A stretch of 33,760 nucleotides of DNA from positions 99,845 to 133,604 of the forward strand of contig VBKF01000103.1 in the NCBI GenBank assembly GCA_005888095.1, written 5' to 3'. How positions within the stretch are numbered: the first letter of the stretch is position 1; each line of letters starts with the position of its first letter. Below are positions 1-33,760 of the stretch, one piece after another. The stretch is from Deltaproteobacteria bacterium (GTDB lineage Bacteria; Desulfobacterota; Binatia; DP-6). Below the pieces are notes generated by a model, which saw only the letters and a list, made by a program, of their open reading frames with translations, made no database searches and was not told the origin of the DNA. The position numbers were made by a program, and so were the translations under genes.

Positions 1-897
1 CGCCTCGACCACGAACACGCCGCCCACCAGCACGAGCACGACCTCCTGGCGCGTGATCAGCGCGACGACGCCGAGGGCCGCGCCGAGCGCGAGCGAGCCG
101 ACGTCGCCCATGAACATCTGGGCCGGGTAAGCGTTGAACCAGAGGAAGCCGAGCCCCGCCGCGGCGAGCGCGCCGCAGAAGACGGCGAGCTCGCCGGCCC
201 CCGGCACGAACGGGATCTGCAGGTACTCGGCGATCTTGGCGTGGCCGGCGGTGTAGGCGAAGACCGCGAAGGTCCCCCCCGCAATCATGACCGGGCCGAT
301 GGCGAGCCCGTCGAGGCCGTCGGTCAGGTTGACCGCGTTGGCAGCCCCGACGATGACGAGCGCGCCGAACGGCACGTACCAGAGCCCGAGATCGGGATGC
401 ACTTCCTTGAAGAACGGCATGGTGAGGTGCCCGCCGTGCTCCGACCAGGCGTAGAGCGCGCCCGCGGCCGCGCCGGCGATCCCGAACTCGGCCGCGAGCC
501 GTAGCTTGCCCGGAATGCCGGCCGACGTCCGTCGCCGGACCTTCGCGTAGTCGTCGACGAAGCCGACGAGGCCGTGGCCGAGGGTCACGAGCACCGCCAC
601 CCACACGTACCAGTCGTGCAGGTCGGCGAGCAGCAGGGTGGCGAGCAGCAACGAGAAGATGATCAGCGTGCCGCCCATGGTCGGCGTGCCGGCCTTGACG
701 GCATGGGCTGCCGGCCCGTCGGAGCGGATCGACTGGCCGATCTGCAGCCGGACCAGGCGCCGGATGAGGGTCGGGCCGAGCAGCAGGGACAGGGTGAGCG
801 CCGTGAGACCGGCGAGCAGCGTCCGGAACGTGATGTAGCGAAAGACGTTGAGGGGCGGGAAGCTCGTGTGCAGCGGGTAGAGGAGCAGGTAGAGCAT
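1..897 (-). CDS. mraY: MraY, phospho-N-acetylmuramoyl-pentapeptide transferase (partial, C-terminus beyond window)
   Basis: Integral membrane enzyme that moves phospho-MurNAc-pentapeptide from UDP onto undecaprenyl phosphate, giving lipid I. The 299 visible residues start at ATG 897 and read MLYLLLYPLH, then hydrophobic helices with the family landmarks GTPTMGG, VDDYAK (the Asp pair needed for catalysis), NLTDGLDGLA and FMGDVGSLALG. About 60 C-terminal residues of the usual 360 lie outside the window. The start overlaps the murF stop by one base (TGATG), so translation is probably coupled. It is the seventh gene of the dcw operon in the window. The identification is secure from the motifs and position. 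Confidence 0.97.
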   Translation of the reverse strand, partial: MLYLLLYPLHTSFPPLNVFRYITFRTLLAGLTALTLSLLLGPTLIRRLVRLQIGQSIRSDGPAAHAVKAGTPTMGGTLIIFSLLLATLLLADLHDWYVWVAVLVTLGHGLVGFVDDYAKVRRRTSAGIPGKLRLAAEFGIAGAAAGALYAWSEHGGHLTMPFFKEVHPDLGLWYVPFGALVIVGAANAVNLTDGLDGLAIGPVMIAGGTFAVFAYTAGHAKIAEYLQIPFVPGAGELAVFCGALAAAGLGFLWFNAYPAQMFMGDVGSLALGAALGVVALITRQEVVLVLVGGVFVVEA

Positions 898-2327
898 CAC
901 GGCCTGCGCTCCGTCTCCAGACGCCGGAGCACTTCCTCCATGGCTGCGCCGCGCGAGCCCTTGAGCAGCACGAGGTCGCCGGGCCGGCACTGGGCGCCGA
1001 GCCTGGCCGCCAGGTCGTCGTGGCTGTGCGTGACGATGATCCGGTCGGCGGGCATCCCGGCCGCCTCCGCGCCTGCCCGCACCTCCTCGGCGTGCTCGCC
1101 GAGGAGGAACAGCGCGTCGAGGTTGGCGGCGGCGGCGGTGGTCCCGAGCTCGCGATGCGCCCGCGCAGCCTCCGTGCCGAGCTCCCGCATCTCCCCGAGG
1201 ACGGCGAGGCGGCGCCGGCCCCGGCTGGTCGCCAGCGTGCGCAGCGCGGCGGCCATCGATGCGGGGTTGGCGTTGTAGGCGTCGTTCAGCACGGTCACCC
1301 CCGTCGGGAGCTGGGTCACCTCCATGCGCATCCCGGGCGGCTGGAAGGCCTCGAGGCCGGCGCGCACCAGCTCGAGCTCGACCCCGAGAACGTGCGCCGC
1401 GGCGGCCGCGGCGAGGGCGTTGGTCACGTTGTGACGGCCGGGCACCGCGAGCCGGACCGGCGCCTCCCGCCGCTCGAGCACGAGGCGGAAATCGATGCCC
1501 TCGAGGCCGCGATCGACGATCCCGGCGGCGGCGACCGGCAGCCCGGCGAGCGTCCCGAAGGGCACCTTCCGGCCGGGGAACGCATCGGCGGCGGCGGCCA
1601 CCAGCGGATCGTCCGCGTTCACCACCGCGGTGGCCGACGGCCGGAGCCGCCGGTACAGCTCCGCCTTGGCCTCGGCCACGCCGTGCAACGAGCCGAGCCG
1701 CTCGAGGTGCGCCGGCGCGACACAGGTGATCACCCCCACGTCGGGCTCGGCGATCTCCGCCAGGCGCCAGATCTCTCCCGGGCCGTTCATGCCGAGCTCG
1801 ACGACGGCGACGGCGTCGTCGTCGGCCAGGCGGAGGAGCGTGAGAGGCAGGCCGACCAGGTTGTTCTGCGTCCCCGTCGTCCGCAGGACCCGGCCGGCGC
1901 CGAGCGCGCGCTCGAGGATCGCGGCCAGCATCTCCTTGGTGGTCGTCTTGCCGTTGCTGCCCGTGATCGCGACGACGCGGGGCCGGCGCCGGCGGCGGTG
2001 GAAAGCCGCGAGGTTGCCCAGGGCCGCGAGCGTGTCGCGCACCAGGATGACGCCACAACCCGCCGAATCCCCGAGCGGCCGCTCGACCACGACGGCGCCG
2101 GCACCGCGCCGGGCGGCGTCGCCGGCGAAGCCGTGGCCGTCGTGCGTGTCCCCCCGGATGGCGACGAAGAGCTCACCCGCGGCGAGGGCCCGGCTGTCGG
2201 TCGTGACGCCGGGGAAGCGGGTCACGTGCCCGAGCCTCGCGAGCGTCCCGCCGGTGGCGGCGAGGACCTCCTCGAGCGTGAAGGCGGCGCCGGCGGCGGG
2301 TCGCTCCTTCTCCTCGGACGTGATCAC
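897..2327 (-). CDS. murF: MurF, UDP-MurNAc-tripeptide--D-Ala-D-Ala ligase
   Basis: Cytoplasmic ATP-dependent Mur ligase that adds D-Ala-D-Ala to UDP-MurNAc-tripeptide, the last cytoplasmic step of the pentapeptide precursor. The 476-residue protein has the Mur N-terminal domain (TTDSRALAAGELFVAIRG, about 42-59), the ATP-binding loop ITGSNGKTTTKEM with Lys127, a central NADDP motif, and a C-terminal ligase domain with LNDAYNANPASM and LGEMRELG. The length is normal for the family. The start is GTG at 2327, overlapping the murE stop in a GTGA junction; the stop overlaps the mraY start. Flanking murE and mraY confirm the assignment over other Mur ligases. Confidence 0.97.
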   Translation of the reverse strand: MITSEEKERPAAGAAFTLEEVLAATGGTLARLGHVTRFPGVTTDSRALAAGELFVAIRGDTHDGHGFAGDAARRGAGAVVVERPLGDSAGCGVILVRDTLAALGNLAAFHRRRRRPRVVAITGSNGKTTTKEMLAAILERALGAGRVLRTTGTQNNLVGLPLTLLRLADDDAVAVVELGMNGPGEIWRLAEIAEPDVGVITCVAPAHLERLGSLHGVAEAKAELYRRLRPSATAVVNADDPLVAAAADAFPGRKVPFGTLAGLPVAAAGIVDRGLEGIDFRLVLERREAPVRLAVPGRHNVTNALAAAAAAHVLGVELELVRAGLEAFQPPGMRMEVTQLPTGVTVLNDAYNANPASMAAALRTLATSRGRRRLAVLGEMRELGTEAARAHRELGTTAAAANLDALFLLGEHAEEVRAGAEAAGMPADRIIVTHSHDDLAARLGAQCRPGDLVLLKGSRGAAMEEVLRRLETERRP

Positions 2328-3826
2328 CGCCCCCCCGCGTCCTGGCTCGCGAGGGCGCGGCGCACCTCCTCGCGGTCGTCCAGATGGCGCTTCTCGTAAC
2401 CCACGATCTGGTAGTCCTCGTGCCCCTTGCCGGCCACCAGCACAAGGTCGCCCGGCCGGGCGAGGCGGATGGCGAGTGCGATCGCCGCCCGCCGGTCGGC
2501 CTCCACCAGGTAGCCCCGGCCGCCCGGTGCCGGCTTGCCGAGAGTCGGCATGCCCGCCCGACCGACCCCGGCCTCGATCGCCTCGAGGATGCGCAGCGGA
2601 TCCTCGGTGCGCGGGTTGTCCGAGGTGAGGATCACGACGTCGCTCAGACGGGCCGCCGCCTCGCCCATCATCGGCCGCTTGCCCGGGTCGCGATCGCCGC
2701 CGCAGCCGAAGACGACGACGAGCCGGCCAGGGGTCAGCGGCCGCAGGACGGTGAGCACCCGGGCGAGCGCGTCGGGCGTGTGAGCGTAGTCGACCATGAC
2801 CGTGAAGCCGGGTCCATCGAAGCGCTCGAGGCGGCCGGGCGGCGGCGCCACCGCCGCAAGCCCCGCCGCGATCGCCTCCGACGGCACGCCCAGCGCCCAG
2901 GCCGCCGCCGCCGCACCCAGGATGTTCTCCACCTGCGGGGCGCCGACCAGGCGGGTGCGGAAGGGGAGTCGCCGGCCGCCGAGGAACAGCATGCCCCGCG
3001 TCCCCGCCAGCGTCGTCTCGATGTCGAGCGGTCGTACGTCCGCATCCTCGGCGCGGCCGACCCGCACACAGCGCGTCTGCACCTCGTCGGCGAGCCGCGC
3101 GCCGGCCGGATCGTCGACGTTCACCACCGCCGCCGGATCGGGTTTCCCGCCCGCGGCGAGATGCTCGAGGAAGAGGCCGGCCTTGGCGCGGTAATAACGA
3201 TCCAGGTCGCCATGAAAATCCAGATGGTCGCGCGTCAAGTTGGTGAACACGGCGGCGTCGAACCGGCAGCCGACGACGCGCTCCTGCGCGAGCGCGTGGG
3301 ACGACACCTCCATGGCCACCTGCGTCGTCCCGGCACGCCGCATCTCGGCGAGCAGCCCCTGGAGCACCGGCGCCTCGGGCGTGGTGAGCGGCGCCGGCCG
3401 ATCGAGGCCCGCAAAACGGTAGCCGACGGTGCCGATGACGCCGGCGCGGAGGCCGGCGGCCAGCCAGATCGCCTCGAGGATGAAGGTCGTGCTCGTCTTG
3501 CCGTTGGTGCCGGTGACCCCGACCAGCGTGAGCCCGGCACTCGGCTCCCCCGCCAGACGGGCGGCCGCGTGCGCGAGCACGCGGCGAACCGCGGCCACCG
3601 AAACCACCGGGACGCCGCCCTTCGCCGCCACCTCGCCCTCGGCGACGATCACGCGCGCCCCGCGGGCCACCGCCTCGGCCACGTGGCGGCGCCCGTCCGT
3701 GCGCAGCCCGGGGAGCGCGAAGAACGCCTCGCCGGGACGGACCGCCCGCGAGTCCGTGGCGATACCGGTCACCTCCACGTCCCTCACGGTCTCGCCGAGA
3801 CCGTCGATGAGCGCGCCGAGCCGCAT
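2324..3826 (-). CDS. murE: MurE, UDP-MurNAc-L-Ala-D-Glu--meso-DAP ligase
   Basis: Cytoplasmic Mur ligase that adds the third residue of the peptidoglycan stem peptide. The 500 residues contain the P-loop GVTGTNGKTST (about 103-113), EVSSHAL (173-179), TRDHLD (198-203) and Lys215 at the position usually carbamylated. The DNPR motif at 403-406 is the known signature of enzymes that use meso-diaminopimelate rather than lysine, so the wall is predicted to be the DAP type. The ATG start at 3826 shares one base with the ftsI stop. Operon order ftsI-murE-murF-mraY is the standard dcw order. Confidence 0.97.
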   Translation of the reverse strand: MRLGALIDGLGETVRDVEVTGIATDSRAVRPGEAFFALPGLRTDGRRHVAEAVARGARVIVAEGEVAAKGGVPVVSVAAVRRVLAHAAARLAGEPSAGLTLVGVTGTNGKTSTTFILEAIWLAAGLRAGVIGTVGYRFAGLDRPAPLTTPEAPVLQGLLAEMRRAGTTQVAMEVSSHALAQERVVGCRFDAAVFTNLTRDHLDFHGDLDRYYRAKAGLFLEHLAAGGKPDPAAVVNVDDPAGARLADEVQTRCVRVGRAEDADVRPLDIETTLAGTRGMLFLGGRRLPFRTRLVGAPQVENILGAAAAAWALGVPSEAIAAGLAAVAPPPGRLERFDGPGFTVMVDYAHTPDALARVLTVLRPLTPGRLVVVFGCGGDRDPGKRPMMGEAAARLSDVVILTSDNPRTEDPLRILEAIEAGVGRAGMPTLGKPAPGGRGYLVEADRRAAIALAIRLARPGDLVLVAGKGHEDYQIVGYEKRHLDDREEVRRALASQDAGGR

Positions 3827-5805
3827 CAGGGCGACGCGATCGCCTCGACCGGGCTCAGGCGAAGCGCCAGGCGCCGCGCGGCCACGATCGGCGTCCCCGG
3901 CATCGGCTCCTGGGCGGCGACGTAGCCGGTCCCGGTCACCCGCACGTCCCAGCCCGAGACCTGCGCGCGAGCCAGCGCCTCGCGCAGCGAGAGCCCGAGG
4001 AAGCTCGGCGTCTCGGCGACCGACGACGCGGCCGCCGTCCTCGCCCGCCGCGCACCCGGCTTTTGCGGGGCGCCGCGCGGCGCCCGGGCGAGCACGATCG
4101 GCGCGGGCGGCTCCACGCCGAGGCGCTTCAGCACCCCCGCGGCGATCGCCCGGAAGACGGGCGCGGCCACGACGCCCCCATAGCTCGAGGTGGAGGGCTC
4201 GTCGATCAGCACGAGGATCACCGCGCGCGGCTCGTCGGCGGGCACGAATCCCACGAAGGAGCCGATGCGCTTGGAGGAGTACACTCCAGTGCTCGGGTCG
4301 ACCTTCTGCGCCGTGCCCGTCTTGCCGGCGACCGGAAAGTCCTCGAGCCGGGCCTTCGTGCCGGTGCCGCCCTCATGCTCGACGACGCGGCGGAGCAGCT
4401 CCGTCGTGGTGCGAGCGCTCCGGGTGCTCACCACGCGCCGGACCGCGGTCGGCTCGTTCTCGAGCACCACCTCGCCGTCCGGCGCGACGACCCGCTTGAC
4501 GACGAAGGGCCGGAGCAGCGTGCCGCCGTTGGCGATCGCCGCGAACGCGGCCGCCATCTGCACGGGGGTGACCGAGACGCCCTGGCCGAAGCTGAGCGTC
4601 GCGAGGTCGACGTGGGTCCAGCGCTGGACGGGCCGCACGATGCCCGGCGTCTCACCGGGCAGCTCGATGCCCGTCCGGCCACCGAAGCCGAAGGCGCGCA
4701 GGTAGCGATGGTAACGCTCCCGGCCGAGACGCTCGCCGACCTTGGCCGCCCCGATGTTGCTCGAGTACTGGATCACCTCGGCGAACGACAGCCACCCGTA
4801 CGGATGCGTGTCGTGGATCGCCCTCCCGGCCGTCTGGAAGCGGCCGCGCTCGCAGAAGAAGAGCTCGCCCGGCGTGACCACCCGCTCCTCGATCGCCGCC
4901 GCGGCGAGGATCGCCTTGAACGTGGAGCCGGGCTCGTAGGGATCCGTGATCGCCCGGTTGCGGACCCGGTCGCGCCAGCGTTTGTCGGTCCAGTCGCCGG
5001 GCTCGTTCGGGTTGTAGGTCGGGACGTTGGCGAGCGCGAGCACCTCGCCCGTCGCCGGGTCGAGGACGACGGCCGCACCGCCCGCCGCACGGGCGGCGGC
5101 GACCCCGCTCTGGAGCTCGCGCTCGGTCGCCTCCTGGATGCCGGCGTCGAGCGTGAGCTCCAGGCGGCCGCCCTGGTCCGGCGCCGCTCGCACCCCGCCG
5201 GTGAACATCTCCCGCCCGCGCGCATCGCGGTCGAACTCCAGGTACTGCGGCTCGCCGCGGATGACGCGGTCGAAGCGCTGCTCGAGCCCCTCGAGGCCCT
5301 GAGAGTCCACGCCCACGAAGCCGAGGACGTGCGCGGCGAGGCTGCCGTGCGGGTAGAAGCGCCGCCCTTCCGTCACGGTGTAGACGCCCGGCAGTCCGAG
5401 CCGGCCGATGGCTTCGCCCTCGCGCGGCAGCGCCTGGCGCTTCAGCCAGACGAACGGCTGGCGGCTCCGGAGCTTCGCGCGCAGCGCCCGCAGCGGCATG
5501 TGCAGCGCGGTGGCGAGGCGCGCCAGCCGGCCGTCGGCCGCGGGCACATGCGCTGCCAGCTCGCGCGGCCGGACGTAGATCGACGGCACGTCGACCGAGA
5601 GGGCCAGCGGCTCCCCCGAGCGATCGACGATCGGTCCGCGGTGCGACAGGAGCTCGATGCGCTGATGGTGCTGCATGGCCGCGAGGCGAGCAAGCGCAGG
5701 CCCGCGGAGCACGGCCAGGTCGAGCGCCCGCGCCGCCACCAGGACGAAGAGCGCCGCGAAGAGGCCACCGACGGCGATCATGCGCCGCCCCCGCGCGGCT
5801 CTCAC
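3826..5805 (-). CDS. ftsI: FtsI/PBP3, septal peptidoglycan transpeptidase with C-terminal PASTA domain
   Basis: Class B penicillin-binding protein that crosslinks septal peptidoglycan. The 659 residues comprise one N-terminal membrane anchor (about 10-30), a PBP dimerisation domain, and a transpeptidase domain with all three active-site motifs: STFK (nucleophile Ser294, Lys297), SSN (348-350) and KTGT (495-498). A short basic linker (about 575-600) leads to a single PASTA-like repeat at about 600-655 (DVRVTGTGYVAAQEPMPGT). FtsI of E. coli lacks PASTA; this form resembles Gram-positive, myxobacterial and other deltaproteobacterial proteins. The start used is GTG 5805, which overlaps the ftsL stop (GTGA); an in-frame ATG at 5781 is an alternative. 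Confidence 0.95.
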   Translation of the reverse strand: MRAARGRRMIAVGGLFAALFVLVAARALDLAVLRGPALARLAAMQHHQRIELLSHRGPIVDRSGEPLALSVDVPSIYVRPRELAAHVPAADGRLARLATALHMPLRALRAKLRSRQPFVWLKRQALPREGEAIGRLGLPGVYTVTEGRRFYPHGSLAAHVLGFVGVDSQGLEGLEQRFDRVIRGEPQYLEFDRDARGREMFTGGVRAAPDQGGRLELTLDAGIQEATERELQSGVAAARAAGGAAVVLDPATGEVLALANVPTYNPNEPGDWTDKRWRDRVRNRAITDPYEPGSTFKAILAAAAIEERVVTPGELFFCERGRFQTAGRAIHDTHPYGWLSFAEVIQYSSNIGAAKVGERLGRERYHRYLRAFGFGGRTGIELPGETPGIVRPVQRWTHVDLATLSFGQGVSVTPVQMAAAFAAIANGGTLLRPFVVKRVVAPDGEVVLENEPTAVRRVVSTRSARTTTELLRRVVEHEGGTGTKARLEDFPVAGKTGTAQKVDPSTGVYSSKRIGSFVGFVPADEPRAVILVLIDEPSTSSYGGVVAAPVFRAIAAGVLKRLGVEPPAPIVLARAPRGAPQKPGARRARTAAASSVAETPSFLGLSLREALARAQVSGWDVRVTGTGYVAAQEPMPGTPIVAARRLALRLSPVEAIASP

Positions 5806-6164
5806 GGGAGCACCACCACCTGCCCCTTCTCGGGATCCCTCATGCCGAGGCGGCGGCGCGCGATGTCGGCGACGCGCGCCGGGTCGCGGAGAGTCGCGAT
5901 CTCGACCTCGAGCTCCTGCCGCTCGTGCTCCAGCCGGAGCTGCATCTGGCGCGCCGACGAGAGCTCGTAGCCGAGGTTCACCGTCTCCAGGCGAAGCCAG
6001 ACGCGCGCCATGCAGAGGACCACCAGCAACGCGCCGAGCGCCAGGGCGTGGCGCGGCAGGCCGCGCACCAGGCGCAGGACCCGGCGGGCATCGGACGACG
6101 GCCGCACGAGCGGTCGCCGGATGCGCAGCTCCGGATGGCGCGACGCGGCGCCGGTGGACTTCAC
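5802..6164 (-). CDS. ftsL: FtsL-like divisome bitopic membrane protein
   Basis: Small division protein predicted to sit with FtsB/FtsQ and activate septal synthesis. It has 120 residues: a basic cytoplasmic tail, one membrane helix (HALALGALLVVLCMARVWL, about 42-60), then a coiled coil rich in Glu, Arg and Leu (about 65-95) and a short tail with RRRLGMRDPEKGQ, typical of FtsL. FtsL sequences are poorly conserved, so the call rests on topology, size and position between rsmH and ftsI. The GTG start at 6164 is chosen because it overlaps the rsmH stop (GTGA) like the other junctions of this operon. The frame stays open further upstream, but that would be antisense-free overlap with rsmH in the wrong frame. 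Confidence 0.85.
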   Translation of the reverse strand: MKSTGAASRHPELRIRRPLVRPSSDARRVLRLVRGLPRHALALGALLVVLCMARVWLRLETVNLGYELSSARQMQLRLEHERQELEVEIATLRDPARVADIARRRLGMRDPEKGQVVVLP

Positions 6165-7168
6165 TGGCTCGCCTCGAGACGCTCGACGACGCGCAGCCGC
6201 GCGCTGCGCGCCCGCGGGTTCCTCGCGACCTCCGCCGGCGCGGGGCGGAGCGGCCGGCGGGTCGAGAGCCGGACCTTGGCGCTCCAGCCGCAGGCGCAGC
6301 GCACGAGCCCGGGAGGGCAGAGGCAGTCCGCCGCCCAATGGCGGAAGGCTTCCTTCACGCGCCGGTCCTCGAGCGAGTGGTAGGAGAGGACGGCCAGGCG
6401 GCCACCGGGACGCAGCAGCTGGTAGCCGTCGGTCAGGAAGCGTTCGAGTGCGCCCAGCTCGTCGTTGACGGCGATGCGCAGCGCCTGGAACGTGCGGGTG
6501 GCGGGATGGATTCCCCCCCGGCCGGGGCCGACCACGCCCGACACGACCGCCGCGAGCTGGCCCGTGGTCCGGAGCGGACGGGCGCGCGCGATGGCCCGGG
6601 CGACGGCTCGCGCCCGCCGCTCCTCGCCGCACTCCGCGATCAGGCGCGCCAGCCGCGCCTCCGGCCAGCGGTTGACGATCTCGGCCGCGGTGCGCGTGCC
6701 GCTCGGGTCCATCCGCATGTCGAGCGGCCCCTCGCGCTGGAACGCGAAGCCGCGCTCGGGGGTGTCGAGCTGAAGGGAGCTGACGCCGAGGTCGAGGAGC
6801 ACGGCGTCCGCGGCGTCCCATCCCTTCTCCGCCAGGATCGCGGCCGCATCGGCGAAGCTCGCCTGCCGAAGGTCTATACGGTCGCTCTCGGCCCGCAGCC
6901 GCTCGCGCGCGCGGGCGAGCGCCTGAGGGTCACGGTCGAGGCCGAGGAGGCTAGTGTCGGGTGCGGCGCCGAGGAGCGCCGCCGCGTGCCCGCCGAGCCC
7001 TACGGTCGCATCGACGAGACGGGCACCCGGTCGGGGGCGCAGCCACTCCACCACCTCCCCCAGCATCACCGGCACGTGGGCAGCGCCCACCGGCCCGATG
7101 CCCGTCTCGTTCGTCGTCGGTGGCACGTTCAGCGTGCGACGCCCGGCCATAGCGCTCGCCGCCCCCAC
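6161..7168 (-). CDS. rsmH: RsmH (MraW), 16S rRNA m4C1402 methyltransferase
   Basis: S-adenosylmethionine-dependent enzyme that N4-methylates C1402 of 16S rRNA. The 335 residues show the family opening HVPVMLGEVVEWL (31-43), the SAM-binding loop VDATVGLGGH (52-61), LLDLGVSSLQLD, RGFAFQREGPLDMRMD and LSYHSLEDR near the C-terminus. The N-terminus is about 20 residues longer than usual. GTG at 7168 is preferred because GGAGGT sits 11 bases upstream; ATG at 7150 has only a weak site. It is the second gene of the dcw operon, 47 bases after mraZ. Confidence 0.96.
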   Translation of the reverse strand: MGAASAMAGRRTLNVPPTTNETGIGPVGAAHVPVMLGEVVEWLRPRPGARLVDATVGLGGHAAALLGAAPDTSLLGLDRDPQALARARERLRAESDRIDLRQASFADAAAILAEKGWDAADAVLLDLGVSSLQLDTPERGFAFQREGPLDMRMDPSGTRTAAEIVNRWPEARLARLIAECGEERRARAVARAIARARPLRTTGQLAAVVSGVVGPGRGGIHPATRTFQALRIAVNDELGALERFLTDGYQLLRPGGRLAVLSYHSLEDRRVKEAFRHWAADCLCPPGLVRCACGWSAKVRLSTRRPLRPAPAEVARNPRARSARLRVVERLEASQ

Positions 7169-7215
7169 CGTTCACTCCCACCTCCGCCCTGTGGCGGTTT
7201 GCTCTCACCTAATAA

Positions 7216-7668
7216 TCACAGTTCGAGCTCTCCCAGGAGCTCGGGGTTCTCGAGCACGACGCGCTCGTCCTCTTCGAACACCTGCCGCCAGGTCTCCTTG
7301 TTCCAGATGCGAAACTTGTCGATGTCGCCGGCAAACATCGCGTCGCGGCCGAGGTCGGCGTACGCCCGGAGCAGCTCGGGAACGAGGATCCTGCCCTGGG
7401 CGTCGAGCTGGCACTCGTGTGCCCCCGAGACGTAGTAGTTCGCGAAGCCCACCACCCGCGGATGGAACCGGTTCTTGCCGAGGATGCGCTTCTCCAGCCG
7501 CCGCCAGGCGCCGAGCGGGTAGACGTCGAGGCAATGGCGGCCGCGGTGCGCGAACTTGGTGACGACAAGGCGCTCTTCCTGGAGCCCGGAGAGCGCCTCC
7601 CTGAAGCGGGCTGGGATGGCGACCCGCCCCTTGTCGTCCACCACGTGCTCGAAGTTCCCGCGAAACAT
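7216..7668 (-). CDS. mraZ: MraZ, dcw operon transcriptional regulator
   Basis: DNA-binding protein of the SpoVT/AbrB fold that in E. coli represses its own dcw operon. The 150 residues hold two tandem AbrB-like half-domains: VDDKGRVAIPARFRE (about 10-24) and LDAQGRILVPELLR. ATG at 7668 gives the canonical MFRGNFEH start. It is the first gene of the operon, preceded by a strong promoter and GTGGGG repeats that look like its own binding sites (listed separately), so autoregulation is likely by analogy with E. coli. Length and sequence are typical. Confidence 0.96.
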   Translation of the reverse strand: MFRGNFEHVVDDKGRVAIPARFREALSGLQEERLVVTKFAHRGRHCLDVYPLGAWRRLEKRILGKNRFHPRVVGFANYYVSGAHECQLDAQGRILVPELLRAYADLGRDAMFAGDIDKFRIWNKETWRQVFEEDERVVLENPELLGELEL

Positions 7669-7689
7669 CCCATTGGCCGGGGAGGGCTA

Positions 7690-7736
7690 CCCCACAATGC
7701 TTCACTCCACAACCGCCACGCCCCACCTCTCCCCAC
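7690..7736 (-). promoter_or_regulatory. MraZ-box-like repeat array in the dcw leader
   Basis: Read on the minus strand, GTGGGG occurs at 7736-7731 and again exactly 10 bases on at 7726-7721. It is followed by the variants GTGGCG (7719-7714) and GTGGAG (7710-7705) and another GTGGGG (7695-7690). MraZ of E. coli binds TGGG-type direct repeats with a 10-base period near the transcription start. The array begins just after the predicted start site of the promoter at 7748-7777 and ends 22 bases before the mraZ start codon. Binding by MraZ is inferred. Confidence 0.7.
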
Positions 7737-7747
7737 AGCTGCCCGCG

Positions 7748-7777
7748 GCTATACTCCGCGCGCCCGCAGGCTGTCAA
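7748..7777 (-). promoter_or_regulatory. Sigma-70-type promoter of the dcw operon
   Basis: On the minus strand a perfect -35 TTGACA (7777-7772) is followed after 18 bases by TATAGC (7753-7748), which matches four of six -10 bases. The predicted start site is near 7740, giving a leader of about 70 bases that contains the GTGGGG repeats. In this GC-rich context a full TTGACA upstream of mraZ is unlikely to be chance. Confidence 0.75.
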
Positions 7778-7839
7778 GGCGCCTCCCGCCCGTCGGACTA
7801 AAGCGTAAGCCGCGCGGGCCCTCCCAGCAGCGTTGGAGC

Positions 7840-7862
7840 CGCGCGCGGCTTTGCCGCGCGCG
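7840..7862. repeat. Perfect GC hairpin between dcw promoter and rnpB
   Basis: An inverted repeat with a 10-base-pair stem (7840-7849 with 7853-7862) and a TTT loop lies in the 155-base gap between the dcw promoter and the RNase P RNA 3' end. There is no T-run on either side, so it is not a standard intrinsic terminator, although it could still separate the two units. The rest of 7778-7955 shows no gene. Confidence 0.5.
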
Positions 7863-7955
7863 AGCGACGGGGTCCGGGGGCATCGGAGGAGCGCAGGGCG
7901 CGGCCCAGCCGCGCCCGAGCACCGCACGGGCCCCCGGGAGAATTTGAAATAAACA

Positions 7956-8349
7956 CGCCGGAGGAGGTCTGTAAGCCGGATTCTGTCCCCCCGCTCACCG
8001 GGCGGGGGCAGCAGCCATTCGTCTGGTCCCCCGGTTGCCCGGGGGATCGAGCGACCGACCCGAGGGAACGGGCGGACCACCCGCGCCCGGCCTGGTGGGC
8101 CGGGCCTCCCTCCTACTCGGTCTTGCTCCGGGTGGGGTTTGCCGAGCATCCGTTCTCACGAACGGATCTGGCGAGCTCTTACCTCGCCTTTTCACCCTTG
8201 CTCCAGGCTCGTGGCCTGGGGCGGTCTCCTTTCTGTGGCACTTTCCCCCGATCGCTCGAAGCCGCCGTTAGCGGCCACCCTGCCCTGTGGAGTCCGGACT
8301 TTCCTCCCGCCGCGCTGCGCGGCGGGCGGCTGCTCGACCTCCTCCGGCG
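7956..8349 (-). ncRNA. rnpB: RNase P RNA, bacterial type A
   Basis: Catalytic RNA of RNase P, which removes tRNA 5' leaders. On the minus strand the sequence has the universal 5' signature GAGGAAAGTCCGGACTCC (around 8308-8291), ACAGAAAGGAGACCGCC, a segment close to E. coli AAACCCCACCCGGAGCAAG, and the 3' signature ACAGAATCCGGCTTACAGAC (7986-7967). The ends are set by a perfect 14-base-pair P1 helix: 8349-8336 pairs with 7969-7956. The length is about 394 nt, normal for type A. It begins 18 bases after the stop of the zinc-ribbon gene. Just past the 3' end is an A/T-rich stretch (7937-7955) but no clear terminator hairpin. Confidence 0.97.
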
Positions 8350-8367
8350 CACGGCGCCGGTCGTCCG

Positions 8368-9093
8368 CTACCCGCTCGCCTCCGCCCGCTCAGCCCGCCA
8401 GTATAGCATGCGCTGGCAGCTCGGGCAGAGGATCACCTGTTCGTTGCGCTGGAGCTCGTTGATGAGCTGGGGCGGGACGCGCATGCGGCAGCCCTGGCAG
8501 GTGCCCTCGCGGATCTCGACCACGGCCAGCCCGCCGCGCCGCGAGAAGATCATCTCGTACTTGCGGCGCAGCTCGCCGTCGAGGCCCTCGACCAGCGCGT
8601 TGCGGACCGTCCGCTCTCGCTCGATCTCGCCCGACAGGCGCGACACCGTCTCGCGCAGCGCCGCGGCCTCGGTCTCCATGGCGGCCCGCAGCCGCGCTAG
8701 CTCCTCCTCGATGCCGCGCAGCTTGGCGCTCCCCGCTTCGACCTGCTCGAGCACGCCGATCAGCTCGGTCTCGATGGTGCCCGTCTCCTCCTTGAGGAGG
8801 TCGACCTCCCGCCGTGCCACGCCGAGGTCCTTGTCGCTGCGGATGCGCGCGAGGCGCATGCGCCGGTCCTTCAGCTTCGTCTCGTTGGCGGTAAGCCGCG
8901 TCTCGAGCTCTTGCTGCCGTGCGGTCACGACCCCCAGCTCCCCGCGGGCCGCCGCGGCGGCAGCGCTCTGCGCCTGGACCGCCTCCTCGAGCGCGGCGAC
9001 CCGGCCCTGCCCTTCCTCTACCGCGAGCGTCTTCGCGCGCAGGCTCTGGTCGATGACCTGGAGGTTCGCGAGTAGACCGATCTGCGTCGCCAA
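8368..9093 (-). CDS. Coiled-coil protein with C-terminal C4 zinc ribbon (DUF164/zf-RING_7 type)
   Basis: A 241-residue protein. Residues about 1-180 are almost continuous Ala/Glu/Leu/Arg-rich coiled coil. The C-terminus is a zinc ribbon with CQGC (Cys199, Cys202) and CPSC (Cys223, Cys226), including the family-typical MRVPPQLINELQ and ILCPSCQRMLYW. Proteins of this type are widespread; their function is poorly defined, with nucleic-acid or ribosome-associated roles proposed. The start is taken as TTG 9093 because GGAGGG lies 9 bases upstream. Earlier in-frame starts would run into the tRNA gene at 9150. It sits between the tRNA and rnpB on the same strand. Confidence 0.88.
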   Translation of the reverse strand: MATQIGLLANLQVIDQSLRAKTLAVEEGQGRVAALEEAVQAQSAAAAAARGELGVVTARQQELETRLTANETKLKDRRMRLARIRSDKDLGVARREVDLLKEETGTIETELIGVLEQVEAGSAKLRGIEEELARLRAAMETEAAALRETVSRLSGEIERERTVRNALVEGLDGELRRKYEMIFSRRGGLAVVEIREGTCQGCRMRVPPQLINELQRNEQVILCPSCQRMLYWRAERAEASG

Positions 9094-9149
9094 GTCTGAC
9101 GTCCCTCCGTTGTCCCCCGGCGTTGGTGACGGGCTCGCGCGGCCGACGG

Positions 9150-9223
9150 TGGGCCCAGTGCGACTCGAACGCACGACCTACCGGTTATGAGCCGGCAGCT
9201 CTGACCGCCTGAGCTATGGGCCC
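9150..9223 (-). tRNA. tRNA with CAT anticodon (probably tRNA-Ile2, possibly elongator Met)
   Basis: A 74-base cloverleaf on the minus strand. The acceptor stem is GGGCCCA with TGGGCCC, the D arm GCTC/GAGC, and the anticodon loop CTCATAA (anticodon CAT). The T arm carries GTTCGAGTC and the discriminator is A73 at 9150. No CCA is encoded: the next bases are CCG. The acceptor resembles tRNA-Ile more than elongator Met, which suggests an Ile2 species that needs lysidine modification, but sequence alone leaves this open. It lies 56 bases downstream of the rpoD stop. Confidence 0.92.
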
Positions 9224-9279
9224 ACCAGGCGGGGTGCGAGTGAAGCACCGAAGCGGCTCTTCTGCAAGCCTGGGCGGGC

Positions 9280-10950
<1,671 letters not shown>

Positions 10951-11011
10951 CTCTGGAAGCCTTCTCCGTTTGGTTACGCATCCGTGCGGTCCACCGCGAC
11001 ACCCTTCGACC

Positions 11012-12757
11012 TCAGGTGCGCGTCTTGTCCGTGAACTCCTGCCACTGCTGCCGGGCGGTGCGGGCCGCCATCTCGTCGCCGCGCGCCTCGGCGGCACGGA
11101 TCTCCTCCCGCAGGCGGCGCTGCGCGTCGCTCTCGCGCCGCCGGCGGATCGCGGCCACGCAGTCCGCGAACTCCTGCTCGCGATTCTCCCGCTCGGCTGG
11201 ATCGTCGCCGAGGAGCCGGGCCGCGACGCGGTCGCGGAGCGCGCGCGGCAGCGACTGGACGAGCGCCGCGGGCTCGGCCGCACCCGCCGCCGCGGCGATC
11301 GCCTCTGCGGTCGCACGCCACTCCGGATGCTGGAACTCGGCGATGACTCCCGCGTCCCGGACCCGCGCGGCGACGCTCGGGTCCGCCGCCATCAGCTCCA
11401 CGAGCAGCGCCTCGGGTCCGCGCGCTCCGCTCGCCGCCGGCACCGGCGCAGGCGGCTCCACCGCGCCCTCGCTGCGCAGCACCTCCTCGCGCACCCCGAG
11501 CCGCGCTGCCGCGAGCCGCGCCAGCACGTCGTGCTCGAACGGGTTCCGCACCTTCTTCAGGATGCGCGCGACCTCGCGCGCCGCCTCGGCCCGCCGTCCC
11601 ACCGCCGCGGCATCCGGGCCGGCCAGCTCGGTGACGTACGCGTCGACCAGCGGCACGGCGCCGGCGAGACAGCGCTCCAGGGCGGCCGCGCCGTGCGCGC
11701 GGACGTAGCTGTCCGGATCCTCGCCCGCGGGGAGGAAGGCGCCCTGCCCCCACAAGCCTGCCTCGACGAACACCGGGAAGCTGCGCGCCGCGGCCCGCCG
11801 GCCCGCCGCGTCGCCGTCGAAGCAGGCGATGACGCGTTCCGTGAAGCGCCGGAGCGTGCGCAGCTGCTCGACGGTGAGCGCCGTCCCGAGCGGGGCCACG
11901 GTCTCCGCCACGCCCGCCTCGGCGAGGGCGATCAGGTCGAGGTACCCCTCGACGACGATGGCGCGCCCCGTCTGCCGGATCGCATCCCGCGCCTGGCTGA
12001 GCCCGTAGAGGGTGTGCCCCTTGCGGAAGAGCGGGGACTCGGGCGAGTTCAGATACTTCGGTGGGGGGTCCCCGGCGGTGGGACGGCCCGGGAGCACGCG
12101 TCCCCCGAAGGCGACGATCCGCCCGCCCGCGTCCGAGATCGGGAACATGAGGCGGTCGCGGAAGCGATCGAGGAGACCGGACCCGGCGCCGGGGCGATCG
12201 CGGCGGAGCAGGAGGCCCGCGGTGAGGCAGTCCTCGACCGGGAACCCCTTGGCGCGCAGGTGTCGCCCGAGCGCCTCGCCGCTCGCCGGCGCGTAGCCGA
12301 GGCCGAAGCGGCGCACCGCCCCCTCGCCGACGCCCCGCTCGGCGAGGTAGGCACGGGCGCGGGCGCCCGCCGGGCCGGCGAGCTCGGCCTGGAAGAACGC
12401 CGCGGCGGCCGCGTTGACCGTGACGAGGGGCTCGCCACGGGGGCGCAACCCGCCCTCGTCCTCGGGCACCGGGATGCCGAAGCGCGCCGCCACGCGGCGC
12501 ACGGCGTCCGGGAACGGGAGCGACTCGACGCGCATGACGAACGAGAAGACGTCGCCGTGCTCGCCGCACCCGAAGCAGTGGAAGAAGCCGCGCTCCTCGC
12601 TCACCGTGAAGGAGGGTGTCTTCTCGGCGTGGAAGGGACAGAGCCCGACGAAGCTGCGCCCTCGCCGCCGGAGCGCGACGGCGTCGGACACGACCTCGAC
12701 CAGGCTGGCCCGTTCGCGGATACCTCGGATCGCGTCGTCGCGGATGCGGCCAGCCAT
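11012..12757 (-). CDS. dnaG: DnaG, DNA primase
   Basis: Makes RNA primers for replication. The 581 residues have the N-terminal CHC2 zinc-binding domain (Cys40, His43, Cys61, Cys64 in [12 protein letters not shown] and [12 protein letters not shown]). The central catalytic core carries a TOPRIM domain with VVEGYLD (about 268-274) and [10 protein letters not shown] (Asp314, Asp316). A C-terminal helical region (about 430-581), where DnaB helicase would bind, completes it. The ATG start at 12757 lies 8 bases after the cvpA stop, and rpoD follows 61 bases downstream, as in the classic macromolecular synthesis operon. Confidence 0.97.
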
Positions 12758-12765
12758 ACGCGTCC

Positions 12766-13293
12766 TCAGGCCCGCCGGTTGGCCGCGCCGGGGCCGGCGG
12801 GGCTCGAAGGGCTCAGGGTTCGTCCGACGCTCACCACGCCCGTGGCCAGGTCCGTCAGCGGCCGGCCGAGCCGTGAGGCCGCGATCACCTCGGCGAGCGC
12901 AGCGGACGGGACCAGGCGCTGGGCGAGCAGCAGCGCGAAGCCGAGGAGGGCCGCCCCCTTGGCGAGCCCGAAGACGGCCCCGGCGGCGCGGTTGAAGGTC
13001 ACGAGGAACAGCGCCCGGGCGACGCGGTCGGCCAAAGCGCCGAGCAGATGGGTAGCCAGGTTGACGGCGACGAAGAGCGCCGCGCAGCCGATCACATCGG
13101 CCAGGACCGGCCGCAGGAGATGGCGCACGACGAGCTCGGCCCCGAGAGCCGGGCCCCAGGCCGCCGCCGCGAGCCCTCCGGCGAGCAGCCCGACGAGCCC
13201 GACGCTCTCCCGGCAGAAGCCGCGTACGTATCCCCGGAGCGCGAAGGGAACCAAGAGGACGACGAGCAGCGCATCGACCTGGTTCACGGACAT
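12766..13293 (-). CDS. cvpA: CvpA family inner-membrane protein
   Basis: A 175-residue hydrophobic protein with about four membrane segments (around 5-25, 30-50, 65-85 and 100-125). It opens MSVNQVDALLVVLLVPFALRG and continues GYVRGFCRESVGLVGLLAGG, the usual CvpA pattern of a short helix then Arg-Gly. In E. coli CvpA is required for colicin V production and envelope homeostasis; its biochemical role is not settled. Here it is inserted between rpsU (51 bases upstream) and dnaG (8 bases downstream), so it is probably co-transcribed with the macromolecular synthesis operon. Confidence 0.85.
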   Translation of the reverse strand: MSVNQVDALLVVLLVPFALRGYVRGFCRESVGLVGLLAGGLAAAAWGPALGAELVVRHLLRPVLADVIGCAALFVAVNLATHLLGALADRVARALFLVTFNRAAGAVFGLAKGAALLGFALLLAQRLVPSAALAEVIAASRLGRPLTDLATGVVSVGRTLSPSSPAGPGAANRRA

Positions 13294-13344
13294 CCTCCCG
13301 GTCCGACGGGGGCGGCCGGACCCGGAGTGGAGCGGAGGGGGGGC

Positions 13345-13551
13345 CTAGACAGGCGTGCGGGCGGCGCGGCGCAGGGCGCGCTTGCGGGCCGCCATCGCCT
13401 TCTTCTTCCGCCTGACGCTTGGCTTCTCGTAATGCTCCCGCTTGCGCAGCTCGGCGAGAATGCCGGCTTTCTCACACTGTTTCTTGAAGCGACGGATCGC
13501 GCTCTCGATGGGCTCGTTCTCCTTGACCCGAACCCCTGCCATGCGCTGCAT
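13345..13551 (-). CDS. rpsU: Ribosomal protein bS21
   Basis: Small-subunit protein bS21, which helps initiation at the 16S 3' end. It has 68 residues and is very basic, with [19 protein letters not shown] and [14 protein letters not shown] typical of the family. The start may be ATG 13551 (MQRMAGV) or ATG 13542 (MAGV, the usual start); GGAGAGGGGG lies just upstream of both. First gene of the rpsU-cvpA-dnaG-rpoD operon. Confidence 0.95.
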
Positions 13552-13573
13552 TCACCCCCTCTCCGGGCTCCCG

Positions 13574-13596
13574 CCGCCGCGACGGCGCCGCGGCGG
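13574..13596. repeat. Hairpin in the rpsU leader
   Basis: An 8-base-pair perfect inverted repeat (13574-13581 with 13589-13596, 7-base loop) lies between the predicted rpsU promoter and its ribosome binding site. It could stabilise or regulate the leader, or help end transcription from the upstream phosphodiesterase gene. No T-run follows on either strand. Confidence 0.4.
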
Positions 13597-13615
13597 TGGA
13601 AGAGCGAAGAAGGGA

Positions 13616-13643
13616 CCATTAAGGAAAAGCCATGGTCAGTCAA
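13616..13643 (-). promoter_or_regulatory. Candidate promoter of the rpsU-cvpA-dnaG-rpoD operon
   Basis: On the minus strand TTGACT (13643-13638) and TAATGG (13621-13616) are separated by 16 bases, in a locally A/T-rich stretch that contrasts with its surroundings. The -35 overlaps the last codons of the upstream phosphodiesterase gene. The -10 is only a partial match, so this is a moderate call. Confidence 0.45.
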
Positions 13644-14394
13644 GGTCGGTTCGCGAACTTGTGCCCCGCCTGGCCGCACCGGCGGCCGCAATTTGCAAGA
13701 ATCGCTCCGGGAAATCGGTGAAGACGCCATCGACGCCCACCGCCACCAGGCGGTCGAAATCGGCTTGCGCATTCACCGTCCACACGCGGACGGCGAGCCC
13801 CGCAGCCCGCGCCGCCGCGACCGCCGGGGGGGTGGCCACCTCCTTGCGGAGATGCAAGGCTCTCGCACTGACGCGCTCCGCAAGGCGGATCGCGTGGGGC
13901 ACCGGCTCCTGCTCCCAGAGGATGGCGAGCGTCGCCGATGGCGCGCGGGCTCGCAGCCGCTCGAGGGCATGCCCCGCGAAGGACGAGAAGACGACGCGCT
14001 GGGCAGCCCCCGCCCGCTCGACGACGGCGAGCGCCCGGGCCTCGAGGCCGTCGTCGTCCCGCTCCGGCTTGAGCTCGACGTTCACGGGAAGCGGCACCGC
14101 GGCCAGGACCTCGGCGAGGGTCGGCACCCGCTCACCCGCGAAGGCGGTCCCGAACCAGCGTCCCGCATCCAGCCGGCGGAGCTCGGCCAGGGTGAGCGCC
14201 GAGAGCGGGCCGGCGCCGTCGGTGGTGCGCTCGAGCGTCGCGTCGTGGAACACCACCACCTCGCCGTCGCGCGTGAGCTGGACGTCGAGCTCGATCATGT
14301 CGGCGCCGAGCTCGACGGCGCGGCGGAACGCCGCCAGGGTGTTCTCGGGATGCGTGCCGCTGGCCCCGCGGTGGGCGATCACGAGGCAACGCAC
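13636..14394 (-). CDS. Glycerophosphodiester phosphodiesterase (GDPD family)
   Basis: Predicted to hydrolyse glycerophosphodiesters to glycerol 3-phosphate and an alcohol. From GTG 14394 the protein has 252 residues and no signal peptide, so it is probably cytoplasmic (UgpQ-like). It shows the complete active-site set: HRGASGTHPENT (His8, Arg9), ELDVQLTRDG (Glu35, Asp37), VFHD (His50) and NVELKPE, and ends with VWTVN and GVDGVFTDFP. The start is uncertain. GTG 14394 has GGGGAG close by, ATG 14445 would leave only nine bases to the divergent prmA, and a GTG inside CLVIAHRG is also possible. Confidence 0.9.
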   Translation of the reverse strand: MRCLVIAHRGASGTHPENTLAAFRRAVELGADMIELDVQLTRDGEVVVFHDATLERTTDGAGPLSALTLAELRRLDAGRWFGTAFAGERVPTLAEVLAAVPLPVNVELKPERDDDGLEARALAVVERAGAAQRVVFSSFAGHALERLRARAPSATLAILWEQEPVPHAIRLAERVSARALHLRKEVATPPAVAAARAAGLAVRVWTVNAQADFDRLVAVGVDGVFTDFPERFLQIAAAGAARRGTSSRTDLD

Positions 14395-14454
14395 GCGCTC
14401 CCCATAGGCGGCGCATGACTTTCCGTCAACCGATTCGCCTGGCATAGACGCGGC

Positions 14455-15300
14455 GTGGAGTGGCTGCTGCTGCGCGTGGCCGTGCCCCCCGCGACGGCCG
14501 AGCCGCTCGCCGACTTCCTCGTGGCCGAGGGGGCGCCGGCGGTCGTGCGCGAGACGGAGGGCGTGGCGCCGGACCGCGTCGTCGTCGAGGCGCACGTGCC
14601 CGCGAGCGCGCACACCCGCGTCGCGGCCGCCCTGGCCGGTTACCTGGCCGGCACGGGCGACGTGGCCATCGAGAGCGCCCCCCTCGCCGACGTCGACTGG
14701 GAGGGCGTTTTCCGCCGCCACCACCGTCCCGTGCTCGTCGGCCGCCGCCTCGCGATCGCCCCGCCGTGGGACGTGCCGGACGGCGGGGGCCGCGAGGTGA
14801 TCGTCATCGAGCCCGGCCAGGCGTTCGGCACGGGACAGCACGCCACCACGCGGATGTGCCTCGAGGCGATCGAGGCGGAGGTCACGGGCGGGCGGGTCGT
14901 CTCCGCCCTCGACGTGGGGACGGGCTCCGGCCTGCTGTCGGCGGCGCTCGCCCGGCTCGGCGTGCCGCGCGTGGTCGCCCTCGACGTCGACCCCGACGTC
15001 CTGCCGCGCGCCCGGGCGAACCTCGACCGGAACGGCGCGCCGGACGTCCGTCTCCTCTGCGGGCGCGCCGACGCCTGTCGCGGCCGCTTCGACCTGGTGG
15101 TCGCCAACCTGCTCGCCGACGCGCTCGTGCACGACGCCGCCGCGCTCGCCGCGGTGACGGCGGAGGAGGGTCACCTCGTGGTGTCGGGGCTGCTCGACAC
15201 CCAGGTGGAGACGGTGACCGCCGCCTTCCCCGCGTGGCGGACGGTGAGCGTGCGCGCCGAGGACCGCTGGCGCACGCTGACGCTCGCGCGGGCCGCGTAG
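14455..15300 (+). CDS. prmA: PrmA, ribosomal protein L11 methyltransferase
   Basis: SAM-dependent enzyme that methylates lysines and the N-terminus of ribosomal protein uL11. The 281 residues have an N-terminal substrate-recognition domain (1-about 80), the signature FGTGQHATTRMCLEAIE (124-140), SAM motif I LDVGTGSGLLS (152-162) and the VVANLLAD motif (about 216-223). The start GTG 14455 has no obvious Shine-Dalgarno sequence. Its last base is shared with the rsmE start (TAGTG), so the pair is translationally coupled. prmA-rsmE pairs are common. Confidence 0.95.
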   Translation: MEWLLLRVAVPPATAEPLADFLVAEGAPAVVRETEGVAPDRVVVEAHVPASAHTRVAAALAGYLAGTGDVAIESAPLADVDWEGVFRRHHRPVLVGRRLAIAPPWDVPDGGGREVIVIEPGQAFGTGQHATTRMCLEAIEAEVTGGRVVSALDVGTGSGLLSAALARLGVPRVVALDVDPDVLPRARANLDRNGAPDVRLLCGRADACRGRFDLVVANLLADALVHDAAALAAVTAEEGHLVVSGLLDTQVETVTAAFPAWRTVSVRAEDRWRTLTLARAA

Positions 15301-16004
15301 TGCTCCGCCTCTTCGTCCCGAGCACCCAGGCGGCCGGCGGCCGGGTCCGTATCAAGGGCGCCGAGCTGAGGCACCTGCGCACGCTGCGCCTCCGCCCCGG
15401 CGACGTCCTCGTCGTCTTCGACGAGCAGGGAGCCGAGCACGAGGTCCGCCTCGAGCGCGTCGGCGGCCGCGAAGCGTCGGCGGCGATCGTGGCGACGGCC
15501 CGGCCGGCGCGCGAGCCGCCCCTCGCGCTCGTGCTCGCGCCCGCGCTGCTCAAGAGCGCGAAGATGGACCTGGTGGTCCAGAAGGCCACCGAGCTCGGCG
15601 TGGCGCGCATCGCGACGGTCCGCTCGCGTCACACGATCGGCACCGGCCACCCCGAGCGGTGGCAGCGCATCGCCCTGGCCGCCGCGAAGCAATCGGGACG
15701 CACGGCCGTGCCGGTCGTGGACCCGCCGGTCGCGCTCGCCGACCTGGTGCGACAGCCGTGGCCGGGCGTGCGCGTGATCTGTTGGGAAGGCGAGCGTTCC
15801 ACTCGCCTTGCCGCCCTCCCTCCCCGGGCCGATGCGGCCATCATCGTGGTGGGCCCGGAAGGCGGCTTCGCCACGGACGAGGTGGGGGACGCGCGCGCCC
15901 ACGGCTTTACACCCGTTGGACTCGCGCCTCGCATCCTGCGCGCCGAAACTGCCGCCGTCGTCGCGGTCGCGCTATGCCTGCACCGGTGGGGCGACGTGGG
16001 CTGA
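15300..16004 (+). CDS. rsmE: RsmE, 16S rRNA m3U1498 methyltransferase
   Basis: SPOUT-class enzyme that N3-methylates U1498 of 16S rRNA. The 234 residues open LRLFVPSTQ, with an N-terminal PUA-like domain containing RIKGAELRHLRTLRLRPGD. The knotted C-terminal domain has QKATELGVARI (about 94-104), AAAKQSGRT, the SAM-site motif VVGPEGGF (183-190), and LAPRILRAETA (208-218). The GTG start overlaps the prmA stop by one base. Length and motifs are normal. Confidence 0.95.
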   Translation: MLRLFVPSTQAAGGRVRIKGAELRHLRTLRLRPGDVLVVFDEQGAEHEVRLERVGGREASAAIVATARPAREPPLALVLAPALLKSAKMDLVVQKATELGVARIATVRSRHTIGTGHPERWQRIALAAAKQSGRTAVPVVDPPVALADLVRQPWPGVRVICWEGERSTRLAALPPRADAAIIVVGPEGGFATDEVGDARAHGFTPVGLAPRILRAETAAVVAVALCLHRWGDVG

Positions 16005-16077
16005 GCGCGCGAAGTGGCGACCGCGTCCACGGCGGGAAGGGGCGCCGACTCGGCGACCCACGAAGAAACCCGGTAGT

Positions 16078-16092
16078 GGGTCAGTCTGACCC
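16078..16092. repeat. Palindrome GGGTCA-GTC-TGACCC near the transposase remnant
   Basis: A perfect 6-base inverted repeat around GTC lies about 65 bases past the 3' end of the RAYT-like pseudogene. RAYT transposases are known to act on short palindromic REP sequences, so this could be a REP-type end. Only one copy is seen in the window. The whole 16005-16157 gap otherwise holds no gene. Confidence 0.4.
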
Positions 16093-16157
16093 CGCGGCAG
16101 CTTTAGCAGGCGAAAGAGGCGGCCAGGTACCAGAGAGAGCGCTCTCAGCGGGCGTCC

Positions 16158-16948
16158 TCAGTAGCCTTCGGCGCGACGAGAGGTCACTTCACCACGGGTC
16201 CCCGCGTGCGCGTCGACCGCGCGCTCCGGGGTCAGGCCGGGGAGATCGAGCTCGCCCCGTTGCAACTGCCCTATCCGGCCGCGCCGACCCCGCGGCCGCT
16301 CGTCGATCCCGAGCAGACCGTGCCGGCGCCAGCCCACCGCGGCAAGCCAGGTGCGCGCGCGGACCACGGGCGCCGCGGCGGCCACGGTCGCGACGGCCTC
16401 CCGCCACCCGTCGAACCACAGCGCCGACGAGCACGGATCCAGGCCGCGTTCTCCCGCGCAGTGCTTCTGGCGATTCCTCAGCACATAGGCGATCGCGTTG
16501 TGCACCTCGCGCGGCGTCGTGAGCGCCCGGGCGTGGTACCGGTCACCCCAGACGGCGCCGCGGCGGCCGAGGGCGCGGTTGACCGCCCGCGCCATGCGGA
16601 TGACAAGGCCCCGGACGCCGCGGCCGAGCGCCCGTGTGTCATCGGCCTCGACGATCAGATGGACATGGTCGTCCTGAACACTGAAATGAAGGATCGGATC
16701 CTGAAGCCGCCGTGGGAGGCCGCGGCGAGCGCGCGGCGGACGACCGGAAAGACCCGTGCGGCTCGCAGGCAGCGGACGGTATGGCCGCTGCGGAGAGTGA
16801 CATGCACGGGGTACGCGGCGGTGTGTGCCGGCCGGGCCTGGTGCGGGACGCCCGGGCGGCGGCCCGGGGTGACCTTGCGGCCCGCGCCGGGGCGACGGCC
16901 GCCCCAGGTGCGCGGCTGAGGGAGCAACAGCTGCAAGGCGCAGGCCAT
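16158..16948 (-). pseudogene. REP-associated Y1 (IS200-like/RAYT) transposase, frameshifted
   Basis: Remnant of a single-domain HUH transposase. The N-terminal part, from ATG 16948, reads TWGGRRPGAGRK, PAHTAAYPVHVTLR and ASHGGFRI, then enters nonsense and stops. The rest continues in another frame with LHFSVQDDHVHLIVEA (the His-x-His metal site), ALGRRGAVWGDRYHAR and AIAYVLRNRQKH (candidate catalytic Tyr). The break coincides with a tandem GGATC-GGATC at 16691-16700. Deleting one 5-base unit joins GFRI directly to LHFSVQ and gives an uninterrupted 261-residue protein. The gene is therefore recently inactivated, unless the base count is a sequencing artefact. Confidence 0.88.
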
Positions 16949-16970
16949 CTTGTTTCGGCGATAATAGCAG

Positions 16971-16980
16971 GATAGCTATC
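16971..16980. repeat. Ten-base palindrome GATAGCTATC
   Basis: A perfect palindrome lies 22 bases upstream of the transposase remnant start, in a short A/T-rich patch (16959-16984) within otherwise very GC-rich DNA. It may be part of the transposase promoter or insertion boundary; there is no further support. Confidence 0.3.
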
Positions 16981-17087
16981 ATGTGCCAAGGCTGGCGGAC
17001 CGCCAGGAGGAAGGCTGGGGCAGCGGCTTCCGACCACCGACGCCAGTCGCCGTCGATCGCGAACGCGCAGCGGGACCGTCTGCGGGC

Positions 17088-17116
17088 TTGCCGCGTCCGG
17101 TGACCGGGCATAGCAT
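17088..17116 (+). promoter_or_regulatory. Candidate gshB promoter, possibly giving a near-leaderless transcript
   Basis: TTGCCG (17088-17093) and TAGCAT (17111-17116) are spaced by 17 bases. The predicted start site falls at about 17122-17124, directly before the ATG at 17125. No Shine-Dalgarno sequence is seen, which fits a leaderless message. Both hexamers are imperfect. Confidence 0.35.
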
Positions 17117-17124
17117 CCGAGCCG

Positions 17125-18108
17125 ATGCCGGCGTCGGCCCTCCGCATCCTCTACGTGATGGATCCCCTCGCGCGCATCCTGGTCGACAAGGACACCACCT
17201 TCGCGTTCATGCTCGAGGGCGAGCAACGGGGCCACGAGCAGTACCACTGCGGCATCGAAGACCTGTTCGCCGAGCAGGCGCGGCCCGTCGCCCGCGTCCG
17301 GCGGATGCACGCCCGGCGGGCCGATCCGCCCCACACGCTCCACGAGGAGCGGACGGTTCCGCTCGTCTGGTTCGACGTCGTCTTCATGCGCAAGGACCCG
17401 CCCTTCGACCTCGCCTACTACTTCGCCACGCAGCTGCTCGGCCTGGTCGATCCCCGCGTGACCTTCGTGCTGAACGACCCCCGAGGGCTGCGCGAGGCGA
17501 ACGAGAAGCTCTATGCCCTCCGCTTCCCGGACCTCGTGCCCGAGAGCCTGGTGAGCGCCGAGCCCGCGCGCCTGAAGGCCTTCATGGAGTCGCTCGGCGG
17601 CGAGATGATCGTGAAGCCGCTCGACGGCTACGGCGGCGCCGGGGTGTTCCACCTGCACCGCGCCGACCGCAACCTGAACGCGATCCTCGAGCTCTCGACG
17701 CGCGACGCGACGCGCCTCGTGATGGCACAGCGCTACCTGCCCGTGGTGCGCGAGCAGGGCGACAAGCGGCTCATCGTGCTCGCCGGCGAGCCGCTCGGCG
17801 CCGTCCGGCGCATCCCGCGCGAGGACGAGCACCGCGGCAACATCCACGTCGGCGGGCGGGTCGAGCGGGCGCCGGTCGACGCCCGCGACCGCGAGATCTG
17901 CCGGCGCATGGCGGAGCGGCTGAACGCCGACGGGCTCTACTTCGTCGGGCTGGACGTGATCGGCGGCCTAGTGACCGAGGTGAACGTCACGAGCCCGACG
18001 GGCGTGCAGGAGATCGACCGTCTCGACGGCGTCTGCCTGGAAGCGCGCGTGCTCGACTTCGTCGAGGCGCGCGCGGCGACGCTCGACCGCCGGGCGGCCG
18101 CTCACTGA
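17125..18108 (+). CDS. gshB: GshB, prokaryotic glutathione synthetase
   Basis: ATP-grasp enzyme that joins gamma-glutamylcysteine and glycine to form glutathione. The 327 residues follow the E. coli enzyme throughout: VMDPLARILVDKDTTFAFML (11-30), FMRKDPPFD (87-95), ANEKLYALRFPDLVPE (125-140), the ATP-binding KPLDGYGGAGVF (164-175), MAQRYLP, the GDKRLIVL strand, RGNIHVGG, VGLDVIG, and the metal/substrate-binding NVTSPTG near 291. The length is normal. No gshA is nearby, so the first step must be encoded elsewhere. The gene stands alone between the transposase remnant and a small HTH gene. Confidence 0.96.
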   Translation: MPASALRILYVMDPLARILVDKDTTFAFMLEGEQRGHEQYHCGIEDLFAEQARPVARVRRMHARRADPPHTLHEERTVPLVWFDVVFMRKDPPFDLAYYFATQLLGLVDPRVTFVLNDPRGLREANEKLYALRFPDLVPESLVSAEPARLKAFMESLGGEMIVKPLDGYGGAGVFHLHRADRNLNAILELSTRDATRLVMAQRYLPVVREQGDKRLIVLAGEPLGAVRRIPREDEHRGNIHVGGRVERAPVDARDREICRRMAERLNADGLYFVGLDVIGGLVTEVNVTSPTGVQEIDRLDGVCLEARVLDFVEARAATLDRRAAAH

Positions 18109-18245
18109 GCGGAGAGCGCGGTCGCGGCCAGGTAGCGCCACAGGCTCGTGCGCACCTGCCAGCGACCGTTGACGCGCTTGCCGACCGCGATCACCCGGCG
18201 GCGCGGGCTCATGCTCTTCGTCTGGCGGCCCTTCGTCTGCGTCAT
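18102..18245 (-). CDS. Small basic hypothetical protein (47 aa)
   Basis: A short open frame, not recognised. It reads MTQTKGRQTKSMSPRRRVIAV and goes on to GRWQVRTSLWRYLAA; strongly basic and unlikely to be membrane-bound. Support comes from the ATG at 18245 preceded by GGGGAGGGG about 6 bases upstream. It overlaps the convergent end of gshB by 7 bases. It could be chance in GC-rich DNA; a homologue search would decide. Confidence 0.3.
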   Translation of the reverse strand: MTQTKGRQTKSMSPRRRVIAVGKRVNGRWQVRTSLWRYLAATALSAQ

Positions 18246-18385
18246 CCCCAACCCCTCCCCTCGGGGGCCGGGAGAGCGAGTTCCGTGCCGCGCAGGCGCA
18301 GCCGGTCAGGTCACGGTTTTTCGGGCGATGACGCAGGAGGCCATGGCATCGGCCGCACCATTTCGCACGCTGTCGGCCATGGCGG

Positions 18386-18412
18386 GTACAAAAGCGGCCG
18401 GCGGGCCGGCCG
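18386..18412 (-). terminator. Intrinsic terminator after the HTH gene
   Basis: Directly past the HTH stop, the minus strand has an 8-base-pair GC stem (18412-18405 with 18402-18395) with a two-base apex, followed by CTTTTG. The hairpin plus T-run places a Rho-independent terminator for the gene at 18416-18751. The rest of 18246-18385 shows nothing coding. Confidence 0.55.
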
Positions 18413-18415
18413 GGC

Positions 18416-18751
18416 TCACTCGCCAGGCTTGTCGGAGGTCGCGGGGAGAACGCCGGCGCGGAGCGCCAGGACCTCGGTCCGTCGGACGCGGACCTTGCCC
18501 CGCCCCTCGACCGGCCTGAGCACGCCGCTCTGGATCAGCCTTCGCACCGTGGCGTCGCCACAGCGGAGCATCTTGCCGACCTCCTCGACGCTGACCGTCG
18601 CGGGCATCGTGGCCTCGGCCCCGGCGACGCCCGCCGGGAGATCGTCGGCGCCCAGGTCGACGCCGGGCGCGATGCCGGCCAGGAGATTCACGGGCCGCAC
18701 CGGAAGCGGCGTCCGTGGCTCGCTCGACGGGCTCCTCCGCTTCCTTGTCAT
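18416..18751 (-). CDS. Small excisionase/MerR-type helix-turn-helix protein
   Basis: A 111-residue protein. The first 50 residues are Pro/Ala-rich and likely disordered. Residues about 53-95 form an excisionase-family winged helix: TVSVEEVGKMLRCGDATVRR then LIQSGVLRPVEGRGKVRVRR, matching the usual pattern of helix, turn, recognition helix, then a wing with Gly-Arg. Such proteins bind DNA as small regulators or directionality factors. ATG 18751 has a strong GGAGGTGGA site. It stands alone with its own terminator and no recombinase beside it, so excision activity is not implied. Confidence 0.75.
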   Translation of the reverse strand: MTRKRRSPSSEPRTPLPVRPVNLLAGIAPGVDLGADDLPAGVAGAEATMPATVSVEEVGKMLRCGDATVRRLIQSGVLRPVEGRGKVRVRRTEVLALRAGVLPATSDKPGE

Positions 18752-18827
18752 TCCACCTCCCCTGCGTCGCGCGCGGGAGCGCTGCTAGCACGGCTGGACG
18801 GGGGAATCCAGCGTCCGGGTTCCGGCG

Positions 18828-19745
18828 CTACGGGTCGCACACCAGGTTCATGTCGACGTGGAGCGCCCCCGAGTTGTCGGTGTAGACCGTGTCGCTGTCG
18901 GACGCCGTCACCGGGTCGCCCCCACTCACGGGAAGCTGCACGACGTACGAATGGTCCGATGTCGGCGTGCCAGGCGATCCCACGGGGACGAGGTGCATGC
19001 CGTTCACCGTGATGTTCGTGACGTGGCTCGGGCCGCTCGGGTCATTCGTCCAGAACTCGTAGTCATACGTGTACTGGCAGTTGAAGCTCCCGCCGTGGCA
19101 GACCGTGCCCGTGATCGTCAGCTCGAGGGTGCCGCTGGCGGGCGCCGAGGCGAGCAAGGTCTGTGGCGAGCCGTCCGTCGAGCTGATCGACGCCGTCCCG
19201 AGAGGGCCGCCGCAGGGCTGGAGCGTCGTCGTCGTGGTGCACAAGGGGAGCGTGGTCGTCGTCGTGGTCGTGGTGGTCGTGGTGCCCCACAGCAGCGACT
19301 CGCATCCCGCTGGCCCCTCGACGGCGAGGCTGCCCGAGTACTGCAGGCGCAGGTCCATGGCGGCGGGAAAGGTCGCGCTCGCCCCGCCGTCGTAACACAC
19401 GGTGAGCTGGTACGGGCTCCCGCCTCTGACCCGCATCGTGGCAAGACCCGTCCAGGCGCTGCACGAGCCGCTGCCCACGCTGCTCTTCGCGCCCTTCCTG
19501 CCTGGCGACGTGACGCTGACGCGCCACTGGCGGCCCGGCGCGTCGCAGCCGTCACGGCTGTCGACGAGCAGCCTGCCCGCGCTGGCGGCCGAGAGACGGT
19601 AGGTCAGGCAACACGTGTCGCTGTTGAAGGCGAGCGACGTGACCTGCACCTGAAGGGGCGTCACTTTGGCCAGCAGAGCGCCGCCCGGGAATGCGACGGC
19701 GATGACCGATACCGCGGCCAGCAGCGTGACAGCACGAAAGCCCAT
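18828..19745 (-). CDS. Secreted protein with poly-threonine linkers, function unknown
   Basis: 305 residues from ATG 19745, with GGAGG 5 bases upstream. It has a clear signal peptide (hydrophobic VTLLAAVSVIAVAF, cleavage after about residue 26). An N-terminal beta-rich domain with several Cys follows (about 27-155). Next are an 11-threonine run and a 5-threonine run (about 158-178) separated by LPLC. The C-terminal domain (about 180-305) has GTLELTITGTVCHGGSFNC and TNITVNGMHLVPVG and looks beta-sandwich-like. No enzyme motif is seen. The same Thr linker style recurs in the Cys-rich gene at 30060. Probably cell-surface or extracellular. Confidence 0.8.
   Translation of the reverse strand: MGFRAVTLLAAVSVIAVAFPGGALLAKVTPLQVQVTSLAFNSDTCCLTYRLSAASAGRLLVDSRDGCDAPGRQWRVSVTSPGRKGAKSSVGSGSCSAWTGLATMRVRGGSPYQLTVCYDGGASATFPAAMDLRLQYSGSLAVEGPAGCESLLWGTTTTTTTTTTTLPLCTTTTTLQPCGGPLGTASISSTDGSPQTLLASAPASGTLELTITGTVCHGGSFNCQYTYDYEFWTNDPSGPSHVTNITVNGMHLVPVGSPGTPTSDHSYVVQLPVSGGDPVTASDSDTVYTDNSGALHVDMNLVCDP
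19225..19284. repeat. GTC/GTG trinucleotide tract encoding Thr runs
   Basis: Five codons (19225-19239) and eleven codons (19252-19284) of pure GTC/GTG on the plus strand, equal to ACN threonine codons on the minus strand. The mixture of codons argues for selection on the Thr run rather than simple slippage, though length variation is possible. Confidence 0.8.
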
Positions 19746-19928
19746 GGATCCTCCGGAGTCCGCCGGCTTTGCAAGATCGGGTCCCACGGCGGCGATGCGG
19801 CCAGACAACCGCTGCGTCGCCTGCCACACGACAAATTCATGACGCGGGTTGCCTTCGCTCGCACCGACCTCCTCGTTCGGGGCAGTGAAGTTCGCCGTGC
19901 GCCATGCCGATAGGACTGTCGGGGAACC

Positions 19929-20933
19929 ATGGGACGGGAGCGGACGAACGCCGCCGGGCAGCGCCGGTGCCCGCCCGTCGTTTCCGCCGTCGTGTGCGCC
20001 GCATGGCTGGCCGGCTGCGGCGGACACGAGCTGCCGCTGCGCATCGGCATCAACGCGTGGCCGGCCAACGAGCTGCTGTTTCTGGCGCAGGAGAAGGGCT
20101 TCTTCGCCGCGCAGGGCGTCGACGTCCGCCTGATCGAGTACAGCTCGCTCGGCGACGTCCGGCGCGCCTTCGACCGCGGTCAGATCGACGGGATGACCGG
20201 CACGCTGGTCGAGCTCCTGCAGTCGCGCGACGCGACCGGACGCGCCCCGCGCGCCTTCATGGTCACCGACTTCTCGAACGGCTCGGACATGATTCTCGCC
20301 CGCGGCAACATCACGGCGGTCTCGGAGCTGGCGGGTAAACGGGTGGCCGCCGAGCCCGAATCGGTCGGCATGTTCGTGCTGGCCCGCGCGCTGGCGCGGG
20401 AAGGCATGCCGTTCTCCGCGGTCGCCGTGGTCGCAACGGATCAGACCGACATGGCGAAGAACCTCGACAGCGGCTGGGTGGACGCGGCCGTGACCTATCC
20501 ACCCGTCTCCTTCGAGATCCTGCAGATCCCCGGCACGCGCGTCCTCTTCAGCAGCGCCGACATTCCCCGCGAGGTGGTGGGCGTCGTGGCGCTCGCCGGC
20601 GACGTGCTCGAGCGGCGGCCCGATGACGCCGCCCGCATCCTCCGGGCATGGGACCAGAGCCTCGCCTACGCGGCCGAGCACCCGAGCGAGGCCCGGGAGC
20701 TGATGGCAAGCCGCGAGCGGATCAGCGTCGAGGAGTTCAGCGAGGCGCTGGCGGGCATCACGCTGCTCAGCTCGAAGGAGCAGCGGCCGCTCTTCGAGCC
20801 CGGGGGGCCGCTTGCCAAGGCGATCGGCGCCACCGCCGAGCTCCTCCGCACGGCGGCGCAGATCCGGAATGGCAGCGCCAGCGCCGAGTGCCTCGCTCCG
20901 GAGCCGCTGGTCCGGGCGATCGCACGCCGATGA
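19929..20933 (+). CDS. SsuA/NMT1-THI5-like substrate-binding lipoprotein
   Basis: Periplasmic solute-binding protein of the family that serves ABC importers for sulfonates, nitrate or thiamine precursors. The 334 residues have a lipobox WLAGC with Cys30 as the lipidation site. The mature domain opens LRIGINAWPANELLFLAQEK and includes GFFAAQGVDVRL, GQIDGMTGTL, ELAGKRVAAEPES and DAAVTYPPVSFEI. No permease or ATPase gene is in the window, so it may serve a distant transporter or act as a sensor partner. It is convergent with the hybrid kinase, with 12 bases between stops. The ATG at 19929 has a weak GGGGAA site. The ligand cannot be told. Confidence 0.88.
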   Translation: MGRERTNAAGQRRCPPVVSAVVCAAWLAGCGGHELPLRIGINAWPANELLFLAQEKGFFAAQGVDVRLIEYSSLGDVRRAFDRGQIDGMTGTLVELLQSRDATGRAPRAFMVTDFSNGSDMILARGNITAVSELAGKRVAAEPESVGMFVLARALAREGMPFSAVAVVATDQTDMAKNLDSGWVDAAVTYPPVSFEILQIPGTRVLFSSADIPREVVGVVALAGDVLERRPDDAARILRAWDQSLAYAAEHPSEARELMASRERISVEEFSEALAGITLLSSKEQRPLFEPGGPLAKAIGATAELLRTAAQIRNGSASAECLAPEPLVRAIARR

Positions 20934-20945
20934 CACCGTAGCACG

Positions 20946-22982
20946 TCAACGTTGCCGGCCCTCCCCCGCCAGGCGCGCGATCACGGCCACCAGCGCGGCG
21001 GGCGCGACCGGCTTCGGCACATGGGCCTGGTACCCGGCGAGGAGCGCCCGCCTGCGGTCCTCGACCCGTGCGTAGGCGGTGAGCGCTGCGGCTGGAATCC
21101 GACCTCCGTCCTCGGACGCCAGCGCCCGGACCCTCCGGATGAGAGCGTAGCCGTCCTCCCCGGGCATGCCGACGTCGCTCACCAGGACGTCGGGTCGGAA
21201 GGTTGCCAGCGCCTCGAGCGCCTCCACGGACGAGGCCGCCACCGCGACCCGGGCGCCGCACTGCTCGAGCACCGCGCTGACCGCGTCGCGCGCGCCGGCT
21301 TGGTCGTCCACGACCAGCACCCGCACACCAGCCAGCGTCGGGACGCTGTCGAGCGTCGCGTCCGCGATCGGCCGTGGCTCCGCCTCGCTCCTCTGGACCG
21401 CTTCCCGGATGGCGGCGAGCGGAAGGTCCACGGTGAACGTGGCGCCGCGGTCCTCGCCGGGGCTCTCGGCACGCACCGTGCCACCGTGCATCTCGACCAG
21501 CTGGCGAACGATCCCGAGCCCGATGCCGAGGCCGCCATGCACCCGCGTGGTCGTGCTGTCGGCCTGGCGAAAGGGCTCGAAGATATGCGGCAGGAAGCCC
21601 TCGGTGATGCCCTTGCCCGTATCCGCGACCGTGATGCGGGCGGACGACTCCTCCGTCTCCAGCCGCACCGTCACCCGGCCGCCCTTCGGCGTGAACTTGA
21701 TCGCATTCGACAGGAGGTTCCAGACCACCTGCTGCAGCCGGGCGGCGTCCCCCGACAGCGGGCCGACTTCGGAGTCGAGCACGCACTCCACGCCGAGCCG
21801 CTTGGCCTCGGCTGCCGGCCGCACCGCCTCGAGGGCCGCCCGGATCACCGACGCGAGGTCGACCGGACCGGTGTCGAGTCGGAGCTTTCCTGTGACGATG
21901 CGCGAGACGTCGAGCAGGTCGTCGATCAGCCGGGTCATCACCCGCGTGTTGCGGTCGAGCGTCTCGAGCGCGCGGGCGGTGGTGGATTCGTCGAGCGCCC
22001 GGCGCCGGAGCAGCTCCGCCCAGATGAGCATGGTGCTGAGCGGGGTGCGGAGCTCGTGCGACAGGGTCGCGAGGAACTCGTCCTTGGCGCGGTTGGCCTC
22101 TTCGGCCTCCGTGCGGGCGGCCTGCTCGCGCTCGAGGAGGTGCGCGCGCTCCTCCTCGGTGCGCTGCCGCTCCGTGACGTCATGCAGGACGATCGTGTGC
22201 AGCGTCTGCCCGACGGCCTCGGCCGGCGTGATCGAGACCTCGATCGAGAATTCCTCGCCGTCCGAGCGGCGCCAGACGAGCGTGCCGGACGTGCCGCCGC
22301 TGCGCAGCCGGTCGCCCCCCTCCGTGAAGCGGATCTGCTCGGCATGCCCGGCCTGGAACCGCTCCGGGACGAAGCGATCGATCTTCTGCCCGAGGGCCTC
22401 CGCGGCCGAGCAGCGGAGCATCCGCTCCGCGGCCGCGTTGAAGACCACGATGCGCCGCTCCGCGTCGATGGTGATGATCGCGTCCGTCACCGAGCCGATG
22501 ATGCCCGTCAGGCGGGCCTCGCTGGCGCGCAGCACCTCGGCCGAGGCCCGGCGCTCGATCAGCGGTAAGGCGAGCGCGATGCACTGATCGCCGGCGTCGC
22601 CGAGCAGAGCCATGCCGATGATCAGGACGGGGATGCGGCTGCCGTCTCTCCGCAGGTACTCCTTCTCGAACGGCGAATAGGCACGGCGGCGCTGGAGCCG
22701 TCCGATCGCGCTGGCGTCGAGCGAGCGGTGCTCGGGCGGTGTCAGCTCGATCCAGTTGAGGCGCCCCGCCTCGAGGTCCTCGCGCGAGCAGCCCACCATC
22801 CAGAGGAACGCGTCGTTGGCCTCCCGGATGGCGCCGTCGAGGTCGCCGACGATCACGCCGATGACGCTCGATTCGAAGACGGCCCGCAGGCGCCCCTCGG
22901 CCACTCCCAGCTGTTGGCGCAGCGACTCGACCTCGGGCGCGCGGCCGCTCAGGGCCCGGAGCATTCGGGGGACGTCCCACAT
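20946..22982 (-). CDS. Hybrid histidine kinase, PAS-PAS-HisKA-HATPase-REC
   Basis: Cytoplasmic sensor kinase of 678 residues with no membrane segment. PAS 1 lies at about 30-145 and PAS 2 at about 155-272. Next comes HisKA with LSHELRTPLS (phospho-His309), then the ATPase domain with N-box NLLSNAIKF (Asn426), DTGKGI (454-459) and GLGIGLG. The C-terminal receiver has VVDD (Asp559, Asp560), the phospho-acceptor Asp603 in SDVGMPG, and Lys657. All catalytic residues are present. ATG 22982 is preferred for its GAGG site; ATG 23003 is possible. The internal receiver and lack of an output domain imply a phosphorelay to another protein. Confidence 0.93.
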   Translation of the reverse strand: MWDVPRMLRALSGRAPEVESLRQQLGVAEGRLRAVFESSVIGVIVGDLDGAIREANDAFLWMVGCSREDLEAGRLNWIELTPPEHRSLDASAIGRLQRRRAYSPFEKEYLRRDGSRIPVLIIGMALLGDAGDQCIALALPLIERRASAEVLRASEARLTGIIGSVTDAIITIDAERRIVVFNAAAERMLRCSAAEALGQKIDRFVPERFQAGHAEQIRFTEGGDRLRSGGTSGTLVWRRSDGEEFSIEVSITPAEAVGQTLHTIVLHDVTERQRTEEERAHLLEREQAARTEAEEANRAKDEFLATLSHELRTPLSTMLIWAELLRRRALDESTTARALETLDRNTRVMTRLIDDLLDVSRIVTGKLRLDTGPVDLASVIRAALEAVRPAAEAKRLGVECVLDSEVGPLSGDAARLQQVVWNLLSNAIKFTPKGGRVTVRLETEESSARITVADTGKGITEGFLPHIFEPFRQADSTTTRVHGGLGIGLGIVRQLVEMHGGTVRAESPGEDRGATFTVDLPLAAIREAVQRSEAEPRPIADATLDSVPTLAGVRVLVVDDQAGARDAVSAVLEQCGARVAVAASSVEALEALATFRPDVLVSDVGMPGEDGYALIRRVRALASEDGGRIPAAALTAYARVEDRRRALLAGYQAHVPKPVAPAALVAVIARLAGEGRQR

Positions 22983-23050
22983 GCCTGCCTCGCGTGATCG
23001 CATGATAGCCCGGCGGACCGCCGCGTCGCCAACCGCGGGGATCGCTCGCT

Positions 23051-24133
23051 TCAGCCCGCCGCTCGGGGCCGCCGCCTTCCGGCGAAGTGGGGGAGGACCT
23101 CCCTGCCGAAGCGCCGCAGGGAGTCGACGATGTCGTCGTGCCGGAGGAAGAGCATCAGGTCGACGCCCTGCGACTCGTACCACTCGATCGACTCGATGCA
23201 GCGCCGCGCACCGCCGACGATCACCGAGCGGCGGTCGACGAGCTCCTGGAGGTCGCGCTCCCGGTACGCCTCGCGCGCGATGCGGTCGCGGTACCAGGCG
23301 TAGCTCTGGTCCGCCGACAGGGTGCCCAGCGAGGCGTAGACCAGCTCCACGAGGTTGGCGTACCAGGTGGCGCCCTCGCCCGCCCGCGCGGCCGCGTCGG
23401 CGTCGTCGCGGCCGCAGAACAGGATCGTGAAGGCGGCGAACTGGTCGTGGATGAACTCGCCGACCGGCCTGGCGCGCGCGATCGCGTCGCGGTAGGAGCG
23501 CACCTTGGCGTCCATTCCGAACGGGTCGGAGAGCGAGAAATGCATGAAGCCGATGCCGCGCTCGCCGGCGAGGATCGCCGACTCCGGCTGCGTGCCCGAC
23601 ATCCAGATCGGTGGATGCGGCTTCTGGACCGGCTTCGGCAGGACGTTGCGCGGCGGCATCTTGAAGGTCGGCGAGTCCCAGGAGAACTCGTCCTGCGTCC
23701 ACATCCTCGGGATCATGCGCAGGGCCTCGTCCCACTGCGCGCGCGTCAGGCTCGGGTCGATCCCGAAGCCCTCGAGCTCGAGCGCCGACGCCGACCGGCC
23801 GGTGCCGAAATCCAGCCGGCCCCTGCTCATGATGTCGAGCGTCGCGGCCATCTCCGCCGCCCGGATGGGATTGTTGTAGTTGAAGGGCAGCAGACGGACG
23901 CCGTGCCCGATGCGGATCCGCGACGTGTGCTGCGCCACCGCCGCCAGCCACACCTCGGGCGCGGACGCGACCGAGAACTGATCCAGGAAGTGATGCTCGA
24001 CCGAGAAGACGTGGGAGAAGCCCACCTCTTCGGCGACCCTGACCTGTTCGAGCGCCTCCCAGAAGCCGTCGGACACCGACGTCTCCGTCCACGGACGCGG
24101 CACCTCGATCTCGTACAGGAGCCCGAACTGCAT
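23051..24133 (-). CDS. LLM-class flavin-dependent monooxygenase (luciferase-like)
   Basis: A 360-residue TIM-barrel oxidoreductase of the bacterial luciferase family, expected to use reduced FMN or F420. Typical elements are MQFGLLYEIE, HVFSVEHHFLDQF (about 41-53), GHGVRLLPFNYNNPIRAAEM (77-96), SRGRLDFGTGRSASALE (103-119), PPIWMSGTQPES, and a C-terminal GVDLMLFLRHDD. ATG 24133 has GAGGAGGG just upstream. The reading frame is open without a stop into the PIN-like remnant upstream, so that site decides the start. The substrate is unknown. It lies downstream of the PIN/DUF433 remnant on the same strand, 68 bases before the first kinase. Confidence 0.92.
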   Translation of the reverse strand: MQFGLLYEIEVPRPWTETSVSDGFWEALEQVRVAEEVGFSHVFSVEHHFLDQFSVASAPEVWLAAVAQHTSRIRIGHGVRLLPFNYNNPIRAAEMAATLDIMSRGRLDFGTGRSASALELEGFGIDPSLTRAQWDEALRMIPRMWTQDEFSWDSPTFKMPPRNVLPKPVQKPHPPIWMSGTQPESAILAGERGIGFMHFSLSDPFGMDAKVRSYRDAIARARPVGEFIHDQFAAFTILFCGRDDADAAARAGEGATWYANLVELVYASLGTLSADQSYAWYRDRIAREAYRERDLQELVDRRSVIVGGARRCIESIEWYESQGVDLMLFLRHDDIVDSLRRFGREVLPHFAGRRRPRAAG

Positions 24134-24442
24134 TCGCCCTCCTCGCTCGGGGCGGTTGCCGCGAAGCGCGCCCGCCGGCCGCCCGCAACATCGCCCGGGC
24201 GGGCGTTCGCGGCAAGCGGCCGCCGCCATCGCCCGCCCGACGGGCAGTTCGGAGGACCGGCGTCGAATCCGCTCGTCCTTCGTGAGGACGACCCAGCCGC
24301 GCTGTCCCACCACCGCGAGCCACTGGACGTCCGGGGCGTCGGCGGCGAAGTGGTCGTCGTGAACCTCGACGCGCATACCCGCTTGCCGCAGAGCCTCGGG
24401 CACGATGCGGCGCCCGAGATACCGGTCAACGAAATAGACGGC
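24134..24442 (-). pseudogene. PIN-like (DUF5615/VapC-type) toxin remnant
   Basis: The frame just after the DUF433 stop reads VYFVDRYLGRRIVPEAL, then HDDHFAADAPDVQWLAVVGQ and GWVVLTKDERIRRRSSE, the N-terminal half of a PIN-like nuclease with its acidic residues. No ATG, GTG or TTG sits where the domain should begin; the codon there is GTC. After about residue 70 the family resemblance ends in Ala/Arg-rich sequence and the frame runs straight into the monooxygenase gene. An ATG at 24511 inside the DUF433 gene could start a longer form. It is best read as a toxin that has lost its start and its C-terminal half. Confidence 0.6.
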
Positions 24443-24443
24443 C

Positions 24444-24827
24444 TCAGGCCGCTTCGGCGAGGCGCAACTCGCAGCGGATCGCCTCTTCGATCTCCTCCGG
24501 CGCGCGGCCATAGTCGGCGGCGAGGTCCTGGATCGACTCGCCCGCCTTGTACCGCTCGGCGATCACGGCCGTGGGAATGCCGGACCCCACAAGGACAGGG
24601 CGACCGTACTGCACCCTCGGGTCCATCATCACCACCCGGGGCTCCTCGGCGTCGTGCTTGCGGGTGAAGGGGTAGAGCCGGACCGGCGCACCGGCCGGGT
24701 TCCGATCGATCCGCCGGAAATGCGCCTCCAGCATGGCGCGCATCGCCATCTGCCCAGCCTTCGAGGCGTTAATCAGGCCGCCGTAGCGGTCGATGAAGAG
24801 ATCCAAGCCACTTCGCGCACAGAACAC
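24444..24827 (-). CDS. DUF433 antitoxin-type protein
   Basis: A 127-residue protein. An N-terminal section (about 10-60, IDRYGGLINASKAGQMAMRA) leads to a DUF433 domain at about 67-122 (MDPRVQYGRPVLVGSGIPTA, then RYKAGESIQDLAADYG), which carries a predicted HTH. DUF433 genes usually precede PIN-like DUF5615 toxins, and here the PIN remnant follows immediately. The start is GTG 24827 with a poor ribosome site; a later TTG is possible. With the toxin degraded, the antitoxin may be a leftover or a free regulator. Confidence 0.82.
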   Translation of the reverse strand: MFCARSGLDLFIDRYGGLINASKAGQMAMRAMLEAHFRRIDRNPAGAPVRLYPFTRKHDAEEPRVVMMDPRVQYGRPVLVGSGIPTAVIAERYKAGESIQDLAADYGRAPEEIEEAIRCELRLAEAA

Positions 24828-24919
24828 GCACAGACCGCCCGCTCATGTTCCAGCACGCCGATACTCGACGTAGCCGACGGGGAAGCTTGCAATTCACCGT
24901 CCGCGTAGGTCACCCTCCC

Positions 24920-27229
24920 TCAAGGAATAGCGACAGGCTCTGTCTTGGCGAGACACGCCGCGGGCAGACGCGGACGAGGCGTCGCGACGAGCTCCGCAAC
25001 CGCTGCGACCAACGCGGCCGGGTCAACCGGCTTCGACATGTGGACCTGGTAGCCTGCCGCCAGTGCCTGCGCCCGGTCCTCCGTGCTGGCGAACCCCGTC
25101 AGCGCCAGGGCCGGGACTTGCCCCCCGCGCTCGCTGGCGAACGTACGGACCTTGCGGATGAGCGCATAGCCGTCCTCGCCCGGCATGCCGATGTCGCTCA
25201 TCAGCACATCGGGCGTCATCCGTTCGAGCGCCTCAAAGGCCTCGCCCGCCGATGCTACGGTCGTTACCGCCGCCCGGCTTTCCGCGAGCACCGCGGTGAG
25301 CCACTCGCGTACGTCAGCTTCGTCATCCACGACCAACACGCGCACGCCCTCGAGCACGAGGTGGCAGTCGTACGGGACCTCGCCGCCCGCCGTGGGGCTC
25401 ACGTTCTCCCAACGGCTGAGCTCCCGGGATAGAAGAGGCAGGGTCACTCTGAACGTCGTGCCCTTGTTCTCTCCTCGACTTTCCGCCCGCACGGTGCCTC
25501 CATGCAGCTCCACCAAGTGCCGCACGATCGCTAGCCCGAGTCCGAGGCCGCTGTGCGCCCGAGTGCTAGTGCTGTCAGCCTGGCGGAAACGCTCGAAGAC
25601 GTGCGGCAAGAAGTCGGGGCTGATGCCTTCGCCGGTGTCGCTCACGACAATCTCGGCACGGGAGTCGACGACCTCGAGCCATACCGCGACGCGTCCGCCC
25701 TTTGGGGTGAACTTGATCGCGTTGGTGAGGAGGTTGCAAATTACCTGCTGCAGACGTCCCGGATCCCCGAGCACGCGACCGTGCCGGAAGCCGCGGAGCA
25801 TGGACTCGAGCTCGACACTCTTGGCCTGGGCCGCGGGACGGACGACGTCCACGGCTGCCTCGATTGCCTCCGCGAGATCGACGGGCTGCGTCTCAAGACG
25901 CAACTTGCCCGCCACCACGCGCGAGACATCGAGCAGGTCCTCGATGAGGTGCTTCTGCGCCTTCGCGCTGCGCTCGATCGTCTCGAGAGCACCCGCGGTC
26001 TTCGTGGCATCGAGCTTTCCCCTCCGCAGCAGGTGAACCCAGGTGAGGATCGCCGCGAGGGGTGAGCGTAACTCGTGCGAGAGCGTCGCCAGGAACGCGT
26101 CTTTGGCGCGATCGGCGGCCTCGGCCACAGCGGCGGCGGCGGCGCGGACCTCGGTCCGCTGGATCGCGAGCGCGATCCGATCACCGGCGAGTCGGAGCAG
26201 CTCTACCTCTTGCTGCTGAAACTTCCTCCGGCGCATGCTCCCCACATGCAGCACGCCAATCACGCGCCCATCAATCTGGAGCGGTACGCCCGCCAACGAG
26301 TGGAGGCCCTTCTCGCGGATGAAGCGGTTCGCAACCTCATAGTTGTCCACGTCCTCCATGACAATGGGACGCCGCTCGGCCGCAATGCGGCCCGCGAAGC
26401 CCTGGCCAACTGGGATGCGCATTTGGTGCTGCTGCTCCTCCTTCAATCCGAGCGCGGCACGCACGCGAAGCTCCCCCTCCCCCCCCTCCTCCGCCAGCTG
26501 CCGCAGTAGGACCACCGCCGTGTCCGTCTGCAGTTCGTTTCGCAGGCGGGTTAGCAGCTCGCGGAGAAGATCATCCAGGGGGAGATCAAGCGCCATGTCG
26601 GTGAGGGCCTGTACGCGCCGGACGAGCGCAGTGGCGGTCTCGGCCTCGGCCCGGGCGGCCTGTTCACTCGCAAGCGCCTCGGCCAGACGCGTCGAGATCT
26701 GCTGTTCTCGCCTGGTACTGAAGTTTTCCTCCAGCAGCGTATTGCCGAGCGTCCGAAGCAGCTCCCCGTACAGGGCCAGCCGCTCTCCCGGCAGAGGCCG
26801 CTCCTTCCGGCCTACGGCCCACACTATCTCGAAGGAGCACCCGCTGTTCCGGGCGAGCCGCTCGAGCGCGTGCTGATCCATGAACGTGGTCAGCGCATAC
26901 CCGGCCACCGCCACACCGACGATCTCGCCGCTGAGCATGAGCGCAGTGCCGACCACCGCGAGGCCGTCGTGGTTTTCGACCACGACCGGCGGTGGCATGT
27001 CCGCCTGGGTCAGGCAGCGTCGGATGCAGGCGGCAAAGATGCCGAGATCATGGTAGCCGGGCGTGAAGAGCTCGAAGAGGTCGGTCGGATGCACCGGCCC
27101 GCAGATCAGGCGCGCGTCGGTGTCGTACAGTTGGATCGTAAGATGGGTGACGGCGGCGTACTTCTCGAGCGCCTTCGTCCACGCCCCTCGCTCAAAGAGC
27201 GCCGCCTCCGCCTGCCCATCCGAGGACAT
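24920..27229 (-). CDS. Hybrid histidine kinase with PocR-like and GAF sensor domains plus REC
   Basis: Cytoplasmic kinase of 769 residues. The N-terminal sensory region (about 14-165) has paired Cys69/Cys72 and AVVGTALMLSGEIVGVAVAG, resembling a PocR-type ligand-binding domain; this name is tentative. A coiled coil (170-205) and a GAF domain (about 208-356) follow, with IPVGQGFAGRIA and GVPLQIDGRVIGVLHVG. HisKA has LSHELRSPLA (His385); the ATPase has NLLTNAIKF (Asn503), DTGEGI and GLGLGLA. The receiver has Asp635/Asp636, phospho-Asp679 and Lys733. The kinase and receiver are clearly related to those at 20946-22982. ATG 27229 gives the domain-consistent start but has a weak ribosome site. Confidence 0.92.
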   Translation of the reverse strand: MSSDGQAEAALFERGAWTKALEKYAAVTHLTIQLYDTDARLICGPVHPTDLFELFTPGYHDLGIFAACIRRCLTQADMPPPVVVENHDGLAVVGTALMLSGEIVGVAVAGYALTTFMDQHALERLARNSGCSFEIVWAVGRKERPLPGERLALYGELLRTLGNTLLEENFSTRREQQISTRLAEALASEQAARAEAETATALVRRVQALTDMALDLPLDDLLRELLTRLRNELQTDTAVVLLRQLAEEGGEGELRVRAALGLKEEQQHQMRIPVGQGFAGRIAAERRPIVMEDVDNYEVANRFIREKGLHSLAGVPLQIDGRVIGVLHVGSMRRRKFQQQEVELLRLAGDRIALAIQRTEVRAAAAAVAEAADRAKDAFLATLSHELRSPLAAILTWVHLLRRGKLDATKTAGALETIERSAKAQKHLIEDLLDVSRVVAGKLRLETQPVDLAEAIEAAVDVVRPAAQAKSVELESMLRGFRHGRVLGDPGRLQQVICNLLTNAIKFTPKGGRVAVWLEVVDSRAEIVVSDTGEGISPDFLPHVFERFRQADSTSTRAHSGLGLGLAIVRHLVELHGGTVRAESRGENKGTTFRVTLPLLSRELSRWENVSPTAGGEVPYDCHLVLEGVRVLVVDDEADVREWLTAVLAESRAAVTTVASAGEAFEALERMTPDVLMSDIGMPGEDGYALIRKVRTFASERGGQVPALALTGFASTEDRAQALAAGYQVHMSKPVDPAALVAAVAELVATPRPRLPAACLAKTEPVAIP

Positions 27230-27537
27230 TACGGCAGGTCGGCCGGGTAAACATAGTCTCCGTCTCCCAGCCGGTGGATTCCGTAGATCATGTAAGACCT
27301 GGTCGGCCCCCCTTCCGTTCTCAAGCAAGTGCCGTGCCGAGCCGTAGCGTGATCAGCAGACGCCCCCCGCGGATCACTACGGGAGCAAGGTTAACTACTA
27401 CCGCAGTTTGGGTAGAGACGGGCCGCGACGGCGCTCCTGTTGACCTCCTCGGCATGGCGCCGCCGGGCGGTTCCGTTCGCGGCTGTACATCGGCTGTTCA
27501 CGATTTGCCCTCTCGAGGAACGGACACCCCAGGCTTA
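27230..27537. other. 308-base gap between kinase and kaiC with no recognised feature
   Basis: Both neighbours are on the minus strand, so this should hold the leader of the kinase and the end of the kaiC transcript. It is locally less GC-rich. I see no convincing promoter hexamer pair, terminator hairpin or small gene. The kinase frame stays open to a TTG at 27328, but that extension lacks recognisable sequence. Confidence 0.5.
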
Positions 27538-29052
27538 CTACGTCCCGCTCGGGCGTCGCTCCGGCGAACGGGCTAGGAGACCGTGGTAGCCCGCGAAGGG
27601 GGTCGGCTGAACGTTCGGCGAGATCGTCCGCGCGAGGACGCGCATGCCCACACCGTCCACGACCTCGCACTCACGGGTCACGCGGCTGATCGGGCCCCCC
27701 CGCATCTTGGTGACCGTCACGGCCAGCCGAGAGACGTCGCCCAGCTCGACCCAGTTGAGGAGAATGATGTTGTCCACGAGCGAGCTGACGCCGTAGTCCC
27801 CCATCATCGACGACATGCCGAACATCTCGGGGTTCTCGTGGTTGTAGATCGCCGTGACCTGGTGCTCCTTCATGAGCGCCACGAGCGCGTGGAAGAAGTC
27901 CCTGAAGGTGCGACCCGCAGGGCCCAGGCTCGAGCCATACGTCGAGAGGCTATCGATGACCGCGCGCGTAGGCTTGAACTCCCGCACGATCTGCTCGATC
28001 CGGTGGAAGTGTCGATCGATCTCCATCTCCTGCGGCGGGTCGTAGTAGAGCTGGACCGTGCCCCGATCGATCGCAGCCTGGAGGTCGATCCCGATGCTCG
28101 CGGCGTTCCGTAGCACCTGGGCTGGCGGCTCGTCCAGCGTCAGCATGAGGCCGCGCTCCCCGAGGCGGGCCCCTTCGGCGGCGTAGTGCAGGCTCATGAC
28201 GCTCTTCCCGACCCCCGAAATCCCGACCACGAGGGTCGTGCTGCCCACGAAGTACCCACCGCTCAACATCTCGTCGAGGCCGGGGATGCCGGAAGAAATC
28301 CGCGTCGTCGGATCAAAGGAGGCGGCGAGCTCGCGGGTCGTGTCGCGGGGCGCCTGCACGCGCCGGTAGACCTCCAGCCCTTGGCCGTCGACGATCCGAA
28401 ACGAGTGGCGTCCCATCTGGTACTCGTGGCCACGCGACTTCACGATTTCGATGGACCGCTGCACGGCACGCTCGAGGGGCTCGAGCCTGAGCCGCATGAC
28501 CGTGTCGGCAATGAACTCCTCCGGCGCGGGAGCGGCGAGGCGCACCCCGTCCCGTGCGACCACTTCCAGGACCAGCATGGCGGTCAAGTTCTCGCGGTGT
28601 AGCCCCTCGGCGAGGATGTGGAAGCCATCGCGAGGGTCTCGGCTCCCGTCGTTGCCCAGAGCCAGCTGGCCAAAACTATCGATGAAAATTCGCCGCGCCC
28701 CGATCTTCCCCGCTTCGTCGAGAAGCAGGCTGTCGGCCTGCTGCAACTCCTGCTGGAAGACCGAGCGCGTCGTGAACACCATCTTGAGCCGGCCCTGGCG
28801 CTCGAGCTCGGGCAGGTCCCAGCCGAACCTCGCCACGTCGCGGATGAACTTGTCCGGGGAGACCTCGAACAGCACGATCAATCCCGGCTCGTGGAACTCG
28901 GTCGCGCCACGAAAGACGAACTCCGCCCCCAACGTGCTTTTCCCCGTACCAACCGCTCCCTCCACCAGGGTCAGGTTGCCACGGGGGATTCCGCCGCCGA
29001 GGATGGCGTCGAGCCCTTTGATCCCTGTCTTGGTGAAATCCCGTTCAGCCAT
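27538..29052 (-). CDS. kaiC: KaiC-like two-domain ATPase/autokinase
   Basis: A RecA-fold double ATPase of 504 residues. The CI half (1-about 240) has Walker A GAVGTGKST (32-40) and RIFIDSFG (121-128). The CII half (about 245-485) has Walker A GISGVGKSV (277-285), RAVIDSLST and YNHENPEM. The stretch GVSSLVDNIILLNWVE aligns with the KaiC phosphosite region, placing Ser423-Ser424 where cyanobacterial KaiC has Ser431-Thr432. CI has FEVSP with one Glu (Glu63) instead of the usual Glu pair. No kaiA or kaiB is present. ATG 29052 overlaps the upstream winged-helix stop by 8 bases, so the two are coupled. A signalling role with the nearby kinases is likely; clock function is not implied. Confidence 0.93.
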   Translation of the reverse strand: MAERDFTKTGIKGLDAILGGGIPRGNLTLVEGAVGTGKSTLGAEFVFRGATEFHEPGLIVLFEVSPDKFIRDVARFGWDLPELERQGRLKMVFTTRSVFQQELQQADSLLLDEAGKIGARRIFIDSFGQLALGNDGSRDPRDGFHILAEGLHRENLTAMLVLEVVARDGVRLAAPAPEEFIADTVMRLRLEPLERAVQRSIEIVKSRGHEYQMGRHSFRIVDGQGLEVYRRVQAPRDTTRELAASFDPTTRISSGIPGLDEMLSGGYFVGSTTLVVGISGVGKSVMSLHYAAEGARLGERGLMLTLDEPPAQVLRNAASIGIDLQAAIDRGTVQLYYDPPQEMEIDRHFHRIEQIVREFKPTRAVIDSLSTYGSSLGPAGRTFRDFFHALVALMKEHQVTAIYNHENPEMFGMSSMMGDYGVSSLVDNIILLNWVELGDVSRLAVTVTKMRGGPISRVTRECEVVDGVGMRVLARTISPNVQPTPFAGYHGLLARSPERRPSGT

Positions 29053-29485
29053 AGGCGTCTTCCTCGCTCGCTCGCCCCGATCGACCCGTGCGACTGTCGC
29101 GGCGCTTCCTGCCAGCTTCGGGCGCGCCCCCCGGCCAGGGCCGCCGTGCGAGAGCCTGGAGCAAGGCTCGGCGTCCTGCTGGCGTGGCGGCGACCTCCAG
29201 GAGAGAGTTGAGCCAATCCGCAAGCGGGCCTCCGGACGTGAGGACGTACATCCGGGCGCCGGACTTGGGGTTCTGCGATTGTGTCAGGAGGCCGGCGCCG
29301 ATGAGGGTGTCGAGCGATCTGCCGACTTGCTGGACGTCGTAGGCCACGAAGGCGGCGAGCTGTTCACTCGTCAGGAGCGCCCGGGGGTGCCGCCGGAAGA
29401 AGCGCAGTAGATCGAGATCGCAGGGCTGGCCCAGGCGAGACTTGGCCTGGTCAAGTAGATGCTTGATGTCCGTTGAGTTTCGCAT
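29045..29485 (-). CDS. Winged-helix protein coupled to kaiC
   Basis: A 146-residue protein. Residues about 20-100 form a winged helix-turn-helix: [21 protein letters not shown], then [18 protein letters not shown] and a wing [12 protein letters not shown] helical tail [17 protein letters not shown] and a basic Arg-rich C-terminus follow. It resembles small MarR/ArsR-type transcriptional readers, but no family can be named with confidence. Its stop overlaps the kaiC start by 8 bases, implying the two proteins are made together and may interact. An inverted repeat lies 20 bases upstream of its ATG and may be its operator. Confidence 0.78.
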
Positions 29486-29504
29486 CGCGAACCGTCAAAC
29501 CGCA

Positions 29505-29526
29505 GCTCCCGGCACGAGGCGGGAGC
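29505..29526. repeat. Inverted repeat upstream of the winged-helix-kaiC operon
   Basis: GCTCCCG (29505-29511) and CGGGAGC (29520-29526) form a 7-base inverted repeat with an 8-base spacer, centred about 30 bases before the winged-helix start codon. Position and spacing suit a dimeric regulator operator or a leader hairpin. Confidence 0.4.
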
Positions 29527-29626
29527 ACTGTGCAGTTTTCGCGGTGCGGCTGGCTGCGAGAGCCGCTCCACCCCGGCCCAGAAGCCCAATTTTCCCCATA
29601 GACCTGGAAGGACAAACCGTCAAGGG

Positions 29627-29842
29627 GTGCCCGGGAAAGAGAGACGGTCTGGCGTGCCCGAGCGCGTGGCCATGGCCATCTCAGGACACGAGACGCGCTC
29701 TGTCTTTGACCGCTACAACATCGTCAGCGAGGACGACCTCGCCGCCGCGGCTGAGCGCGTCAGCGACTACGTGGCCAAGCGGCGCGAGGAGCCCGCGCGT
29801 GTCGTTGCGATTGCCTCAGCACGACAGGAACGCGCACAATGA
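29627..29842 (+). pseudogene. Tyrosine recombinase (integrase) C-terminal fragment
   Basis: About 65 residues match the end of phage-type integrases: [20 protein letters not shown], then [22 protein letters not shown] is the conserved active-site box and Tyr in DRYNIV the expected catalytic nucleophile. Everything N-terminal of GVPERV is missing, including the Arg of the Arg-His-Arg set; upstream sequence in this frame is unrelated and soon hits a stop. It is therefore a remnant. It ends 48 bases from the 3' end of tRNA-Phe, a favoured integration target. Confidence 0.85.
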
Positions 29843-29890
29843 GGCGCTCGCAGCGAACGGCGCCGAGGTGTAAGTGGCTGATTCTGCGAG

Positions 29891-29963
29891 TGGCCAGGGG
29901 CGGAGTCGAACCGCCGACACCGTGATTTTCAGTCACGTGCTCTACCAACTGAGCTACCTGGCC
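29891..29963 (-). tRNA. tRNA-Phe (GAA)
   Basis: A 73-base cloverleaf on the minus strand. Acceptor GGCCAGG pairs with CCTGGCC, the D arm contains AGCTCAGTTGGTAGAGC, and the anticodon stem CGTGA/TCACG encloses CTGAAAA (anticodon GAA). The T arm has GGTTCGACTCC and the discriminator is A73 at 29891. CCA is not encoded. An integrase fragment lies at its 3' end. Confidence 0.96.
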
Positions 29964-30012
29964 GGCCGAGGCAATCCGCTTACCGGCTTCGCCCCGGAGC
30001 GTCAACGGCGCA

Positions 30013-30052
30013 CGCCGGCGCCGCACGGCCGGAGAGCCGTGCGGCACCGGCG
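30013..30052. terminator. Long hairpin downstream of the Cys-rich gene
   Basis: A near-perfect stem: six base pairs (30013-30018 with 30047-30052), one C-A mismatch, then ten base pairs (30020-30029 with 30036-30045) around a six-base loop. It begins eight bases past the stop of the Cys-rich gene on the minus strand and lies upstream of tRNA-Phe. No T-run follows, so it may stop transcription with Rho or protect the mRNA end. Confidence 0.5.
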
Positions 30053-30059
30053 AAGTCGC

Positions 30060-32435
30060 TCAGGGCAGCAGCTGCGCGTTCCCCGACAGGGCCACGGCGC
30101 CCGGTCCGGGGAGGTCTCCCGCGGAGTCGACGAGTATGTTGTACGAGGGCGGGATGCAGAAGATGCTCACCAGCGTGGAGGCGACGGGCGGCCCGCCGGT
30201 GGTCACCCCCGTGGCCGGCGAGCCGGTCTCGAAGATCGTCCGTGCCACGTCAGCCGTGGTGAAGGCGCCCGAGGTCCGCTGCCCGCAGCTGGTGAAATTG
30301 GTGACCGTGGCGCAGTCCGCGTTCATGTTGGCGGGGTTGCACTGCACGGGGAGGCACGGCGCTCCGCTGCACGTGTTGCACGGCGGGCCAGGCTGGCACG
30401 CGCAAGCCGTGCCCGACGGCGAGCCGTTGCACGTGCGAGCGAACGAGTTCGTCGTCTTGTTCTTGCAGAAGCCGCAGAAGACGTTGCTCTGATCGGGCGC
30501 GTTGATCGCCGTCTTCGACAGCGTCGCGGTGTCCAGCAGGAAGCCGATCGCCAGCGAGCCGATGGCGAGGCCGCCCGGCGGCGGGCACTCGTGGCTCGTC
30601 GGGAAGTCGCCGTTCGGGCTCAGGGACTCCGGCGTGCACGCGAGTCCGTCGTTCGGACCGCCGTTGCACTTGCTCGTGCTCGAGTTGCAGATGGGGCAGG
30701 GCTGGACGAAGGTCTTGCAGAAGCCGCTCGGGCAGTCCGCATCGGTGATGCAGCCCTTGCCGTTGTTCGCCCCGCCGACACAGGCGCCGGTCTCGCAGGT
30801 CCCGTTGGCCCCGCAATCCGCGTCGGAGCAGCAGGTGGCGCCGTTGCCCGTGCACCGCGCCGTGTCGTTGGTGCAGGTGCCGCCGCCGGCACACGCTCCC
30901 AGGTTCCCGCACGCGTTGCCGCAGGGCGCTCCCGGGCTGGTGCCGCCCACGCACCGGTTCGCCAGCTGGTCGCCGCTGAGGAAGAGGTTGTCGTTGAGCG
31001 GCAGGTTGATGGTGTGAGCCTCGCCCGTCGAGCAGTCGGCCGTGCCCGTCGCGGTTGCCGTGATCGTGAGGATGCCGCAGGTGCTGCTGGGGGCCTGCAT
31101 GTGGGCGCTGTTCGGGATGGGCAGGGGCGGTCCGAACAGGCAGCCGGCGGTCGTGCAATGGAGGAACTTGCACGTGCCGCCCGGGCAGTCGAAGTTGCTG
31201 ATGCAGGGGTTGTGGTGGTTCGAGCCGCCGGAGCACAGGTTGCCGCCCGCCTCGGCCGAGCTGGTCCCGGTGAGCGTGAGCGTGCTGCCGTCGCAGCAGG
31301 CGTGGATGACGTTGAAGAAGTTGTCGGGGACGGCTGCGGGCAGGGGCACGGCGACGCCCGCGCCACCGAAGTAGAGGCCGCTGCAGGCGAGCGAGAAGAA
31401 GTTGGCGTTCGTGTCCGAGGCGAGGTGGCCGCAGCTCCCCGCCCCGATCACGGTCTTGAACTTGTACTCGAGCGGCGTCCCGCCGGAGCAGCTGCAGGCC
31501 ATCCCCGGCGGCGGGCAGGTGCTCGACGTGGTGCTGGTGCTCGTGGTCGTGGTGGTCGTGGTGGTGGTCGGGCACGGGTAGACGAGGACGTTGGCCCCCT
31601 CCACCTGGGCCAGGACGCTCGCGCCGAGGGCGGTGCGGTTCGCGGGCGACAGACACGGCTGCGAGCAGATCCCCTTGGTAGTCAGCTTGGTCATGGCGGC
31701 GTTGTACTTCTCGACGGCCGACTTGTGCTTCACCGGGTCGTTCTCCTCGCACACGTTCTCGTCGAAGTCCTTGCCGGCGAAGAACTGGTCGGCCATCTTG
31801 ATGTGGCACTTGATCACCGCGGCGGTGAGCTTGCCGAGCTCCTTGCCGACGCTGTCAGCGCACTTCAGCTGATCTCCGCTATGCGGGACCCAGCCGGCAT
31901 CGTCGCCCGAGGCGTCGATCAGCATGGCCCCCATCGTCGAGTCGCAGTAGACGTTGCCGTTCTGCGCGTCGAGCGAGAGCGGGTTGGTCTTGTCCGCGAA
32001 GAGCGTGGTCTCCTCGGCGGACGCGAACGTGAGCTCGGTCGAGGTGCAGAGCGGCGACACCTTGGCGATGGCCGCGTCGAGCCTCTCCTTCGCGGACTTC
32101 CCGTTGTTGGGCCCTTTCTCGCAGGCCTCGTCGTCGACCGGCGCAGCCTTGAAGGCCGCGTCGGCCTGCTTCTTGTGGCACGTGATCACCGCCTTGACGG
32201 CCTTGCTGAAGGCCTTGGCGAGGGCGTCGGCGCACTTGAGCGTGGCCGCGACGTTCGGCGCCGACGGGTCGTCCTTGCTGCCGGGGACGCACCCGGTGTC
32301 GTCGCTGGCGCAGGACATGGCTCCGCCCGCGTCGCTGCAGTCGAAGTGCTTGCCCGGCCCCGGGGGGGTTGCGATCGCGCCGCCGGCGGTGAGGAGGAGC
32401 ACGCTACCCAAGGTTGCTGCGAGGAGGCGCTTCAT
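30060..32435 (-). CDS. Large secreted Cys-rich protein with duplicated four-Cys domain and poly-Thr linker
   Basis: 791 residues, function unknown. A signal peptide (LLAATLGSVLLLTAGGAIA, cleavage near 22) is followed by two copies of a helical four-Cys domain at about 66-130 and 190-257. The matching Cys are 68/86/105/130 and 192/210/229/257, and CH occurs at the second Cys of each. A Thr/Ser linker follows (290-306), then about 480 residues rich in Cys with repeats such as CxGGxNxGxxCxxDxDCPxGxC. The C-terminal block has VFCGFCKNKT, PCNTCSGAPC and LPGPGAVALSG. ATG 32435 has GGAG 7 bases upstream. Likely extracellular and disulfide-bonded. It is a paralogue of the next gene upstream. Confidence 0.85.
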   Translation of the reverse strand: MKRLLAATLGSVLLLTAGGAIATPPGPGKHFDCSDAGGAMSCASDDTGCVPGSKDDPSAPNVAATLKCADALAKAFSKAVKAVITCHKKQADAAFKAAPVDDEACEKGPNNGKSAKERLDAAIAKVSPLCTSTELTFASAEETTLFADKTNPLSLDAQNGNVYCDSTMGAMLIDASGDDAGWVPHSGDQLKCADSVGKELGKLTAAVIKCHIKMADQFFAGKDFDENVCEENDPVKHKSAVEKYNAAMTKLTTKGICSQPCLSPANRTALGASVLAQVEGANVLVYPCPTTTTTTTTTSTSTTSSTCPPPGMACSCSGGTPLEYKFKTVIGAGSCGHLASDTNANFFSLACSGLYFGGAGVAVPLPAAVPDNFFNVIHACCDGSTLTLTGTSSAEAGGNLCSGGSNHHNPCISNFDCPGGTCKFLHCTTAGCLFGPPLPIPNSAHMQAPSSTCGILTITATATGTADCSTGEAHTINLPLNDNLFLSGDQLANRCVGGTSPGAPCGNACGNLGACAGGGTCTNDTARCTGNGATCCSDADCGANGTCETGACVGGANNGKGCITDADCPSGFCKTFVQPCPICNSSTSKCNGGPNDGLACTPESLSPNGDFPTSHECPPPGGLAIGSLAIGFLLDTATLSKTAINAPDQSNVFCGFCKNKTTNSFARTCNGSPSGTACACQPGPPCNTCSGAPCLPVQCNPANMNADCATVTNFTSCGQRTSGAFTTADVARTIFETGSPATGVTTGGPPVASTLVSIFCIPPSYNILVDSAGDLPGPGAVALSGNAQLLP
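31519..31569. repeat. Low-complexity tract encoding the Thr/Ser linker
   Basis: Seventeen consecutive codons, all Thr or Ser apart from one interruption, written almost wholly as GTG/GTC/CTC/CTG on the plus strand. It marks the border between the helical Cys domains and the long Cys-rich part of the secreted protein. Confidence 0.75.
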
Positions 32436-32508
32436 GGGCTTTCTCCGTTGGTGTCTCCCTCGGGGCGGCAGGCCGGGAGGGACCGACTACGAGGAGCCGG
32501 CAGCTCGC

Positions 32509-32538
32509 GGCTTACCCCCCCCGGCGCGAGGCTGTCAA
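32509..32538 (-). promoter_or_regulatory. Candidate promoter of the Cys-rich gene at 30060
   Basis: On the minus strand a perfect TTGACA (32538-32533) sits in an A/T-rich patch, with TAAGCC (32514-32509) 18 bases on. The -35 is convincing; the -10 is weak. A promoter here would let the downstream paralogue be expressed independently of the upstream one. Confidence 0.35.
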
Positions 32539-32565
32539 TATGTAATTTACTCGACTGCGCGCGGA

Positions 32566-33760
32566 CTATGGGAGCGCTTGCGCCATGCCGGGAATGGCCA
32601 CCGCGCCGGGACCGGGCAGGTCGGCCGCCGCGTCGACCGTCTGGGTGAAGCTCGGCGGGATGCAGAAGATGCTGACCAGCGTTCCGGGCTGCGCGGGGCC
32701 CCCCGTCGTCAGCGCTCCCGCGGGCATGCCCGTCTCGACGATGGTCCTCGAGACGTCGTTGGCGGTGAAGGCGCCCGCGGTCCGCTGGCCGCAGCTCGTG
32801 GAGCCGGTCACGCTGGTGCAGTCCGAGTCCAAGGCGCACGGTACGGGGAGGCACGGCGCGGAACCTGGACACGTCGCGCAGGGCAGGCCCGGCGCACAGC
32901 CGCAGCTGGCGCCCGTCGCCAAGCCGTTGCACCGCCGGGCGAAGGTGTTGAGCGTCTTGTTCCTGCAGAAGCCGCAGAAGACGTTCACCTGACCGGGCAG
33001 GTCGACCGCGGTCTTCGTGACCGTGCCCGAATCGAGCACGAAGGAGATCGGCAGGGCGCCGATGTTGCTGGCGGGCGGGGGCGGACAGTCGTGGCTGGTC
33101 GGATAGTCGCCATCGATCGCGGTGTCGCCCGGCGTGCAGGCGAGGCCGTCGTTGGCGCCGCCGTTGCACGTGTTGGTGGTCGCATTGCAGATCGGGCAGG
33201 GCTGGATGAAGGTCTTGCACGCACCGCCGCCCGGGCAGTCCGCGTCGGTGATGCACCCGAAGTCGGCATTCGAACCGCCCACGCATACGCCCGGGTTGCA
33301 CGTGCCGGACTGTATGCAATCGTCGCCGGCAGCGCTGCAGCAAACCGTGTTGGGCGCTTGCCCGCCGCCGCTCGCGCAGCGGCTCGTATCGTTGACGCAG
33401 GTACCGCCCGGACACGAGTTCTGCGCGACGGTGCCGCAGCCTCCAGGGCCGGTGCAGGGCGCGCCGGGCGTCGACCCGCCAACGCACCGCATCGGCATGA
33501 GGTCGCCGGTCAGGAAGAGCTGGGAGCTGAGCGGCACGCTGAGATTGCTGGTGCTGCCGGCATTGCAGTCGCCCATGCCCGACGCATCCGCGGACAGCAC
33601 ATTGATGACGCACGTGCTCGTGGGCGCCCCATTGTTGTTGGGGACCGGGAGCGGCGGGCCGAACAGGCACCCGGCCTTCGTGCACTGGAGCAGCTTGCAC
33701 TTCCCGCCCGGGCAGTCGCCGTCGGTCGTGCACGCGTTGTGATGGTTGGCGCCGCCGGCG
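32566..33760 (-). CDS. Cys-rich secreted protein paralogue (partial, N-terminus beyond window)
   Basis: The last 397 residues of a protein whose 5' end lies outside the window; the frame is open to the edge. It aligns with the C-terminal half of the gene at 30060 over its whole visible length: GCLFGPPLPVPN, CNGGANDGLACTPG, DYPTSHDCPPPP, VNVFCGFCRNKT, STSCGQRTAGAFTANDVSRT, LVSIFCIPPSF and LPGPGAVAIPGMAQALP. Cys positions are mostly kept. The tandem arrangement shows a local gene duplication. The stop is TAG at 32566, 130 bases before the downstream paralogue. Function unknown; predicted extracellular by analogy. Confidence 0.85.
   Translation of the reverse strand, partial: AGGANHHNACTTDGDCPGGKCKLLQCTKAGCLFGPPLPVPNNNGAPTSTCVINVLSADASGMGDCNAGSTSNLSVPLSSQLFLTGDLMPMRCVGGSTPGAPCTGPGGCGTVAQNSCPGGTCVNDTSRCASGGGQAPNTVCCSAAGDDCIQSGTCNPGVCVGGSNADFGCITDADCPGGGACKTFIQPCPICNATTNTCNGGANDGLACTPGDTAIDGDYPTSHDCPPPPASNIGALPISFVLDSGTVTKTAVDLPGQVNVFCGFCRNKTLNTFARRCNGLATGASCGCAPGLPCATCPGSAPCLPVPCALDSDCTSVTGSTSCGQRTAGAFTANDVSRTIVETGMPAGALTTGGPAQPGTLVSIFCIPPSFTQTVDAAADLPGPGAVAIPGMAQALP

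Follow-up and report, generated by a model that had tools for sequence, protein, structure and literature searches.

Three adjacent genes on the reverse strand of the window (the whole stretch of 33,760 nucleotides that was analysed) raise the question of whether a KaiC-family ATPase and its neighbors form one signaling unit, and whether such a unit would be a clock. The first gene encodes a winged-helix protein of 146 amino acids (29045 to 29485; ORF call and MarR-like fold), the second a two-domain KaiC-family ATPase of 504 amino acids (27538 to 29052; homology, Pfam and tree), and the third a PocR-GAF-HisKA-HATPase_c-REC hybrid histidine kinase of 769 amino acids (24920 to 27229; Pfam, with the start set by family alignment). 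These coordinates match the three-gene, single-strand arrangement described in a first-pass annotation. The KaiC start was placed by homology at the ATG at 29052, compared with the TTG at 29223 in the listed reading frame, and the kinase start by family alignment at 27229 rather than the TTG at 27328. The regulator had been described as translationally coupled to KaiC, and the winged-helix TGA and the KaiC ATG indeed share 8 nt (ATGGCTGA, 29045 to 29052). The same 8-nt overlap was found in six other loci (L033, L035, L036, L041, L055 and L057) and likely reflects translational coupling. The kinase follows KaiC on the same strand, as had been proposed, but the gap between them is unusually wide at 308 nt, compared with -20 to +28 nt in 20 measurable relatives.

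The neighborhood was compared across 29 close KaiC loci (62 to 71% identity), 30 with the window, mostly on MAG contigs and labelled Rokubacteria, Acidobacteria, Gemmatimonadetes, Nitrospira and single other bins. A winged-helix gene lies directly upstream of KaiC in 26 of the 29 loci, and in two of the remaining three the contig begins inside KaiC. A PocR kinase lies directly downstream in 22 of the 29, and no other neighbor family was found in more than 4 of the 30 loci. With both genes recurring at these frequencies, the arrangement is far beyond chance. Thus, the search for conserved neighborhoods that the first-pass annotation had suggested ruled out an arrangement peculiar to this contig or due to chance, and the trio clearly recurs in other phyla rather than consisting of genes with unrelated phyletic patterns. 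In each of the 24 loci where the spacing could be measured, the winged-helix stop lay -14 to +44 nt from the KaiC start. At one locus, L047, the two genes are fused in frame; as a single case in which the first KaiC strand is lost, it is weak evidence of fusion.

In wider searches, the winged-helix family occurred beside this type of KaiC. The 26 cassette genomes contained 29 winged-helix matches, 28 beside KaiC and one at a contig end. In 60 Rokubacteria-order genomes there were 12 matches, all of them next to KaiC or a remnant of it, or at a contig end, 7 of these being the same places as in the cassette genomes. A divergent but complete cassette (L180) consists of a winged helix (34% over 59 residues), KaiC (46%) and a PocR kinase. 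The kinase is absent downstream in the Rokubacteria loci L034, L036, L055 and L057, where flanks are visible, and also in L056, and window-type PocR was not found anywhere in three of these five genomes; thus, the PocR kinase is not obligatory. A tblastn search of 72,556 plasmids with this PocR domain gave only two matches at E ≤ 1e-5. Each lies immediately after a KaiC on a plasmid of a named Variovorax strain; these plasmids keep the KaiC-PocR pair and gave no winged-helix hit. Of 13 Chloroflexota loci with a single-domain KaiC, 11 have a divergent winged helix ahead of it (E 3.7e-8 to 0.0028). Collectively, these data give good support for the trio as a conserved module. As judged from these sequence comparisons, its recurrence in distantly related soil bacteria, mostly without other clock proteins, suggests that it is probably one signaling unit.

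Distance matrices of the three proteins were correlated (winged helix-KaiC, r 0.86; KaiC-PocR, r 0.88; 0 of 5000 permutations as high), which can reflect shared inheritance. A KaiC tree of matches over at least 430 residues plus seven hand-added sequences contained one supported clade (SH-aLRT 99), with grouping largely by phylum. Within the window's own lineage, vertical inheritance is disfavored by the near-absence of the winged helix from relatives. A search of 117 other relatives gave no winged-helix match. The 297 genomes of the phylum yielded only two weak matches (E 3.9e-4 and 6.1e-4), neither with KaiC alongside, and there the absence is incomplete because no more than 13 or 20 initial candidates were scored in each genome. 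Three weak winged-helix matches, in G015, G303 and G797 (E 1.5e-4 to 6.1e-4), lack an adjacent KaiC and were regarded as generic HTH hits. Among the first candidates scored per genome, KaiCs of the window lineage's class were at most 35% identical over full length. The trio has probably been passed between phyla as a unit. Insertion at the upstream tRNA-Phe was rejected, since no second tRNA copy of at least 16 nt is present in the window, which leaves no att evidence. Phage carriage was rejected as well, as none of 12 pattern matches in viral contigs was a relative.

The central protein is a conserved two-domain KaiC. PF06745 matched it in two stretches (E 2.9e-89), and the best PDB profile match was to a homologous two-domain KaiC (E 1.4e-89), with chain 8dba, presumably R. 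sphaeroides KaiC, scoring lower (E 2.9e-55). The NCBIfam clock equivalogs were not passed (TIGR02655, 215 bits versus a cutoff of 546; NF006799, 299.6 versus 408). In an alignment of 24 KaiCs, which leaves out the fused, broken or cut proteins of L047, L053, L054, L056, L059 and L060, the Walker A glycines and lysine were invariant in both CI (residues 32-40; 28933 to 28959) and CII (residues 277-285; 28198 to 28224). At the CI catalytic pair, E63-V64, the glutamate was present in 24 of 24 sequences and was followed by Val in 23 and Thr in one; D307-E308 stands at the position of the CII glutamate pair. Residues S423-S424 (codons 27781 to 27786), aligned with clock KaiC S431/T432, were serine in all 24, and no Thr was found at the T426 place in the aligned Ser-Thr region. 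The C-terminal PFxxYxxLxxRxPxR motif (residues 485-499; 27556 to 27600) corresponds in the alignment to the terminal part of clock KaiC, in which the A-loop lies. Autokinase activity of this KaiC is plausible.

KaiA was detected in none of the 26 cassette genomes, while the Synechococcus elongatus control was detected. KaiB was found in 7 of the 26, never within the cassette, and the window's own genome, rated 100% complete, has neither protein, so the absence of KaiA and KaiB claimed for the locus holds genome-wide. Six of the seven KaiB stretches hold a KaiC of another type (28 to 42% identity); no KaiC was seen in the fetched part of the seventh. The trio had been suggested to be a complete input-timer-output unit. 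A conserved three-gene module without KaiA or KaiB stands, but the timer does not: with the second CI catalytic glutamate lost and no KaiB in the cassette, oscillation or timekeeping by the trio is not supported. In a reduced KaiC timer, whether hourglass or oscillator, rhythmic phosphorylation of KaiC would be central, with the kinase as its input and the winged helix as its output. Retention of two domains, both P-loops, the CII Asp-Glu, the invariant Ser-Ser and the A-loop-like C-terminus is consistent with such a timer, as are the two serines that KaiC2-type cyanobacterial proteins have as well (PMC5520375). However, with KaiA missing from all 26 and KaiB from 19 of 26 cassette genomes, the KaiC in six of the seven KaiB stretches being of another type, Val or Thr replacing the second CI glutamate in 24 of 24, and the T426 threonine lacking, a timer is very improbable.

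Winged-helix matches to MarR_2 and HTH_20 remained below Pfam thresholds (MarR_2, 22.7 bits versus a gathering score of 27), and MarR_2 was matched at E ≤ 0.01 by 16 of 25 family members (an alignment leaving out L047, L052, L054, L056 and L060). The AlphaFold2 model is a winged helix, with 10-residue pLDDT means of 86 to 96 over residues 21-110 and a core at residues 21-82 (29240 to 29425) delimited by model secondary structure and conservation. The best Foldseek matches were MarR-family regulators, several with DNA, although E began at a marginal 1.7e-3, with none below 0.001, and TM was 0.39 to 0.49 for the first five. DNA binding is plausible. It is also uncertain, because the recognition helix (residues 51-63, majority 0.53) is less conserved than helix 21-32, the most conserved (0.82), and one of its positions is Asp or Glu in all but one of the 25 members. 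Net charge is positive in 22 of the 25, and the dimerisation domain PF08100 was also matched by 9.

A CTCCC-N10-GGGAG palindrome lies 21 to 40 nt upstream of the winged-helix ATG (29506 to 29525, reverse strand). Its half-site is common to a conserved promoter block of six Rokubacteria loci, in which CTCCC..GGGAG sits between -35-like and -10-like elements. Across these loci the palindrome held in 25 of 36 pairs, versus a mean of 9.6 at random places (0 of 20000), a statistic that is not independent because the six loci are related. Support for the window's palindrome, which was noticed post hoc, is weak: CTCCC-N0-10-GGGAG occurs twice in the window versus 1.34 expected, and shuffled versions of the 160 nt upstream equalled its 7-nt arms in 108 of 1000 cases. 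An operator common to all loci was rejected, since only the six Rokubacteria upstream regions align and those of nine Acidobacteriota/Nitrospirota loci do not. The palindrome is a possible winged-helix operator and serves as a lead only.

In the window kinase, PocR, GAF, HisKA, HATPase_c and REC all exceed Pfam cutoffs. The PocR sensory domain (26726 to 27199, reverse strand; alignment; AlphaFold2 pLDDT 88.8) matched PF10114 at 36.9 bits versus a cutoff of 23.9. From 23 loci with a PocR-kinase hit, the alignment of 17 family kinases leaves out the cut or short frames of L039, L041, L044, L045, L046, L059 and L060, and the PocR-domain alignment leaves out L044, L046 and L060. PF10114 was matched at E ≤ 0.001 in 15 of the 17, HisKA in 12 and HisKA_3 in 4, and the catalytic half of the window kinase is 59% identical to a neighboring PAS kinase. 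By these alignments, only PocR is conserved across the kinases and the catalytic half is exchanged, a hint as to where a contact with KaiC may be. A search by sequence for a solved PocR homologue gave none convincing (two thioredoxin chains at E 0.22), and a fold search gave only weak resemblances to GAF-like structures, with CodY one of the top matches and nothing at E ≤ 0.001. Against the cassette PocR profile the Variovorax kinases score 72 to 82 bits, and the Variovorax kinase falls below Pfam PocR even at E 0.01. A histidine kinase adjoining KaiC is not special alone: among 33 distant loci with a two-domain KaiC, 14 have such a kinase within 1 kb downstream. It is the winged helix and the PocR domain that set the trio apart from ordinary KaiC-kinase pairs.

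We favor, at even chances, a KaiC-centered cytoplasmic signaling operon that would be independent of KaiA and KaiB and act as a ligand-gated switch with two outputs, not as a clock. KaiC would be a hub joining the PocR sensor kinase to the winged-helix DNA reader, changing state in its usual hexameric ring as it turns over ATP and autophosphorylates S423/S424. PocR, a GAF-like domain, would sense a small organic ligand and also meet KaiC; the kinase half would be an exchangeable arm, for output or for input, that acts through ordinary response regulators in a manner similar to the reading of KaiC by cyanobacterial SasA. The winged helix would be held or freed by KaiC and then act on DNA, probably including its own promoter. 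Somewhat more tentatively, and a little short of an even chance, we propose an undescribed class of mobile operon. In it, a KaiC ring free of KaiA and KaiB would link a ligand-sensing PocR kinase, whose catalytic half is exchangeable, to a dedicated winged-helix transcription factor; this factor would bind KaiC directly, and its output to DNA would bypass the two-component relay.

Two other readings concern the winged helix. Instead of reading DNA, it could serve the KaiC ring as an assembly factor or protein adaptor, leaving the kinase as the only route of output. The greater conservation of helix 21-32 over the recognition helix, the acidic residue in the latter, the nine PF08100 matches, gene overlap suited to a stoichiometric subunit, and the L047 fusion all point this way; yet the positive charge of 22 of 25 members, the fold matches to MarR regulators, several with DNA, and the palindromic promoter block in six loci make an adaptor unlikely. 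Less probable still is a repressor that only autoregulates the operon, leaving KaiC and the PocR kinase as an ordinary pair with no physical link to it. Such a role would suit the position of the CTCCC..GGGAG block between promoter-like elements in six Rokubacteria operons, and the Variovorax pair that lacks a winged helix. However, the winged helix is kept where the kinase is gone (L034, L036, L055 and L057), is fused once to KaiC (L047), and in divergent form precedes single-domain KaiC in 11 of 13 Chloroflexota loci, which together argue for a direct partnership between winged helix and KaiC.

In this trio, KaiC is accompanied by two conserved partners, one likely to be a reader and the other likely to be a sensor, and clock partners are missing. 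The trio recasts the role of KaiC without KaiA or KaiB as a biochemical question about three proteins, and the KaiC-PocR plasmids of two named Variovorax strains offer a genetic entry to the KaiC-PocR part.

No description of the trio was found among the matches listed in open-access literature. With the cyanobacterial KaiABC-SasA/CikA-RpaA clock it shares a homologous two-domain KaiC, a histidine kinase tied to KaiC and an A-loop-like C-terminus. It differs in having no KaiA and no cassette KaiB, Glu-Val/Thr for the CI Glu-Glu, Ser-Ser for Ser-Thr, a winged-helix partner and a kinase with PocR. KaiBC of Rhodobacter and Rhodopseudomonas likewise has a histidine kinase by KaiC, but KaiB is the partner there, and to our knowledge no winged-helix partner is known. 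In R. sphaeroides, that kinase shares an operon with kaiBC (PMC5520375). Myxobacteria have multiple kaiC, no kaiA, few kaiB and a retained A-loop-like sequence, with no winged-helix or PocR partner mentioned in the available portion of the source (PMC11832031); in our tree, Myxococcus KaiC (L074) lies far outside the trio clade. Archaeal KaiC-like ATPases have, according to citing papers, been proposed as signal transduction hubs (Makarova, Galperin, Koonin 2017). Unlike these, the trio represents a bacterial lineage of two-domain KaiC that has PocR kinases and a winged-helix family of its own, and the winged-helix profile hit none of six archaeal loci at E ≤ 0.05. In the KaiC-kinase operons of Rhizobium and Variovorax plasmids, the KaiC gene overlaps the kinase gene and Variovorax matches the cassette PocR profile, but these operons gave no match to the winged helix, PocR was not hit in the Rhizobium kinase, and Variovorax misses Pfam PocR. 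Finally, the window kinase exceeds the PF10114 cutoff and so resembles proteins with the PocR/MEDS sensory domain, reportedly described by Anantharaman and Aravind in 2005, but differs from them as a subfamily that stands beside KaiC.

The winged-helix, KaiC and hybrid kinase genes (the cassette) lie on the minus strand in that order, exactly where the first-pass annotation had placed them. The winged-helix gene (29045-29485; 146 aa) is followed by kaiC (27538-29052; 504 aa; start assigned by homology to ATG 29052) and by the kinase gene (24920-27229; 769 aa), whose start, ATG 27229, coincides with the beginning of the family alignment. The winged-helix TGA and the KaiC ATG share the overlap ATGGCTGA. 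An 8-nt overlap as in the window was found in six loci, the KaiC start lay -14 to +44 nt from the winged-helix stop in all 24 measurable loci, and in locus L047 the two genes form a single reading frame. The KaiC-kinase gap is 308 nt in the window versus -20 to +28 nt across the 20 relatives measured.

A KaiC protein scan of 84,980 genomes confirmed 184 relatives, and the best 80 of these 184 loci were taken further. Among these 80, identity to the window KaiC dropped abruptly, from 62-71% in 29 loci to 38% or less in the rest. The close loci carry Rokubacteria, Acidobacteria, Nitrospira and Gemmatimonadetes labels, plus single Chloroflexi and Betaproteobacteria bins. A same-strand winged-helix gene immediately preceded kaiC in 26/29; in the remaining three, the contig begins inside KaiC (L056, L060) or KaiC is truncated (L054). 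A PocR kinase immediately followed kaiC in 22/29, with a shortened frame in L044. It was missed at contig ends in L033 and L053, the latter having a PocR kinase and KaiC remnant upstream, and was absent downstream in L034, L036, L055, L056 and L057 despite continuing sequence. No non-cassette neighbour family occurred in more than 4/30 loci (the close loci plus the window, cassette-like ORFs excluded). Thus, the winged helix-KaiC-kinase neighbourhood sought on the advice of the first-pass annotation is recurrent, and the three genes are associated and conserved as a trio. The sole neighbour family reaching 4/30 was a short ORF that precedes the winged-helix gene in Rokubacteria (L033, L036, L055, L057); its listed frames differ in strand, and it may be no gene.

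The cassette parts were also sought elsewhere in the genomes. Of the 26 cassette genomes (window included), 24 matched the winged-helix profile, at 29 places: 28 adjoining KaiC and one at a contig end. In the order of L035's genome, 8/60 genomes held 12 matches, all located at a contig end or next to KaiC (broken into frames in L166) or what remains of it (L165, L168). Some cassettes are decaying (L165, L168, L053, L059, L166), with a KaiC remnant alone next to the winged helix, a partial tandem copy or a broken KaiC frame. With few candidates scored per genome, the class of L040's genome gave matches in 4/299 genomes and that of L044's in 2/198; one of the latter (E 1.5e-4, without KaiC) is probably generic. 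Among candidates scored in 297 genomes of its phylum, the window alone gave a strong match. The PocR profile matched 23/26 cassette genomes; a second copy in genome G135 and the copy in G118, preceded by a KaiC tail, lie at contig ends. A divergent full cassette, L180 (class of L040's genome), has a winged helix 34% identical over 59 residues, a 46% identical KaiC and, at the end of its PocR kinase, a receiver-like stretch. In L167 (6318-8276), a second KaiC (33% identical) directly follows the cassette's PocR kinase.

Searching 72,556 plasmids with the window PocR domain (tblastn, E<=1e-5) returned two matches, both in Variovorax and each directly after a 38-39% identical KaiC; neither locus gave a winged-helix match, and the Pfam PocR model fails to reach this kinase. 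On Variovorax sp. WDL1 plasmid 4 (L177, 6557-8848), an IS481 transposase separates the PocR-kinase gene from an ATP-binding protein gene, and the kinase looks interrupted. Among 13 Chloroflexota single-domain KaiC loci (L083-L108), 11 have a divergent winged-helix gene directly upstream; a kinase lies within 1 kb downstream in 2 of those 11. Armatimonadota L061, sister to the cassette KaiC clade, has a weak upstream winged-helix match (E 0.0065). Thus, KaiC recurs in two separable pairings, one with the winged helix and one with PocR, and the cassette unites both.

In the tree, all 26 cassette KaiCs, the window's among them, fell into a single clade (SH-aLRT 99) from four named phyla, two further genomes and the window, in a short search with long branches outside the clade; within it, rows cluster largely by phylum. 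Pairwise distances were correlated for the pairs winged helix-KaiC (r 0.86, 23 loci), KaiC-PocR (r 0.88, 17 loci) and winged helix-PocR (r 0.72, 18 loci), and 0/5000 permutations reached the observed values. Shared inheritance could also produce these correlations. Among candidates scored in 117 other genomes of the window's class, no close KaiC was found; the window cassette was therefore probably acquired laterally. The KaiCs nearest to the window's are Rokubacterial. A tRNA-Phe gene (29890-29963, minus) lies about 400 nt upstream on the cassette strand, and no duplicated tRNA-Phe end was found within the window.

The kinase family shares mainly its first ~170 residues, where PocR is modelled as a GAF-like domain with a long C-terminal helix; HisKA occurred in 12/17, HisKA_3 in 4/17 and REC in 7/17. 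A second hybrid kinase, PAS-HisKA-HATPase-REC, is encoded at 20946-22808 (minus). It shares 59% identity with the KaiC-linked kinase over the catalytic half, which fits a putative local exchange of this half; in the same half, the cassette kinases of L164 and L167 (order of L035's genome) are 52-53% identical to the window's KaiC-linked kinase. Between the two kinase genes, a DUF433 protein (24444-24827, minus) and a PIN_10-like domain (24140-24511, minus) resemble a toxin-antitoxin pair. No stop separates the PIN frame from a luciferase-like monooxygenase (23051-24511, minus), pointing to a fusion or to the loss of a stop. At the other end (30060-33760, minus), adjoining frames 30060-32435, which has a Thr/Ser run and no Pfam match, and 32566-33600 have a Cys-rich repeat pattern in common (NDGLACTP, PTSH, CPPP).

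The winged-helix protein is predicted to adopt a MarR-like fold. Conservation peaks in helix 21-32 (CDLDLL) rather than in the recognition helix, and net charge is positive in 22/25 family members. Six Rokubacteria operons have a conserved promoter block in which -35-like and -10-like elements flank a palindrome, and the window has a resembling half-site pair at 29506-29525; as a lead, these palindromes are a candidate hint of autoregulation. In both Nitrospira loci (L051, L038), a short tandem repeat of GATCTCC units stops immediately ahead of the winged-helix gene.

The annotation had further proposed a timer. The window KaiC scores below the NCBIfam clock-KaiC cut-offs. Its C-terminus is alignable with that of clock KaiC, the location of the A-loop; cassette rows fail to align beyond it, leaving no evident KaiA-binding tail. 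Both P-loops, the CII Asp-Glu and Ser-Ser at the S431/T432 positions were invariant in 24/24 cassette KaiCs, and the second CI catalytic Glu was replaced by Val or Thr in all 24. PMC5520375, which supplies the S431/T432/T426 numbering, gives two serines for KaiC2-type proteins. KaiA was found in 0/26 cassette genomes and KaiB in 7/26; the KaiB stretches of six hold another type of KaiC (28-42% identity), and the short stretch fetched for the seventh (L119) held no KaiC. Nothing was found in favour of timekeeping by the cassette, and the timer claim is not supported.

For the physical contacts and activities of the trio proteins, all of which we infer, KaiC would serve as a hub, with the PocR kinase as one arm and the winged-helix protein as reader. 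A KaiC beside a kinase is ordinary and not particular to the cassette: 14/33 distant two-domain KaiC loci have a histidine kinase downstream and 4 upstream. None of the matches listed in literature searches was a published description of the trio. KaiC without KaiB is already known in myxobacteria (PMC11832031), and, according to citing papers, a role as signalling hubs has been put forward for KaiC-like ATPases of archaea.
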